From: Planctomycetes bacterium MalM25
GTDB taxonomy: Bacteria > Planctomycetota > Planctomycetia > Pirellulales > Lacipirellulaceae
Length of the DNA: 64,000 bases
Direction of reading: 5' to 3'
NCBI GenBank assembly: GCA_007745835.1
Contig: CP036424.1
Location: 2,591,968 to 2,655,967, forward strand
Both the position numbers and the translations under genes were made by a program. Within the stretch, counting starts at the first letter, position 1, and every line of letters begins with the position of its first letter. This document shows positions 1 through 64,000 of this stretch, piece by piece. The notes below the pieces were generated by a model. It had not been told where the DNA came from, did no database searches, and was given only the letters and a program-made list of their open reading frames with translations.

Positions 1-46
1 ATTCGTGTCTATTCGTACGATTCGTGGGCCCAACGAACTGAGAAGC

Positions 47-1198
47 ATGGTTGACATCAAACGAAACCCAACACGATCCGTGAAGATCGGCTCGGTCACC
101 ATCGGTGCCGGCGCGCCGATCGCGGTGCAGTCGATGACCGCTACCAGCACGCAGGACATCGACGCCACCGTGGCGCTGGTGAACCTGATGGCCGAGGGGG
201 GCCCCGGCGTGGGGGCGGACGTGGTGCGGATCGCGGTTGACAGCAAGAAGGACGCTGAGGCGCTCGCCGAGATCCGTAAGCAGACGACCCCCAACCTGTC
301 GGTTGACCTGCAAGAGAACTACCGGCTTGCGGAGTTGGTCGCGCCGCACGTCGACAAGGTCCGCTACAACCCGGGGCACCTCTACCACCACGAGCGCGAG
401 AAGCCCTGGCAGGAGAAGGTCGCCTTCCTCGCCCAGGTGGCGAGCGACAACGACTGCGCGATGCGTGTCGGCGTGAACTGCGGCAGCGTCGATCCGGCGA
501 AGAAAGAGAAGTACCCGGCGGACGACGCCGTCGGCCCGATGCTCGAGTCGGCTCTTGATCATTGCGCGTACCTCGACGAGATCGGCTTCACGCGCTACTG
601 CGTCTCGCTGAAGGACAGCGACCCCAAACACGTGATCGAGGCGAACACCCGCTTCGCCGAGGCGCGTCCCGACGTGCCCCTGCACCTGGGCGTCACCGAA
701 GCGGGCATCCCGCCCGAGGGCGTGATCAAGACACGCATCGCCTTCGAGCAGCTGATCAGCAAGGGGATCGGCGACACGCTGCGTGTCTCGCTCACGGTGC
801 CCAACCGGCGGAAGTTCGAGGAGATCGAAGCGGGCCGTTCGATCGTCGCCGATATCTACGCGGGCCGGACGCGCAGCGTGGTCGACTACGGCCTGCCGAC
901 GATGAACATCATCAGCTGCCCGAGCTGCAGCCGCGTCGAGAACGAGGCGTTCGTCGACCTCGCGGAGCAGGTCAAAGAGATGACCCAGTACGCCCGCGAC
1001 CACGCGATCACAATCGCCGTGATGGGCTGCCGCGTGAACGGCCCGGGCGAGACGGACGACGCCGACCTCGGGCTCTGGTGCGGACCGAACTACGTGAACC
1101 TCAAGCGGGGCGAAGAAGAGCTCGGCCGCTTCGGCTACGACGAAATCCTGCCCAAGCTCAAGGCCGAACTCGACACGCTGATCGCCGCGCAAGCCTAG
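47..1198 (+). CDS. ispG: 4-hydroxy-3-methylbut-2-enyl diphosphate synthase (IspG/GcpE)
   Basis: IspG converts methylerythritol cyclodiphosphate to HMBPP in the cytosolic MEP isoprenoid pathway, using a [4Fe-4S] cluster. The cluster signature is complete: CPSC (Cys291 and Cys294 counted from the ATG at 47), then GCRVNGPGE with Cys328 and Glu335. The N-terminal TIM-barrel half carries the typical AVQSMT and [11 protein letters not shown] stretches. The frame is also open from a GTG at 5 and to the window edge, but the conserved family start (RNPTR..KIG) lies just after the ATG at 47, so that start is preferred. Length of about 383 aa fits the short bacterial form without the plant-type insert. 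The next gene starts 149 bp downstream and is unrelated. Confidence 0.95.
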
Positions 1199-1347
1199 AC
1201 CTGGACGTCTCGCGTGAGCAATCCGCTTGCGGCCGGAGGACGCGGCCAATAGGATTGTCTACAATCCGTGCCGCGCTGCGTTATCTAACCGAGTACGGCA
1301 CGGGCGTAGCGGATCGCTTCTCGGTTTTCCTCTCTTCGAGCTCTCGG

Positions 1348-2472
1348 ATGACCCCCTCTCGGCGCCAACTCTTGTGGCTTCCACTGGCCCTCCTGGCGGT
1401 GCCGACCGCTTCGGGAGCGCCGCCGGCAGGAACCGGCCTCGCCTGGAAGCCGATCCCAGCACTCTCCGACGAGTTCAACACCCAGCACCCCAGTGCACGG
1501 GGCGACGGCATCGACTACGGCAAGTGGTTTGAAGACCACCCCCGGTGGGACGGCCGGATGCCGAGTCAGTTCAACCCGAACAACTCCTGGGTCGAAGACG
1601 GGATGTTGAAGATCCAAGCGACCCCGCTGATCACCCAAGCCGAGCTCGACGACCTGAGCTTCGATGAACAGAAGGTGACCCACTGGATCGACACGGCGGC
1701 GGTCGTCTCCACCACGCAGGCGACCGTCGGCAGCTACTACGAGGCGTCGATCAAGGTGGCGAACATCTCGCTGCCTTCGGCCTTCTGGTTCCGCATGAAC
1801 TCGAAGTCGGAGATCGATGTCATCGAGAACGTTGGTAACCGCTCGAATCCGGGGCAGGAGTGGAAGCGGAGCGTGATGGCGTACAACACGCACTTCTACA
1901 ACCCGCCCCCGGACATCGCCGTGGGCGGGAAGGCCCAGATGGTCGATGAGAACGGCGACCCGCTGCTCTCCGCCGAGAACTTCATCACGTACGCGGTTTG
2001 GTGGAAGAGCCCCACGGAGATCCTCTTCTACTACAACGACATCGAAGTCGCGAACGTCACGCCCGGCGGCCCTTTCGATGAGGGCCTGCACATGATCTTC
2101 GATATGGAAGCGTTCCACTGGGAGGGCTTCCCGACGATCGGCGACCTCAACGACCCGGCCAAGAACACGATGCAGGTCGACTGGGTGAGGGCGTACCAGG
2201 CGGTCCCGCTCTTGCCCGGTGACTACGACGCCGATGGCGACATCGACCCAGACGACTACGCTCGCTGGCAGTCCGAATACGGGATGAGCGGCGAAGGTCT
2301 CACGGCCGACGGCAACGCGGACGGCGTCGTCGATGCGGCGGACTACGCCGTCTGGCGCGACGCCCTCGCGGGGCCGGGTTCTTCGGCGATCCCCGAGCCG
2401 GGCTCGGCGGTACTCCTGCTCACGATGTCCGTAGCGGCCTATTTACGCCGTTTCCGCTTCTTCTTCGGCTGA
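1348..2472 (+). CDS. Secreted GH16 glycoside hydrolase with dockerin-like and PEP-CTERM tail
   Basis: 374 aa. Residues 1-23 form a signal peptide (two Arg, then an L/A-rich core). The body is a GH16 beta-jelly-roll enzyme: the catalytic E-x-D-x-x-E motif reads SEIDVIEN, with Glu155, Asp157 and Glu160. GH16 members of this shape cleave beta-linked galactans or glucans such as agar, carrageenan or laminarin; the exact substrate cannot be read from motifs. After about residue 290 come two calcium-binding dockerin-like repeats (GDYDADGDIDPDDY and DGNADGVVDAADY), then PEP-CTERM: IPEPGS, a hydrophobic helix and basic end RRFRFF. This implies export and exosortase-type sorting. The ATG at 1348 is chosen because it places the signal peptide at the N-terminus. 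The end overlaps the converging gene by 34 nt. Confidence 0.87.
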   Translation: MTPSRRQLLWLPLALLAVPTASGAPPAGTGLAWKPIPALSDEFNTQHPSARGDGIDYGKWFEDHPRWDGRMPSQFNPNNSWVEDGMLKIQATPLITQAELDDLSFDEQKVTHWIDTAAVVSTTQATVGSYYEASIKVANISLPSAFWFRMNSKSEIDVIENVGNRSNPGQEWKRSVMAYNTHFYNPPPDIAVGGKAQMVDENGDPLLSAENFITYAVWWKSPTEILFYYNDIEVANVTPGGPFDEGLHMIFDMEAFHWEGFPTIGDLNDPAKNTMQVDWVRAYQAVPLLPGDYDADGDIDPDDYARWQSEYGMSGEGLTADGNADGVVDAADYAVWRDALAGPGSSAIPEPGSAVLLLTMSVAAYLRRFRFFFG

Positions 2473-2807
2473 AGCAGCTTGCACACGCGGCGGGCGTAAT
2501 CGCGATCGAGTCGGGCCAGCCGCACGGCGCGCAGGTCGAGCGTGCGGCCGTCTCCCTTCGGCGGCTGGACGTAGACGAACGGCAGGCAGGCGTCGATCAC
2601 CCGCAGCGGCGGCTCGGGCTCGCGCGGGCGCAGCCGGACGTGGATCACCTTGTCGGCGTGCGGAGGCGGATCGCAGTACCACGCGGCAGCGCAGCACTCG
2701 TACTCTTCGTCCAGGACGGCGACGTAGTCGCCCGGGCGCACGTCCTCCGGCGCGAGCGTCTTAGCCAGCGTGGCGTCGCGGTCGGCAGTGGCTTGGCGAG
2801 TCTTCAT
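2439..2807 (-). CDS. Hypothetical protein, Lys/Arg-rich tail
   Basis: 122 aa, no family recognised. The middle has a beta-rich pattern (PGDYVAVLDEEYECC.. , then a VIDACLPFVYVQPP stretch) that could be a small barrel, and the last 11 residues are almost entirely Lys and Arg (PKKKRKRRK), which suggests nucleic-acid or acidic-surface contact. No signal peptide or membrane segment. It converges on the GH16 gene and overlaps its 3' end by 34 nt. It is accepted as real because it has a good ATG, protein-like composition and no better frame in the same interval. Function unknown. Confidence 0.6.
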   Translation of the reverse strand: MKTRQATADRDATLAKTLAPEDVRPGDYVAVLDEEYECCAAAWYCDPPPHADKVIHVRLRPREPEPPLRVIDACLPFVYVQPPKGDGRTLDLRAVRLARLDRDYARRVCKLLQPKKKRKRRK

Positions 2808-2851
2808 CGTCCCACCCGGACTCCCAGCAGGCCATTTGGGTTCGCGCCGTA

Positions 2852-5230
2852 TCAGTCGGCCAGGCGCACCCTCACGGTGACCGTCCGGCCCGCCACCAAA
2901 TCGAGCTTGCGTGCCGGCTCATCGACCGCACGGCGAACACGCAGGGTGATCGTCTGATCAACCGCCGAAGTGATGTCCGCCTCGACGAACCCGGCGTCGA
3001 GATCCCAGGCGAGGCGATCGAGTGCCGCCCGACAGCGGCAGCGGGCCCCACGCAGTTCCCCCTTCGGCAACGAAGGGGGCAGGGCAGGGAGCAACTCGAT
3101 CTCGCCCGGCTTCGAAAAGACGAGCGACTCGATCACCACTGCCGGCAAGCTGTGCAGCATGTCCGCGTTGTAGATGGCGTCCGGGTTGTGGTAAGTGAAG
3201 AGGCTCGGCAGCACGTAGCCGCCACGGAGCATGTAGCGGAGGTTGCCGCCGACCAGCTCCGCGTCCTTCAGTCGGGCGCCGAGGAGCGCCATGTGGGCCA
3301 ACCCGTGCGCCGATCCGTTGCCGCGGCCGCGCTTCTGGGCGGCGACCCGGGCGGCTTCGAAAAGCGTGGGCGTCTCGTCCGGGTTGATCTCGCGGCCGGG
3401 CCAGACCGGGTAGAGGTGCGAGACGTGGCGGTGATTATAGCGATCCTCGAGCGTCGGCCAGGCCCACTCCTTCAGCGCGCCCTTTCGGTTCACCAGATAG
3501 GGTGGCATCTGCTCGCGCAGGCGATCGCAACGCGCGGCGGTCTCGGGCTCCACGCCGAGTTCGCGACAAAGCGAGGCGAGGCTGGTCAGCACCTCCTTTG
3601 CGCAGGCGATGTCCATCGTCGCGTTGATGGTGACCGGGTTGCGGGTGTTGGAGGGCTCGTTCTCTGGTGAGTAGGAGGGGACGAAGATGAGCTTGCCGTC
3701 GGCGTCGCGTTCGACGAGGAAGTCCTCATAGAATTGCGCGATCCCCTTGAGCAGCGGAAGCAAGCGTTCGCGTGCGAATTCGCGATCACCGGTCACCTCG
3801 TAGTGCTCGACCAGCGGCGCGACGAGCCACGCGGCGCCGGCGGTCCAGAAGAAGCCGGGGAACTTCCCGAGTTCGTGGTGCGTGTGCAGGTTGTGGCGAC
3901 CATCGGTCCGGCAGCCGGACAGCAGGCCGCGGCAGCCGTACAGATTCCGTGCGTTTACCCGCCAGTCCTTAACCAAGCCCTCCAGTAGCCGGGCGTAGCT
4001 GTCGGTCGCTTCGGGCAACGCGGCGATGCTGGCCGGGGCGATCTGAAGATTCACGTTGGCGTCGAGCGTGAAGTCTCCCGACCAACGGGGCCGCCAATCG
4101 CCGTTGAAGACGCCCATCAAGTTGGGCGGCCACTCGCCGGAGGAGCTGAGCAGCGAGTACCGCCCCATGTTGAACATCTTCTCGAGCAACGCGGGCTCGA
4201 CCCCGCGCTCGCTCTGCATCTGCATGGCCAGCAAGGCCTCGGAACTCGCCCCGCGGAGCTCTCCGCCCCCCAGGTCGAGCGTCACTCGGTCGTACGCCTC
4301 GCCATGCTCGGCGGCGTGCGGCGCAAGGAGACGCTCGTAGTCCGCGGGCAGCTCGGCGAGCTCCCGCCACGCCCGGTCCTCCTCTTGCTGCATCGCCTCG
4401 ACCTTCTCGACGCTGACGACCCGCGTCAGCAACAACAACTCGTCGCCCTCGAAGTGGACGCCCTCGCTAGCCACCCGCACCTCGCCGCCGACAGGAACCA
4501 CCCGCGTCACGGCGACGTAACCACGGCCCCCGTTGCGGTACTTGCAGCGGTAGATCAATCGGTCCGCCTGAGAGTGCACTTCGGGCGGGTGATAGCTCTC
4601 GGCCTGTTCCGCCTCGGGACGACGGTCTTGGTTCACGAGCCGCACCGCGAGGCGAGCCGCCGCTCCCCCGTGCAACTTGAGACGCTGCACGACAACATTG
4701 TGAGGGCGCGAGACAAACGTCTGCCGCTCATGCACGCCCGCTTCGTCGCGCCAGAGCACAGTGACCTCGCCCGTGCGGAAATCGACCCCCCGCGTGTAGA
4801 CGTCGGGCTGGCCCGCCTCGCCCTCCGAGATCCGCATCGCCATCGCGGGATGATACGGGTCGGTCCAACGGAGCTCGTCGAAGCCCGCCTCGCGTGCGGC
4901 TTCGGCAAAGACCCGTCGCGCCTCGTCGGGATTCCCTGCGAGCAACAGCCGCCGGACCTCGGGCAGGACAGCAGCCACCTTCGGTGGCGCCATGACCTCG
5001 GCGTAGAGCGGCTCGTAGAGGCGCTCATGGTTGAAGACGACCCGCTCTTCGGCGGTCCCCCCAAAGACCATCGCTCCCAAGCGGCCGTTGCCCGTGACGA
5101 GCGCCTCCTCCCATTTCGTGGCGGGGGCCTCGGACCGCATGACGTGCAAGCCGTCTCCCGCCGCGATCGGGACCACAGCGCACAACATCCAAGCCAGGAC
5201 AATCGTTGGGGTAGCCGAGGGCTTGCGCAT
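2852..5230 (-). CDS. GH95-type alpha-L-fucosidase, secreted
   Basis: 792 aa from the ATG at 5230. GH95 enzymes are inverting alpha-1,2-L-fucosidases (some members act on galactose) that trim fucose from glycans. Visible family marks: the N-terminal domain opening with PATKWEEALVTGNGRLGAMVFGG and VVFNHERLY split over residues about 35-75, the (alpha/alpha)6 domain with SYSPENEPSN and NATMDIACAKEVL, and the conserved HVSHLYPVWPG segment near residue 600 followed by GNGSAHGLAHM. The N-terminus (MRKPSATPTIVLAWM) is a signal peptide, so the enzyme is exported. A TTG 45 nt upstream would add a basic leader, but the ATG at 5230 has an AGAGG-type ribosome site just before it. It stands alone on the minus strand, 42 bp upstream of the K+ channel gene's stop-proximal side. 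Confidence 0.88.
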   Translation of the reverse strand: MRKPSATPTIVLAWMLCAVVPIAAGDGLHVMRSEAPATKWEEALVTGNGRLGAMVFGGTAEERVVFNHERLYEPLYAEVMAPPKVAAVLPEVRRLLLAGNPDEARRVFAEAAREAGFDELRWTDPYHPAMAMRISEGEAGQPDVYTRGVDFRTGEVTVLWRDEAGVHERQTFVSRPHNVVVQRLKLHGGAAARLAVRLVNQDRRPEAEQAESYHPPEVHSQADRLIYRCKYRNGGRGYVAVTRVVPVGGEVRVASEGVHFEGDELLLLTRVVSVEKVEAMQQEEDRAWRELAELPADYERLLAPHAAEHGEAYDRVTLDLGGGELRGASSEALLAMQMQSERGVEPALLEKMFNMGRYSLLSSSGEWPPNLMGVFNGDWRPRWSGDFTLDANVNLQIAPASIAALPEATDSYARLLEGLVKDWRVNARNLYGCRGLLSGCRTDGRHNLHTHHELGKFPGFFWTAGAAWLVAPLVEHYEVTGDREFARERLLPLLKGIAQFYEDFLVERDADGKLIFVPSYSPENEPSNTRNPVTINATMDIACAKEVLTSLASLCRELGVEPETAARCDRLREQMPPYLVNRKGALKEWAWPTLEDRYNHRHVSHLYPVWPGREINPDETPTLFEAARVAAQKRGRGNGSAHGLAHMALLGARLKDAELVGGNLRYMLRGGYVLPSLFTYHNPDAIYNADMLHSLPAVVIESLVFSKPGEIELLPALPPSLPKGELRGARCRCRAALDRLAWDLDAGFVEADITSAVDQTITLRVRRAVDEPARKLDLVAGRTVTVRVRLAD

Positions 5231-5317
5231 CCTCTGCCTCTTGGTGGGCTTCAACAGCGGGCGAACGCTCACCAAGTCATGACAGCGCCGGGGGGGCTTG
5301 AGAAGCCCTCGCGTCCG

Positions 5318-6466
5318 TCAGGCGAGGGCCGGCTGAGTTCGGCGGGAAGAGGCGGCCGCCATTCGCATGTGCTTCACCACTTCGCCCGCGCCGGCGAAGA
5401 TGAGCACGTCGCCGGCGAGAAAGCACTCCTCGCCACTGGGTTGCACGATCAGGTCGCCGTTGGGGCGTTCGAGCGCGACAAAGGAGATGCCGCACATCTG
5501 CCCGCCGATCTCCGCAACCGACTTGCCGACGATCTTCGATGTCGGGTGGATCACGACTTCGCCAAGCTCGAAGTAGCGCTTCTCGCAGCCGTCGCCCCCG
5601 TTGAGCATCCGCGCGAGCCGCGGGTGGAGCAGGGCAGTGGCGATCGTTTTGCCGGCCATCTTGTGCGGCGACACGACGAGCGCCGCCCCGGCACGCTCCA
5701 GCTTCCGCGAGGCGTCGAGCGACTCGGCACGGCTGATCACCCGGCACTGCGGGTTCAGCTCGCGGGCGGAGACCGTGATGAACATGTTCTCGGCGTCGGA
5801 GTCGACCGCGCAGACAATCGCCTCGGCACGCTCGATGCCCGCGGCGAGCAGGGTCTCGTCCTCGCTCGCCGTGCCCGACACGACGAGGCGGCCATCGGCG
5901 ATCGCGCGCTGGACACTGTCCGGGTGGTTCTCGACGATCACGCAGTCCCGGCCGCTCTCGACGATCTCCTCACTGATCATGCGACCGATGCGGCCGTAGC
6001 CGCAGATCACCACATGTCCCGAGCACTCCGCGACTTTGCGTTTCATCTTGCGCCTCAGGGCGGCGTCCACGTCCGAAGCGATCTGCACCAGCGTAGACAA
6101 CGAGTAAGTGAACGTACCGATGCCGCACAGCAACATGAAGGCGGCGAACTTCTTGCCTCCGTCCGACAGCCCGTAATCGCCGTAGCCGACAGTCGAGATG
6201 GTGACCAACGTGAAGTAGGTCGCCTCCCAGAGCGACCACCCCTCGATCAGCCGGAACCCCAAGGCTCCGATCACCACGACGGCGCCCGCGACCGCTACGC
6301 AACGAGCAATGGCGAGCGTCTGGTCGAGGTCGCGTTGGGCGGCGAAGGCGGCGTTGCGGCGCACAGCAGCGGGTCCAGCGGGCACGGAGTAACGCGAAAA
6401 GGTAGCTCGCGGCGCCCCTCTCACCCCACTGAAAACCGCAAAGAAACCCGCCGTCTGCCGGCGCAA
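5318..6466 (-). CDS. Two-TM potassium channel with RCK (TrkA-N/TrkA-C) domain
   Basis: 382 aa. A basic cytosolic N-terminus is followed by TM1 (about residues 52-72), a pore helix and the K+ selectivity filter TVGYGD (92-97), then TM2 (about 107-128). From residue 150 comes an RCK N-terminal Rossmann domain with the nucleotide-binding GYGRIG at 156-161, and an RCK C-terminal domain from about 290. This is the MthK-like plan for a ligand-gated K+ channel in the inner membrane. The start is uncertain: the frame opens with TTG at 6466, and GTG codons lie inside the first 30 residues. The gene begins 28 nt after the stop of the antiporter-EIIA gene on the same strand, so the two are probably one transcript for K+ or cation balance. 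Confidence 0.88.
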   Translation of the reverse strand: MRRQTAGFFAVFSGVRGAPRATFSRYSVPAGPAAVRRNAAFAAQRDLDQTLAIARCVAVAGAVVVIGALGFRLIEGWSLWEATYFTLVTISTVGYGDYGLSDGGKKFAAFMLLCGIGTFTYSLSTLVQIASDVDAALRRKMKRKVAECSGHVVICGYGRIGRMISEEIVESGRDCVIVENHPDSVQRAIADGRLVVSGTASEDETLLAAGIERAEAIVCAVDSDAENMFITVSARELNPQCRVISRAESLDASRKLERAGAALVVSPHKMAGKTIATALLHPRLARMLNGGDGCEKRYFELGEVVIHPTSKIVGKSVAEIGGQMCGISFVALERPNGDLIVQPSGEECFLAGDVLIFAGAGEVVKHMRMAAASSRRTQPALA

Positions 6467-6494
6467 CCGGCACGACCCTTCCGACGGGCCGCCC

Positions 6495-8249
6495 CTAGTT
6501 GGCGCGGATCATCGCCTCTTCCAGGAAGTAGTTGATGTCCTGGGCCTCGTCGGCGTGCAGCACGTCGTAGGCGTGGGCTGCGCTGCGGGCGTGGTAAAGC
6601 TGCTCGCGGAGGTTCACGTCCTTCGTGATCGCTCGGGCGAAGGCGGCGAGCACCTCTAAATGCCGCTTGCGATCGGCCGTCGGCGTGGCGAGCAGCAGCA
6701 CGGCGTGGACGGGCTGGCCGTCGCGGGCGCCGAGGTCGAGCCCCTCGGAGCTGATGCCCAGCACCCCCGTGATGTCCTGCCCCTCGTCGAGCACGGCGTG
6801 CGGGATCATGAGGCCCTCGGCAAGGCAGGTGCTGGCGAGCGATTCCCGTTCGAGCACCCTCTCGACGAACAGGTCCTGCGAGATCCCCGGTGCGTCGGGC
6901 GTCGTGTAAAGCTGCGCGGCGAGGGCGCGGATGATCGACTCCTTGTCGTTGCCCGTGAGCCCCACCGCGATGTGGTTCTCGTCCAGGAAGTCGAGCAGAC
7001 GGGGCGCCGCCTTCTCGGTCTCGCCCGCCCGCCCGAGAGCGAAGCGGAGCCCGCTGGGGCCGACCAGCTGGTTGATCGCCAGCGCGGCGAGGCCGACCGT
7101 GGTGACCGTCTCCGCCACGTCGGCAAGCCGCGGATCGGACTGGACCATCAGCAGGAGGCCGACCGCCACCCCGCCGTGCGGGATGAGCGACAGGCCGAGG
7201 TAGTTGCGCACTAGGTCGGGCGCCCCCGCGAGCGACATGCCGGTGAAGGCGCTCAGGTACTTGCCCACGAGCCGTGCGGCGAAGTACAGGCCGACCAGGC
7301 CGGCCACCTTGGCGACCAGGCTCATGTCGAGGTTCATCCCCGCCAGTGTGTAGAAGGCGGCGAACAGAACCCCGCCGATCGCGTGAAGGTACGCCTCGGC
7401 GGAACGGACCGTGTCGTGCCGGATGTTCGACACCGCGATGCCCGCGAAGGTGCAGGCGAGGATCCCCGAGACCTGGAAGCCGGTTGCGGCGCCCCAGGAC
7501 CCGAGGATCACGGCGACCATCGTCGGGCCGAGGAACGCGGGGCTCACCACCGTGCGGGTCAGGCCGAGCGCGATCACCGCGCTCAGAGCGCCCACCGCGA
7601 GCGTCAGGCCGAACTCCCAACCGACCGACGCCAACGCCTCGGGCCAGGCGGCCATCGCCGAAGATTGGCTGTCGGCCCCGGCGGCGAGGAAGTCGGCGGC
7701 GAAGACGAACACGCCGACCGCCACCATGTCGATCAGCGGGGCGGCGGCGAGCAGCGTCCGCGAGAGGATTCCTTTCGCGCGGCCCTCCTGCATGACGAGC
7801 ACCGTGGTGCCCGGCGCGCCGGCGATCGCCACCGCCGCCAGGAGCAACGCGGCCCGGGTGGTCATCGACTCGGGGGCCATCCAGCCGCCGATAGTCGCCA
7901 TCACAATGAAGACCACGAAGGGGGTGATCAGCGCTTCGCCCAGCAGCAGGAGGCCGAGACGCTTCTCCGCGTTGCGGAGGCTCGCAATGTGCAACGCCGC
8001 CCCGACCGTGAAGGCGATGTAGCCGAGCACGAAGCTCATGTAGGGGCGGAACTCGCCGGTTGTCGCCGCCGAGAGCCCGGTCACTTCACTGTGCCAGGCG
8101 GACGTGGCCCGCAGCAGGATGCCCGTGGCGATCCAGCCCGTCACCTTCGGCAACTTGATGGCGCTGAACAGCTCGCCCCCCACGATGCCCGCCACTAGGA
8201 CGAGGGCGAGTTGGTAGAGCGGGTCTGCGGGGGCGAATTCAGGCGTCAT
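6495..8249 (-). CDS. CPA2-type cation:proton antiporter fused to PTS EIIA (PtsN-like) domain
   Basis: 584 aa. Residues about 10-400 are a 12-helix Na+/H+ or K+/H+ exchanger domain with conserved polar turns (for example AGAPGTTVLV near 143-152 and SLIPHGGVAVGL near 354-365). Residues about 418-565 are a PTS EIIA type-2 domain; His484 in GLMIPHAVL sits where the phosphoacceptor histidine lies in PtsN/EIIA-fructose domains. Known PtsN proteins regulate K+ uptake, so a covalently attached EIIA could tie transport to phosphorelay state; that role here is inference. The RCK K+ channel gene follows 28 nt downstream. No EI, HPr or other PTS gene is in the window. Start is a good ATG with the first helix 10 residues later. 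Confidence 0.88.
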   Translation of the reverse strand: MTPEFAPADPLYQLALVLVAGIVGGELFSAIKLPKVTGWIATGILLRATSAWHSEVTGLSAATTGEFRPYMSFVLGYIAFTVGAALHIASLRNAEKRLGLLLLGEALITPFVVFIVMATIGGWMAPESMTTRAALLLAAVAIAGAPGTTVLVMQEGRAKGILSRTLLAAAPLIDMVAVGVFVFAADFLAAGADSQSSAMAAWPEALASVGWEFGLTLAVGALSAVIALGLTRTVVSPAFLGPTMVAVILGSWGAATGFQVSGILACTFAGIAVSNIRHDTVRSAEAYLHAIGGVLFAAFYTLAGMNLDMSLVAKVAGLVGLYFAARLVGKYLSAFTGMSLAGAPDLVRNYLGLSLIPHGGVAVGLLLMVQSDPRLADVAETVTTVGLAALAINQLVGPSGLRFALGRAGETEKAAPRLLDFLDENHIAVGLTGNDKESIIRALAAQLYTTPDAPGISQDLFVERVLERESLASTCLAEGLMIPHAVLDEGQDITGVLGISSEGLDLGARDGQPVHAVLLLATPTADRKRHLEVLAAFARAITKDVNLREQLYHARSAAHAYDVLHADEAQDINYFLEEAMIRAN

Positions 8250-8269
8250 GCCGGACCGTTATCAAGGGG

Positions 8270-8298
8270 AACCGCCAAGACGCCAAGAGCGTCAAGGA
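8270..8298. repeat. Degenerate intergenic CCAAGA/CGTCAAG repeat
   Basis: A short run of near-repeated nine-base units (accgccaag, acgccaaga, gcgtcaagg) in the 166-bp gap upstream of the antiporter. Similar A-A-G-rich units recur at 14525-14555 and, as a perfect inverted repeat, at 31937-32017, so they look like members of one dispersed intergenic repeat family. No coding function seen in the rest of this gap. Confidence 0.4.
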
Positions 8299-8415
8299 TC
8301 GAAAAGAGTAGCTTATTCGGGGCACGACTTCATGTCAGCAATTCGCTCAACACAGGCACAAACTAACGGGTCGATCCGTGTAGAGACAGAACCCACTAGC
8401 GGCTAGCCTGGGGGG

Positions 8416-9395
8416 ATGAGCTCATTCGCACGCATGCTGGGCGTCGCCGCAACGCTGATGGCCGCCACCGCCGCTCCCGGCGCCGAGCCGAGATCGGCGT
8501 TATCCGGCCTGATGTCGCGGACCGCCGGAGGGTCTCAGTTTGGGGGGACGTCGCCCTGTTCCATCAGTGGCGCATCCAACGCCACGCCCTCACCGGGCAC
8601 CACCGCCTGCTCGACGCCGCGAACCGGCGCCACGCCTCGGGTGACCTCGCGACCTGCCGCGACACGCTCTCGCGGGTCCGCGAACGGGAGGGGCTGCCAC
8701 CGATGGACGGAGAAGCCGTGGTGGTTCTGCACGGGCTCGGCGGGAGCCGCGGGCAGATGCGCCCACTCCACGACTACCTGGCCGACCGTGGCTATCAAGT
8801 CTTCAGCGTTGGTTACCCTTCCACTCGGGGCGGGGTGGACCAGCACGCCGAGCAGTTGGCGCGTGTCATCGATAGCCTCGCGGGGATCGACCGAATCCAC
8901 TTCGTCGCACACAGCCTCGGCAACCTGGTGATCCGCCGGTGGATGGCCGATAACACCGACCCGACCACGGGGGCGCCGATCGACAATCGCGTTGGGCGGT
9001 TGGTGATGATCGGCCCGCCCAACCACCGCCCTCTCCTGGCGACCTACCTCGAGCCGCTCGACCCACGCAACACGCTCGCCGGGCAATCGGGGCGCGAACT
9101 CAATCGTGATTGGGATCGGCTCGAGCCGAAGCTGGCCCTCCCTCAAGGTGAGTTTGGGATCCTCGCTGGCGGAAAGAGCGACGGCGAGGGGTGGAACCCC
9201 TTCATCCCGGGCGACGACGACCTCACGGTCGGCGTCGAAGAGGCCAAGCTGGCCGGCGCGTGCGATTTCCGCGTCGTTGAAGTGGTCCACCGCTACATGG
9301 CCAGCAGCCGGGCCATCCACGAGCTGACGCTCGCGTTCCTTCGGGAAGGGCGCTTCGGCGAAGAGAGCGAACGCCGGCGACTCGACGAGCCCTGA
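8416..9395 (+). pseudogene. Secreted alpha/beta-hydrolase (lipase-like), apparently frameshifted
   Basis: Two frames make one protein. The first, from ATG 8416 with a GGGGGG ribosome site, encodes a signal peptide and runs to about 8541 (..TAGGSQF). The second, read from 8541 on, continues WGDVALFHQWRIQRH.. without a stop into the hydrolase core: oxyanion loop VVLHGLGGS, nucleophile elbow AHSLGN and conserved end to 9395. The switch is at cag-ttt-gggggg: with one more T the frames join exactly as QFWGD, the wording I expect for this family. So one T appears lost from a TTTT-GGGGGG run. The core alone could be translated from ATG 8703, which follows a GGGAGGGG stretch, but would be cytosolic. 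Sequencing error, true mutation and slippage are all possible. Confidence 0.72.
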
Positions 9396-9410
9396 TCCGC
9401 AGCGCGTCGA

Positions 9411-11375
9411 TCACCCCGGCGTGTCGAGGTACGGGTCCTGGCTCATCATGCGTTGCTGCTTCTGACGCTGCTCCTCGAAGTAGAGCAGGACTTTGCGGTC
9501 GCGGAACTGGCGGGTCTCGACCTTCTGCTGGGCGCGGGTGAACATCCCCTCGAGCCCCGAGAGGTTCGCGTCGCCGGCGTTCTCGCCGCGGGCCTTGAGC
9601 CGCTTCGCCCGCTTGGGGCCGAAGCCTTGCTCGAGGATCTCATCGTCCAGCGCGAGGAACTGCCGGTAGCTGCCCGGGTCGCCCTGGCGGCCGCAACGGC
9701 CGATCAGCTGGCGGTCGATGCGCCGCGACTCATGCAGCTCGGTGCAGATGACGTGCAAGCCGCCTAGCTCCTCGACGCCCTCGCCGAGCTTGATGTCGGT
9801 GCCGCGGCCCGCCATGTTCGTTGCGACCGTGATGCGGCCGCGCTGGCCCGCGGCGGAAACGATCTCCGCCTCTTGGGCGATGTGCTTCGCGTTAAGAACG
9901 GTGTGCCCGAGCCCCGACTCGGTGAGGAGCGTGGCGAGGATCTCGCTCTTGTCGATCGAGCGCGTGCCGACCAGCACCGGGCGCCCCGCGGCGTGCATCT
10001 CGGTGATCTCGGCGACGATCGCCCGCCATTTGGATTCGGCCGCGCCGTAAACGCGGGTCGGCAACTGCTGGCGGATCGGGGGGCGGTTGGTCGGGATCGG
10101 CAGGCAGTGGACCTTGTAGATCTTCCGCAGCTCCGCGGCGCTCGATCTCGCGGTGCCCGTCATGCCGGAGAGGCGGCGGTAACGGCGGAACAGGTCTTGG
10201 ATCGTGATCCGCGCGGCCTGATTGGTGGCGAACGTGACCTCGACGCCCTCCTGGGCCTCGACCGCCTGGTGGATGCCGCTGCGCCACTTGCGTCCCTCGG
10301 CGAGCCGGCCGGTGAACTCGTCAACGATGACGATCTCGCCGTCGCGGACGATGTAGTGCCGGTTGAGGAACATCTCGCGGCGGACCTTGATCGCCCGCTC
10401 GACGTACTCGTAGATCTCCGCCAGCGGGATGCGGTCCATCGCCGGTGGCTTGGGCAGCTCGCGCACGCGGCGGCGTCCCTCCAGGGTCAGGTCGATCCGC
10501 TTCTCTTTGTGCTCGTACTCGTAGTGCTCGTCCTCCTCGAAGCCCTCGGGCTGCTGCGCGGCCCAGGCGTAAGCCTCCGCGGCGATCTGCTCGTCTTCGC
10601 CCGGCAGGGCGCTGATGATGAGCGGCGTGCGGGCCTCGTCGATGAGGATGCTGTCGGCCTCGTCAACGAGCATGTAATGCAGGTCACGCTGGACCGGTTT
10701 CTCGCCCCCGCCGCCCGCTTCGGCCTTGCCGCTGAGCATCTCGCCGAAGAGGTCGCGGGCGCCCTCGGTGATCCGCCGCTTGAGCAGGCGGTCGCGGAGG
10801 AAATCGAAGCCCATCTCGTTGGCGGTGCCGTAGGTGATGTCGCTACCGTACGACTTGCCACGCTGCGGCTGCGGCATCTGGGACTGGATCACGCCAACGG
10901 ACATGCCGAGCGCTTCGTAGACCGGCCGCATCAAGTCGGCGTCGCGCTGGGCGAGGTAGTCGTTGACCGTCGCGAGGTGCGCGCCTTTGCCCTCGAGCGC
11001 CGCCAGGTACAAGGGCAGGGTGGCGGTGAGCGTCTTGCCCTCACCGGTCTGCATCTCGATGATCGACCCGTGGTGCGCCGCCGCGCCACCCAACAGCTGC
11101 ACCTCGAAGTGCTTCATGTTGAGCGTCCGCCGGCCCGCCTCGCGCACGAGAGCGAACCCCTCCACGAGCAAGCGATCGAGCGGCTCGCCGCTGCGGGCGC
11201 GGTAGCGGAGCGAGAGGCTCGTCTTGCGGAGGTCGTAGTCGTTGAGCTTCTCAAGATCGGGCCCGAGCGCGTTGATCGGGTCGATGCAGCCCGCCCACTG
11301 GGCGAGCTTGCGCTTCACCGGGCCCCCGGTGATCGCTTGGAGCTGTCGAGCAGAACCTGTCGGGAGCGTTTTCAA
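9411..11375 (-). CDS. Short SecA-like preprotein translocase ATPase
   Basis: 654 aa against roughly 840-1000 for a housekeeping SecA. SecA couples ATP hydrolysis to protein export through SecYEG. Seen here: Walker A MQTGEGKT (108-115), the LVDEADSILIDEARTPLI Walker B segment, the preprotein cross-linking region, then nucleotide-binding domain 2 with NMAGRGTDIKLG and GRCGRQGDPG. The protein stops soon after NBD2: the helical scaffold/wing region is almost absent and there is no C-terminal CxCxSGxK zinc tail. A lysine/glycine-lacking linker after residue 185 contains a Gly-rich insert (GKAEAGGGGEK). The start is unsure: TTG at 11375 is used, with a GTG at codon 20. It could be a specialised second SecA; a full-length copy would be expected elsewhere. 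Confidence 0.85.
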   Translation of the reverse strand: MKTLPTGSARQLQAITGGPVKRKLAQWAGCIDPINALGPDLEKLNDYDLRKTSLSLRYRARSGEPLDRLLVEGFALVREAGRRTLNMKHFEVQLLGGAAAHHGSIIEMQTGEGKTLTATLPLYLAALEGKGAHLATVNDYLAQRDADLMRPVYEALGMSVGVIQSQMPQPQRGKSYGSDITYGTANEMGFDFLRDRLLKRRITEGARDLFGEMLSGKAEAGGGGEKPVQRDLHYMLVDEADSILIDEARTPLIISALPGEDEQIAAEAYAWAAQQPEGFEEDEHYEYEHKEKRIDLTLEGRRRVRELPKPPAMDRIPLAEIYEYVERAIKVRREMFLNRHYIVRDGEIVIVDEFTGRLAEGRKWRSGIHQAVEAQEGVEVTFATNQAARITIQDLFRRYRRLSGMTGTARSSAAELRKIYKVHCLPIPTNRPPIRQQLPTRVYGAAESKWRAIVAEITEMHAAGRPVLVGTRSIDKSEILATLLTESGLGHTVLNAKHIAQEAEIVSAAGQRGRITVATNMAGRGTDIKLGEGVEELGGLHVICTELHESRRIDRQLIGRCGRQGDPGSYRQFLALDDEILEQGFGPKRAKRLKARGENAGDANLSGLEGMFTRAQQKVETRQFRDRKVLLYFEEQRQKQQRMMSQDPYLDTPG

Positions 11376-11463
11376 GCGGAGAACTGGCGGACCGGGGGAG
11401 CGTGCGTACGAGTCCCCTTATCCTACGCCAGAACCGGCGATTGCGGAGCGGCCGGGCAGTCGC

Positions 11464-12201
11464 TCAACGCCAGACCGTGTCGGCCTGGGGCGTCGCAACC
11501 CGCAGCGGCGCAGCCCCACCCGCCGGCGGAGCCCCGGGAACCGGTTCGAGCGGTGTGATCGACACGCCCCCTTCGAGCGCCGCGAGACTCACCGGTTCGC
11601 GGTAACCCGAGACGCCCGGCACCCGGACCCGCGGGCTCGCCGCGGGCGTGGCGGAGTGGACCGGTGCCGAGCCGGAGACCCAGGCGTTGGCGGTCGCCGG
11701 CGGCCGGCTCGTGGCGGCGAGCGTCTGGCCGCCACGCGCGATCGGCTGGTTCTGCTGCCGAGCCTGGGCGACCGACGACGGGCTGGCGAACCGTAGCGAG
11801 GACGAGTCGGGCTGGATCGTGATGGGAGCTTCGTTCGAGGCGGTCGGCCCACCGACCGCCGGGGCGCCATAGAACGGCGTCGCCGAACCGGGCACCGGCC
11901 CCTGAGCCGGGGCGGGCGTGTAAGCGGGAGCGGCCTGGTAGGGCGAGGCGGGCGGAGCCCCTTGGTAAGCCGGGGCGACTCCCGGCGCCGCCCCGGGGGC
12001 GGCCGGAGCAAAGGTCGCTTGACCCTGCGGGTAATACGCCGGCGCAACGCCGTCGGGCGTCGTCCGCAACGCGGGCGGAGCCACGCGATCGGCGGTTGTG
12101 AACGGGTTCGTCAGCTCCGGCGTGGTGGTCGAGCTGCACCCCGCGGCGAGCGCCAGCAGGAGGCCGGCGTTCCAGGTCGAAACAATACGGTTCGTGGTCA
12201 T
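11464..12201 (-). CDS. Pro/Ala-rich lipoprotein
   Basis: 245 aa. The N-terminus is a lipoprotein signal with lipobox LAAGC; Cys22 would be lipidated and the protein tethered to a membrane. The rest is low complexity, rich in Ala, Pro, Gly, Gln and Tyr (runs such as PAYTPAPAQGPVPG), with no catalytic motif; it may be a flexible envelope linker. It lies 88 bp beyond the start of the short secA gene on the same strand and could share its transcript. A second open frame covers the same DNA, but only this one has a lipoprotein signal. Function unknown. Confidence 0.78.
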   Translation of the reverse strand: MTTNRIVSTWNAGLLLALAAGCSSTTTPELTNPFTTADRVAPPALRTTPDGVAPAYYPQGQATFAPAAPGAAPGVAPAYQGAPPASPYQAAPAYTPAPAQGPVPGSATPFYGAPAVGGPTASNEAPITIQPDSSSLRFASPSSVAQARQQNQPIARGGQTLAATSRPPATANAWVSGSAPVHSATPAASPRVRVPGVSGYREPVSLAALEGGVSITPLEPVPGAPPAGGAAPLRVATPQADTVWR

Positions 12202-12378
12202 GACGCGTTCAGGTCTGGCTCGGGCCCCCCGGCACGTGCCGCGGAGGCTAGCAGAACCGCCACCCGGGTCCAGACCAATGCGGAAGCGCCGACCCGCGGT
12301 TGAGGGCGGGGCGGGTCGCCCCTAGAATCCGCACTCCCGCGACCAACTCCCCACCCGCTAGCAGCCAAGCCCGAAGCC

Positions 12379-12840
12379 ATGCAACGCACGCTGATCCTCC
12401 TGAAGCCCGACTGTGTCCAACGCCGCCTGATGGGCCAGATCATCACCCGTTTCGAGGAGAAGGGCCTCAATTTCGTGGCGATGAAGCTGCTGAACATCAC
12501 GCCCGAACTGGCTAAGCAGCACTACGCGGAGCACGTCGAGAAGGGGTGGTACCCAACACTCGAGGGCTTCATCACCGGCGGGCCGGTGCTTGCGGGCGTG
12601 CTGGAGGGCCTCGAGGCGATCCAGGTCGTCCGCGACATGCTCGGCGCCACCAGCGGCCTGAAGGCGGCGCCCGGCACGATCCGGGGCGACTTCAGCAGCA
12701 GCCGCCAGATGAATCTCGTGCACGGATCCGACGGCGAGGAAGCCGCGGCCCGCGAGATCGCGCTCTACTTCAAGCCCGAAGAGATCGTCGACAACACGCC
12801 GACAATCGCTAGTTGGCTCCGCGCCAGCGACGAGGCTTGA
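12379..12840 (+). CDS. ndk: Nucleoside diphosphate kinase
   Basis: 153 aa, usual length. Ndk transfers the gamma phosphate of ATP to other NDPs through a phosphohistidine. The active-site motif NLVHGSDG gives His115 as the phosphorylated residue, and the N-terminal RTLILLKPD strand and GWYPTLEGFITGGPV loop are typical. Start ATG at 12379 gives the canonical short N-terminus. It is a single gene converging with the CheX-like gene, 61 bp away. Confidence 0.96.
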   Translation: MQRTLILLKPDCVQRRLMGQIITRFEEKGLNFVAMKLLNITPELAKQHYAEHVEKGWYPTLEGFITGGPVLAGVLEGLEAIQVVRDMLGATSGLKAAPGTIRGDFSSSRQMNLVHGSDGEEAAAREIALYFKPEEIVDNTPTIASWLRASDEA

Positions 12841-12901
12841 GCCTGCGGGGAAGGTGTAGGTTCGAGCCCGTTCGGCGAGCCGATCCTCACGCTCCAAGGC
12901 C

Positions 12902-13420
12902 TCAGAGCTTCAGCAGCGATAGCGTAACATGCAGCGTCCGGTCGTTGGCGAAGATCGCGTCCTCGTTCTGGCACTCGAAAATGACATCGAGCACCTCGTT
13001 GCCGCTGGCGTAGGCGACTTGGTAGCCGTCGCCGACGACGACCGACGGGACGGTGATCTGCGAGAAGCTCCAGTCGGTTCCGGCCAGCGCGGCCTTCACC
13101 CCGCCGACGATGATGTTGGTCACCTCGCCGGCGCCGTCGACGACCTGAGGCGTGAGATCCTCGAACTTATCGCCGACCAAGCCCTCCACCATGTGCAGGG
13201 CGAGCCGGCGCGATGAGTTCACCGCCACGAAGCCCGAGACCGACCCGTGAACGCCGATCAGACAGGTGATCTCGCCCTCTTGCTTGGCCGGCACGCGTGA
13301 TACGCCAACGCACTTCGCCTTGACCCCGCACATCATCAGGGCCTTGGGGACCGACTCGCAGACGGCGTCGAACAGATGCTGGTTGATCTCGAGCGTGAGC
13401 GGCGTGGCGACGGCGGTCAT
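12902..13420 (-). CDS. CheX-like chemotaxis/signalling phosphatase domain protein
   Basis: 172 aa from ATG 13420, which follows a GGAG ribosome site. CheX proteins dephosphorylate response regulators such as CheY. The active helix is present: DGAGEVTNIIVGG carries Glu99 and Asn102 in the E-x-x-N pattern that positions the attacking water. The N-terminal half (residues 10-60) has the alternating beta pattern of the fold. No receptor, CheA or flagellar gene is nearby; the only response regulator in the window is the 136-aa receiver at 45877. A longer upstream extension of the frame is a shadow of the diverging acyltransferase gene. Confidence 0.82.
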   Translation of the reverse strand: MTAVATPLTLEINQHLFDAVCESVPKALMMCGVKAKCVGVSRVPAKQEGEITCLIGVHGSVSGFVAVNSSRRLALHMVEGLVGDKFEDLTPQVVDGAGEVTNIIVGGVKAALAGTDWSFSQITVPSVVVGDGYQVAYASGNEVLDVIFECQNEDAIFANDRTLHVTLSLLKL

Positions 13421-13585
13421 GGGGCCGGGCTCCAGGAGCAGGTGGTTGGACCGTGAAATATCGGGCGCGATCACCCCGGCCGCCGAACGAGATTGCCGTT
13501 TTCCACAGACCCACAGGTGGTGTTTTCGGCACGGCCCGGACAATCGGCCTTCCTCCGGCGCCTCGCTCGGCGCCACAATCGGGCC

Positions 13586-14515
13586 ATGCCGAGCCAGCTG
13601 CAGCCCGCCGCCGACTACTTTGCCTACGTCGCCTTCCGCGTCATCATCGCCGGCGTGCAGGCGTTGCCGCTTTCGGCGTGTGAACGGGGCGCCGACGTGC
13701 TGGCGTGGCTCATGCACGACGTGCTGCGGATGCGGCGGCGTGTAGTCGATGAGAATCTGCGGACCGCTTTCCCGGACTGGTCCGATCGGCGCCGCGCCGC
13801 AACCGCGAAACGGATGTGGCGGCACCTGTTCCTGATGGTTGCCGAGATCGCCCACACCCCCCGCAAGGTGCACCGCACCACCTGGCGCAACTGGATCGAA
13901 CTCGAAGAGGACCGGATGGTCCTTTCAACGCTGCTTAACCAAGGCCCGAAGGTGGTCATCTCCGCCCACTACGGCAACTTCGAGCTGGGCGGGTACCTGC
14001 TAGGTCTCTTCGGGCTGCCGACGCACACCATCGCCCGCACGATCGACAACCGCCACGTCGACCGCTACGTGAACCGCTTCCGCGGGCGCACCGGGCAATA
14101 CATCCTGCCGAAGGAGGGCAGCCGCGAGGAGGTCGAGAAGGTCCTCTCCGCCGGCGGCGTGCTGACGCTGCTGGGAGACCAGCACGCCGGCCCGAAGGGA
14201 TGCTGGATCGACTTCTTCGGCAAGCCGGCTTCGACCCACAAAGCGGTCTCGCTGTTCACGCTGTCGTACGACGCCCCGACGGTCGTGGTCGGCGTCCGCC
14301 GGCAAGGCGAAGCGGCGTTGCGCTACCGCGTGGCGGGCGTCGATGCGGTCGATCCGACCGACGCCGACTTCCCGTACGGCACGATCCCGCTGCTTACCGA
14401 GTGGTTCACCCGCCGCCTTGAGGAGGTGATCCGCGAGGAGCCCTCGCAATACTGGTGGGTCCACCGACGCTGGAAGGGCGAACCGCCCAAGAGGCGCAAG
14501 AAAGCAGCGGCGTAA
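13586..14515 (+). CDS. Lysophospholipid/lipid A-type acyltransferase (LpxL/HtrB superfamily)
   Basis: 309 aa. LpxL-type enzymes add a secondary acyl chain to the Kdo2-lipid A precursor at the inner membrane. The catalytic H-x4-E motif is HYGNFE, about residue 132, followed by the KEGSREEVEKVL and GVLTLLGDQHAGPKG segments typical of the family and the late QYWWVHRRW motif. There is one hydrophobic segment near residues 10-30. The ATG at 13586 is chosen over a start 93 nt upstream because it places the first helix at the N-terminus. The gene fits with the heptosyltransferase-like gene further on, pointing to LPS in the outer membrane. It is divergent from the CheX-like gene. Confidence 0.87.
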   Translation: MPSQLQPAADYFAYVAFRVIIAGVQALPLSACERGADVLAWLMHDVLRMRRRVVDENLRTAFPDWSDRRRAATAKRMWRHLFLMVAEIAHTPRKVHRTTWRNWIELEEDRMVLSTLLNQGPKVVISAHYGNFELGGYLLGLFGLPTHTIARTIDNRHVDRYVNRFRGRTGQYILPKEGSREEVEKVLSAGGVLTLLGDQHAGPKGCWIDFFGKPASTHKAVSLFTLSYDAPTVVVGVRRQGEAALRYRVAGVDAVDPTDADFPYGTIPLLTEWFTRRLEEVIREEPSQYWWVHRRWKGEPPKRRKKAAA

Positions 14516-14577
14516 GCCGCTACGGAGAACGTGGCGAACCTTGGCGCTCGGGGCGTCTTAGCGGTCCAATACTCCCC

Positions 14578-14892
14578 ATGAGTGACTGGTTTGAAGCCGC
14601 CCCCCTCGCTGATTTGCCCGAGGGCTCCGCTAAAGAGGTCGTCGTCGAGGGCGTGATCCTCGCCCTGATCCACGCCGGGGGCGAAGTCCACGCGCTCGAC
14701 GGCATGTGCGCACATCAAGGGGGCCCCCTCGGCAAAGGCGCCGTCACGGGCTGCACGCTCACCTGCCCCTGGCACGGGTGGCAGTACGATGTCGCCACCG
14801 GGAAGCAGCTGCTCAGCGAGCACATCCGGCAGCGCCGCTACCCGGCCCGCCTCGAAGGCGATACGATCTGGGTTCGGTTGAGCGACGCCTGA
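14578..14892 (+). CDS. Rieske [2Fe-2S] ferredoxin-like protein
   Basis: 104 aa. Both iron-sulfur ligand boxes are present: CAHQGG (Cys44, His46) and CPWHGW (Cys63, His66), with 16 residues between the second and third ligands. The ALDGMCAHQGGPL and CPWHGWQYDVATG segments resemble the small soluble Rieske proteins (NirD/ferredoxin component type) that shuttle electrons to oxygenases or nitrite reductase. No partner oxygenase is adjacent, so its acceptor is unknown. Start ATG at 14578; upstream lies a degenerate A-A-G repeat. A GNAT gene follows on the same strand. Confidence 0.88.
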   Translation: MSDWFEAAPLADLPEGSAKEVVVEGVILALIHAGGEVHALDGMCAHQGGPLGKGAVTGCTLTCPWHGWQYDVATGKQLLSEHIRQRRYPARLEGDTIWVRLSDA

Positions 14893-14968
14893 CGCCTGCC
14901 AACGCAGCCGCACGCGTCCGTAGATCCCCTCGCCCTTGGGCGCCAAGCCCGCTACACGCCCCGCCGCC

Positions 14969-15931
14969 GTGTTCGAGATCCGGCCCTTCCGCAACTCGGA
15001 CCCCCCCGGCCTCGCGGCGGTGTGGCAGAGCCAGCCGCCGCACCGTGGTCTGGCCCAGCCGATCACCGCGGCGGTGCTCGAGCTGTGCGTCTTCTCGAAA
15101 CAGGTTTTCGATCCACGGGGGTTGCTGGTCGCCACGCGCAACGGCGAGATCGTCGGCTTCGCCCACGCCGGGTTCGGCCCCGACGAACGGGGCGAGTCGG
15201 TCGACGCCACGCTCGGCACGACGCACTTATTAATGCTGCGTGAGGACACCCAGGACGACGCGCTGGCGGACGACCTGATCGCCCACAGCGAGGCCCACCA
15301 GCGCGACCGGGGCGCCACGGTCCACTACGCCGGCGGCATCCGACCGCTCGACGCGTTCTACCTGGGCCTCTACGGCGGCAGCGAGCTGCCCGGGGTCCTG
15401 GAGTCGGACACGCGCCAGACGGCGCACTTCCTCCGCAATCACTACAAACCGGCGAGCCGGGTCGTCGTGCTGCAACGCGAGCTGGTCCGCTTCCGGCTCG
15501 GCAGCGGCTCGCGCGAGACGCGGCAAATCAAACGCGACACGTCGGTCGAACAGACCTTCATGCCGCCGCCGCGCCACTGGTGGGAGGCGTGCGTCACCGG
15601 CGGGCAGGACCGCATGCGTTTCGCGCTCCGCGAGCGTTCGACCGGCGCCGAGATCGCCCACGTCATCTTCTGGGACATCGAGCCGCTGGCGACCTCGTGG
15701 GGCATCCCGACCGTCGGCATGACCGACCTGTGGGTCGACCCGGCCCACCGCCGCAAGAAGGCCGCCACGCACCTGCTGAACGAGTCGCTCAAGCTCGTGC
15801 AGCGGCGGGGCGCCGCGATGGTCGAAGCCCAAACCATGGCCGAGAACGAGGGCGCGCTCGCGCTCTACGAAGCGGTCGGCTTCACCGCGATCGACGCCGG
15901 CGCGGTGCTGCGCCGCGAGCCGAAGCCTTGA
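14969..15931 (+). CDS. GNAT-family N-acetyltransferase, probably two-domain
   Basis: About 320 aa from GTG 14969. The first half (FEIRPFRNSDPPGL.. VATRNGEIVGFAHAG) and the second (VGMTDLWVDPAHRRKKAATHLL.. ENEGALALYEAVGF) each look like a GNAT fold; the second keeps the acetyl-CoA loop R/Q-x-x-G-x-A shape as RRKKAAT and the Y-x-x-x-GF end. Such proteins acetylate small molecules or protein N-termini; no substrate can be named. A TTG at 14936 would add 11 residues of low complexity, so GTG is preferred. It follows the Rieske gene by 76 bp. Confidence 0.72.
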   Translation: MFEIRPFRNSDPPGLAAVWQSQPPHRGLAQPITAAVLELCVFSKQVFDPRGLLVATRNGEIVGFAHAGFGPDERGESVDATLGTTHLLMLREDTQDDALADDLIAHSEAHQRDRGATVHYAGGIRPLDAFYLGLYGGSELPGVLESDTRQTAHFLRNHYKPASRVVVLQRELVRFRLGSGSRETRQIKRDTSVEQTFMPPPRHWWEACVTGGQDRMRFALRERSTGAEIAHVIFWDIEPLATSWGIPTVGMTDLWVDPAHRRKKAATHLLNESLKLVQRRGAAMVEAQTMAENEGALALYEAVGFTAIDAGAVLRREPKP

Positions 15932-16261
15932 GGCGTGACCCAGGAGGCCGATAGCCACCAAGGACGACGCCTCATTTGTCACGAAGCCTTTCCGGCTATC
16001 TTCGAATGACCAAGCGTCATTTGCACTCTGAGAATCGCATGGCCGAATATCTGCTTGGCGTCGCGGAGCGTCATGAAAGTGACTCCTCAACTGCAGGTCT
16101 TCGTCACCGACGCCAATTCGGACTGATTGGCTGAGCTAACGGGCGGCTCACCCGACCGCACTTGACTGGGTGACGGCAAGAATCGTGCGATCTGAGCTTA
16201 CGTAGCTTACCCATGATGACTCGTTTGGCTGCTGATAGGACCGCTAACAATCAGACTCACG
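15932..16261. other. 330-bp gene-poor interval
   Basis: No convincing gene, RNA or hairpin with a U-tract was seen on either strand. It is visibly less GC-rich than the flanks and borders the PEP-CTERM gene and IS element, so it may be older acquired or decayed DNA. Confidence 0.4.
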
Positions 16262-16900
16262 CTAGCGTGCTTGCCACCGGGGGCTCTTGGACAGCAAGCA
16301 GATCAGAATGCCACACGTAGCAAATGTCGCCGGCTCTGGAACAACACGGCCGAAAACTGCATGGTAGTGCCCAAGGCTTGCGTTTCTCGGTCCCCAGCCT
16401 GCGCTGATTGACCACCCGATGAGAGGATCAGCGCCAACGATCGTGCCTGTCCTTGGGATGCCACCATCACCTTGTGTGGCGAACAAACCACCTCCGAAAA
16501 CAACCCCGTACCACCCCGGATCGAGTTCGAGCTCAAGCTCGCCGTAGACCACATCAGAGGGATCGGGGAAAGTTAGCAATGTGTCGCCTAACACGTCCGG
16601 CGTGGATAAATCGCTCGAATCAGGCAGGTCATCCGGGCCGGTCAGTGACACTATCGCTCCAAAGAACGTGCCACTGCCAACAAAGTGACCGCCAATGCTG
16701 CTGGTAAGCACCGGTTCGGTTAACTCAAAACGCGCGCCTACGAAGACAAACTGATTGACGTTCGTGGCCGGAGTTTCTGGCGACGGCACAACGCCGGTCT
16801 CTCCGAGTGTCGCGCTCTCAAACAGAATTCGGTCGGCCAGCGTCGCCGTAGCGAATGCAAGCACGGCAAGACCCACGGCCATCAATCGCAGTGGTTTCAT
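16262..16900 (-). CDS. PEP-CTERM sorting-domain protein
   Basis: 212 aa from ATG 16900. A clear signal peptide (KPLRLMAVGLAVLAFA) is followed by a beta-rich extracellular body with no catalytic motif. The C-terminus is VPEPATF, a hydrophobic helix and a basic end (SPRWQAR), the PEP-CTERM signal read by exosortases. Its base composition is lower in GC than the neighbouring genes, and an IS element sits 199 bp upstream. No exosortase is in the window. The role of the body is unknown; such proteins are usually surface or exopolymer components. Confidence 0.82.
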   Translation of the reverse strand: MKPLRLMAVGLAVLAFATATLADRILFESATLGETGVVPSPETPATNVNQFVFVGARFELTEPVLTSSIGGHFVGSGTFFGAIVSLTGPDDLPDSSDLSTPDVLGDTLLTFPDPSDVVYGELELELDPGWYGVVFGGGLFATQGDGGIPRTGTIVGADPLIGWSISAGWGPRNASLGHYHAVFGRVVPEPATFATCGILICLLSKSPRWQAR

Positions 16901-17090
16901 AGTTGCGCCTCTCCCTTCGTCTTGATTCAACGTCGCTGATCCAGTGGCCCAATAGCCAACTTCGTCTTGGAAAATTCCGACGGGCGGCGGCATCGTATTC
17001 CCGCCTGACCGAGCCCATTCTAAACGAAGACCTGGTGCGGACGCTGGATCACGACGTTAGGTTCTGCGAGTGGGCTGCTCGTGGCCAAGG

Positions 17091-17099
17091 ACACAACGT
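17091..17099. repeat. IS target-site duplication, left copy
   Basis: Nine bases, acacaacgt, directly outside the left inverted repeat; the same nine follow the right inverted repeat at 18640. Confidence 0.9.
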
Positions 17100-17129
17100 C
17101 GAATGGCACGTAGATCTACGCAAGTCGTT
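17100..17129 (+). repeat. Left terminal inverted repeat of the IS
   Basis: 30 bp beginning cgaatggcacgtagatct; matches the reverse complement of 18610-18639 at 29 of 30 positions (a at 17118 against c). The transposase stop codon lies inside it. Confidence 0.92.
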
Positions 17130-18525
17130 TAGCCATTTGACGTTTGAGCACGTTCCTTGGTTTGCACATGGGGACGTGTTTCTTGGGTCTTCGCTTTCGC
17201 TGGCGTGGTTCGAAGCGGTCGGGTCGGTCGCCGACACGGTGGGTGGCAATGGCGTCGAGCAGGTGGTCGTAGAGGGTTCGTCGGAAGACGGCTCCGCGAT
17301 GCGATAGCAACTCGATCACCGGATGGAACGCTTCGAGCGTTTGAACGGCGCCCTTGAAGCTGATCGAGCGGGGCTCGATCGAATGCTTGTGGGCCGCTTG
17401 GGCCATCACGGTGCGGATCAGGTTGTAGGCGAGCAGGTGGGCCCAGATCTCCTTGCGCACCAGTTCGGGCGTCTTGCAACGCAGGATGTCCATCGGCAGG
17501 GTCTCTTTGAGCGACCGCAGGTCGAGTTCGCAGTTCCAACGAGCGCGATACAACTCGGCGAGGTCTTGCTTGGTGTACTCCTCGGAATCCAACAAGGTCG
17601 AGACGACAATCAGGCTCCGGCTGCGGAAGCCATCTTGCTCAACGAGGACGCGCGTCTCACGAACCGTGATCTGGCCGGGCAGCTTCTTCCAGTTGCCCCA
17701 CTTCATCGAGCGGATAGCGGGCTTGGTCCACTCAACGAGGTGATCGCCTTTCGCCAAGCGTATCCCACGCCGGAAGTCGGCCTTCCGGCAGTGGTGCAAC
17801 CGCGTGACCATATCGACGCCGCGTTGCTTCAAGAGATGGATCTCTTTCCACGCACACAGGTACCGATCGGCAAGCAGGATATCCCCCGCAAGCAGCCGTC
17901 CCCACATCTTGCGGAGCATGCCCAACTCGCTGTGCCCCTTGCCCGAGTTGCTGCAGATGTCCAAGTCGAGCACGGCTCCGCAAGAGAGCGAGAAGAACGC
18001 CGCGATCCGCGCGATCGGGAAGCCGATCCCCGGGGCCTGCTGCGGGGGCTGCGGATAAGCGTGCTGGTTCTCCGGCGTGTCGGGCATCGACACGGTCGAG
18101 CCGTCGTAGATCAGCACGCGACGCCGCTTCCACAACCACTCGGGCTTCACGCCCTTGTCCAACGCGGCGGCCGTTGCGCGGGCCGTGGTCGCGAAGAACT
18201 CCTCGGGCAATCGCTTCCTCGCTTGGCAGTAAGCGCTCGTCTGGGCGGAGCAAGGCTTCAAGCCCTGCGACACCCGGTGGGCGATCAGCCGGGCGACCGC
18301 CGCTCGGCACGAGTGGTCGGCGCTGAGCACCTGCCACAAGAAGACCCGCAGCGTCATCAGCGGCGTGTAGATCCGATCGAGCCAGTCGTGCTGGATCGTG
18401 TCGAGTGCTCGCGTGAGCGTCTCGTTCGTGAGCACTTCACCGAAGGGCAACCCCTCCGACTGCAAGAACTGCTGGCGCAGAAAGCTGATCTGGCTCCGAA
18501 CGCGTCCGTTGTTAATACTTCGCAC
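17116..18525 (-). CDS. IS4-family DDE transposase
   Basis: 469 aa, full length. It catalyses cut-and-paste transposition of the surrounding element. The DDE triad is visible: first Asp in YDGSTVSMPDT (near residue 142), second in LLADRYLCAW, and the IS4 signature Y(2)R(3)E(6)K in YRARWNCELDLRSLK, giving the catalytic Glu. The N-terminal 130 residues are helical and would bind the ends. The frame is intact and begins 85 nt inside the right repeat; its stop lies in the left repeat. A TTG or other start near 18525 is used. Confidence 0.95.
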   Translation of the reverse strand: MRSINNGRVRSQISFLRQQFLQSEGLPFGEVLTNETLTRALDTIQHDWLDRIYTPLMTLRVFLWQVLSADHSCRAAVARLIAHRVSQGLKPCSAQTSAYCQARKRLPEEFFATTARATAAALDKGVKPEWLWKRRRVLIYDGSTVSMPDTPENQHAYPQPPQQAPGIGFPIARIAAFFSLSCGAVLDLDICSNSGKGHSELGMLRKMWGRLLAGDILLADRYLCAWKEIHLLKQRGVDMVTRLHHCRKADFRRGIRLAKGDHLVEWTKPAIRSMKWGNWKKLPGQITVRETRVLVEQDGFRSRSLIVVSTLLDSEEYTKQDLAELYRARWNCELDLRSLKETLPMDILRCKTPELVRKEIWAHLLAYNLIRTVMAQAAHKHSIEPRSISFKGAVQTLEAFHPVIELLSHRGAVFRRTLYDHLLDAIATHRVGDRPDRFEPRQRKRRPKKHVPMCKPRNVLKRQMAKRLA

Positions 18526-18609
18526 CGCGAGGGCCTCCTTGCCAACGATGGGGATGTGACAACTCCCATCTAGGCGAGCGAGGCCCTTCTTCGTAGGTCA
18601 ATTCGCAAC

Positions 18610-18639
18610 AACGACTTGCGGAGATCTACGTGCCATTCG
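18610..18639 (-). repeat. Right terminal inverted repeat of the IS
   Basis: 30 bp ending ctacgtgccattcg, the inverted partner of the left end with one mismatch. Confidence 0.92.
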
Positions 18640-18648
18640 ACACAACGT
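18640..18648. repeat. IS target-site duplication, right copy
   Basis: acacaacgt, identical to 17091-17099. Confidence 0.9.
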
Positions 18649-18797
18649 CATGTGCACCGAACGCCTGACGGCTATCTCGCCCAGGAGTGACCCTCATGAG
18701 CCCCCAACGGCTCACCTCAGTCCGGCAGCCAAAGCCGAGACTCCTTCATCTCGGTGGAAGACCATACAGGGGCCGCGAGCCACCCCAGAGGTTTGAC

Positions 18798-19811
18798 TCA
18801 GTACGACCAGGCGACCCGCGCGACCAGAGAGTCGTCGAGCGAGAACTCCTCGCCCGACTCGGCGTACTCGAGGTTGCGGGCGAAGAGGTAGCCGAACTCG
18901 TAGCGGCACTTCGCGTCGGCGCCGAAGGCGGAGCCCGTTTCGTAGCCGGCCAGCACGCCCCACCGCGACAGGTTGAGCGTGTCGGTCGTGCCATCGGTCC
19001 GCCGCACGGCCCACGCGCCGCCGCCGATCTCGCCCGAGATGTAGAACGAGCGTTCCACCCCCGAGGCGTCCTGCGGCAGCCGCCACACGATCCGCGGGCG
19101 GGGCATGATCAGCTCGTAACGTACGTATCCTGGGTCGTAGATCACGCCGACCGCGGGGATCACCGCGATGTCGTCGCGGTTCAGGTAGGCGGCGCCGAAC
19201 GTCCACTTCCACTCGGGCGTCGCTTCGTAGATGGCGAACGCCATGCCGCTCAAACGCAGGGCGTCGGCGTCGTCGAGGCTGTAGTCGTCGCCGTACACGC
19301 CGAGGTTGACCGAGACGCTGGCGGACCAGCGATCGCTCAGTTTCTTGAACGTGCCGATCGAGAGCTCGAAGTCGTTGACCCGTGCGGGAGCGTCGAGCTG
19401 GTCGGGGCCGTCGAGCAGGTGCAAGCCGACCCGTGGCGTGATCATCAGCGGCGTGCCGAGCACGAAAGGGGGGACGCCCACGCTCACCGAGGCGGAGAAG
19501 CTCGTGCGTCCGAGGCTGTCGTCGTCCAAGCGGGGGGCGTAGTCGGCGATCAGATCGACGCCCTGCAGGAGGCCGCCCCGTCGGCCGCCCGGCGGTCCAC
19601 CCCCGCGCTTCGCCACCGGGGGAGACGGGTTGTCGACCAGCGTCTGCGTGTTCTGCGCCAGCCGCACCGCGGGGCCATCCTCTGGCGGATCGAATAGCCA
19701 AGCCGACCCGTCGGGCGTCGGCTCCGATTCGGCCGACCAGGCGGGCGCCCCCAGGCACGCCAGTGCAAGCGCAACGAGGGCGAGGCGTTCGATGATGGCG
19801 GGGCGGCTCAC
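18798..19811 (-). CDS. Outer-membrane beta-barrel protein (DUF6268-like), paralogue 2
   Basis: 337 aa from GTG 19811. Signal peptide about residues 1-26, a Pro/Gly-rich linker, then from about residue 80 alternating strands rich in Tyr, Trp and Gly and a final VARVAWSY aromatic end, the usual barrel C-terminal signal. It resembles the 410-aa product just upstream in the middle part (PRVGLHLLDGPDQLDAPARV against its PGFAFNWFEGPEGDP.. PPRV), so the two are tandem paralogues 14 bp apart on one transcript. Predicted place is the outer membrane; transported or bound substrate unknown. A longer opposite-frame reading of the same DNA is a shadow. Confidence 0.72.
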   Translation of the reverse strand: MSRPAIIERLALVALALACLGAPAWSAESEPTPDGSAWLFDPPEDGPAVRLAQNTQTLVDNPSPPVAKRGGGPPGGRRGGLLQGVDLIADYAPRLDDDSLGRTSFSASVSVGVPPFVLGTPLMITPRVGLHLLDGPDQLDAPARVNDFELSIGTFKKLSDRWSASVSVNLGVYGDDYSLDDADALRLSGMAFAIYEATPEWKWTFGAAYLNRDDIAVIPAVGVIYDPGYVRYELIMPRPRIVWRLPQDASGVERSFYISGEIGGGAWAVRRTDGTTDTLNLSRWGVLAGYETGSAFGADAKCRYEFGYLFARNLEYAESGEEFSLDDSLVARVAWSY

Positions 19812-19825
19812 TTCCGTGCGATGCC

Positions 19826-21058
19826 TCAGTATCCGATGCCGGCGCGGAACAGCACGGCGTCGTCGATTGATTGTTGTCCCGGCATGCCGCTATCGAACAC
19901 GATCTCGCGGTCGAACGCGTAGCCGATCTCGAAGTGCCCGGTCGCTTGCGTTGGCGTCTGCCACTCGAAGCCGAACACGATTCTTATGTCGTTGTAGTCG
20001 ATCTGGTCGTCGAGGCCAGGCCGCTCAACGGTCCACGAGCCGCCGCCGTACTCGCCCGCCACGTACCACCACCAATCGGCCGAGCCGTTGGAGAACATCG
20101 TGCGGCGGATCTTGGGGTTCGGGAAAACCAAGTAGAGGTCCCAAAGCGGCGAGGGCCGCCAGCGGACACCGCCCGCGGGCAGCAGCTTGATCCGCAACCG
20201 ATCCAGGTAGACGGCGCCGACCAGGAACTCGAACTGGGGCGACACCGAGAAGACCCCGAGGCCACGCCCCAGGAATCGCATCGTGTCCCCGCTGAACTCC
20301 TGGAAGTCGGTCCACACGCCGGTGCGGAAACCGAACTCGCCGCCGATCTCCGGCGTCCAGCGTGGGTTGTAGGCGAAGTCGAGGTAGGCGTCGTAAACGC
20401 GTGGCGGGAGGTCCGGGCCGCGGGGATCGGAGGTTGGATCCCCCTCGGGTCCTTCGAACCAGTTGAACGCGAAGCCGGGCGTGATGAGCAGCGGTGATTC
20501 GAGCGACCCGCCGATCGGCACGGCGAAGGTCGAGGCGATCTCCGTGCGGTTCACCTGGAACGCGTCCGCCGAGTTATCGCCCAGCAGCAGTGTGTGCTCC
20601 GCCCGCAGGCGGGCCAGGAACCGACGGAACTGGACCGTCGTCGAGTCGCTCTGCTGGTAGCCGTAGGTGCCGGGCTGCCAGCCGATCGAGCTTCCTTCCG
20701 ACGAGAGTCCGGCGGGTTGCGGCGGGGCTCCGTAGTCGTACGAGGGCGCGCCGGTCACCGGCGGCGCGTACGAGTAAGGCGTGCCCGTCACGGGCGGGGC
20801 GCCGTAATAGGGGGCCGCGGGAGCGGCCGAGTAAGCGTTGAACGCGGGCGGCGGAGCACCGAGCGGCGCCGCGGGGGCGTAAGTCGATGGCGCCGCGCCC
20901 CAGACCGGGTTCGCGGGCGAAGTAACGCCCGGACTCCCCGCCGGGATCTGCACGCTCTGGGCCAACGCCGGATCGGCGAGGCCAACCGACAGGGATGCTA
21001 GCAGCGCGCGCGTCGCCAGCGTCCTAAGGGAGTTGCGACGTTCCACTGCCGAGGTCAC
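19826..21058 (-). CDS. Outer-membrane beta-barrel protein (DUF6268-like), paralogue 1
   Basis: 410 aa. Signal peptide to about residue 34 (..ADPALAQ), then about 100 residues of Pro/Ala/Tyr-rich repeats (APPVTGTPYSYAPPVTGAPS), then a barrel-like region with paired strands (GFRTGVWTDFQEF, FLVGAVYLDRL, WWWYVAGEYGGGSW) ending in LFRAGIGY. The repeat linker is probably periplasmic and may contact peptidoglycan or other envelope parts. It is the first of two tandem paralogues. No enzymatic residues seen; the DUF label is my recognition, not a search result. Confidence 0.7.
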   Translation of the reverse strand: MTSAVERRNSLRTLATRALLASLSVGLADPALAQSVQIPAGSPGVTSPANPVWGAAPSTYAPAAPLGAPPPAFNAYSAAPAAPYYGAPPVTGTPYSYAPPVTGAPSYDYGAPPQPAGLSSEGSSIGWQPGTYGYQQSDSTTVQFRRFLARLRAEHTLLLGDNSADAFQVNRTEIASTFAVPIGGSLESPLLITPGFAFNWFEGPEGDPTSDPRGPDLPPRVYDAYLDFAYNPRWTPEIGGEFGFRTGVWTDFQEFSGDTMRFLGRGLGVFSVSPQFEFLVGAVYLDRLRIKLLPAGGVRWRPSPLWDLYLVFPNPKIRRTMFSNGSADWWWYVAGEYGGGSWTVERPGLDDQIDYNDIRIVFGFEWQTPTQATGHFEIGYAFDREIVFDSGMPGQQSIDDAVLFRAGIGY

Positions 21059-21158
21059 GCGACCGTCTCCAGACCACTGAGCTGCTGAAGAACTCTCCTA
21101 GCAGCCGCGTGACTGGCGGGTCAAGTCGAGCCGATCGCTATCAAGACTCGGGCCGGCT

Positions 21159-22136
21159 TCACTCGGCCGAAGCCCAGCCATCCGCGCTGAGGCGGTTGAC
21201 CCGCGGGGCGTCGGCCTTGCGTGGAGGCGCGGGGCGACGGAAGGCGGTCGCCTGCGCGTTGGCCGGACGGCGGTAGACCGCCATCTTTGCCGGGGCGGGG
21301 TGAGCCCGCTGCGTGACCCGGTTGCTGGGCGGCGCGAACAGTGGCGGGGCACGCCAGTAGTCGTTCGCGGCGGCCGGGTCGGTCGGCGTCTTCTCGTCGT
21401 CGAAGCTGTCGTAGTTGTAGTCGTCGTCGAGCGAGTCATCCGTGTCGGGGCGCTGCACCTCGATGCTGCGTTCGGCAGGAACGTTGTCGTTGGGCGCGAG
21501 GGTGGGACGCGGCTCGACGTAGGAGGAGCCGCTGTCGTATGAATCGTAGGAAGAGGTGACCGAGCCACCCGCCGCGCACGAGCTGCACGACGACGAGGGT
21601 GAGGCCAAGTAAGTCGCTTGCTCGACCCCGCCGCAGGCGTTGCAGCTCCCGCAACCGGTGGAGCACGTATCGCAGGCCGGCGCGGCGACGACCGGCGACA
21701 GCACGACCGGACGGCTCACCGTCTGCGTGTAGGCGACCGGGCCGTAGCTGGCGGGGTAAGTCGGCCGGTAGGCGACTTGGTACGTCGGGGCGTAGCCCGC
21801 CGTGTACCGCGGCGTCGCGGCGTAGCCGACCGAGTAAGGCGCGTAGCCCGCCGTGTACGGAGCGTAGCCGGCGGTGTAGGGAGTCGCGCCGTAGCCCGCT
21901 GTGTAGGTGGTGTTGACTCGGTTCCAACCGAACAGGTTGCGCGAGAAGTTCGCCAGGGCCTTGCCGGGGTACCAACCGTCCGAGACGGTCGTCGTCGCCA
22001 CCACCGGAGCGGGGGCGGCCACCACCGGCGAGTACGCGACCGTCGGCGTGCCACAGCACTGGGCCGAGGCATCGACAGACGGGCCGGCGGCGAGGGCCAG
22101 CAGGGCGAACGGCATCAAGGGGAGCGAAGGACGCAT
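21159..22136 (-). CDS. Tyr/Gly-rich repeat surface protein
   Basis: 325 aa from ATG 22136, which puts a signal peptide (MRPSLPLMPFALLALAAG) first; an ATG 39 nt upstream is possible. After it comes a tract of repeats of the type TAGYAPY / TAGYGATP (about residues 80-125), a Cys-rich knot (CDTCSTGCGSCNACGG) and Ser-rich CSSC, then an Asp/Tyr-rich stretch and a basic end. The pattern suggests an exported structural or crosslinked envelope protein: Tyr and Cys could form covalent links. No known domain. Upstream gap to the ATPase gene is about 218 bp with nothing else clear. Confidence 0.68.
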   Translation of the reverse strand: MRPSLPLMPFALLALAAGPSVDASAQCCGTPTVAYSPVVAAPAPVVATTTVSDGWYPGKALANFSRNLFGWNRVNTTYTAGYGATPYTAGYAPYTAGYAPYSVGYAATPRYTAGYAPTYQVAYRPTYPASYGPVAYTQTVSRPVVLSPVVAAPACDTCSTGCGSCNACGGVEQATYLASPSSSCSSCAAGGSVTSSYDSYDSGSSYVEPRPTLAPNDNVPAERSIEVQRPDTDDSLDDDYNYDSFDDEKTPTDPAAANDYWRAPPLFAPPSNRVTQRAHPAPAKMAVYRRPANAQATAFRRPAPPRKADAPRVNRLSADGWASAE

Positions 22137-22354
22137 CGAAAAACACCTGGGAAGGTTGGCGGATAATTCGGCCATCTAATCTATCTACCTTGCTGGCGCC
22201 CCCTGAGGCAACTCGCTGCTTGAGAGAACCCGCAATTTGGTCGCAGATTCCTGTTGCAACGACCCTGACGATTGAGCCCCCTGGGCAGGCGAGGGCCTCG
22301 GCGCCAGCAGCGGACAGCTCGCGAAGAGTCGAATCGGGACGAGCGGGCGGCGGC

Positions 22355-23026
22355 TCAGCCGATCCGCCTCGCTTCCGTGTACGAGACGACCACCGCCACG
22401 GTTCGTTCACCTCGGGTGTGCCGCTCGTGCAGGTCGTAGAGGTCAAACCAGACCTCGCGGAGCCGCCCCCGACGACGCGCAAAGGCGCGACGGGCGTCTG
22501 CCCAGGCAACCGGCGTCGCGCGATCCGCCGTTAGACCGTCGAAGAGCCGGCGGAGCAGTCTCTCGTCGGGACGCAGTGCGGCCAAGACGGGCAGCGGACG
22601 CCACCAATCGACAAGCGGCCGGTGGGTGGTGACCACGAAGCCCAAACCAAGCTCGCGCCAATGCTTGAGCAGCCGAGAACGCTCTCGGCGGGTCAGGCGC
22701 TCAAAGCCTTCGACCATCAAGACCTTCCCCACCGGCGCCTCGGGCCCGCTTGGTGACTCTAGGGAGTGCTCACCGCGCGTCGCCTTGCAGCCGACCGTTA
22801 CCACGCCCCGCGCGTTCAGCAAGCGGCTGAGCTCTTGGAGCAACGCGCTCTTGCCAGAACCGTGCTCCCCAACGAGCTGTCCACGCCAGCCAGCAGCAGC
22901 CAAACGCGTGACAACGTCATCAGGACGTGCCCGGTCCGTTTCTAGGTAGGGCAGGGCGCCGGGACGTGTCCAACAAGTGGCGAACGGGTTCGCGTCTCGT
23001 GACGGGGGACAGGGCGAGAGGCTCAC
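22355..23026 (-). CDS. P-loop ATPase of unknown role
   Basis: 223 aa. Walker A is GEHGSGKSALL near residue 52, with a hydrophobic strand before the acid in KVLMVEGFERL (Walker B-like, Glu in place of the usual Asp pair) and LGFVVTTHRPL as a probable sensor-1 strand. The start is a GTG that overlaps the upstream stop as GTGA. It is last in a three-gene operon after a 137-aa protein and a DUF3592/arrestin-like membrane protein, so it may energise or regulate that membrane protein. It does not clearly fit AAA+, ABC or MinD families by eye. Confidence 0.65.
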   Translation of the reverse strand: MSLSPCPPSRDANPFATCWTRPGALPYLETDRARPDDVVTRLAAAGWRGQLVGEHGSGKSALLQELSRLLNARGVVTVGCKATRGEHSLESPSGPEAPVGKVLMVEGFERLTRRERSRLLKHWRELGLGFVVTTHRPLVDWWRPLPVLAALRPDERLLRRLFDGLTADRATPVAWADARRAFARRRGRLREVWFDLYDLHERHTRGERTVAVVVSYTEARRIG

Positions 23027-23436
23027 GTTGCTCCCCCCGGGCGCGCCCCGAGCCCCAACCAGAAGGGGGCTTCAATGACGCGCTGTTTGCCGTTTGGAAA
23101 GAAGCCACGCAAACGCGCCGCCCAACAGACCTTCACGATCTGTCCGTCATAACTGAGCGGGCTGAAGGGCAGAACGCTCTCGAACCGATTCGGGGCCTCG
23201 TCGGTGCGAGCCGGCAGGGTCGCCTCGCGTTTGCGTTCGAAGTGATGGACGAAAAGGTCCTCCTCGCCCTGCCCGGAGGTGTACCACAGCACGGAGAGCT
23301 CAACCGCGGTCACCCCCTCCTCGCGCCACCCCGCCAAGCGGTAGCCGCCGGTGAGCGTCTCGCCCGGCGCGTAGAGGCGTTCGCCCTGATCGACCCACAG
23401 CTCGGTGTCCTGGTCCTTAACCTTCCTATCGCTCAC
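23023..23436 (-). CDS. Hypothetical protein, middle of three-gene operon
   Basis: 137 aa. Start is GTG 23436, overlapping the upstream stop (GTGA); its own stop overlaps the next GTG the same way, so translation of the three genes is tightly coupled. The sequence is beta-rich with ELWVDQGERLYAPGETLTGGYRL and EAPFWLGLGARP. The sentence-like edge strands (LWVDQGERLYAPGE) recall the first half of an arrestin/Vps26-like domain, as in the upstream gene's C-terminus. No catalytic motif. Reads upstream of GTG 23436 in this frame are a shadow. Confidence 0.62.
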   Translation of the reverse strand: MSDRKVKDQDTELWVDQGERLYAPGETLTGGYRLAGWREEGVTAVELSVLWYTSGQGEEDLFVHHFERKREATLPARTDEAPNRFESVLPFSPLSYDGQIVKVCWAARLRGFFPNGKQRVIEAPFWLGLGARPGGAT

Positions 23437-24791
23437 AACACGGCCTCCGCACTGGTCGGGGCGGGCGTGCTCGGGGCTCCGCTCCTTCCCGGGACATCGC
23501 GAGGGAAGACGCACAACGGGAAACGCCGCTTCATCTCGGGACGCCCCATCGGTTCGATCAGCGCCTCGATCGACCAACGCACCTCGTTGTTCGGCGAGAC
23601 GAACGAGTGAGGGGCGTCGGCGGGGAGAGAGAGCTCGAAGTCGAGCGTGAGCGGCTCGTCGGTGTCGATCACCAGCCGGCGATGGGTCAGCAACGGCCGC
23701 CGCGACACCTCGGCCGTGGCGGTGCGGGTGTCGGTCCCCTGACGGTAAGTGGCGATCTCGTCACAGACGAGGCACACCACCAGCGAACGAATCCGCATCT
23801 GCCCGGATTGCAGCAGCGTGGCGGTTGAGACCTCGCCAACGCGTAGCGGGTGGCGATCGATTTCGACGCGTGTCACCCCGCCGCCGCCGACGCCCCGGGC
23901 GTCGCGCCAGGTGGATCGCGTCATACGCCAACCGATCACGGCGAGGGGAGTCGCCACCAGGGCGGCGACGCCGAACCGGACCGCGGGCGACAGGTACCCG
24001 ACGCCGATCTGGTACGCGAACAACGCGACCAGCACGTTCCAAACGGCGCACAGCGTCGCCATGCTCGCAACGCGCCACCCCTCGGCTCCGTCGGCTGGCA
24101 ACCGGTACTGCCGCTCGACACCGGCGTTCTCACCCGGTTGCTCGAGCGTGGGCAGCCCCGAGGCCACCGTGGGACGCAGCCCGGTCGATTCGAGCCGCGA
24201 TAAGTCGAGCCCCCCGGCCATGAGCGACGACCGCCGCTCGGGGGAAGACTGGGTCGAGACGAACGCCCGGGTCAGCCCGAAGGCGCCAATGACGACCAGG
24301 GAGACGGGGATCGACAGCACCAGCCAGGGCCACCATCGCTGTTTGACGCTCAGCAGCACGCGGTCCGGGTTGGTCGCGTCGAACCAGCAGGGCAACTCGT
24401 CGCCCAGCCGATAACGCTCCAAGGCGGCGGCGGCCTCCGCCTGGCTCGGCGTGTCGCGCCCGACGCCGTGGCGGGTCCAGACCCGGCGTTCTTCGCCGGC
24501 GTCATCCGCGAAGACCACCTCGAGCTCGGCGCAGTACTCGGGCTCGGCGAGCCCGGGGCGCTCAGTGACCCGCTCGCCGACCACGGTGCAGTCGGATCGC
24601 GTGAAGCCTTCCGCCTCCTTGGCGAGCCGCCACTCGGGCAACAGCACGTCGGAGAGGCTCCACCAGAGGCCGATCACGCCCATCGCCACGAACATGACGT
24701 GGTACAGCACCTCGCCGACCCGCGCCCAAAGGGGCGAACCGGTCCGCCTCCGGCCCCGTTTCTTCAGCAGCAGCGGGAAACGTCGTCGCAT
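23433..24791 (-). CDS. Membrane protein with DUF3592 domain and arrestin-like C-terminal domain
   Basis: 452 aa. TM1 (about 28-50), then a DUF3592-like extracytoplasmic domain with the family end pattern LPCWFDATNPDRVLLS, TM2 (about 155-177), a loop, two more helices (about 240-285), and a C-terminal beta domain (RVEIDRHPLRVGE.. LSLPADAPHSF.. EVRWSIEAL) that resembles arrestin/sporulation-control folds. First gene of an operon with two overlapping downstream genes. A terminator-like hairpin (24804-24842) ends the upstream alpha-CTD gene just before it, so the operon has its own promoter. Function unknown. Confidence 0.72.
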   Translation of the reverse strand: MRRRFPLLLKKRGRRRTGSPLWARVGEVLYHVMFVAMGVIGLWWSLSDVLLPEWRLAKEAEGFTRSDCTVVGERVTERPGLAEPEYCAELEVVFADDAGEERRVWTRHGVGRDTPSQAEAAAALERYRLGDELPCWFDATNPDRVLLSVKQRWWPWLVLSIPVSLVVIGAFGLTRAFVSTQSSPERRSSLMAGGLDLSRLESTGLRPTVASGLPTLEQPGENAGVERQYRLPADGAEGWRVASMATLCAVWNVLVALFAYQIGVGYLSPAVRFGVAALVATPLAVIGWRMTRSTWRDARGVGGGGVTRVEIDRHPLRVGEVSTATLLQSGQMRIRSLVVCLVCDEIATYRQGTDTRTATAEVSRRPLLTHRRLVIDTDEPLTLDFELSLPADAPHSFVSPNNEVRWSIEALIEPMGRPEMKRRFPLCVFPRDVPGRSGAPSTPAPTSAEAVL

Positions 24792-24803
24792 CGATCGGGG
24801 CGG

Positions 24804-24842
24804 ATAAAAGCAAAGCGAGACGGCGCGAACGCGCCGCCTCGC
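24804..24842 (-). terminator. Rho-independent terminator after the alpha-CTD gene
   Basis: On the minus strand an 11-of-12 bp GC stem (24815-24842, loop gaac on the plus strand) is followed by a T-rich run (tttgctttta at 24804-24814). It lies between the stop of the alpha-CTD gene and the start of the membrane-protein gene. Confidence 0.7.
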
Positions 24843-24882
24843 TCGATTCTAATCAGACTGGAACGCCACGCCGACCGTCGCT

Positions 24883-25185
24883 TCACTTTGCTCGGCGGGC
24901 GAGCGGGGCTTCCTCTTCGATGGGGCGCTGGCGACCGGGGCGGTAGAAGCCGACCCCTTCGAGCGCCTTGTAGACCTCCTCGAGCGTCTTCTCGCCGAAG
25001 TTCGAGATGCTGAGCAGATCCTCTGGCTGGCACTGGAGAAGATCGCTCACCGTGAAGACGCCCTTCTCTTCGAGGCAGTTCGTCGTGCGAACGGCCAGAC
25101 CAATCTCCGCCGTGCTCATCTCAAGGCGACGCTGCATGTCGTCGCTGGCGGCCTGGGCCTTATCGACCGGAATACGGGTCGTCAT
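24883..25185 (-). CDS. Stand-alone RNA polymerase alpha C-terminal-domain protein
   Basis: 100 aa. Residues about 20-80 match the alpha-CTD helix-hairpin-helix: LEMSTAEIGLAVRTTNCLEEKG, VSDLLQCQPEDLLSISNFG, KTLEEVYKAL. In the full RpoA this domain binds UP elements and activators. Here it has no N-terminal assembly domain, so it cannot form the polymerase core and could act as a regulator or competitor. The last 15 residues are charged. A terminator follows its stop. It is not a fragment of rpoA: start and stop are clean and it has a good ATG at 25185. Confidence 0.82.
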   Translation of the reverse strand: MTTRIPVDKAQAASDDMQRRLEMSTAEIGLAVRTTNCLEEKGVFTVSDLLQCQPEDLLSISNFGEKTLEEVYKALEGVGFYRPGRQRPIEEEAPLARRAK

Positions 25186-25436
25186 CGCGGGTTCCCTCCC
25201 TGGTTAAATCGCGCTTAGTTGGATTCGCGGCCCGGCGGCTAGCTCCGTCCGAAGCCGCGTTGATTGACGCGAAGTTTAACGATTGGGTTCCGCTTGACGA
25301 CAGCCCCGCAGACACTTTTTCCACTTTTCTTGAGGCCCCATCACCCCCCAGCGGGTGGTCCCTCGGGCGACACGAGCTTTAGACTTGGATCGATCGGCAC
25401 GCCTCCAATCAACTTCCTTGGCACCAACTCAGCCGC

Positions 25437-27728
25437 GTGGACGACCCGCTCGCAAACCTGAATCCGGCCCAGCGCGAAGCGGTCGAGCACGTTGACGGGC
25501 CGATGCTCATCCTCGCCGGCCCGGGGAGCGGCAAGACGCGTGTCGTTACGCACCGCGTCGCGAACCTCCTCCGGCAGGGCGTGCCGGCTTGGCAGATCCT
25601 CGCGTTGACCTTCACCAACAAGGCGGCCGCCGAGATGCGGCAACGGATCGGCCGCCTGGCGCCGGGCGAGCGGGTCTGGGTGAGCACCTTCCACCGCTTC
25701 GGCGCGAAGATGCTGCGTCAGCACGCCGAGCGGGTCGGGCTCGACCCCAACTACACGATCTACGACGCCAGCGACGCGCGGCAGACGCTCAAGCGGGTCG
25801 TCGAGTCGCTCAAGATCCCCACGCTCGGCTACACGCCCGACCGGATCGCCGGCGCGATCAGCAACGCAAAGAACAAGCTGATCGGCCCCGAGGAGTACCG
25901 CCCCAAGACCGGCAGCCCGCTGTCCGAGATCGTCGCCGCGGTTTATCCGGCGTACCAGAAGCGGCTGCTGGCGTCGTCCGCGGTCGACTTCGACGACCTG
26001 CTACTGCACATCGCCCGCCTGCTGCACGACGACTCCGACCTGCGGGCCCAGCTCGACGAGCGTTTCCGCTACGTCATGGTCGATGAGTACCAAGACACCA
26101 ACCGGGCGCAGTACGTGTTGCTCCGCGCGCTGAGCGTCGACCACCCGAACCTCGCCGCCACGGGCGACCCGGATCAGTCGATCTACGGCTGGCGTGGCGC
26201 CGACCTGAACAACATCCTCGAGTTCGAGTCGGACTACCCGGGAGTGAAGGTCGTTCGGCTCGAGCAGAACTATCGCAGCACGCCGGCGATCCTGTCGGTC
26301 GCGGACACGCTGATCTCGCACAACCAACGCCGCAAGCCGAAGTCGCTGTTCACCGAGAACCCGGACGGCCCGCCCGTCCGGCTGGCGACCTACGCGAGCG
26401 GCGACGACGAAGCGCGCGGCGTTGCCGCGGCCATCACCGAGGCGGTCCGCTCCGGACGGCGGCGTTACAGCGACTTCGCGATCTTCTATCGTGTGAACGC
26501 GTTGTCGCGCACCGTCGAACGCGTGATGCGGCAGCAGCAGATCCCCTTCCAGATGGTCCGCGGGCAGGAGTTCTACCAGCGGAAGGAGATCAAGGACGTG
26601 CTGGCGTACTGCCAGCTGATGAACAACCCGAAGGACGACCTCGCCTTCGAACGGACCGTCAACACGCCCGCGCGGGGCGTCGGGGCGAAGACGATCGAAC
26701 GCCTCAGCGATTACGCGTACCGGCACGGCCTCTCGCTGCTCGACGCGGCGCGCGACGCGCCGCAGGTCGAGGGGCTCAGCAAACGGGCGGCGACGCTGGT
26801 CGGCAAGTTCGTCGACATTATCAATCGGCTCGACGCCTACGCGGCCGGCCCCGCGGAAGAGGCTGTCGGCGCCGTGCTCGAACTCTCCGGCTACCGCGAG
26901 CACCTCGCCAAGAGCGAGAGCGAGGAAGACCTCAACCGCCTCGCGAACATCGAGGAGCTGCTGACCGACGCTCGTCAGTTCGACGAGCAGATGGAGGAGG
27001 AAGAAGGCGCGGAGTCCAACCTCGAGGCGTACCTCGAGCGGACCTGGCTCGTGAACGAGACCGACGGCTGGGACGACGACGGCGACAAGGTCACCCTCAT
27101 GACGCTCCACGCCGCCAAGGGGCTGGAGTTCCCGGCCGTCTTCCTGCTGGCGGTCGAGGACGGCATCCTGCCGCACGAGCGTTCCGCGCAAGACCCGACT
27201 CAGCTCGAAGAAGAACGCCGCCTGGCGTTCGTCGGCGTGACCCGCGCCGAGCAAGAGCTGCAGCTCAGCCACGCCCTCCGCCGCGACTACCGGGGCCAAC
27301 GCCGGATTGCGATCCCCAGCAGCTTCCTGATGGAAATCCCGACCGATCAGATGGAGCTGGACCAGACCACGCCCACCGACGAGCTCGGCCTGGCGCCCGA
27401 TGACCTGGTCGGCGACTGGGGCGCCGCGCCCGAGGAAGAGGTCTATCAACAAGAGCCGAGCGAGCCGGAGGCCCCACCCTCGACCGGCGACCCCTCCGCG
27501 GTGACAACCGGCGCGGCGTTGCTGAGCGCCGGCGGCCTCGGCGCGAAGCGTGTCTCGCCGGACGTCTTTAAAATCGGCATGGCGGTCGAGCACCCCGAGC
27601 TGGGCGTCGGCAAGGTGATCACCCTCAGCGGCAACGGCAAAGGCCGCCGCGCCGCGGTCCTCTTCCCCGAGCACGGCGAGAAGCGATTCGTGCTGGCGTT
27701 CAGCCCGCTGCGACCGCATGACGCGTGA
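25437..27728 (+). CDS. ATP-dependent DNA helicase UvrD/PcrA family
   Basis: 763 aa from GTG 25437. SF1A 3'-5' helicase used in nucleotide-excision and mismatch repair or to clear RecA filaments. Motifs in order: Q-motif LNPAQREAV, motif I AGPGSGKTR (27-35), II VMVDEYQDTNRAQ, III GDPDQSIYGWRGA, IV QNYRST, V VTLMTLHAAKGLEFP, VI FVGVTRAEQEL. The C-terminal Tudor-like tail expected for PcrA seems present (VFKIGMAVEHPELGVGKVI). Length is near the usual 720-780. The gene is single; the divergent alpha-CTD gene is 251 bp upstream. Confidence 0.95.
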   Translation: MDDPLANLNPAQREAVEHVDGPMLILAGPGSGKTRVVTHRVANLLRQGVPAWQILALTFTNKAAAEMRQRIGRLAPGERVWVSTFHRFGAKMLRQHAERVGLDPNYTIYDASDARQTLKRVVESLKIPTLGYTPDRIAGAISNAKNKLIGPEEYRPKTGSPLSEIVAAVYPAYQKRLLASSAVDFDDLLLHIARLLHDDSDLRAQLDERFRYVMVDEYQDTNRAQYVLLRALSVDHPNLAATGDPDQSIYGWRGADLNNILEFESDYPGVKVVRLEQNYRSTPAILSVADTLISHNQRRKPKSLFTENPDGPPVRLATYASGDDEARGVAAAITEAVRSGRRRYSDFAIFYRVNALSRTVERVMRQQQIPFQMVRGQEFYQRKEIKDVLAYCQLMNNPKDDLAFERTVNTPARGVGAKTIERLSDYAYRHGLSLLDAARDAPQVEGLSKRAATLVGKFVDIINRLDAYAAGPAEEAVGAVLELSGYREHLAKSESEEDLNRLANIEELLTDARQFDEQMEEEEGAESNLEAYLERTWLVNETDGWDDDGDKVTLMTLHAAKGLEFPAVFLLAVEDGILPHERSAQDPTQLEEERRLAFVGVTRAEQELQLSHALRRDYRGQRRIAIPSSFLMEIPTDQMELDQTTPTDELGLAPDDLVGDWGAAPEEEVYQQEPSEPEAPPSTGDPSAVTTGAALLSAGGLGAKRVSPDVFKIGMAVEHPELGVGKVITLSGNGKGRRAAVLFPEHGEKRFVLAFSPLRPHDA

Positions 27729-27868
27729 CAATCGGTCACGACAGATTGTTCTCGCACGCCTGTGAATTGCCCGATAGATTAGAACTAAGCGAGGAGCAAT
27801 TCAGGCGGCTTCCTGCGTCGCCAGCGTGTGTTGGCGATGCGCCAATTCCTAAGACTGGGAGCTGAGCC

Positions 27869-28300
27869 ATGAGCCTGCCTACGACCACGCCATCCGACAA
27901 GACCGTGCCAATCAATCGCGAGCACGAAGCGCTCCGGCAGCTGATCGAATCGATCGCTGATCGCATGGAGAATACGCCCGATCAATCGGAGGCCATCGGC
28001 CCCGAGCTGGCGACCCTCGCCAACAAGCTCGCCGAACACTTTGCGTCGGAAGAGGAACCGACCGGGTTCTACGCTCAGATCCTTGAGCAGGACGCCCGTT
28101 TCGGCCCCGAGATCGCGCGACTCACCGAGGAGCACGCCGAGCTGCTTGGGCAGTTCCAAAGCCTCACCAGCGGGGCGATGCCGCCGGCGGATTTGGCCAA
28201 CGCCTTCGGTCGTTTCCGCCAGATGCTCAGCCTGCACGAGGGCGACGAGAACCGCCTCATGCTGCAAGCCTACACCGATGAAATCGGCTCGAAGGACTGA
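27869..28300 (+). CDS. Hemerythrin-like HHE domain protein
   Basis: 143 aa, helical throughout. Candidate iron ligands are His in REHEALRQ, in LAEHFASEEE, in EEHAELL and in LHEGDEN, spaced as in HHE cation-binding proteins, with Glu residues nearby. Such proteins bind O2 or NO, or store/sense iron. No signal peptide, so cytosolic. Start ATG 27869 has a GGGAG-like site upstream. The exact ligand set is not the canonical H-HxxxE-HxxxH pattern I can prove, so the family call is moderate. Confidence 0.68.
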   Translation: MSLPTTTPSDKTVPINREHEALRQLIESIADRMENTPDQSEAIGPELATLANKLAEHFASEEEPTGFYAQILEQDARFGPEIARLTEEHAELLGQFQSLTSGAMPPADLANAFGRFRQMLSLHEGDENRLMLQAYTDEIGSKD

Positions 28301-28507
28301 ATCAGCGAGGCACAGAGGGACGGCTCTGGGCTGGTCTCTCGGGGGGGACTTACGGCCCATTAGCCGCCGATCGCTCGACAAAAAGGCTTGGCCTGTCTAT
28401 TGTCGGCAATGTGGCCGGGGCCTCATCACGCCCCGATCCGCGACCGGAACAGCCCCCCGGCCAGGCAGAGCACAGCTCGCTCTCGGCCCCTCTTGAGACG
28501 AGTCCCT

Positions 28508-31504
28508 GTGAACGCCCCCCCTCGCTGCCAAGTGTGGCGCTGCTGTTGCGCCTATCTGCTGCTGGCCGTGGTTTCGTTCGCCGCGGTTCGGCGGGCCGAT
28601 GCGCAATCCAACGTCACGATCCACGCCAACGCCCGCGGCATGGTCGGTGGGGTGAAGACGCTCGACCGCGCGCAGTACTTCAACCACTGGGGCCAGCTCA
28701 CCCCGGGAACCAGCACGAACCTCGGCGACCTCGAGTCGGAGGTCCACGCCACCGACGGGCTGCACACCTTCTCGGGCCGCGAGACGAACGACTTCCCGGC
28801 CGCGATGCGGGTCTGGACCAACAGCCCGGTGCCGGAGAACCCCAACAACCCGGGCTTCTTCGAGCACACGGCGTTGATCAACAGCCTGCAGAACACCAGC
28901 AGTTCGGGCTACAAGAACCGCTTGCTGAATAGCTCGGCGTGGGTCTCGGTACGAGAGTCCGAGAACCCGATCTATGTCACCTCGGGACGCAAGAGCGTCT
29001 TCCCCGATTTCCTGGACGGTGGTGGCGAGCAGGTCAACAACTTCGAGGGCTACGCCGACTTCCTGAACGTCTACTTAGAAGAAGTGGTCTACGGCACGGG
29101 GCCCGGGCAGGGCTACCTGCCGATGGACAAGGACCGCTTCTACATCGAGATCATGAACGAGCCGAACTGGCCGGCCAACACCCCGGCCCAGTGGCAAGAC
29201 GTGATCGACATGCACCGCGAGGTCACGGAGCTGGTCAAGGAACAGCACCCCGAAGCGAAGCTCGGCGGCCCCTCCTGCTGCGACGACTACGCCGACGGCG
29301 GCCAGAACAGCTGGGAGCGATCCCGACAGCTGATGGACGACATGGCTTCCTGGCAAACCGCCGGCGGGCAGTCGGTCGAACTCGACTTCTGGACGATCCA
29401 CCCCTACGAGCGTTACGACGTCGCGAACGACGGCTCGCACCAGCAGATCCTCTTCAGCTCGCCCGGGCGCCTCGCGGCGATCATGGACCTGTACGACGCG
29501 TACAGCACCCAGAAGTTCGGCCACGCCAAGCCCTTCTCGATCACCGAGTACGGATCGTGGAACCGCACGAATCTGACCGGCGACCCCTCAACCAGCGCCG
29601 ACGACGACTACGGCGACTACACGCGGCCCGAGCAACAATGGGACCTGGTCCGTGACACGCGCGAGAAGTTGATGGTCTTCATGAACCACCCCGACCGGAT
29701 CGTGAACGCCACGCCGTTCTTGGGACCGATGTGGTGGGAGAGGCAGACGCCGACCAGCCCCGCGGGGGACAACGTCTTCTGGGAACGCGACGCGGCCGGC
29801 GTCTGGCACGAGACCGTCGTCGCCAGCATGTACCGCATGCACAACGAGCTGAACGGCGAGTACCTGCAGATCGAGAACGACGACCCCGACCTGCAAACGC
29901 TCGCCTTCCGCGAGGGGAACGTTCTGCATGTGATGCTCAACAACCTTAAAGGCACAAGCAACACGGTGAACCTTGGCGCGCTCGCCGGCCTGGGCGAAGT
30001 CGCTTCCGCCTCGATCGACCGCGTCTACTGGAACGGCACCCAGGGGGTGTACGTCGAGGACGCGGACGTCTCCGCGACCTGGAGCAGCCTGCAACTGGAG
30101 CCCAACGAGGGGGCCGTGCTCAAGCTGACGCTCACCGGGCCGGAAGTCTACGACCAAGCCTACGATTCAGAGACCTACTACAGCGACGACGTCGAGATCC
30201 CCGTCTCTTCCCAAACGCTCATCAGCACCACCATCACGGCCGACACCGAGGACGCCACCGGGGCGACCCTCCGCTTTGGGTACACCGTGCCCAGCGGCAT
30301 GCCAACTTTCTCGGTGCGCGTGAACGGCAACTCGTTCACGGTGACATCCGATGACCTCGCCCTCGACGACAACGACGACGACCTGATCCAACGCGAGATC
30401 GAAGTGCCGGCCTCGATGCTGGTCGATGGGGAGAACGAGGTCTCCTTCTTCTTCCCGTTCTCGACCGCCGCCGGGGAGATCAGCGCCGCGGCGCTCAGCG
30501 TGCGACGTTCCGTGGGCGACTACAACGCTAGCGGCACGCTCGATGCGGGTGACATCAACCAGCTTTACTTACAGTTCGGCCCCGCCGCCGCTGACGACAA
30601 GCACGACCTCAACGAAGACGGGACGGTCGATCAGGGCGATCTGAACCACTGGCTGGCCCTGCGAAACGCCGTCGCCGGGGACACCGACGTGGACGGCGAC
30701 ATCGACACCCGCGACGCGGTCGCGACGATCGCGCACCTGGGCGCCTCGGGCCAATGGACCGAGGGCAACTTCGACGGCGATTCAGACGTCGACTTCACCG
30801 ACCTGGGGGCCGTCACCGAAGGATTCACCGGAGCGAAGGCTTCCGTTGTCGAAGGCCCGGTCGATGCCGGCCAATCCGTCGATAACCCCGACTTGCTCTA
30901 CGACCCGGAGACCGGCGGCCTGGCGATCGACGCCGATGGGCTCACGCTGTTCGCCTTCCACCTAAGCGGTGAAGGGGACTTCATCGGGATGGCCGACTTC
31001 AGCGATCTCGATGGCGCCGTCGGCGAGGCCTCCACCCTGGTCGATAACACGCCAGGCGACATCGGCTGGGTGAGCGCTCGCCTCGATTCCGTTATCGGTT
31101 TCGACCAGCAGGCCGACCTCGGCGACCTGGCCCCCGTCGGCATGGACCTCTCGGAGTTCCAAGCCTGGGTCGACGACGCGTCGTGGGCCGGCATCGCGGT
31201 TGGTGGCGAGTTCGACCTCGTCCTGCTGACGGCCGGCCTCACGGGAGACTTCAACGCCGACGGCATGGTCGATGCGGCCGACTACACGGTTTGGCGGGAC
31301 ACCAACGGCTCCACAAGCGACCTCCGCGCGGACGCCAACGGCGACCTCGTCGTCGATCAAGACGACTACCAGCTCTGGCGTGGCAACTACGGCGCCACGC
31401 AAGCCGCGACCCTCGCCGTCCCCACGCCGCACGCGTTGCCACTGGCTTTCACGCTCGGCGCCACGCTCCTCGCAGGCGGCGCTCGCCGCAGCGAAAGCCG
31501 TTAG
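28508..31504 (+). CDS. Secreted GH86-type beta-agarase/porphyranase with dockerin-like repeats
   Basis: 998 aa from GTG 28508. Signal peptide about 1-32, then a clan-A TIM barrel: acid/base in [10 protein letters not shown] (Glu218) and nucleophile in SITEYGSWN (Glu347), with TIHPYERY between, as in GH86 enzymes that cleave beta-1,4 links of agarose or porphyran. A beta domain follows (about 490-665). Then dockerin-like calcium repeats: [41 protein letters not shown].., and near residue 910 [14 protein letters not shown] and [13 protein letters not shown]. The tail [24 protein letters not shown] is a weak PEP-CTERM-like anchor. No cohesin partner is in the window. The last 4 nt overlap msrB. 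Confidence 0.86.
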
Positions 31505-31890
31505 CCCGTCTGAGGCACAAACGCCAACGACGCTGAGTTCACACAGTAACGCAGGCCCGTCGGCGGGGGGCCGTCGTTGAACACGTGGCCGAGGTGGGCG
31601 TTGCACTTCGCGCACAGGATCTCGGTCCGCACCCTGCCGAGGCTTGCGTCCTCGCGCGTGGCGATCGTCCCCTCGCAGGCGTCGAAGTAGCTCGGCCAAC
31701 CGCTGCCCGAGTCGAACTTGGTCTCTGAGTCGAACAACCGCTCGGCACACACGACGCAGTGGTAGACGCCCGGTTCCTTATGGTCCCAGTACTTGCCCGT
31801 GAAGGGGGGCTCGGTGCCGCACTGCTGGGTGACTTGATACTGCTCGTCGTCGAGCTTGGCGCGGAGTTCTTCGTCGCTCAATCCGGACAT
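31501..31890 (-). CDS. msrB: Peptide-methionine (R)-S-oxide reductase
   Basis: 129 aa. MsrB reduces methionine-R-sulfoxide in damaged proteins. Catalytic Cys116 lies in RYCVNSASL; the structural zinc is held by two CxxC pairs (Cys45/Cys48 and Cys93/Cys96). The [10 protein letters not shown] and [10 protein letters not shown] motifs are standard. No signal peptide, so cytosolic. It converges with the GH86 gene, sharing 4 nt, and is divergent from the RlmM-like gene, with a 23-bp inverted repeat between them. Confidence 0.95.
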
Positions 31891-31936
31891 GCGAATCGGG
31901 GGAGTGGGGAAAGGGGGTCACACCGGCTAGTATAGG

Positions 31937-32017
31937 AACCACAAAGGAACGAAGGAAACCAAGGCCCCCCGAGCGGCCCCGCTCCACGCCCTTTGTTTCC
32001 TTCGTTCCTTTGTGGTT
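31937..32017. repeat. Perfect 23-bp inverted repeat between divergent genes
   Basis: Arms at 31937-31959 (aaccacaaaggaacgaagg..) and 31995-32017 are exact reverse complements, with a 35-base GC-rich loop. Arms contain repeated AAGG units. It sits 46 bp from the msrB start and 16 bp from the next GTG, so it may affect either leader or be a REP-type element. Confidence 0.75.
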
Positions 32018-32033
32018 TATCCCGTCATCCTAC

Positions 32034-33173
32034 GTGAACGCTGAATTCGTCTACTGCACCTGCCAACCAGGTATCGAAGCTGCCCTCAAGGCGGAGGTCG
32101 CCGCGCGGATTCCCGCTTGGAAGTTCGCCTTCTCGCGACCTGGATTCGTCACCTTCAAGCTCCCCAAGCTGGCGAGCCCCGCGTCGTTCGATCCGCTGCG
32201 GCTCACCTTCGCCAGGGCGATCGGCCTGTCGCTCGGGCGGGTCGAGGCGGAAGAGCCGACGCCCGGCCCCCTCGCCGAGAGCCTGTGGAGCCACGAATCG
32301 GCCCAAGCCCTCGCGGCCGCCGGGCCGCTGGCGCTGCACGTGTGGAGCCGGGACCACGCCATCCCGGGCGAGGACGGCGTCGAGCCTGGCCCGACGCCCG
32401 AGTCGCTCGCCGCGGTCGTCGCCTTGCGTGACGCAGCGCCCGAAGGGGCTCTGGTTGACCACGCCGCGGGCGACGGCGGCGCGAAGCTGGCGCTCGACGT
32501 GGCGCTCGTTGAGCCGAAGCAATGGTGGATCGGCGCCCACGCCCTGCGGAGCCGCACCGACCGCTGGCCTGGGGGCGTGCCGAAGCTGGAATTGCCCGGC
32601 GACGCCGTCTCGCGGGCCTACCTGAAACTCCAGGAGGGACTCCGCTGGTCGGGCCTCCCCTGCCGCAAGGGAGACTACTGGATCGAGTTCGGCTGCGCTC
32701 CCGGCGGAGCGAGCCAAGCCCTCATGGACGCCGGCATGCACGTCGTGGGCGTCGACCCGGCGGAGGTCGATCCGGTCGTCACCACGAACCCGCTGTTCGA
32801 GCACCTGAGGGCGCGATCGAACGAGATCGGCGTCGACGAGGTGACCGACGCCTCGTGGATCGCGGCGGACATCAACGTGGCGCCGCAGTACACGCTCGAC
32901 TCGGTCGAGCGTCTGGTGACCCACGACACCATGCATGTCCGCGGCTTGCTGCTCACGCTCAAGCTGCTCGGCATGAACCTGGCACGACCCGAGGTCGTCG
33001 CCGAGACGATCGAACGCGTCCGCTCCTGGGGCTTCGCCGACGTGCGGACCCGCCAGCTGGCCCACAACCGCCGCGAGTACTGCCTCGCCGCCGTCCGCAC
33101 CCGCGGCCAACGCCGCGTCTCCCGCCGCAAGAGCCCTCGCCGGCCCGCGGGGCAGGGGGGAGGCACGGACTGA
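32034..33173 (+). CDS. RlmM-like / FtsJ-type SAM-dependent RNA 2'-O-methyltransferase
   Basis: 379 aa from GTG 32034. N-terminal ~150 residues resemble a THUMP-like RNA-binding region (YCTCQPGIEAALKAEV.. FSRPGFVTFK). The methyltransferase core has the SAM loop IEFGCAPGGASQALMDAG and VVGVDPAEVDP, and a later lysine-rich segment RGLLLTLKL, matching the RrmJ K-D-K-E type fold. RlmM methylates 23S rRNA C2498; whether the target is the same here is not shown. The tail is basic (RRVSRRKSPRR). Converges with the sulfatase gene, 5 nt apart. Confidence 0.78.
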   Translation: MNAEFVYCTCQPGIEAALKAEVAARIPAWKFAFSRPGFVTFKLPKLASPASFDPLRLTFARAIGLSLGRVEAEEPTPGPLAESLWSHESAQALAAAGPLALHVWSRDHAIPGEDGVEPGPTPESLAAVVALRDAAPEGALVDHAAGDGGAKLALDVALVEPKQWWIGAHALRSRTDRWPGGVPKLELPGDAVSRAYLKLQEGLRWSGLPCRKGDYWIEFGCAPGGASQALMDAGMHVVGVDPAEVDPVVTTNPLFEHLRARSNEIGVDEVTDASWIAADINVAPQYTLDSVERLVTHDTMHVRGLLLTLKLLGMNLARPEVVAETIERVRSWGFADVRTRQLAHNRREYCLAAVRTRGQRRVSRRKSPRRPAGQGGGTD

Positions 33174-33178
33174 GCGGG

Positions 33179-34696
33179 CTACTTCTCGGGTTGCTCGCGG
33201 ATCTGCTTGAGCCGCTTTCTCATTGCAGCGACTCGCTCGGGGTGCATCGCCGCGAGGTTCTTTCGCTGCCCCGGGTCTTCCGAGAGATCGTACAGCCCTG
33301 CGTGCTGGTCATCCTCAGGGGGATAGCCACGGCGTTCTTCCCACTCTCGGTTCCGGCCCGAGTGGTAGCCCGTCTTGGCGTTAACGAGCAGCCACTGCCC
33401 ATCCCGCAAGGCGTAGCTCTTCGCAAACGTGTTGTGCACCAGGCTCTGACGGGCCATGGGGGACTCGCCTTTGAGCACCGGCAAGAAGCTCTGCGAGTCC
33501 TCCGCCGCGCGGGACAGATCGCTTCCGAGGACTTCCCCCAAGGTCGCCATCAGATCGATCTGCGAAACCAGCGAGTCCGACACGCGCCCTGCTGCGACCA
33601 CGCTTGGCCAGCGGACGACGAAGGGGACGTGGTGGCCCCCTTCGTAGATATCGCGCTTCAGTCCGCGGAACGGAGCCGACGACCAATGGTCGTGCTTCTC
33701 GTCGCGTGCGTAGGCGTACTTCTCGGCGCCGTTGTCCGCCGTGAAGACGACCAGCGTGTTCTCCGCCTTCCCCGATTGCTCAAGCGCCTCGAGCAACTGG
33801 CCACAGGCGTCGTCGGTCTCGACGACGTAGTCGCCGTAGGCCCCCGCGCCGGAGGCGCCGTCGAATCGGTCGTTCGGGATGATTGGCGCGTGGGGTGAGG
33901 GGAAAGCGAAGTAGAGGAAGAACGGCCGGTCGCTCTCCTCCTGCGACTTCAGAAACTCGACGCCCCGCGCGACGGTGGTCGGCACGTTCTGGTAGGGGTC
34001 CCAATCCGCGGCCATCGGGCCGGGGCGGCACTCCCACCGCCCCTCCTTGATCGGCTTCCATCGCTCGGTGTCGAGCACACGGTCCGGAGCCTTCTGCACC
34101 CGGTCGTTCTCAATCCAACAGTAGGGCGGGAAGTTGATCACCGTGTCACCGAAGTACGTATCGAACCCGTGCGCGAGCGGGCCATCCGGGATCGGTTGTT
34201 CCCACGCGTACGCCTCGGGCCCGTAGAACCGCTTCTTGCCAGCGCCCTGCGGCTTGGCGTCCGGCTTACGGATCGCGCCCCAATCCCAGCCCAGGTGCCA
34301 CTTGCCGATGGCGGCGGTGCGGTAGCCGTGCTGCCGCAGCATCTCGGGCAGCGTGAGCCGCCCCGCCTCGAAGACCGAAGCGCCCATCGCGCCGACGATG
34401 CCGTGGAACTTCCGCCAGTGATAGCGTCCCGTCAGCAGGGCGTACCGGCTCGGCGTGCAAATGCCCGAGGAGGAGTGCCCGTCCGTAAAACGGACCCCCT
34501 CGGAGGCGAGGCGGTCGAGGTGCGGTGTCGGGATCTTCGAATCGGGGTTCTGGCAGGCGAGGTCGCCGTAACCCATGTCATCGGCGTAGAGGATCAGCAC
34601 ATTCGGTGCGGCATCGACCGGTCCTGAACCGCCCCCGATTCCGATGAACCATAAAATCCCGACCCCGAGCCATGGCGAGTTGCCCCTGTGCCGCAT
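33179..34696 (-). CDS. Secreted formylglycine sulfatase (arylsulfatase family)
   Basis: 505 aa. Signal peptide about 1-29. The FGly motif [12 protein letters not shown] has Cys80 ready for conversion, and metal/substrate residues sit in [10 protein letters not shown] (Asp39, Asp40), AIGKWHLG and the late FTADNGAEK. This is an S1 family enzyme that removes sulfate esters, likely from algal polysaccharides in light of the GH86/GH16/GH95 genes. An FGly-generating maturase is not in the window. Start is ATG 34696. Full length; no break seen. Confidence 0.92.
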
Positions 34697-34841
34697 ACTA
34701 GAATCCTGGAGATAACCTGAAACAGGTGAGAAGGCGGGCCGTCACGCGGATGCGACCCGGCTGGCTTTGCAGTATTCTGACCACCAGCCGGCCGCGACGC
34801 CACGCTCCTCTTCGGACAACCAAGCTCAACGACCCGCCCCT

Positions 34842-37061
34842 ATGAGAAAAGTCCGCACCGGCGGCGGCTGGCCCGCCGTCGCCTACACGTTCCGCAAGGC
34901 CCGCGAAGCGGGCGGTCTTGGCAAGTTCTGGTCCGCGATGCGCTCGCGCAACGCGTGCAAGACCTGCGCCCTCGGCATGGGGGGCCAGAAGGGGGGCATG
35001 GTCAACGAGGCGGGGCACTTCCCGGAGGTCTGCAAGAAATCGATGCAGGCGATGGCCGCCGACATGCAGGAGGCCATCCCGAGCGACTTCTGGTCCCGCC
35101 ACGGCGTGAACGACCTACGCGCGATGACGCCGCGCCAGCTCGAGCACAGCGGACGACTGGTCGAGCCGGTCCGATACCGGGCGGGGCAGGGGCACTATGA
35201 GCCGATCACGTGGGACACGGCGCTCGACAGCGTCGCCGACCGCCTCGCCAAGCTGACGCCCGAAGAGACCTTCTGGTACTTCAGCGGCCGCAGCAGCAAC
35301 GAGGCGGGCTTCTTGTTGCAGCTCTTCGCGCGGCTGTACGGCACGAACAACGTCAACAACTGCAGCTACTACTGCCACCAGGCGAGCGGCGTGGGGCTGA
35401 CGAGCGTCACCGGCAGCGGCACGGCGACGATCCAGCTGGAGGACCTCGACCAGGCGTCGATGGTCTTCCTGATCGGCGGCAACCCGGCGTCGAATCACCC
35501 GCGGCTGATGCGCACGCTCTTGGACCTCCGCCGGCGCGGCGGCGAGGTGATCGTCATCAACCCATTGGTCGAAACCGGCCTGGTCAACTTCAGCGTGCCG
35601 AGCGATCCGTGGAGCCTGCTGTTCGGTTCGAAAATCGCCACGGAGTACGTGCAGCCCCACATCGGCGGCGACTTGGCGTTGCTCATCGCGTTGCAGAAGC
35701 GGCTGCTTGAAACGGGCGCGCACGACGAGGGCTTCCTCACCCAGCACACGGCGGGCTGGCCCGAACTGCGCGAGGCGCTCGAGGCCGCCCCGTGGGACGA
35801 ACTGGTCATCCGGTCGGGCGTCGAGCGGGCGGAGATCGACCGCCTCGCCGACAAGTACGCCAAGACCCGCTCGGCCGTCTTCGCCTGGACGATGGGCATC
35901 ACCCACCACGCGCACGGCGTCGACAACGTGCAAGCGATCGGGAATCTTGCCCTGATGCGCGGCATGGTCGGCCGCCCCGGCGCGGGGCTCATGCCGATCC
36001 GCGGGCACTCGAACGTGCAGGGAATCGGCTCGGTCGGCGTCACGCCGCAGCTCAAGCAGGCGATCTTCGACGGCCTTCAGCAGCACTTCGAGGTGAAGCT
36101 GCCCACCGCCACGGGCCTCGACACGATGGCCTGCATGGAGGGCGCCACGGCGGGCGAGCTGAAGGCGGCCGTCTGCCTCGGCGGAAACCTGTACGGCTCA
36201 AACCCCGACTCGACCTACGCGGAGAAGTCGCTCGGCACGCTCGACCAGGTCACCTACCTGAGCACCACGCTCAACACGGGCCACGCCCGCGGCCTCGCCG
36301 ACGAAACGCTCATCCTGCCCGTCCTAGCCCGCGACGAGGAGCCGTACACGACGACCCAGGAGTCGATGTTCAACTTCGTGCGGCTCTCCGACGGCGGCCC
36401 CCGCCGGCTCGAGGGGCCAAGGGGCGAGGTCGAGGTCATCGCCGACCTCGCCGCGCGCGTCGCGCAGCGGCTGCTTGACCGCAACGGTGACCGCCCCAAC
36501 CTGCAAGCGATCGATTGGGACGGCATGCGCGACACGGGACGCATCCGCGAAGCGATCGCCCGCGTCGTGCCGGGCTGGGACCGGGTGGCCGAGATCGGAG
36601 AGACCAAGGAGGAGTTCCAGATCGACGGGCGCGTCTTCCACCAGCCCCGCTTCCCGACCGAGGACGGCCGCGCCCGGCTGCACACGCACGAGCCACCGTC
36701 GCTCAAGGGTACCGAAGACAACGAGCTGCGAGTCATGACGATCCGCAGCGAGGGGCAGTTCAACACGGTCGTCTACGAGGACTACGACCTCTACCGCGGC
36801 GTCGAGGGGCGGTACGTCCTCCTGATGCACCCGGACGACCTCCACCGGTTCAAGCTCAGCGACGGCGAAAAGGTCCGCGTCACCGGCCCGGCGGGCGAGA
36901 TGCGGCAGGTCCGCGCAACCGCGCTGCCCGCCATCCGCCCCGGCAACGCGGCGATGTACTACCCCGAGGCGAACGTGCTGGTCGACCGCGGCAGCGATCC
37001 GAAGAGCCGCACCCCGGCGTTCAAGGGCCTCGTCGTTACGATCGCGAAAGAGAACGCGTAG
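34842..37061 (+). CDS. FdhF/YdeP-type molybdopterin oxidoreductase
   Basis: 739 aa from ATG 34842. Molybdenum bis-MGD enzyme of the formate dehydrogenase-alpha superfamily. N-terminal iron-sulfur ligands: CKTC (Cys39, Cys42) and Cys64. The metal-site region SYYCHQASG puts Cys178 next to His179, the positions of Mo ligand and acid-base His in FdhF (there Sec-His). Later IGGNPASNHPR, TGHARG and MLYGSNPD-like segments bind MGD. YdeP homologues are linked to acid resistance; substrate unknown. The end overlaps the converging methyltransferase gene by 26 nt. No FdhD gene nearby. Confidence 0.86.
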   Translation: MRKVRTGGGWPAVAYTFRKAREAGGLGKFWSAMRSRNACKTCALGMGGQKGGMVNEAGHFPEVCKKSMQAMAADMQEAIPSDFWSRHGVNDLRAMTPRQLEHSGRLVEPVRYRAGQGHYEPITWDTALDSVADRLAKLTPEETFWYFSGRSSNEAGFLLQLFARLYGTNNVNNCSYYCHQASGVGLTSVTGSGTATIQLEDLDQASMVFLIGGNPASNHPRLMRTLLDLRRRGGEVIVINPLVETGLVNFSVPSDPWSLLFGSKIATEYVQPHIGGDLALLIALQKRLLETGAHDEGFLTQHTAGWPELREALEAAPWDELVIRSGVERAEIDRLADKYAKTRSAVFAWTMGITHHAHGVDNVQAIGNLALMRGMVGRPGAGLMPIRGHSNVQGIGSVGVTPQLKQAIFDGLQQHFEVKLPTATGLDTMACMEGATAGELKAAVCLGGNLYGSNPDSTYAEKSLGTLDQVTYLSTTLNTGHARGLADETLILPVLARDEEPYTTTQESMFNFVRLSDGGPRRLEGPRGEVEVIADLAARVAQRLLDRNGDRPNLQAIDWDGMRDTGRIREAIARVVPGWDRVAEIGETKEEFQIDGRVFHQPRFPTEDGRARLHTHEPPSLKGTEDNELRVMTIRSEGQFNTVVYEDYDLYRGVEGRYVLLMHPDDLHRFKLSDGEKVRVTGPAGEMRQVRATALPAIRPGNAAMYYPEANVLVDRGSDPKSRTPAFKGLVVTIAKENA

Positions 37062-38232
37062 CCCCGCCGACGACCCGCTCCGCCACCGGGTTGAGCCGGT
37101 GCTCGGCGACCCAGGCGACCGCGTCGACGCAGACCGCGTCACCGAAACCGAACAGCGCCTGGTTGAGCGACACGTTCACGCGGTAGTCGTCCGCACCCAT
37201 CAGCCGGGCGCACTCGTCGGCGTTCAGCAGCCGCACGCGGTACTCGCCCCGGCCGGCCTCGAAGAGGATCTGCCGCCCGCTGCCCCCCTTGGGCGTCCGC
37301 AGGCAGCCGGCGAGGCCGTCGGTCCGCAGCTCGGCCATCGACTTCCCCTTCCGCACCCGGCGGAAGACGGTGCCGTGGGACAAGCCCTTACCGGCGATCA
37401 TCGCATCCGCTGTCTCACGATGTTTCTCGCTCATCTGGTTGAGCAAGTACTCAGCGCGTTCCTCGTTCCACCACTGCTCGTCGTCGGGCGGGAGGCTATC
37501 GAGGATCGACCCGAGCGGCGCCTCGCCGTAGGTGGGCGGCTCCGGCAACGAGGCCAACGCCCAGTCGAGGTCGGTCGATCTGCGCATCTCCTCAACCAGC
37601 TTGGCCGGCCGCACCGTGCTCGGCTCCAGCTCCACGGGGGCCAGCATTTCCCCCTCCCCCCATGGGGGGAGGGGGATATTTTGCCCTACCACGAACAGCC
37701 GCGGACGGCTCTGCGGCGTGAAGTGGGCGGCGTCGACCATGATCGCGTCGGCGGCGTAGCCCAGCTCGTTGAGCGCCTCGATCAACGAACGGAAGTCGGC
37801 CCCGCCGTTCGACGAGAGCAGGCCCGTGACGTTCTCGATCAGCACCAGCGGCGGGCGGCGGTCGCCCATGCCGCGGAGCAGCTCGACCCAGCCCCAGAAC
37901 GCCGACGACTGCCCCGCGTTGAGCCCCTTGCGCGCCCCCGCGAGCGACAGGTCGGTGCAGGGGAACGAGGCGTGCGCGAGCAGCGCGTCGGGCACGTCGG
38001 CCGGATCGAGCCGGTGGATGTCCTCCAGCACGTAGTGCGGCGAGGGGCCGAAGTGGCCGTCGTGCATCCGCTGCTTCGCCGGGTCGAGGTCGTTCGCGAA
38101 AACGATCTCCCAGCCCGCCCGTTCGAGGCCCATCCGCGCGAGCCCCACGCCGGCGAAGAACTCCAGCGCGGTGCGGCCCTCCCGCGGGGCGGGGCAGGGC
38201 GTGCGGTCGAAGAGGCGGTTCTGGCGGTCCAT
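37036..38232 (-). CDS. DNA (cytosine-5) methyltransferase
   Basis: 398 aa from ATG 38232. Motif I FFAGVGLARMG (about 25-35), catalytic Cys92 in FPCTDLS, motif VI ENVTG (133-137), motif VIII PQSRPRLFVVG (173-183), and late motifs LNADECARLMG and NQALFGFGDAVC. It methylates C5 of cytosine at an unknown site. No restriction endonuclease is near, so it looks orphan. Oddity: right after motif VIII, residues 186-195 (PLPPWGEGE) are coded by a 26-bp perfect palindrome, as if a repeat was inserted in-frame. A frame extension upstream of 38232 is shadow. Confidence 0.9.
   Translation of the reverse strand: MDRQNRLFDRTPCPAPREGRTALEFFAGVGLARMGLERAGWEIVFANDLDPAKQRMHDGHFGPSPHYVLEDIHRLDPADVPDALLAHASFPCTDLSLAGARKGLNAGQSSAFWGWVELLRGMGDRRPPLVLIENVTGLLSSNGGADFRSLIEALNELGYAADAIMVDAAHFTPQSRPRLFVVGQNIPLPPWGEGEMLAPVELEPSTVRPAKLVEEMRRSTDLDWALASLPEPPTYGEAPLGSILDSLPPDDEQWWNEERAEYLLNQMSEKHRETADAMIAGKGLSHGTVFRRVRKGKSMAELRTDGLAGCLRTPKGGSGRQILFEAGRGEYRVRLLNADECARLMGADDYRVNVSLNQALFGFGDAVCVDAVAWVAEHRLNPVAERVVGGATRSLSRS
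37650..37675. repeat. 26-bp perfect palindrome inside the methyltransferase gene
   Basis: C5-T-C6-AT-G6-A-G5 reads the same on both strands. Equal in style to the GC hairpins at 38855 and 38912. In the coding strand it gives in-frame PLPPWGEG, with no stop. Confidence 0.85.
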
Positions 38233-38325
38233 CGCTCCCCAAGATAACCGCGGAGGGCGCGGAGGGCGCGGGGGGCCGAGACGTGCTCTAATCGGCCGCG
38301 ACCACCGCCGCCAAGAGGACCACCC

Positions 38326-38838
38326 ATGGACCCGCAGAAGATCTTCGACTCCCTCGAACGCTTCGGCCGCCAACTGCCGGGCGTGGTGGAGGGGCTCGCC
38401 GGGGAGGACGCCCGCTGGAAACCGTCGCCACGGGACTGGTCGGTCCTGGAGGTCGTCTCGCACCTGGCGGACGAGGAGGAGCTCGACTTCCGCCGGCGTC
38501 TCCGCTGGGTGCTCGATCAGAACGAGGGCCCCTGGCCGCCGATCGACCCCGAGGGCTGGGCGGTCGAGCGGCGGTACAACGAGGGCGATCTGTCAGCGGC
38601 GACCGAACGGTTCCGCACCCAGCGGGCGAAGTCCGTGGCGTGGCTGCGGTCGCTCGGCGAGGTTAACTGGGACCTCGCCTACCAGCACCCCGAGTTCGGG
38701 CCGATCCGCGCGGGCGACCTGCTCGGGTCGTGGTGCTGCCACGACCAGTTGCACCTCCGCCAGATCACGAAGCGGCTCTACCAGCTGGCCGCCCGCGACG
38801 CGGGCGAGTACACGGTGCTCTACGCCGGGCCATGGTGA
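38326..38838 (+). CDS. DinB/YfiT-family metal-binding protein
   Basis: 170 aa, helical four-bundle. Putative metal His residues lie in SHLADEEE and HDQLHLRQ (the H..H-x3-H spacing of DinB). DinB-like proteins are often thiol S-transferases; function cannot be fixed here. Start ATG 38326; the gap before it carries G-rich near-repeats. It converges with the GH16 gene across two hairpins. Confidence 0.82.
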   Translation: MDPQKIFDSLERFGRQLPGVVEGLAGEDARWKPSPRDWSVLEVVSHLADEEELDFRRRLRWVLDQNEGPWPPIDPEGWAVERRYNEGDLSAATERFRTQRAKSVAWLRSLGEVNWDLAYQHPEFGPIRAGDLLGSWCCHDQLHLRQITKRLYQLAARDAGEYTVLYAGPW

Positions 38839-38854
38839 AGTCGCGCCGTAAATC

Positions 38855-38875
38855 CCCCTCCCTCTCAGGGAGGGG
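38855..38875. repeat. GC-rich hairpin, 9-bp stem
   Basis: cccctccct / agggagggg with loop ctc. Between convergent genes; may stop transcription from both sides or be a repeat element. No U-tract on the plus strand. Confidence 0.6.
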
Positions 38876-38911
38876 CTAGGGGAGGGTAGAGCTGCGCGAC
38901 CCCTCACCCAA

Positions 38912-38932
38912 CCTCTCCCCACAGGGGAGAGG
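38912..38932. repeat. Second GC-rich hairpin, 9-bp stem
   Basis: cctctcccc / ggggagagg with loop aca, 36 bp after the first and 6 bp from the GH16 stop. Same purine/pyrimidine style. Confidence 0.6.
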
Positions 38933-38938
38933 CGTTAT

Positions 38939-39964
38939 CTACTTCTTCGCGACCGGCTCGTAGACGCGGATCCAATCGACCTTGAACGTGTGGTCGTCGG
39001 TCCGCTTCAGCTCCTCGTCGGTCGGCTGGCGACCGGCGGCGGCGTTCCAATCTTGGGCTTCCATGTTGATGACGATCTTCATCGGCTTCGACAGGCCGGT
39101 CCGTTTGCCAGACGCGTCCTTGGTATAGCCCTTCGGGTCGATGCCCCCCTTGCCGTCGACATCATCGAGCCCGCTGGTCGTCTTCACCAGCTCACCGTCG
39201 ATGTAGTACTCCAGCTCGGTCGGGCTCTTCCAGTAGACCCCCACGCGGTGGAACTTCTCGGTCCAGTAGCCGCGGCCCCGCTTCGGCTTGCGGTCACTGA
39301 CGATCCAGGTGCTGTCGTCCTTCGGCTGGTAATCTTGGAAGGGCCGGCGGATGAAGACGTGGTGACTCATGTGCAGCCGCCGCGCGAACCAGTCGGCGCG
39401 GTCGTCGTCGCCGCGGCCGCCGTAGCACTCCTGGATGTCGATCTCCTGCGTGCTGTCCTCGCTCAGCAGCCAGATGTCCGATGCGAGCACCGCGTTGGCG
39501 ACCTTCGTCTTCGCCTCGATGTAGGCCGGGTAGCGGACCGTCTCGATCGAGGTGATGCAGCCGAGCCGGGTCGCCGGGAGGTCGAGCCGCTTCGGCTTGC
39601 CGTCCGCGTCGACGCCGTGGACGAACTGCTTCGTCTCGCCCGGCTCGCGGGTGGCGCGGATCCAGAGGTTGCCCTTCGCCACGGCGACGTTCTCACGCCG
39701 CCACTCGGTCGTGCCGGGGCCCTCCCAGCCGCCGCGGAAGTAGCGGTTGGTCCACTTGTCGCTGAGGGTCGCGAACTCGGTGGTCGGCTTGTGGGTGTAG
39801 TTGAAGTCGTCCGAGACGACCTCGTTGAGCCGCCACTCCCGCCCCTCGCCCGCGTCGGCGGGGACGCGGTACCGCTTCCAATCCTGGGCGCCCGCGGCGG
39901 TCGCTATCGCCGCCATAACCAGGGTCCAAGCCCCCATTCGCAGCCTCATGGTACGCAGGTTCAT
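38939..39964 (-). CDS. Secreted GH16 beta-agarase-like enzyme
   Basis: 341 aa. Signal peptide about 1-26. GH16 catalytic motif QEIDIQECYG gives Glu174, Asp176 and Glu179; the downstream HHVFIRRPFQDYQ and the FHRVGVYWKSPTELEYYIDGE strands are typical of agar/porphyran-active GH16. No dockerin or PEP-CTERM tail, unlike the GH16 at 1348. Start ATG 39964; ATGs at codons 6 and 10 are also possible. It stands upstream (in its own direction) of an AT-richer gap where an islet begins. Confidence 0.88.
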   Translation of the reverse strand: MNLRTMRLRMGAWTLVMAAIATAAGAQDWKRYRVPADAGEGREWRLNEVVSDDFNYTHKPTTEFATLSDKWTNRYFRGGWEGPGTTEWRRENVAVAKGNLWIRATREPGETKQFVHGVDADGKPKRLDLPATRLGCITSIETVRYPAYIEAKTKVANAVLASDIWLLSEDSTQEIDIQECYGGRGDDDRADWFARRLHMSHHVFIRRPFQDYQPKDDSTWIVSDRKPKRGRGYWTEKFHRVGVYWKSPTELEYYIDGELVKTTSGLDDVDGKGGIDPKGYTKDASGKRTGLSKPMKIVINMEAQDWNAAAGRQPTDEELKRTDDHTFKVDWIRVYEPVAKK

Positions 39965-40223
39965 CGCCGCTTCTCCCGAGGGGGGGGGTTCCGAATAGAC
40001 AGCCGGGCCTCACCGGCTACCCCCGATTGTATGCAATCTGCAAGCGGGTGGCAAATCTGACGGTGCTGGGGTAGTTGCTACCTGCTGCATTGGCTAATCA
40101 ACACTTATGCACCGGCTGAAAGCACGCCATGGAGTGCATGCGACTTCGCTGTTGCACAAAATCCGCTGCTGCACATATATTCACAGTGCCACTAGACAAG
40201 CGAACACCACAAGGACGGGAGAA

Positions 40224-40397
40224 ATGCCTGCGAAAGAGCCTAATGATGGCGGCAATGTTGAACGGATTATTCGTGCAGTACCTGACTCGCTAGAAAGCGG
40301 GCAGTTCGGACAGAGCAGTGGGCGAACTGCTGACCGTGCACGGCAGATCGCTGAAGAAATAGCTAAACGCAAGGAAGCAGAAGGAGACAAGACATGA
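40224..40397 (+). CDS. Small hypothetical protein, islet gene 1
   Basis: 57 aa from ATG 40224 with AGGACGGGAG upstream. Charged and helical at the end (RQIAEEIAKRKEAEGDK). Stop overlaps the next ATG (ATGA). Visibly AT-richer than flanking genes, so likely acquired. Function unknown. An earlier in-frame ATG at 40107 would add 39 residues of poor quality. Confidence 0.5.
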   Translation: MPAKEPNDGGNVERIIRAVPDSLESGQFGQSSGRTADRARQIAEEIAKRKEAEGDKT

Positions 40398-40582
40398 GTT
40401 CGGATCGTTGGGTTCAAGAAGTAATTGAAGGGCAGTCAGCCAACAGGACTGCCAACAACGTCTCTTCGTCGCTCGAAGAGAGAGGACAATCATCTGCTGC
40501 AACAGCGCAAAGCGCTGCACAAGCGGTGAACCAAGTGCAGAATACTACGAACTCGAATAGCGGTAACTCCAAGGAGCGGTGA
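40394..40582 (+). CDS. Small Asn/Ser/Gln-rich protein, islet gene 2
   Basis: 62 aa. Starts in the ATGA overlap with gene 1; its TGA (40580-40582) overlaps the next ATG. Residues 25-55 are rich in Ala, Gln, Asn and Ser (AATAQSAAQAVNQVQNTT). No motif. Translational coupling suggests the three proteins work together. Confidence 0.5.
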   Translation: MSSDRWVQEVIEGQSANRTANNVSSSLEERGQSSAATAQSAAQAVNQVQNTTNSNSGNSKER

Positions 40583-41053
40583 TGAGTCCAGAGTGGGTCA
40601 GCGCCATATCTGCAGTTGTAACTGCTCTTACCGCGATATTTGGAGTAGCACTTGGTATTAGCCAGTTCTCCAAAGCCAACCAAAGCCTCAAGCTGAATAG
40701 CTTAGGTGTGTTGTTAAACTTGGAATGCGAACTGAATCGCTGCAAGCAACTGGTCAATGAAGCCACCAAAGAGCTTAAGGTCGAAACCGACCCAGCGAGG
40801 AAAGAGGCGTTACAAAGCTCTTTCGATCAACTTCGCGAAGACTGGTACAACACCGCTGACAGACTTGCCTACTGCAAACACCGCTGACAGACTTGCCTAC
40901 TGCATAAGGAACGGCTACATCGACAATGTGCGTATGCAGGCCGAGTACAGAAACTACTTCCTTGACATAATACGTAGCGACCCACACGCGTTTGGCGAAG
41001 GTACTGAGTGGAGGAACATCGTGGATCTCAACGGAGTGTGGCAGCGAAACTAG
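40582..41053 (+). pseudogene. Islet gene 3: membrane-anchored coiled-coil protein, broken by 28-bp duplication
   Basis: As it stands the frame from ATG 40582 stops at 40887 (about 101 aa). Residues 3-27 are one TM helix (WVSAISAVVTALTAIFGVAL), then a charged helical region (CKQLVNEATKELKVE). At 40849-40904 a 28-bp unit is repeated exactly; 28 is not a multiple of three, so the frame is lost. Removing one copy joins to the frame ending at 41053 (RNGYIDNVRMQAEYRN..VWQRN), giving about 147 aa. So the older gene was probably 147 aa. Known family: none recognised. If slippage is reversible this could act as a switch. Confidence 0.7.
40849..40904 (+). repeat. Exact 28-bp tandem duplication
   Basis: Units 40849-40876 and 40877-40904 are identical (aacaccgctgacagactt..). 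Confidence 0.95.
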
Positions 41054-41057
41054 CTGC

Positions 41058-42740
41058 TCACTCATCCGTCACGCACCCCTCCGACGCGCTCTTCACGTTC
41101 TTGATGTACTTGTAAAGCGTGCCGCGGGTCGCCTTATAGGCGGGGGCGGTCCAGGTCGCTTTCCGCTTGGCCCACTCTGCGTCGGGGAGGTCGACGGTGA
41201 TCTGGTTCGCCTCGGCATCGAGGACCATGCGGTCACCGTTCTGCACCAGGGCGATCGGCCCGCCGGCCTGGGCCTCGGGCGTCACGTGGCCGACGATGAA
41301 GCCGTGGCTGCCGCCGCTGAAGCGGCCGTCGGTGATGAGGGCGACGTCCTGGCCGAGGCCCGCGCCCATGATGGCGCTGGTGGGGGTGAGCATCTCCGGC
41401 ATGCCGGGGCCCCCCTGCGGGCCCTCGTAGCGGATGATGACGACGTCCCCCTTGTTGATCTGCTTCTGCTCCAGGGCGGCGAGCATCTCCTCTTCCGAGT
41501 CGAAGCAGTTGGCCACGCCCTCGAAGCGGAGGCCCTCCTTGCCCGTGATCTTCGCCACGGCGCCGTCGGGGCAGAAGTTGCCCCGCATGACGCGGAGGTG
41601 GCCCGACTCCTTGAGCGGCTTGTCGACCGGCATGACGATCTTCTGCCCCTCGGCGAGGCCGGGAAGGTCGGCGAGGTTCTCCTCGACCGTCTTGCCCGTG
41701 CAGGTCATCTGCGAGCCGTCGAGGTGGCCCGCTTCGAGCAGGTGCTTCATCACCGCCGGCGTGCCGCCAACCTCGTGCAGTTCCTCCTGGACGTACTTGC
41801 CGGAGGGCTTCAGGTCGGCCAGGTAGGGCGTCTCGTCGGCAAGGCGCTGGAAGTCGTCGAGCGACAGCTCGACGTCGAACGCCCGGGCCATCGCCAGAAG
41901 GTGCAGCACGGCGTTGGTCGAGCCGCCGGTGACCATGATGTACTTGATCGCGTTCTCGAACGACGCCCGCGTGACGAGGTCGCGCGGCTTGAGGTCCTTC
42001 TCCAGCAAGAGCTTGATCACCTCGCCCGCCCGGTGGCACTCGGCCTTCTTGTCGGGGTGCTCCGCCGGGATGCTGGAGGAGTACGGCAAGCTCAATCCCA
42101 TGACCTCGATGGCGGAGGCCATCGTGTTGGCCGTGTACATGCCGCCGCACGCGCCGGCGCCGGGGCAGCTCTTCTGAACAATCTCCTTCCGCTCTTCCTC
42201 GGTGATGCGCCCCGCGAGCCACTCACCGTAGCACTGGAAGGCGGAGACGATGTCGCGTTTCTCTCCCTCGGCGGTGAACTTGGTGAAGCCCGGCTTGATG
42301 GTGCCGCCGTAGACCATGATCGAGGGGCGGTTGAGCCGGCCCATCGCCATGACGCAGCCCGGCATGTTCTTGTCGCAGCCCGGCAGGGTCACGAGGCCGT
42401 CGTACCACTGGGCGGCGACGACCGTCTCGATCGAGTCGGCGATCAGGTCGCGTGACTGGAGCGAGTACGACATGCCGCTCGTGCCCATCGAGATGCCGTC
42501 CGACACGCCGATCGTGTTGAACCGCAGGCCGACCAGCCCGGCGGGCGCCATGCCGCTCTTCACCTCGCCGGCGAGGTCCATCAGGTGCATGTTGCAGCTG
42601 TTGCCCTCGTACCAGACGCTCGCGATGCCGACCTGCGGCAGGTTCATCTGCTCTTCGGTCATCCCCGTGGCGTACAGCATCGCCTGGCTGGCGCCCTGGG
42701 ACTTCGGCTGGGTGATCTTGCTGGAGTACTTATTGAGCAT
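41058..42740 (-). CDS. ilvD: Dihydroxy-acid dehydratase
   Basis: 560 aa from ATG 42740. IlvD makes 2-keto acids for valine, leucine and isoleucine with an iron-sulfur cluster. Ligand regions: GNSCNMH (Cys49), [10 protein letters not shown] (Cys122) and [12 protein letters not shown] (Cys198). Late GGPGMPEML and [12 protein letters not shown] are family marks. Extra frame upstream of 42740 is shadow. Its stop is 4 nt from the converging broken islet gene. No ilvC or leu genes nearby and no leader attenuator seen. Confidence 0.95.
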
Positions 42741-42846
42741 GACGGGTTGGGTCGTTGGAGAGCGAGCGAAGGTTTCCTTAGTTGAGGGAGAACAGTCTAG
42801 CCGGTAGGGGTTCGCGCCGGAGGGGGCGTGGAGGAGACTCCTCCGC

Positions 42847-43485
42847 ATGAGCCAGCCCCCCGAGTTCCTGTATTTTGACCTGGGCAAAGTCCTGCTCGAC
42901 TTCGACCACGCCCGCATGGTGCGGCAGATGGCCGGCGTGGCGGGGGTGTCGGAAGAGGCGATGCGGGCCGCCCTGATGCCCAGCGGCGACCCGACCGAGG
43001 GCGATCAGCAATGGGCCCTCGAAGCGGGCCAGCTCAGCGAGGACGCCTACTACGAGGGGCTGTGCGAACGCCTGGGCGTGCGGCCGCCGCGGGCCGAGTT
43101 CGAGCTCGCGGCGAGCGACATCTTCACGCCGATCCAGGCCTCGCTCGACCTCGTGACCCGGCTCCACGCGGCGGGCCACCGGATGGGGATCCTGTCGAAC
43201 ACCAACTCGATCCACTGGCGGTTCTTCCTGGACGGCCGCTACCCGGAGCTGATCGACGCCTTCGAGATCAAGCTCGGCAGCTTCGAGGTCGGCTCGATGA
43301 AGCCCGACCCGGTGATCTACCTGTCGGCAATCGAGCTGGCGGGCGTCCCTGCCGAGCGGGTCTTCTTCACGGACGATAAGCCCGAGAACATCGCGGGCGC
43401 GATGGCGGTCGGCATCGACGCCGTGCCGTTCACCGACACCGCGTCGCTGGTCGATGAGTTGAATCAGCGCGGCGTGCCGTGCTAG
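42847..43485 (+). CDS. HAD-superfamily hydrolase (YihX-like)
   Basis: 212 aa. Motif I is FDLGKVL (Asp11 nucleophile; Gly13 where many HADs have a second Asp), motif II SNTN, motif III Lys in MKPDP and motif [10 protein letters not shown]. The DxG form is usual in YihX-type sugar-phosphate phosphatases. Divergent from ilvD; 86 bp before the heptosyltransferase gene on the same strand. Confidence 0.84.
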
Positions 43486-43571
43486 CACGACACGCACGAT
43501 CCGCGTTGCTGGCGCCGGGCGATCGCGGATAGACTCTGCGTCTCACTAGCCCACTCGCCGGAGCCGCAAGG

Positions 43572-44627
43572 ATGCGACTCGGAATCTTCTTGCCGAACTG
43601 GATCGGCGACGCCGTCATGGCGACGCCCGCCCTCGACTCGCTCCGCGAACTCGCCGGGCCGCAGGGCCATGTCGTTGGCGTGATGCGGCCGTATGTGGCC
43701 GACGTGGTCGAAGGCCTCGGGGTGATCGACCGGGCCGTCTTCTACAAGCCGAAGGCGAAGGACGCCGCGCACCGCGCCAGCGCCGTCATCGAGACGCTCC
43801 GCGAGGAGCGGCTCGACGCGATCGTCCTGATGACCAACTCGCTGCGAACCGCCTGGCTTGCGTGGCGGAGCGGGGCGGGGGAGCAGATCGGCTACGAGCG
43901 CGACCAGCGTTCTTGGCTGCTGACGACCCGCCTGCGTGAACCGACCAAGCGGGGCAAGCGCGCTCCGCTGCCGGCGATCGATTCCTACCTGAACCTCGCC
44001 TACGCCGCCGGCGGTGAGTGGCGCTCGCCGACGATGCGCCTCGCCACAACCGGCGCCGACGAACGGGCCGCCGACGCGGCGTGGGAGCGGCTCGGTTTGC
44101 CCGAGGGCGAGCGGGTCGTCGTCTTCAACACGGGCGGCGCCTACGGCGACGCCAAGGGCTGGCCCGCCGAGCACTTCGGCGAGCTCGCGAAGCGGATCAT
44201 CGCGGATGGCAACCTGAGTGTGCTAATCAACTGCGGCCCCGGCGAGCGCGAGACCGCCGCGAAGATCGCCACGCTCGCCGACTCGCCCCGCGTGCGGAGC
44301 CTCGGCGAGATGGAAGACCTGCCGATCGGCCTCTCCAAAGCGGTGATCGCGCGGTCGCGGATGCTGGTGAGCACCGACAGCGGCCCCCGCTTCTTCGGCA
44401 TCGCCTTCGGCAAGCCGGTCGTGAGCCTCTTCGGGCCGACCGACCCGGGCGTCACCCGCACGCACTACGACGGCGAACAGCCCCTCTCGCTCTCGCTCGA
44501 CTGCCAGTTCTGCTGGAAGCGGGAGTGTCCGCTGGGGCATCACCGCTGCATGACCGAGTTGTCGGTCGACCGGGTTCACAACGCGGTTGCAAGCCAACTC
44601 GACCGAGGAGCCCGACATGCCGCCTGA
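43572..44627 (+). CDS. ADP-heptose:LPS heptosyltransferase-like (GT9)
   Basis: 351 aa, WaaF-type. GT9 transfers heptose to the LPS inner core at the cytosolic face. N-terminal FLPNWIGDAVMATPAL and C-terminal VSTDSGPRFFGIAFGKPVVSLFGPTDP are the family's two halves. A Cys pair (CQFCWKRECPLGHHRCM) near the end resembles the metal-like knot of some WaaF proteins. Its 3' end overlaps the GT4 gene by 11 nt. Confidence 0.88.
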   Translation: MRLGIFLPNWIGDAVMATPALDSLRELAGPQGHVVGVMRPYVADVVEGLGVIDRAVFYKPKAKDAAHRASAVIETLREERLDAIVLMTNSLRTAWLAWRSGAGEQIGYERDQRSWLLTTRLREPTKRGKRAPLPAIDSYLNLAYAAGGEWRSPTMRLATTGADERAADAAWERLGLPEGERVVVFNTGGAYGDAKGWPAEHFGELAKRIIADGNLSVLINCGPGERETAAKIATLADSPRVRSLGEMEDLPIGLSKAVIARSRMLVSTDSGPRFFGIAFGKPVVSLFGPTDPGVTRTHYDGEQPLSLSLDCQFCWKRECPLGHHRCMTELSVDRVHNAVASQLDRGARHAA

Positions 44628-45723
44628 ACCGCAAGCGGGTCGCCCGATCCGCGTGCTGACGGTCGGCATGAAGCCGGCCGTGAACGAGGCCCTCGCCGAG
44701 CGGGACGACCTCGAAGTCGCCGCCCTGACCCAGGGCGAGACGGAGGCCAAGCTGCAGGGCCGGCTGCGGGTGCTGCCTTATGCGCTGCGCGCCAAAGTCT
44801 CAACGGCCGCGGCCCGTGGCGTGCGCGAGGCGGCCGCCGCTTGGCGGCCCGATGTGGTGCAAACGTATGGGTCGCGCCCGCTGGCGCACACGACGCTCGC
44901 CTTCACCGGTCGCCGTGATCGGCCGCCGATCGTCTCCTACCGGGGGGTGACGAGCGTCCCTTCGCGGCTTCGCCTGGAGGACTGGATCACTTACTTGTCT
45001 CCGCTGGTCGATGCCCACGCTTGCGAATCGGCCGCGTCGCGCGACGGGCTGATGCAAGGTGGCGTCGATCCGACAAAGTGCTTCCTCGCCTACAACTGCC
45101 TCACGCGTCCGCCGGCTTCGGGCGTGGGACGGGAAGCCTTGGGCGAGTTCGACATCCCGGCGGACGCGACGGTCGTCGCTATGGTCGCCAACTTCCGGCG
45201 TGTGAAGGGGGGTGACGTGCTCTTGGAAGCGGCACGGCGCCTCGCCGATCTGCCGAACGTCTATTACCTGCTCTTAGGCGAGGTGCGGGATCGACGGCTG
45301 GTAAGTTTGGCGAACGACCCGGCCATCGCCCCCCGCGTTCGGCTCGCCGGCTTCCGCGCCGACGCGATGGACTTGGCGACCGCGGCCGACCTGTTCGTCA
45401 TGCCGAGCCGCGCCGAGGCGCTCTGCGTCGCGCTGCTCGAGGCGATGTCGTGCGGCGTCTGCCCGATCGTCAGCGATGCGGGCGGAATGAAGGAGGCGGT
45501 GCGCGACGGCGTCGATGGGCTGGTCGTCCCCAAGGGCTCGCCCGAGCCACTCGCCGACGCGATACGCCGACTCTGCCAGGATCCTCAAGAACGCCTCGCC
45601 AAGGGCCGCTCGGCCGCCGACCGATTCAACGCGATGTTCTCCCGAGAGGCCGTCGCCGAACGATTCGCAAGAGGCTACCGCGAGCTGCTCAATGGCGGCC
45701 TCAGGGCGCGGCAGGCAGCGTAA
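44617..45723 (+). CDS. GT4-family glycosyltransferase
   Basis: 368 aa from ATG 44617, which has GAGGAG upstream and overlaps the heptosyltransferase end. GT-B fold: second domain starts VVAMVANFRRVKGGDVLLEA and has the E-x7-E in MPSRAEALCVALLEAMSCG. Sugar donor and acceptor unknown; the overlap with a GT9 suggests a shared envelope polysaccharide path. Confidence 0.86.
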   Translation: MPPEPQAGRPIRVLTVGMKPAVNEALAERDDLEVAALTQGETEAKLQGRLRVLPYALRAKVSTAAARGVREAAAAWRPDVVQTYGSRPLAHTTLAFTGRRDRPPIVSYRGVTSVPSRLRLEDWITYLSPLVDAHACESAASRDGLMQGGVDPTKCFLAYNCLTRPPASGVGREALGEFDIPADATVVAMVANFRRVKGGDVLLEAARRLADLPNVYYLLLGEVRDRRLVSLANDPAIAPRVRLAGFRADAMDLATAADLFVMPSRAEALCVALLEAMSCGVCPIVSDAGGMKEAVRDGVDGLVVPKGSPEPLADAIRRLCQDPQERLAKGRSAADRFNAMFSREAVAERFARGYRELLNGGLRARQAA

Positions 45724-45876
45724 CCGATGCAGGCCGACCGATCGCCAGAGGGCGTTCAACCCTGACGCGCGCAACCTGCGGGAAACACCGGGTAACGGGA
45801 TCGGGGTGCCGCAGCGGGATCTAAGCTTGCTTGCCCAAGGCGGGCAAACCCTGCCCCCCCGCCCTAATGAGACACC

Positions 45877-46287
45877 ATGAACGCGCAAGTCCTGATCGTT
45901 GATGACGATCCCATGCTCCTCGCGAGCCTCCGACGCTGCCTCCAAGACCGTTACTCGATCCAGGTTGCCGAGTCTGGCGTAGAAGCCCTCAAGCACTTGG
46001 CTAACGCTGACGAGACACCGGTTGTCATCTCCGACTTACGGATGCCGGTGATGAACGGTGTTGAGTTCCTCATCCAGGCCTCGGAGATCACGCGGAACAG
46101 TCAGTTCTTGATGCTCACGGGCACCCCGAAAGACTCGGAACGCATCCGCAGCAGCCACGGCGACCTGGTCTCCCGCTTCCTCACCAAGCCTTGCAATCCT
46201 GACGACCTCGCCGCGGCGATCGATGAGGCTCTGGAGAACTACGCGCGAGCAACGTCCGCCGGCGCCCCGGTTGCCGTGCGAGCGTAG
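45877..46287 (+). CDS. Single-domain response regulator receiver
   Basis: 136 aa. Acidic pocket DDD (9-11), phospho-Asp53 in ISDLRMP, Thr in LTGTP and Lys in FLTKPC. No output domain, so it would act through protein contact or a phosphorelay. No kinase is nearby; the CheX-like phosphatase gene is 32 kb away. Start ATG 45877. Confidence 0.9.
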   Translation: MNAQVLIVDDDPMLLASLRRCLQDRYSIQVAESGVEALKHLANADETPVVISDLRMPVMNGVEFLIQASEITRNSQFLMLTGTPKDSERIRSSHGDLVSRFLTKPCNPDDLAAAIDEALENYARATSAGAPVAVRA

Positions 46288-46338
46288 GGGAGTTACCGAA
46301 CCTGAGCCCCGCCTCGGGTTTCGGCGTATAATCGCGGC

Positions 46339-48153
46339 ATGCGACAACTGTTGGCCAGCGTCCTTAGCCTCGTGGCGAGCCTCGGCTCGTTGACCCTCCC
46401 GGCGCACGCCGCGGTGACCGTCCTCTCAAACCGGACGAGTGAAACCGTCACGGTGCGCCTCACTTCCGGCGAGGGAGCCAGCCAGACCGTCCGATTGGCA
46501 GCGAGCGAATCGAAGCCCTTCTTTTCGACCAGCCCGCTCTCGGCCTCCTACGCAACGAGCAGCGGACCACGCCTCCAACCGCTCAAGGCCGATAAGGCTT
46601 ACTGGTTTGTCCGAGCCGCCTCGGCGGGTCGGCGGGTGCTGAAGCTCAACGAGGTTGGTCTGAACGGGGATCGCCCCGCGCCACCACAGCCCGGCGCGTG
46701 GTTGGCGGGTTCGGGGTCTCGTGACAGCACGATCCCGGTCGTTCTCTGTGTCGATGAAGAGGAGCCGATGCGTCGCGAACAGTGGCAAGGGAGGCTGAAG
46801 CGGCGCTTCGAAGAGGCGGCCGCCATCGTCAGGGCGCATTCGGGCGTGCGGTTCGAAGTCGTCGGCTACGAGCGTTGGCAGTCGGACAACCGGATCACAA
46901 GACTCGAGCAGACGCTGGCCGAATTCGAGCGTTCGTACTCTCCGCCCGACCGCGCGGTCGCCATCGGCTTCACCAGCCAGTACCGAGTCGAGCGGGGTCG
47001 TCGGCGGCTGGGCGGGACACGCGGCCCGCTGCGCCGGCACGTGCTGGTGAAAGAGTGGTCGCCCCAGGTCAGCGAGCCCGAACGGGTTGAGCTGCTGGTC
47101 CACGAACTCGGCCACTTCCTCGGCGCTGCCCACAGCCCCGAGCCAACCAGCGTGATGCGTCCGGTGCTGGGCGACCGAGCGGTCCGCTTGAAGGGTGTCG
47201 AGGTCCGCTTCGACGCGATCAACACGCTCGCGATCGCCATGGTCGGCGAGGAAGTCCGTCGGCGGGGAGTGCGAACGCTCTCGGAGATCAGCGCTACGCG
47301 TCAATCGCGATTGCAACGGATCTACGCCACGCTGTCGGCCATCACCCCCGGAGAGCCCGCTGCGGTCGGCTTGTTGAAGCGATTGCGGGGCGCCCGTGCG
47401 AGTGACGAGGTAGTCTCCGACGCGGACCGCACCGCCGCGGCGGCGAGGATCGTTGTCTCGGCCGTCACGCGGGCCGCCTCACGCAATGCGAAGCAGCCCT
47501 ACAGCCAGCGTTTGGCGGGCGACGCCCTCACGGGGCGTCTGATTCAAGCGGGCGCCGCCACCGACGCCGACCCGAAGGCGTTGATCCTGGGCCTGGGGAT
47601 CGCCCTGGACAACCTGGGGGGGCTGCGGATCAACCCACGCACACGCGAGTTGGTCGAACAGATTGAGTCAAACCGAGACCGAGCCTTACGTCTCAACGTG
47701 CTGGGACAGCCGACCGCGCAGAAACGGCACGACACGCTGAAGCACTTCATCGTCTCCGCGGCGTTGGCTGTCGTTGTGGGCGAGAAGGAGGCCGACCTCT
47801 GGGGGATCGGCAAGGAACTCTCCGACGCCAGCGGCGGCAGCGGGTTCAGCTTCGCCGACCTGGCCGCCAACCGCGCGGGGGTCCGGTTCGCCCGGGGCGT
47901 CACACGAGGGGCCCCTCCGGTGGCGGGCCTGGCGCGCGGATGCAGCATCAACTCCTTCGTCCCATCGCTCGCGGGGTTCGAGGAGGGGATCAAGCTCTCC
48001 GACCTGCTCAAGAGGTTTGGGACGCAGGACGACCCGCGTTTCAAAGCCCAGATCGCGGAGATCGACGCCCGCATCGCCCGCCTGCCCGCCTACTCGCTCG
48101 CGACCATCGGGCTGCCCGATAATCTGAGGGCCAAGCCGCGGCCGGTGGATTGA
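46339..48153 (+). CDS. Secreted metzincin-like metalloprotease with unknown C-terminal domain
   Basis: 604 aa. Signal peptide 1-24. The zinc site HELGHFLGAAH (His255, Glu256, His259, His265) with SVM at Met273 fits the metzincin pattern HExxHxxGxxH plus Met-turn. Before it, residues about 133-180 may form the protease N-half. The C-terminal 280 residues are helical (..KRHDTLKHFIVSAALAVVVGEKEADLWG..), with no known match by eye. Possibly a matrixin-like enzyme that acts outside the cell. Promoter seems close upstream (ATG 46339). Confidence 0.74.
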   Translation: MRQLLASVLSLVASLGSLTLPAHAAVTVLSNRTSETVTVRLTSGEGASQTVRLAASESKPFFSTSPLSASYATSSGPRLQPLKADKAYWFVRAASAGRRVLKLNEVGLNGDRPAPPQPGAWLAGSGSRDSTIPVVLCVDEEEPMRREQWQGRLKRRFEEAAAIVRAHSGVRFEVVGYERWQSDNRITRLEQTLAEFERSYSPPDRAVAIGFTSQYRVERGRRRLGGTRGPLRRHVLVKEWSPQVSEPERVELLVHELGHFLGAAHSPEPTSVMRPVLGDRAVRLKGVEVRFDAINTLAIAMVGEEVRRRGVRTLSEISATRQSRLQRIYATLSAITPGEPAAVGLLKRLRGARASDEVVSDADRTAAAARIVVSAVTRAASRNAKQPYSQRLAGDALTGRLIQAGAATDADPKALILGLGIALDNLGGLRINPRTRELVEQIESNRDRALRLNVLGQPTAQKRHDTLKHFIVSAALAVVVGEKEADLWGIGKELSDASGGSGFSFADLAANRAGVRFARGVTRGAPPVAGLARGCSINSFVPSLAGFEEGIKLSDLLKRFGTQDDPRFKAQIAEIDARIARLPAYSLATIGLPDNLRAKPRPVD

Positions 48154-48235
48154 CTCGCGCCCAGCGGCCCGCCTACGGTGTGGGGCTTCAGGCGACTGTC
48201 TATCCGTAGATCTCAAGCAGTGAGCAGGTCTCCCC

Positions 48236-49678
48236 GTGAGCGAGTTGTGTGATTTCGGCCTCATCGGCCTGGCGGTGATGGGTGAAAACTTGGCCCTCAA
48301 CGTCGAGAGCCGCGGCTACAAAGTGGCCGTCTACAACCGCACCACCAGCGTGATGGAGGAGTTCATCGCCGGTCGGGCCGCGGGCAAGCAGTTCGTCGGC
48401 GCGAAGACGCTCGAAGACTTCGTCGCCGCGCTCGACCGCCCCCGCAAGATCATGTTCATGGTCAAGGCGGGCCCGGCGGTCGACGCCGTGATCGATTCGC
48501 TCAAGCCGCTCCTCGAGCCGGGTGATATCCTGATCGACGGCGGCAACACCTATTACGCCGACACCGAACGCCGCACCCTCGAAGTCCAGGAAGCGGGCTT
48601 CGATTACCTGGGCGTCGGCGTCAGCGGTGGCGAGGAGGGCGCCCTCAAGGGCCCCAGCATCATGCCGGGCGGCAGCGAGAAGGCTTGGCCCGCGCTCAAG
48701 CCGATCTTCCAAGCGATCTCCGCCAAAGTCGGCCCGAACGAGGACATCCCCTGCTGCGAGTGGGTCGGCCCCCGCGGCGCCGGGCACTACGTGAAGATGG
48801 TGCACAACGGCATCGAGTACGGCGACATGCAGCTCATCTGCGAAGCCTACTTCATGATGAAGGAGTGCCTCGGCCTCACGAACGACGAGCTCTACGACGT
48901 CTTCGCCGACTGGAACACGGGCGAACTCGACAGCTACCTCATCGAGATCACCCGCGACATCTTCAGCGTCAAGGACCATGACGGCGGCTACATGGTCGAC
49001 AAGGTGCTCGATCGGGCGGGCGCCAAGGGGACGGGCAAGTGGATGAGCCAGCTCGCCCTCGACCTCGGCGTGCCGAGCACCCTCGTCACCGAGGCGGTCT
49101 ACGCCCGCGGCCTCTCGTCGCGCAAGGAAGAGCGGGTCCGCGCCAGCGAGATGCTCAAGGGTCCGGCCTCCGCTTACGACGGCGACAAGAAGGAGTTCAT
49201 CGAGGCGATCCGCCAAGCGCTCTACGCCTCGAAGATCGTCAGCTACGCCCAGGGCTTTGTGCAGCTGCAAGCGGCCGCCGCCGAGCACGACTGGCCCCTC
49301 AACTACGGCGACTGCGCCATGCTGTGGCGGGGCGGATGCATCATCCGCGCCGTGTTCCTCGATCGCATTAAGGAGGCATTCGACGCCGACCCGAAGCTCG
49401 AGAACCTGCTGCTCGCCCCCTACTTCGCCGACGCGGTCGACCAAGCCCAGACGGCCTGGCGCCACGTCGTGTCGCAGGCGGCCCTGCTCGGCGTCCCCGT
49501 GCCGGCGTTCGCCACCGCCCTCGCGTACTACGACGGCTTCCGCCGCGCGAATCTGCCGGCGAACCTGCTGCAGTCGCAACGCGACTACTTCGGCGCCCAC
49601 ACCTATGAGCGCGTCGATAAGCCCCGGGGCGAGATGTTCCACACGGAGTGGCTGGATCTGCGCAAGGAGCCTTCGTAA
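48236..49678 (+). CDS. gnd: 6-phosphogluconate dehydrogenase, decarboxylating
   Basis: 480 aa from GTG 48236. Third step of the oxidative pentose phosphate route: 6-phosphogluconate to ribulose-5-phosphate with NADP+ (likely). Rossmann GLAVMGENLALN, catalytic region GAGHYVKMVHNGIEYGDMQ, and C-terminal YFGAHTYERVD are standard. Pairs in function with zwf at 55016. Ends with a strong hairpin. Confidence 0.96.
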   Translation: MSELCDFGLIGLAVMGENLALNVESRGYKVAVYNRTTSVMEEFIAGRAAGKQFVGAKTLEDFVAALDRPRKIMFMVKAGPAVDAVIDSLKPLLEPGDILIDGGNTYYADTERRTLEVQEAGFDYLGVGVSGGEEGALKGPSIMPGGSEKAWPALKPIFQAISAKVGPNEDIPCCEWVGPRGAGHYVKMVHNGIEYGDMQLICEAYFMMKECLGLTNDELYDVFADWNTGELDSYLIEITRDIFSVKDHDGGYMVDKVLDRAGAKGTGKWMSQLALDLGVPSTLVTEAVYARGLSSRKEERVRASEMLKGPASAYDGDKKEFIEAIRQALYASKIVSYAQGFVQLQAAAAEHDWPLNYGDCAMLWRGGCIIRAVFLDRIKEAFDADPKLENLLLAPYFADAVDQAQTAWRHVVSQAALLGVPVPAFATALAYYDGFRRANLPANLLQSQRDYFGAHTYERVDKPRGEMFHTEWLDLRKEPS

Positions 49679-49709
49679 GTCTCGACTGAAACACTAGCAA
49701 ACAGACCCC

Positions 49710-49738
49710 AGAGGGAGCCGAGTCACTCGGCTCCCTCT
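49710..49738 (+). terminator. Terminator-like hairpin after gnd
   Basis: 14-bp perfect stem agagggagccgagt / actcggctccctct with a single-base centre, so the inner pairs open as a loop; followed by tcgtgtt, a weak T-tract. Confidence 0.65.
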
Positions 49739-49834
49739 TCGTGTTCCTACTTTGGCGGACAGGCAAGCTCTGCGACATTAGACTGAGAGACTGCCTCACA
49801 ACGCATTCTCATCGACGGAACCCAGGGAGCAGGC

Positions 49835-51193
49835 ATGGCGATTTCACGCCGCACTTTTGTACAAGGCTCGGCGGCTGGCGCCGGGGCGCTGTTCGTGCCC
49901 TACCACGCCCTCGGGGCCGGCCAAGAGTACACGCCGAGCTTCCGTCCCCGGTTTGCGCAGATCGGTGTGGGGGGCAACGGCGTTCGCACCGCGCCAAGCA
50001 AGCAGCTCTTCGCCGATCTGGTCGCCATCTGCGACGTCGACTCGTCGCACCGCGAGCAGGGCAACGAGATCCTGTGCGGCGGCAAGGCGGATCTCTACGC
50101 CGATTACCGTGAGGTGCTCGCCCGCGATGACATCGACATCGTCGCGATCTCGACGCCCGACCACTGGCACACGAAGATCGTGGTCGAGGCGATGCTCGCC
50201 GGAAAAGACGCCTACTGCGAGAAGCCGCTCACGCTGACGATCGATGAGGGCAAGCTCATCCGCCGCGTGCAGCGGGAGACCGGGCGCAAGGTGCAGGTCG
50301 GCACGCAACAGCGGAGCATGGAAAAGCTGTTCGTCAAAGCGATCGCGATGCTCGCCGAGGGGCGGCTCGGGAAGCTGCGGCGAGTGCAGACGGCGATCGG
50401 CTCGGGCGCCTGGAGCCCGCAGCTGCCCGTCGCCGACGCGCCGGCGGCCCTCGACTGGGATCGTTGGCTGGGGCCGGCCCCTCAGGTCGATTACCGCAGC
50501 CTGCCGCGCGAAGGCCATCGCCCCTTCAGCAACGGGCACATCGACTTCCGCTGGTGGTACGAGTACTCGGGCGGCAAGCTAACCGACTGGGGCGCGCACC
50601 ACATCGACATCGCGATGCTGGGGATCGCCGCCGCGGGGCACAGCGCTGATCCGGTGGCGGTCTCCGGCGAAGCGGAGCACGCCGTCGAGTACGTCGACGG
50701 CAAGCCGGCCGACACGACGCGCTACAACACGGCTCAAAAGTTCAACCTGAAAGTCGATTTCGCCGGCGGCGACGTCGAGCTGATCATCCGCAACGATACG
50801 GACAACGGCATCCTATTCGAGGGCGAGCGTGGCCGGATGTTCGTCAACCGTGGCAAGCTGGTGGGCAAGCCGGTTGAGGAACTGGCCAGCAACCCGCTCC
50901 CCGAGGGGGCGATCAGCCAGGTCTACCGCGGCATGCCGATGATCGAGAACCCCGAGCCGAAGGCAGTCCATTTCTCGAATCTGCTGTACTGCATCGAGAA
51001 CGACGCCTCGCCGATCGCCAACGTCCACTCGCACATGAAGATGCTCAACGTCTGCCACCTGGCGGGCATCTGCTGCCGCCTGGGGCGGCGCATCGAATGG
51101 GACCCGGTGCGGGAGACGATCGTTGGCGACGACCTCGCCGCCTCGATGATGAAGCGTCCCTACCGCGACGGTTACGAGATCGACCTCGGATGA
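49835..51193 (+). CDS. Tat-exported Gfo/Idh/MocA-family oxidoreductase
   Basis: 452 aa. Twin-arginine signal SRRTFVQG at the start; then a Rossmann GVGGNGVR nucleotide motif, EKPLT (the family's catalytic Lys) and the C-terminal substrate domain. Substrate is unknown but such planctomycete enzymes are thought to oxidise sugars with a tightly held cofactor outside the cytosol. The stop overlaps the DUF1080 gene (ATGA), supporting joint function. Confidence 0.86.
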   Translation: MAISRRTFVQGSAAGAGALFVPYHALGAGQEYTPSFRPRFAQIGVGGNGVRTAPSKQLFADLVAICDVDSSHREQGNEILCGGKADLYADYREVLARDDIDIVAISTPDHWHTKIVVEAMLAGKDAYCEKPLTLTIDEGKLIRRVQRETGRKVQVGTQQRSMEKLFVKAIAMLAEGRLGKLRRVQTAIGSGAWSPQLPVADAPAALDWDRWLGPAPQVDYRSLPREGHRPFSNGHIDFRWWYEYSGGKLTDWGAHHIDIAMLGIAAAGHSADPVAVSGEAEHAVEYVDGKPADTTRYNTAQKFNLKVDFAGGDVELIIRNDTDNGILFEGERGRMFVNRGKLVGKPVEELASNPLPEGAISQVYRGMPMIENPEPKAVHFSNLLYCIENDASPIANVHSHMKMLNVCHLAGICCRLGRRIEWDPVRETIVGDDLAASMMKRPYRDGYEIDLG

Positions 51194-51948
51194 GCCATCC
51201 TATGACGACCCTGAGAAGCCTGCTCGCCTGCTTGGTGCTTGCCGCGGCGGCCTATGCCGCCAACGCGAACGAGGACAACGGCGGCTGGGCCCCGCTGAAG
51301 AACGTCACGCCCGGCGAGAACCCGACGGCGGCGCCGTCCGATGCGATCGTCCTGTTCGACGGGACCGACTTCGCACAGTGGACCGGTGGCGACAAGTGGA
51401 CCATCGAAGAGGGGGAGGCCGTTGTCGGCAAGAGCTGGCTCGTCACGAAGCGGAGCTTCGGCGACTGCCAGATCCACCTCGAGTGGTCCGCCCCCTCGCC
51501 CGCCGAGCCGTACGACGGGGCCAAACGAGGCAACAGTGGCGTGCACCTGATGAAGCTCTACGAGTTCCAGATCATGGACGCCCACGACAACGTCACGGCC
51601 CCGCATCGCTCGGCCGGTTCGATGTACAAGCAGGTGCCGCCGGCGGTGAACGCCGTCCGCCCGCCGGGCGAGTGGAACGTGTGCGACCTCTTCTGGACCG
51701 CTCCCGAGTTCGATGAGCAGGGCGAGCTCGCCAAGCCGGGCTACCTGACCGCCGTGCTCAACGGAGTGCTGATCCTCAACCACGCCGAGGTGCAGGGGAA
51801 AACCTCCCACAAGGAGGCCCCGATTTACAAAGCCCACGAAGCCCGGCGGCCGTTCTCACTGCAGAACCACAGCTCGCCCGTCCGCTTCCGCAACATCTGG
51901 GCGCGTGACTTCGAGTTCCCCGAACGGGTCACCCCCTCCGAGGGCTGA
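51190..51948 (+). CDS. DUF1080 (3-keto-disaccharide hydrolase-like) protein
   Basis: 252 aa from ATG 51190; ATG 51202 also possible. Signal peptide near 5-23, then a jelly-roll with FDGTDFAQW and GNSGVHL.. YEFQIMDAH, the DUF1080 pattern. Some DUF1080 enzymes have been described as acting on 3-keto-glycosides; with the oxidoreductase just upstream, a two-step 3-keto path is plausible. Inference only. Confidence 0.82.
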   Translation: MSHPMTTLRSLLACLVLAAAAYAANANEDNGGWAPLKNVTPGENPTAAPSDAIVLFDGTDFAQWTGGDKWTIEEGEAVVGKSWLVTKRSFGDCQIHLEWSAPSPAEPYDGAKRGNSGVHLMKLYEFQIMDAHDNVTAPHRSAGSMYKQVPPAVNAVRPPGEWNVCDLFWTAPEFDEQGELAKPGYLTAVLNGVLILNHAEVQGKTSHKEAPIYKAHEARRPFSLQNHSSPVRFRNIWARDFEFPERVTPSEG

Positions 51949-52061
51949 GGCGGCCCCAGCTTGACGCGGAGGGCGTCGCGGCGTGTCAGGATCGCAGACT
52001 GTGCTATGCTGCACTGCTCGCGACTGCCCCACCCATCCGCCTCGGTTCAGGACCCGGGCCT

Positions 52062-54884
52062 ATGCTCCCTGCCGCCTTGCTGCGTGTCGCCACCCAGGTT
52101 CTCTGCCTGGCACCTGCCGGAGTCGCCTGGTCGACGCCGCCGACCGTCGGTCTTACGACACGAGAGGTCACCTTCGAGAATAAGCCGCTCGCAGAGCACC
52201 CGCTTAGCGCGCGTATCGAACATCGCGAACTAGGGCGGCAAGCGGTGCTCCTTGCCGCCCGCGAGACGCTCGGCTGCGCGACGCGTGATCAGACGCTCGG
52301 CGAACCGCTCGACCCGGAGACGCAGCTGGTGCTCGATGCGACCATCGAGTCGCGACATGGCCAAGGCTTGCAAATCATCCTGCGTCGGGGCCGAGAGACG
52401 ATCTACAACTCCAAGATTGAGCACCAACTTGGTCCGATCTTCGACATTCAGGCGCTCGCCCGCAAGCTTGAACCCCTCACCCGCACCGACCTGGCCGACG
52501 CCTTGGCCGAGGCGGGCGTTGAACGCGACAGCCACGAGCTGATCGACTCAGCGCCGGTGCCTGAGGGCGTGCCCGAGTTGCTCGTGCGGATGGACCACCT
52601 GTCTCAGCACAAAGCTCTCCGCGAGACGCATCGCGCCATCCGCGATAGCGGTGAATCTCCTGAACGGCTCGCTGGATTGGCGCGGGGATATGCGAACCTG
52701 GCGATGCTCAACATGACGACGCTCGATGCGAGGTCGATGGCGTACCGTGCACGGGCGATGCTCTACCTCGAACGGCTACGACGCCGGGCTCGCGATACAT
52801 ACGAGGCGACCTGGACTGCAACCTACGTCTATACCCTGATCGGATATCCGACGATGGCGCTCAACGCACTTGAGAAGGCCGAGGGGGCCCGAGACGCAGA
52901 AGGAGTCCCCGAGTGGCTCGAGGTCGTCATCGATGCTTGTTTTCATAACTACGAAGAGCTAGAGGACGTCGCCTACAATCCAGACGATGCGCACTCCCAG
53001 CTGGCTGCGATCCTGCTGATGCGATCTGCGAAGACTTCAGGCAGCATTGCTTTGGTGATGGAAGCGGGCAAGGAGTGCCTGCAGATCGCCCCGGGCTGCC
53101 TTTGGATCGGCGACGCAATGCACGATTCGGCCGGGGTGGCGATGCGACACCGAACCTCCGTGCTTGGCCCCGCGGCCCACCTGTATACGATCGCCCAAAC
53201 CCTTCCTGAAGCCACTGAACTCCCCCTAAGCACTCAGGAGGCCGTCGAGGGTATCCATCCGGAACAACCTCGCTCGCTGCAAGTTGCAGAGATCGCTCGC
53301 ACCCTAACCGAAGCGGCCTGCGATGACAGCCAAGAGCCTTCCTGGGGTGTCCTCGGCGCGGAACTGCGGGCCTGGAACACCCTGCACATCTACCGTCGTG
53401 CGACTTTCCTCCGAGACTCGCTCGGGACCGATGCGGCGCGGTTCATCCTGGCAGTCGAGCCCGCTATCGCGGACGATCCCTGGGCGCCAATCATACGCAG
53501 CCTTGGTATCCGCAATACGCAGAAGATCGATGGCTACAACCGAGCACTGGCCGACTTTGAGTTGCTGGACACAAACTACCTGAGCTCAGGTTACTGGCCC
53601 TGGCAGGTGCCGCGAGACGTCGAGCTGAAGAACACCTCGATCGAAGAGGTACGGAGACTAGTACACCGCTGTCGCGGGGCGTCTGAACTAGAGTACGCGA
53701 GGTACATGAAAATGGGATCAACCGAATCCCGTGTGCAGGCTGCTCGCTGGATGTACGACACGAGCATGCACTCCCCGCTGCGGTACGCGGTGCTGATCCA
53801 ACACGACCCCGACGTGTCGGACGAAGAGATCGCCGATTGGAACCAGGGGTATCGCGACCACCCGGTCGTCGCGCTTGCGTTGGGGCAGCGCGCCCAAACA
53901 AAGGGCGAGTACGAGGAGGCGCTCGAACTGTATCGTGAGTACCTCGCCCGCGCGCCCGACTACCGGCAATTCCTCGAACTCGCGAAGATGCAGTACCGCC
54001 AAGGCGACGAGGGTTGGCTCGGTACGGCGAAGGAGATCTTCGATCACGAGGACTACGCACTGAACCACGCCAGCGCCGCTGCGGCGATTGCGTCGACTCT
54101 GATGACACAAGGGGAGTATGAGGAGGCCCTGCCGTGGGCCGAGCGGGCTTCGCAGTCCGGTGCTGGGTGGGCGTGGGAGGTGGAGGCCGAGTGCCAAGCG
54201 GCACTCGGCGATTTGGAAACCGCTGTTGAACTTGGGCGCCAGAACTCTGAACGATACAACAATGAGAGTTGGTTCGACTGGTGCGTCCTCACCGGCGAGG
54301 GAGATCTCGACGCTGCGTGGCGTTGGAAACAACGCATGACAGAGAAGCGTGAGCGTGATGGCTCCAGGGACTTCGCATTCGGTGAATCGCTCTACCTGTG
54401 GGCGAAGGGCGACAAGCAGGCGTGCCTCGAATTGCTTCTTACGCGCGCAGAGGAGAACGAATCTCACTGGGACGCGTTAGCGATCGCGATGCTCGCGGAC
54501 GCCAATGGTGACACCGCGACTCGCGATACCTGGCTGGATCGTGAAGCGGCCCGTGAGGAAGCGTCCCCGCAGCACCCCTACCCAGTGCTCGCCAAACTGC
54601 TGCGATCCGCCGCCGTTTCAGGCGAGCTCCCGGACGACTCAATCCTGAAGGTGATACGCGACAACCGTCTCGACCCGGGTTGGGAGCCCGCTCTCCAGTT
54701 CTTTGCTGGGATGTTCGTCAACAACCGTGGCAAGACCGAGGACGCCACCAGAAGGTGGAAGCGCGCGGCCTGGTATATGGACTCCGGCAGATGGGAGCGA
54801 CAGCTCGCTTCGCACGAACTCCGATCAGCAGGCGCCGATCCGTTCCGATTCGAGGGGCGATTGTTCTCCCGCTGCCTCCGCTGA
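52062..54884 (+). CDS. Large TPR-like repeat protein
   Basis: 940 aa. Possible signal (MLPAALLRVATQVLCL). From about residue 200 helical pairs repeat; clear TPR-like units occur near 610-720 (GEYEEALELYREYLARAP and GEYEEALPWAERASQSG). N-terminal 170 residues are beta/alpha with no match. Some segments are AT-richer. Role unknown; likely a scaffold. Confidence 0.65.
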   Translation: MLPAALLRVATQVLCLAPAGVAWSTPPTVGLTTREVTFENKPLAEHPLSARIEHRELGRQAVLLAARETLGCATRDQTLGEPLDPETQLVLDATIESRHGQGLQIILRRGRETIYNSKIEHQLGPIFDIQALARKLEPLTRTDLADALAEAGVERDSHELIDSAPVPEGVPELLVRMDHLSQHKALRETHRAIRDSGESPERLAGLARGYANLAMLNMTTLDARSMAYRARAMLYLERLRRRARDTYEATWTATYVYTLIGYPTMALNALEKAEGARDAEGVPEWLEVVIDACFHNYEELEDVAYNPDDAHSQLAAILLMRSAKTSGSIALVMEAGKECLQIAPGCLWIGDAMHDSAGVAMRHRTSVLGPAAHLYTIAQTLPEATELPLSTQEAVEGIHPEQPRSLQVAEIARTLTEAACDDSQEPSWGVLGAELRAWNTLHIYRRATFLRDSLGTDAARFILAVEPAIADDPWAPIIRSLGIRNTQKIDGYNRALADFELLDTNYLSSGYWPWQVPRDVELKNTSIEEVRRLVHRCRGASELEYARYMKMGSTESRVQAARWMYDTSMHSPLRYAVLIQHDPDVSDEEIADWNQGYRDHPVVALALGQRAQTKGEYEEALELYREYLARAPDYRQFLELAKMQYRQGDEGWLGTAKEIFDHEDYALNHASAAAAIASTLMTQGEYEEALPWAERASQSGAGWAWEVEAECQAALGDLETAVELGRQNSERYNNESWFDWCVLTGEGDLDAAWRWKQRMTEKRERDGSRDFAFGESLYLWAKGDKQACLELLLTRAEENESHWDALAIAMLADANGDTATRDTWLDREAAREEASPQHPYPVLAKLLRSAAVSGELPDDSILKVIRDNRLDPGWEPALQFFAGMFVNNRGKTEDATRRWKRAAWYMDSGRWERQLASHELRSAGADPFRFEGRLFSRCLR

Positions 54885-55015
54885 GCCCCCGCATTAGGCG
54901 TCGCGCCATCAACCGACCGACCTGTCACATGGCCGAGAGTTCGGTTAAGACAATGACGATACTTTGGGGATCATGGCGACACGGGGCATGAGCCCCGCCG
55001 GCCAGTTCTCCACCT

Positions 55016-56512
55016 ATGCCTCCGCTGAATAGCGCCGACATGCCGCACACGATCGTTATCTTCGGCGCCTCCGGCGACCTGACCAGCCGGAAGCTGATCC
55101 CCGCGCTCTACAACCTGCACCGCAAGGGGCGGTTGCCCGAGGACGCGAGGATCGTCGGCTTCAGCCGAACCAAGTTCTCGCACGAGGCCTGGCGGCAAGA
55201 CCTCCGCGAGACAACTGCCAAGTTCGCCGGCGAGAACTTCAAGGCGGACGTCTGGGACGACTTCGCCGACAAGGTCTACTACCAGCCGGGCGACATCGGC
55301 CAACTCGAAGACTTCAAGAGCTTGGGCGCCTTCCTGACCGAGCTCGAAGGGGGCGAGGAGGCCTCGCGCGTCTACTACCTCTCGACGGCGCCCCGTTTCT
55401 ACGGCCCCGCGGTCGAGGCGCTCGGCGCCGCCGGCCTCGCCTGCGAGGAGGGCGACTGCGAGCGGCGCGTCGTCATCGAGAAACCGTTCGGCGTGAACCG
55501 CGAGACCGCCAAAGCGCTCAACAAGACCGTCCACAAGTCGTTCGGCGAGCACCAGGTCTATCGCATCGATCATTACCTGGGCAAAGAGACGGTCCAAAAC
55601 CTGTTCGTGCTGCGCTTCGCCAACGCGATCTTCGAGCCGGTCTGGAACCGCAACTTCATCGACCACGTGCAGATCACCGTGGCGGAGAGCGTCGACGTCG
55701 GCAGCCGCGCGGGCTACTACGACTCGGCGGGGGTGGTGCGGGACATGATCCAGAACCACCTTCTGCAGCTCATGATGGTCACCGCCATGGAGCCGCCGGC
55801 CAAGTACGCCGCCGACCCGGTGCGAGACGAGAAGGTCAAGGTGCTGCAAGCCGTTCGCACCAAGACCCCCGAAGACATCGCCCGCGACACGGTCCGCGGC
55901 CAGTACCGCGGCTACCTGCAAGCCGATGGGGTGCCGGACGACAGCCGTACGGCGACCTTCGCCGCGTTCAAACTGGGCATCGACAACTGGCGCTGGCAGG
56001 GGGTGCCCTTCTACCTCCGCAGCGGCAAGGCCCTGAGCTGCCGCACCACCCAGATCGTCATCCAGTTCCGTCAGCCGCCGCACATGCTGTTCAACGGGGG
56101 CCCTAAAAACATCCGCGACGCGAACCGACTCGTCATCCAGGTGCAACCCGCCGAGGGGATCCAGATGCACTTCCAGACGAAGGTCCCCGACGCCGGCATG
56201 ACGATGCGGCAGACCGACCTCGACTTCAACTACCACGAGAACTTCGGCGGCAGCATCCCCGAAGCGTATGAGCGTCTGCTGCTCGACGCGATCGAGGGAG
56301 ACGCCAGCCTCTTCGCCCGTGCGGACGAGGTCGAAGCGGCCTGGAGCATCTGCGACCCAATCCTCGCCGCCTGGTCTGCCGCCGACGCCGAGAGCCGAGA
56401 CGCCCCGCCGCTGCACACCTACGAGCCCGGCTTTTGGGGCCCGACCGAGTGCACCGACTGGATGGGCCAGCAGCGGCGAGACTGGTTCGACGCCTGCCCC
56501 GTGCTCGCTTAG
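55016..56512 (+). CDS. zwf: Glucose-6-phosphate dehydrogenase
   Basis: 498 aa from ATG 55016; ATG 55040 is an equally good start. First step of oxidative pentose phosphate path. NADP loop FGASGDLTSRKL, active site RIDHYLGKE (Arg183-Lys190 region) and late YHENFGG motif. The final substrate is 6-phosphogluconolactone; the SMP-30 protein nearby has a signal and is likely not its partner. Confidence 0.95.
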   Translation: MPPLNSADMPHTIVIFGASGDLTSRKLIPALYNLHRKGRLPEDARIVGFSRTKFSHEAWRQDLRETTAKFAGENFKADVWDDFADKVYYQPGDIGQLEDFKSLGAFLTELEGGEEASRVYYLSTAPRFYGPAVEALGAAGLACEEGDCERRVVIEKPFGVNRETAKALNKTVHKSFGEHQVYRIDHYLGKETVQNLFVLRFANAIFEPVWNRNFIDHVQITVAESVDVGSRAGYYDSAGVVRDMIQNHLLQLMMVTAMEPPAKYAADPVRDEKVKVLQAVRTKTPEDIARDTVRGQYRGYLQADGVPDDSRTATFAAFKLGIDNWRWQGVPFYLRSGKALSCRTTQIVIQFRQPPHMLFNGGPKNIRDANRLVIQVQPAEGIQMHFQTKVPDAGMTMRQTDLDFNYHENFGGSIPEAYERLLLDAIEGDASLFARADEVEAAWSICDPILAAWSAADAESRDAPPLHTYEPGFWGPTECTDWMGQQRRDWFDACPVLA

Positions 56513-56548
56513 AGGCACGAGCGTAACGCAAGGGATCGGCTTCAAGCC

Positions 56549-57151
56549 ATGTTCACCGGACTCGTTCAATCGCTCGCAGAAGTTGTCGCTCTAGAGCCCG
56601 AAGGGCCGGGCGTGCGTTTGGTGGTGCGCGACGGAAAGTTGGCAAACGGCTCCTCCCTAGGCGACAGCATCTGCGTGAACGGCTGCTGCTTGACGGTCAT
56701 CGCCATCGCCGACGATACGATCGCCTTCCAAGCCGGCAGCGAGACGCTCTCTCGCACCAATCTAGGTAAGTTGAAAACGGGCTCGCAGGTCAATCTTGAA
56801 CCTTCCCTCAAAGCGGGCGACCAACTCGGTGGGCACTACGTGACCGGCCACGTCGATTGCCTTGGTAAGGTTGACGCGATCGAGCCGGAAGGCGACTGGT
56901 CCAAGCGCTGGTTCGCCGTCCCCGCCGCGCAGATCAAGCAGATGGCGAGCAAGGGCTCCGTGGCGATCGACGGCGTGAGCCTCACGCTGGTCGACGTCGA
57001 GGACACGGCTGAGGGGGGCCGCTTCAGCGTCGCCCTGATCCCACACACGCTGAGCGTGACGACGCTCGGCGCCCGCCACGTTGGCGACCGGGTCAACATC
57101 GAAACCGACGTGCTCGCCAAGTACGTCGAACGCCAGCTCGCCGGCCGGTAA
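56549..57151 (+). CDS. ribE: Riboflavin synthase alpha subunit
   Basis: 200 aa. Begins MFTGLVQ, the family's conserved start. Two lumazine-binding halves: SICVNGCCLTV then YVTGHVD, and later GSVAIDGVSLTLV. No FMN riboswitch found upstream. Follows zwf by 36 bp. Confidence 0.93.
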   Translation: MFTGLVQSLAEVVALEPEGPGVRLVVRDGKLANGSSLGDSICVNGCCLTVIAIADDTIAFQAGSETLSRTNLGKLKTGSQVNLEPSLKAGDQLGGHYVTGHVDCLGKVDAIEPEGDWSKRWFAVPAAQIKQMASKGSVAIDGVSLTLVDVEDTAEGGRFSVALIPHTLSVTTLGARHVGDRVNIETDVLAKYVERQLAGR

Positions 57152-57175
57152 GCCAACCCCGATAGTGATACGAAG

Positions 57176-57248
57176 CGCCCACGGCAGGATTCGAACCTGC
57201 GACACCAGCTTTAGGAAAGCCGTGCTCTATCCCCTGAGCTACGCGGGC
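57176..57248 (-). tRNA. tRNA-Arg (anticodon CCT)
   Basis: 73 nt. Acceptor gcccgcg pairs with cgtgggc; D stem gctc/gagc; anticodon loop ttcctaa; T arm gcagg-ttcgaat-cctgc. Reads AGG. CCA is not encoded. Confidence 0.95.
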
Positions 57249-57445
57249 GGTGATTTCACGGTAGCTGCCCGCCGATTCTAGCAGGCGTGGCGAGGGGCAT
57301 AACCCGCCTGGGTCTCGTTCGGGCGGCGCCGAGCAACATACGGCACTGGCGAACGAACCGTTACAGACCCTCTGGTGGACGCTATGATTAGCGTCTCCGC
57401 CTTGCGAGGTTATCCAGCTCCTCATCAATCGCAACCCACTGCCCT

Positions 57446-58843
57446 ATGCCGCCTCTGCTCATCCTAGCGATCGCGGTCGCTTTGGTCCTTGGCATGATCC
57501 TGGTGCTGCGGCTCAACGCCTTCTTGGCGCTGATCACCGCGGCGGTGGTAGTCAGCCTGCTCGCTCCCGGCGACGACCGAATCGCACGCGTCGCCGAGGC
57601 GTTCGGCGTTTCGGCGGGCAAGCTGGGCGTCCCGATCGCCATGGCGTCGATCATCGGCAGTTGCTTGCTCGCTTCGGGGGCGGCCGACCGACTGATCCGG
57701 GCGGCCCTGGCGATCTTTGGTGAGAAGCGAGGCGCAACCGCGCTCGCCGCAAGCGGCTTCACCCTGTCGATCCCGGTCTTCTTCGACACGGTCTTCTTCC
57801 TGCTCGTGCCGTTGGCGCGGTCACTCTTCAGGCGGACCGGCAAGCACTACCTCAAGTATCTGCTCGCCATCGGTTCGGGTGGCGCGATCGCGCACACGCT
57901 GGTCCCGCCCACCCCCGGCCCCTTGCTGGTCGCCGACCAGCTGGGCGTCGACATCGGGTTGATGATGCTGATCGGCATCGCGGTCAGCCTCCCCTCGGTC
58001 GGCATCGGCCTGCTGGTGGCAGGGTGGCTCGACCGCGTGATCCAGCTCGAGAACCCTCCCCAACACGAGCCCCTTGCCGAAGAAGCGCCGAACGAGGGGG
58101 ACGCCACAACCGGCCCCGGGCTGTTCCTCTCGTCACTCCCGATCCTGGTCCCGGTGCTGTTGGTCGCGTCACGCACCATCATGGATCGCTGCGCGGGAGG
58201 CGCCGCGGAGGGATCGCTGCTTGCCCGGTCGTCGCAAGCGACCGAGATGCTGGGCAACCCCAACCTGGCGATGCTGCTCGCCGCCGGCTTGGCCCTCTTC
58301 CTGTACGCCCGCTTCAAACGCCCCACACGAGAAGAGCGATCCGAACTGGTCGAACACTCGCTGACGAGCGCCGGGATGATCATCCTGGTGACCGCCGCGG
58401 GAGGCGCCTTCGGCGCGATGCTCAAGGCGGCCGAGATCGGGCCGGCGATCGAGTCGGCGTTGTCGGGCGTCCTCGGCGAGGTGAGCGGACTGGTGTTGCT
58501 GCTCGTCGCCTTCGGCATCGCGAGCCTGCTCAAGGTCAGCCAGGGGTCGTCCACCGTCGCGATGATCACCGCGAGCGCCATGCTCGCCGCGATGATCGAT
58601 GGGAAGACCCTCGCCTACAATCCCGTTTACCTTGCAATCGCGATCGGCTGCGGCTCGCTGTTCGGGATCTGGATGAACGACAGCGGCTTCTGGCTGTTCT
58701 GCAAGATGGGGGGCCTGACCGAAGCGGAAGGCCTGAAGACCTGGACCGTTATCTTGGCGGCGATCGCCCTGGTCGCGATGCTCTTCAATCTCGGCCTAGC
58801 CAACGCGCTGCCGCTGGCCGCTCACCCCGGCGCGCCGACCTAG
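57446..58843 (+). CDS. GntP-family gluconate:H+ symporter
   Basis: 465 aa, about 12 TM helices. GntP family signature VPPTPGPLLVADQLG and the FTLSIPVFFDTVFFLLVPL stretch. Imports gluconate or similar acids. Start ATG 57446. The gluconolactonase gene follows by 125 bp. Confidence 0.92.
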   Translation: MPPLLILAIAVALVLGMILVLRLNAFLALITAAVVVSLLAPGDDRIARVAEAFGVSAGKLGVPIAMASIIGSCLLASGAADRLIRAALAIFGEKRGATALAASGFTLSIPVFFDTVFFLLVPLARSLFRRTGKHYLKYLLAIGSGGAIAHTLVPPTPGPLLVADQLGVDIGLMMLIGIAVSLPSVGIGLLVAGWLDRVIQLENPPQHEPLAEEAPNEGDATTGPGLFLSSLPILVPVLLVASRTIMDRCAGGAAEGSLLARSSQATEMLGNPNLAMLLAAGLALFLYARFKRPTREERSELVEHSLTSAGMIILVTAAGGAFGAMLKAAEIGPAIESALSGVLGEVSGLVLLLVAFGIASLLKVSQGSSTVAMITASAMLAAMIDGKTLAYNPVYLAIAIGCGSLFGIWMNDSGFWLFCKMGGLTEAEGLKTWTVILAAIALVAMLFNLGLANALPLAAHPGAPT

Positions 58844-58968
58844 CCGACAGGTTACGCAAAAATGCCTTGTTTCCCCAGGAGTCGTCACGCTGGGGAAGAT
58901 CGAGAGCGTACAGGACATTAGCTACCTGAGGGCTGGCCGCCCTGTCGCCCATCACCCGGAGTCTCATC

Positions 58969-60051
58969 ATGCCTCGTGGCCCCCGACAAAGCGTCGATAT
59001 CACTCTCCAGGCCTTACTTGCCGTTGGCATCCTTGCTGGTGCATCGATCGGTCTCGCCAAGCCGTCGACCGAGAGCGCAGCCGAGCCGCACGCCGTACCG
59101 CCTCGCCCGATTGGCGAGATCGAGCGGCTCGACCCAGCTCTCGATGCGCTCATAGCTCCCGACGCGCAGGTTGAGGTTCTCGCGGACGGCTTTGTCTGGT
59201 CCGAGGGGCCCGTCTGGCTGCCCAGCGAGAAGAGCCTCGTCTTCTCGGATGTCCCTGAAAACACGGTCTACCGCTGGAACGCCGCCGAGGGACTGTCGGT
59301 TTACCTGCGGCCTTCCGGAAGGACCAAAGGAACGCGTGAAAATCACGAACAAGGGTCGAATGGCTTGGCGCTCGACAACGAGGGGCGTTTGTTGCTCTGC
59401 CAACACGGCGATCGCTGCGTCGGCAGGATGAACGCCCCCTTGGACCAACCGCTGCCGCAGTACACGGCGCTCATCAGCCGGCACGACGGGAAACGCTTCA
59501 ACAGCCCCAACGACCTCACGGTCCACTCCAGCGGATCGATCTTCTTCACCGATCCGCCTTACGGCCTGGACGGCCAAGAAGAGAGCCCGGCCAAGGAGCT
59601 CCCCTACCAAGGCGTTTACCGCCTGGACCCCGATGGCGAAGTGACGCTGCTGACCGATAAGCTCCCTCGCCCGAACGGCATCACGCTTTCGCCCGACGAG
59701 CGGACGCTGTACGTCGCTCAGTCGCACAAGCCGGCCAAGATCTTCATGGCCTACGAGCTGGACGCCGGACTGGGGATCAAGAGCTCGCGACTCTTATTCG
59801 ACGCCAACGATCTTGGGGCCAAGAGGCCGGGCAACCCGGACGGGCTCAAAGTCGATCGCGACGGCAACCTCTTCGCCACCGGTCCGGGTGGCGTGCTGGT
59901 TCTCTCACCGGACGGCAAGCACCTCGGCACGATCATGACCGGCGAGCTGATCGCGAACTGTGCATTCGGCGATGACGGTCGCACCCTCTACATGACATGC
60001 GATCGCTACCTGTGCCGCGTGCGACTGCTCACAACCGGGAACGGATTCTGA
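58969..60051 (+). CDS. Exported SMP-30/gluconolactonase-like protein
   Basis: 360 aa. Likely signal 1-30, then a six-bladed propeller. Metal residues fit WSEGPVW, NSPNDL and the PNGITLSPDE segment. Probably opens sugar lactones outside the cytosol, feeding acids to GntP. Followed 7 bp later by the Zn-dehydrogenase. Confidence 0.88.
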   Translation: MPRGPRQSVDITLQALLAVGILAGASIGLAKPSTESAAEPHAVPPRPIGEIERLDPALDALIAPDAQVEVLADGFVWSEGPVWLPSEKSLVFSDVPENTVYRWNAAEGLSVYLRPSGRTKGTRENHEQGSNGLALDNEGRLLLCQHGDRCVGRMNAPLDQPLPQYTALISRHDGKRFNSPNDLTVHSSGSIFFTDPPYGLDGQEESPAKELPYQGVYRLDPDGEVTLLTDKLPRPNGITLSPDERTLYVAQSHKPAKIFMAYELDAGLGIKSSRLLFDANDLGAKRPGNPDGLKVDRDGNLFATGPGGVLVLSPDGKHLGTIMTGELIANCAFGDDGRTLYMTCDRYLCRVRLLTTGNGF

Positions 60052-60058
60052 GGTCACG

Positions 60059-61096
60059 ATGAAAGCACTCATGCTCACCGCCGAGCGGCGGCTGGAGATC
60101 CAAGAGGTCGACCTGCCCGCGTTGTCCGACGACGCCGTCCTGATCCGCGTCGCCGCGTGTGGCGTCTGTGGCAGCGACGTCCACGGCTACGACGGCAGCA
60201 GCGGACGCCGCATCCCCCCGTTGGTGATGGGGCACGAGGCGGCCGGCATCATCGAAGAAGTCGGCGCCGCGGTCACGGACTTCGCTCCGGGCGACCGCGT
60301 CACATTCGACTCGACCGTTTACTGCGGGGAGTGCGACTTCTGCAAACGGGGCAAGATCAACCTGTGCGACCAGCGCCAAGTGCTCGGCGTGTCGTGCGGC
60401 GATTACCGACGCCACGGGGCGTTCGCCGAGTTTGTGACCGTCCCTGAACGGATCCTCTACCGCCTGCCGGACAATTTCCCCTTCGAACAGGCCGCCCTGA
60501 TCGAAGCGGTGTCGGTCGCCGTCCACGCGGTCGCGAACCACCAACTCGCCGATCGCAGCGACGGTGTCGGCGTCGTGGTGGGCGCCGGGATGATCGGGCT
60601 GCTGATCATTCAGGTGCTGCGAGCCGAGGGCTGCCGCACGATCGTGGCAGTCGATATCGACGACGACCGCCTCGCCATGGCGGCCCGGCTTGGCGCTGAC
60701 CACACGATCAACGCCAAGAGGGACGACGCCGCCACAGCGGTCCGCAGATTGACCTCGGGCGTTGGAGCCGACTTCGCGTTGGAAGCGGTCGGCGCGACCG
60801 AAACGGTGCGCACCGCGATCGAATCCGTCGCCAAGGGTGGCGATGTCACCCTGGTGGGCAACATCTCGGCCGAGATCGAGCTCCCGCTCCAATCCGTGGT
60901 GACGCGTGAAATCACCCTGTACGGCTCTTGCGCCTCCGCGGGCGAGTACCCGCGGTGCATCGAGCTGATGGCCAGCGGCGCGGTCGATGTCACGCCGCTC
61001 ATCTCGGCGACCGCCCCGCTGTCGGAAGGGGCCGAGTGGTTCGATCGGCTCTACAACCGCGAAGCCGGGCTGATGAAGGTCGTCCTCAAACCCTGA
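60059..61096 (+). CDS. Zinc-dependent medium-chain alcohol/polyol dehydrogenase
   Basis: 345 aa. Catalytic zinc: Cys37 (CGSDVHGYDG), His59-Glu60 in GHEAAG; structural zinc Cys89, 92, 95, 103. NAD Rossmann GAGMIGLL. Resembles sorbitol or L-idonate 5-dehydrogenase. Seven bp after gluconolactonase; 20 bp before the SDR. Confidence 0.9.
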   Translation: MKALMLTAERRLEIQEVDLPALSDDAVLIRVAACGVCGSDVHGYDGSSGRRIPPLVMGHEAAGIIEEVGAAVTDFAPGDRVTFDSTVYCGECDFCKRGKINLCDQRQVLGVSCGDYRRHGAFAEFVTVPERILYRLPDNFPFEQAALIEAVSVAVHAVANHQLADRSDGVGVVVGAGMIGLLIIQVLRAEGCRTIVAVDIDDDRLAMAARLGADHTINAKRDDAATAVRRLTSGVGADFALEAVGATETVRTAIESVAKGGDVTLVGNISAEIELPLQSVVTREITLYGSCASAGEYPRCIELMASGAVDVTPLISATAPLSEGAEWFDRLYNREAGLMKVVLKP

Positions 61097-61116
61097 CCCC
61101 GAACACTAAAGTCCCC

Positions 61117-61902
61117 TTGGAAAACAACCCCTTCGATCTGTCGGGCAAAGTCGCCCTCGTCACTGGCGCGAGCCGCGGACTCGGCCAGGAGTTCGGCCGT
61201 GCGCTCGCCGAGGCCGGGGCGGACCTCGTGATCACCAGCCGCAACGCCGACGACCTGACGGACTTCCGCAAGGAGATCGAGTCGCTCGGCCGCCAGGCGG
61301 TCCCGTTTGCGCTCGACGTGCGCGACCACGACAGCATCCAAAGGATGTCCGAAGAGGCTCACGCGGCCTACGACCACCTCGACATCCTGGTGAACAACGC
61401 CGGCTGCAACGTCCGCAAGCCGGCGCTCGACATCGACTGGGACGACTGGAACAAGGTGCTCGACACCAACCTGCGCGGCACCTTCTTCGTCTCGCAAGCG
61501 ATCGGCCGTCACATGGTGGCGCGGGGATCGGGCCGCGTGATCAACATCGGCTCGGTGACCTCGGTCGCCGGCTACGCGGGGCTCGGGCCGTACTGCGCGA
61601 GCCGTGGCGGGGTAAAGCAACTCACAATGAGCCTCGCCGACGACTGGGGCCCGCACGGCGTGACGGTCAATTGCCTCGCCCCCGGCTGGTTCAAGACCGA
61701 GCAGAATAAAGTGCTCTACGAGAGCCAGGAGTGGGTCGACTACCTCGTGGACCGCATCCCGCTCCGCCGCCCGGGGCAACCGGGCGACCTGCGTGGGGCG
61801 GTGGTCTTCCTCGCGTCCGAAGCGAGCCGCTACATCACCGGTCAAACCCTGCTGGTCGATGGCGGCATCTCAACCGGCGCCACCCGCGCGACGCCCAAAT
61901 AG
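61117..61902 (+). CDS. SDR family oxidoreductase with YxxxR active site
   Basis: 261 aa from TTG 61117. TGASRGLG (16-23), NNAG (93-96), Ser146, Tyr159. The position 163 Lys of YxxxK is Arg (cgt). Similar to gluconate 5-dehydrogenase/IdnO. The TTG start is the only one that gives a normal N-terminus (ENNPFDLSGKVALVTG). Confidence 0.85.
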   Translation: MENNPFDLSGKVALVTGASRGLGQEFGRALAEAGADLVITSRNADDLTDFRKEIESLGRQAVPFALDVRDHDSIQRMSEEAHAAYDHLDILVNNAGCNVRKPALDIDWDDWNKVLDTNLRGTFFVSQAIGRHMVARGSGRVINIGSVTSVAGYAGLGPYCASRGGVKQLTMSLADDWGPHGVTVNCLAPGWFKTEQNKVLYESQEWVDYLVDRIPLRRPGQPGDLRGAVVFLASEASRYITGQTLLVDGGISTGATRATPK

Positions 61903-61941
61903 CGGCCCCGAGGCGTGGGAAGGCCCCGAGTTGGCGGGTGA

Positions 61942-61955
61942 AAAACGACCGTTTT
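61942..61955. promoter_or_regulatory. Short inverted repeat before PSD1 gene
   Basis: aaaacg-ac-cgtttt, ending 16 bp before ATG 61972. Possible operator; weak. Confidence 0.25.
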
Positions 61956-61971
61956 CGTCCATAATAGATTG

Positions 61972-64000
61972 ATGGTCTCTCCAGAAACGCTCAGAAGAGG
62001 TTGCCTCCTCACCTCAGCCCTGTCACTGGGTTGCGGGTGGTTGCTAGCGGTCGCCACCGCGGAAGAAAGGGTCTCCTTCAACCGCGAAATCCGTCCGATC
62101 CTCTCGGACCGGTGCTACTACTGCCACGGCTTCGACGAGCACACCCGCGAGGCCGACCTGCGGCTTGACCGGGAAGCCGACTCGCGGGCAGTGATCGAGC
62201 CGGGCGTGCCAGAAGAGTCGGAACTCCTGCGGCGCGTGCTGAGCGATGACGAGTACGAGGTCATGCCGCCTCCCGACTCGCACAAGGCGGCGCTCTCTAC
62301 GGAAGAGATCGACGTGCTCCGTCGTTGGATCAGCGAAGGAGCTCGTTACGAACCGCACTGGGCCTTCGTCGCGCCGGCGCGTCCCGACCTCGACCTGTCC
62401 GTGGCCGAAGGCTCAACGAAGTCCTCCACCGCGATCGATCACTACGTTGCCAAGCAGCAAGAGTCGCGAGGCCTCCAGCCAGCGAAGCCAGCCGCCCCCG
62501 CCAAGTGGCTGCGGCGTGTGAGCCTCGATCTCACCGGGCTGCCGCCCACGTCGGGTGAGCTCGTCGCGTTCGAGAATGAAGTCGCCGAGCGCGGCGAGGC
62601 GGCCTACGCCGACGCCGTCGACCGCTTGCTCGCCTCGCCCCACTACGGCGAGCGGATGGCGCTCGACTGGCTCGACGTGGCGCGTTACGCGGACACCAAC
62701 GGCTTCCAGCACGACGCCCACCGCATGAACTGGCCGTGGCGAGACTGGGTGACCCGCGCCTTCAACGAGAACATGCCGTTCGATCAGTTCACGATCGAAC
62801 AGCTCGCGGGCGACCTGCTCGAAGAACCAACGACCGACCAACTGGTCGCCACCGCGTTCAATCGCAACCACATGATCAATGGCGAGGGGGGCGCGATCCG
62901 AGAAGAGAACCTCGCGAAGACCGCCTTCGACCGCGTCGAAACCACGGGGACGGCCTGGCTCGGATTAACCGTCGGCTGCTGCCAATGCCACGACCACAAG
63001 TTCGACCCGATCAAGCAGAGTGACTACTACCAGCTGTTCGCGTTCTTCAATCAGACCAGCGAGAAGGCGGGAGTCGACAAGCAGTTCTCTTCCAAACGGC
63101 CCGGGGCCAAACGATCGACGCCCTACATGGTCGATCGCCCCTACATCTCGCTGGCGAGCGACGACGAAAAGCAGCGGCTCAAGGAGCTGCAACTTGAGGT
63201 CAAGCACGCCGAGCAAGCGCTCGAAGCGGAGCGCCCCGAGTTCGAGCCCCTCTTCATCAAGTGGGTCGAAGAGATGCGAGAGGACCCTTCGCTCATCGAA
63301 GAGCGAGTGACGGTCAATTATCTGCACCGCTTCGTGAACACGGTACCGCTCGATAAACCGAGCAACGGTAACAACAAGAAGCTGACCCGCAATTTCCTCG
63401 AACAGTCCGAACGCTGGAGACCGTTCACGAAGAGAATCGACGACGCCAAGCGCGCCGCGTCGAATCTCGAGGGGAAGAGCCCACTGGTGATGATCATGCG
63501 GGACGACAAGCCCCGCGACACCTTCATCCTGCTGCGGGGCAATTACGAGACTCCCGGCGATCAGGTCACCGCCGGCGTGCCGGGGTTCCTCCCACCGTTG
63601 CCCCAGGACGCAAAGGCCGACCGCCTGGCGCTGGCGCGTTGGTTGGTGTCCGAAGAGCAGCCGCTCACGACACGCGTGACCGTCAACCGGCTCTGGCAGC
63701 TCATGTTCGGCCGCGGCCTAGTCCCCACACCCGACGACTTCGGCCTGCAGGGCGACCTGCCAACGCACCCCGATCTTCTAGAATGGCTCGCTTGCGAGTT
63801 CCGCACGAGCGGCTGGGACGTGAAGGCGATGCTGAAGGGAATCGCCCTGTCGAAGGCCTACCGGCAATCCTCTGAAGTCAGCCCCGACTCCATCGACGCC
63901 GACCCGGACAACCGCTGGCTCACCCGAGGCCCTCGCCGGCGCCTCGACTCGCGCCTGCTGCGTGATCAGACGCTCGCCCTCTCAGGGCTGCTGAACCGCG
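61972..64000 (+). CDS. PSD1/DUF1549/DUF1553 heme-domain protein (partial)
   Basis: At least 676 aa; runs off the right edge. Signal about 1-30; heme c motif CYYCH (Cys48, Cys51, His52) in the N-terminal PSC1-like domain, then DUF1549 (SLDLTGLPPT.. HYGERMALDWLDVARYADTNG is split here by family design) and DUF1553 (RGNYETPGD.. TRVTVNRLWQLMFGRGLV). Typical planctomycete outer protein usually paired with a DUF1501 gene, which would lie beyond the edge. Start ATG 61972. Confidence 0.9.
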   Translation, partial: MVSPETLRRGCLLTSALSLGCGWLLAVATAEERVSFNREIRPILSDRCYYCHGFDEHTREADLRLDREADSRAVIEPGVPEESELLRRVLSDDEYEVMPPPDSHKAALSTEEIDVLRRWISEGARYEPHWAFVAPARPDLDLSVAEGSTKSSTAIDHYVAKQQESRGLQPAKPAAPAKWLRRVSLDLTGLPPTSGELVAFENEVAERGEAAYADAVDRLLASPHYGERMALDWLDVARYADTNGFQHDAHRMNWPWRDWVTRAFNENMPFDQFTIEQLAGDLLEEPTTDQLVATAFNRNHMINGEGGAIREENLAKTAFDRVETTGTAWLGLTVGCCQCHDHKFDPIKQSDYYQLFAFFNQTSEKAGVDKQFSSKRPGAKRSTPYMVDRPYISLASDDEKQRLKELQLEVKHAEQALEAERPEFEPLFIKWVEEMREDPSLIEERVTVNYLHRFVNTVPLDKPSNGNNKKLTRNFLEQSERWRPFTKRIDDAKRAASNLEGKSPLVMIMRDDKPRDTFILLRGNYETPGDQVTAGVPGFLPPLPQDAKADRLALARWLVSEEQPLTTRVTVNRLWQLMFGRGLVPTPDDFGLQGDLPTHPDLLEWLACEFRTSGWDVKAMLKGIALSKAYRQSSEVSPDSIDADPDNRWLTRGPRRRLDSRLLRDQTLALSGLLNR

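Follow-up and report, generated by a model that had tools for sequence, protein, structure and literature searches.

A small membrane-protein gene in the window (the whole 64-kb stretch of DNA analysed here) appears, on well-supported grounds, to have been broken by an exact, out-of-frame tandem duplication of 28 bp. The two parts of the gene lie in different reading frames, and both run colinearly, end to end, with intact homologues across the junction, which identifies them as parts of one broken gene. We consider it probable that this gene was the last one of an acquired operon, and that a recent duplication has led to its loss of function in a form that could revert. The case is a clean one: distant homologues reveal that a tandem duplication splits a single gene, and the original gene can still be recognised.

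The tandem repeat and the two reading frames

The duplicated segment occupies positions 40849..40876 and 40877..40904 of the forward strand. TRF, which listed two arrays in the 64-kb window, described the tract at 40849-40904 as an array of period 28 with 2.0 copies and a 100% match, and a script re-verified the identity of both units, as the original prediction had claimed. From base composition, only about 1.6e-11 exact tandems of period 28 are expected per 64 kb. An exact-tandem scan for periods of 8-300, which covered the window and 20 stretches of 20 kb from the same chromosome (464 kb of the 4.72-Mb genome), gave 18 as the next longest period after 28, and the remaining frame-shifting tandems of this sample had periods of 8, 10 and 11 only. 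A chance repeat is ruled out by the low expectation, together with a genome sample without any other period above 18. The second array listed by TRF in the window, at 21820-21883, has a period of 21, three copies and an 81% match.

The tract is exactly 56 bp long. A script showed that neither flanking base extends it, so that there is no perfect microhomology and an origin of the duplication by this route is excluded. The missing microhomology is no clue to how the duplication arose, nor can 28 identical bases date how recent it is.

The broken gene, here named o3, starts with the ATG at 40582, which overlaps the stop codon of the preceding ORF (o2), as read from the sequence. By script, the reading from this ATG reaches a stop at 40885-40887 after 101 codons, leaving a truncated membrane protein of 101 aa (40582..40887, plus strand), which is the N-terminal part of the gene and has its hydropathy maximum at residues 8-26. 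A second frame, open from 40736, ends with a stop at 41051-41053 and contains the C-terminal part (40877..41053, plus strand), with 58 codons plus the stop. The frame shift that had been read as cutting the product to 101 aa, with the other frame closing at 41053, was hence reproduced. The open tail by itself is weak evidence for one gene, because 7.4% of the base shuffles of the C-frame tail are open too. The nine residues encoded by the 28-bp unit are present in both halves, and the protein of a homologous locus (G471, see below) has that stretch once. Programmed ribosomal frameshifting was considered and rejected: the single Rfam match, to fiv_FSE, falls outside the tract (40512-40541) and, with 22.1 bits, below the cut-off of 53. 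Gene callers would truncate the family member in this window.

Homologues across the junction and an unnamed family

The C-terminal half (58 aa) found matches in 2 of 392 genomes, namely its own and G471, a genome from another family of the same order (E 3.2e-10), whose locus holds an intact ORF of 151 aa. The N-terminal half (first 98 residues) aligns with residues 1-102 of the G471 protein (35% identity, E 2e-19), and the C-terminal half (last 58 residues) with its residues 94-151 (41% identity, E 2e-15). The G471 protein matches four E. coli plasmid records, whose 160-aa products are identical (100% in 4/4); with this protein, the N-terminal half shares 27% identity and the C-terminal half 36%, the latter with E 5e-5 when plasmids were searched. 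The order in which both halves align with the intact 151-aa and 160-aa proteins bears out the earlier claim of a broken small membrane-protein gene.

A profile made of the window, G471 and E. coli sequences matched 4 of the 392 genomes of the phylum, G108 and G259 being new. When plasmids were searched with the G108 protein, 37 records matched at E up to 0.01, 17 with a coverage of at least 80% of the protein; these plasmids were nearly all enterobacterial or from Serratia, plus one from Shewanella and one from a fusobacterium, and six of the 37 records were opened. A 12-row profile, built from ten intact proteins plus both window halves, had matches in 7 of the 392 genomes, among which G300 and G389 were marginal and G128 was read as a further member. 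The intact members examined are therefore those of G471, E. coli, G108, G259, Shewanella, Fusobacteria, Citrobacter, Buttiauxella, Pantoea, Serratia and G128. Relatives that all have two copies and a conserved 101-aa protein had been named in advance as a refutation; instead, the repeated segment is single and in one uninterrupted frame in 11/11 intact members, all of them distant homologues, and a conserved 101-aa protein is ruled out.

The family is rare, since the G471 protein found only itself among 295 genomes of its order (a sample in which the presence of the window's genome is uncertain), and one copy as the ancestral state rests on distant members. Among 97 genomes, the N-terminal half matched only its own and none of the 96 others, three of the same genus included, and genome-contig scans with this half and with the G471 protein gave no relatives. 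Only 2 of 5,426 E. coli genomes contain 80% or more of the E. coli cassette, and 1,388 records of the E. coli search match some part of the cassette query. A segment of ~95 bp in the first ORF of this cassette (NZ_CP035881.1, 7562-7656) explains the listed partial matches in other E. coli plasmids and chromosomes, with ~80% identity over 10% of the query.

Members of the family are encoded in several phyla, both on plasmids and on chromosomes; a single membrane helix is predicted for them, followed by a linker and by a C-terminal domain that is conserved. An N-terminal hydropathy maximum was found in 10/10 intact proteins computed, the weakest one in the fusobacterium (1.59), and by eye in G128. 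In the window gene, the single N-terminal membrane helix and the C-terminal domain are both there, the domain being out of frame. The family alignment contains one invariant column (N94 of G471) and a near-invariant one (Y117), either in or at the edge of the C-terminal domain, and the C-terminal half of the window gene retains both the equivalent N and the equivalent Y.

None of the Pfam, PADLOC, PHROGs and NCBIfam libraries names the family, and the known Pfam, defence or phage families considered for the window proteins gave weak matches or none. In Pfam, DUF4760 (PF15956) stayed below the cut-off, with weak matches in 3 of the 12 alignment members (E up to 0.1, best 0.0035), and was listed for neither window half; Hol_Tox (E 6.5e-5), SNAP (E 7.7e-4) and LprI (E 1e-3) were weak matches of single members among the 12. 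PADLOC gave no match at E up to 10 for the upstream ORFs o1 and o2 or for either half of o3, and only isolated ones among the 12 alignment members, the best being DpdC (E 1.6e-4) in one of them. The PHROGs matches were all weak; among the 12 members, they included a DnaD-like helicase loader in one member and another PHROG in one (E 0.0019). No convincing NCBIfam family was obtained for o1, o2, the G471 and E. coli homologues or two E. coli upstream proteins, and the profiles reached at best E 0.76 and 0.16 against solved structures. A phage cargo was also rejected, as the N-terminal half and the G471 and G108 proteins had no match in phage records and no relative appeared in viral contigs. 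This unnamed, often plasmid-borne family of membrane proteins, with its small upstream partner, is the more lasting result of the analysis.

Upstream ORFs and the AT-rich islet beside ilvD

In 11/11 intact members, a small ORF is found directly upstream, either overlapping or a few bases off; that of Serratia is unannotated and was read from the sequence. Several of these upstream proteins are alike (best E ~1e-14, Citrobacter versus Buttiauxella). In the 4.8-kb Serratia marcescens plasmid AP028541.1, at ~320-660, both the homologue and the small ORF that precedes it lack annotation. The partner's place in the window is occupied by o2 (40394..40582, plus strand), a hydrophilic ORF of 62 aa from the ORF list, without any family above the cut-off, whose ends overlap o1 and o3. 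In turn, o1 (40224..40397, plus strand) is a hydrophilic ORF of 57 aa that begins at an internal ATG of a 96-aa ORF (40107-40397), with a Shine-Dalgarno-like sequence recognised by eye and no family match. Compared with the plasmid partners, o1 and o2 reached at best E 0.07, below significance. Shine-Dalgarno-like sequences can be seen by eye before all three ORFs and, together with their end overlaps, suggest that o1, o2 and o3 form one coupled operon. At the G471 locus (1947-2396), three short, overlapping hydrophilic ORFs precede the intact homologue; their C-terminal ends are similar by eye, which gives the impression of a duplicated small gene. Judged by eye, these small ORFs are like o1 and o2 in kind, and the one compared by sequence gave no match.

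The three ORFs are located in an AT-rich islet of ~1 kb and ~50% GC (40040..41057, approximate limits drawn from GC windows and third-position GC), which is flanked by a GH16-like hydrolase gene (38939-39964, minus strand) and by ilvD (41058-42812, minus strand), both recognised by eye, and adjoins the 3′ end of the latter. Three GC windows of the islet (40000-40999) have values of 0.498-0.532, versus 0.644-0.724 in those of 36000-39749 and 41000-45999, whereas third-position GC is 0.40-0.68 in the islet ORFs and 0.93-0.94 in two neighbour genes. No convincing flanking repeats were found to mark the ends of the islet.

Nine of 29 relatives' loci were compared around ilvD. The window's DNA methyltransferase, likewise named by eye, has a relative that comes next after ilvD in G003, with a short gap, and one that lies ~1.3 kb from ilvD in G007, with other genes between; the distance in the window is ~2.8 kb. 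Three of the nine loci (G001, G002 and G007) have AT-rich stretches with unrelated ORFs beside ilvD (L006 3250-4500, L007 750-1500 and L013 750-1500). In this family of genomes, the stretch on the 3′ side of ilvD seems to be a slot whose content varies. The ilvD flank of G007 also contains small ORFs that, by eye, resemble a toxin-antitoxin pair of the RelE/ParE type. The window is part of one contig of 4.72 Mb. Its genome has 68 matches to SBP_bac_10/DUF1559 (PF07596), versus none in 14 control genomes, an abundance that points to a planctomycete.

Origin and consequences of the duplication

According to the explanation that we favour, the three-ORF operon beside ilvD would have been acquired horizontally, and the original product of o3 would have combined a single membrane helix with a helical linker and a C-terminal domain conserved in the family. 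An accident of replication or repair may have duplicated the 28-bp segment in tandem at the start of this domain. Since 28 cannot be divided by three, the reading leaves the conserved frame and terminates three codons past the first unit; the 101-aa product lacks most of the C-terminal domain and is most likely inactive. Slippage or recombination between the adjacent identical units could bring the gene back to one unit. The duplication is presumably recent, since the C-terminal half has no sign of decay: it keeps an open frame, the conserved residues, and an identity no lower than that of the N-terminal half (41% vs 35% with G471; 36% vs 27% with E. coli). A recent mutation and a phase switch had originally been offered side by side; the former fits a segment present once in intact relatives and an undecayed C-terminal half, whereas no two-copy relative was found for the latter.

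A phase switch, in which changes between one and two copies would be frequent enough for selection to retain them as an on/off control of the membrane protein, seems unlikely to us. In its favour are a direct and adjacent repeat that shifts the frame, an otherwise undamaged gene, and reports of reversible duplications in pneumococcal capsule genes (PMC4243769) and of a frame-shifting 4-nt repeat in icaC of S. aureus (PMC4117637). However, the unit is long and occurs in only two copies, and its second copy is present in 0/11 intact members examined, which indicates a family without a standing repeat. The gene is no known surface antigen, and in the single genome of the species compared, the repeat itself is the only positive evidence for a switch. 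That single genome is also the basis for suspecting an assembly error behind the second unit, or an accident confined to the sequenced culture, which we judge quite improbable. Assemblers tend to collapse repeat copies rather than add them, and a tract of 56 bp is shorter than ordinary sequencing reads; no further exact tandem of period >18 was found in 464 kb, so the assembly has no general excess of such repeats. Hardly credible at all is a functional 101-aa protein, made of a membrane helix plus a linker, with the duplication as a settled change: the truncated ORF retains its start, a Shine-Dalgarno-like sequence (by eye) and the membrane helix, but the C-terminal domain is in frame in 11/11 intact relatives, and it is in this domain, or at its edge, that the family alignment has its invariant and near-invariant columns.

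We give very little credence to a further reading, in which the gene would belong to an undescribed mobile two-gene cassette (a small soluble partner and a membrane-anchored effector) that would cross phyla on plasmids, and whose effector the host would hold reversibly off through the 28-bp duplication. If true, a costly accessory gene would be silenced and yet recoverable.

Spontaneous, reversible sequence duplications in the pneumococcal capsule genes of types 3, 8 and 37 were reportedly described by Waite et al. in 2001 and 2003. Like the one in o3, they are said to be precise duplications within an ORF, which in their case turn the gene off and can be lost again; phenotype and reversion were described for them, whereas o3 encodes an uncharacterised membrane protein known from its sequence. 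The icaC gene of S. aureus carries several copies of a 4-nt repeat that shifts the frame, and its reversion has been demonstrated (PMC4117637). As in o3, the frame of a membrane-protein gene is shifted when the number of repeats changes, which removes the C-terminal end of the protein, but the unit of icaC is 4 nt long and repeated several times, versus one extra copy of a 28-bp unit in o3. Tandem repeats of variable copy number have also been compared among strains of M. tuberculosis, where units lie inside genes like that of o3, vary in copy number and in some cases shift the frame (PMC12817950); for o3, a single genome was analysed. If both states of o3 occurred in culture, the tract would represent a switch whose unit is longer, and whose copy number is lower, than in the classic simple-repeat switches.
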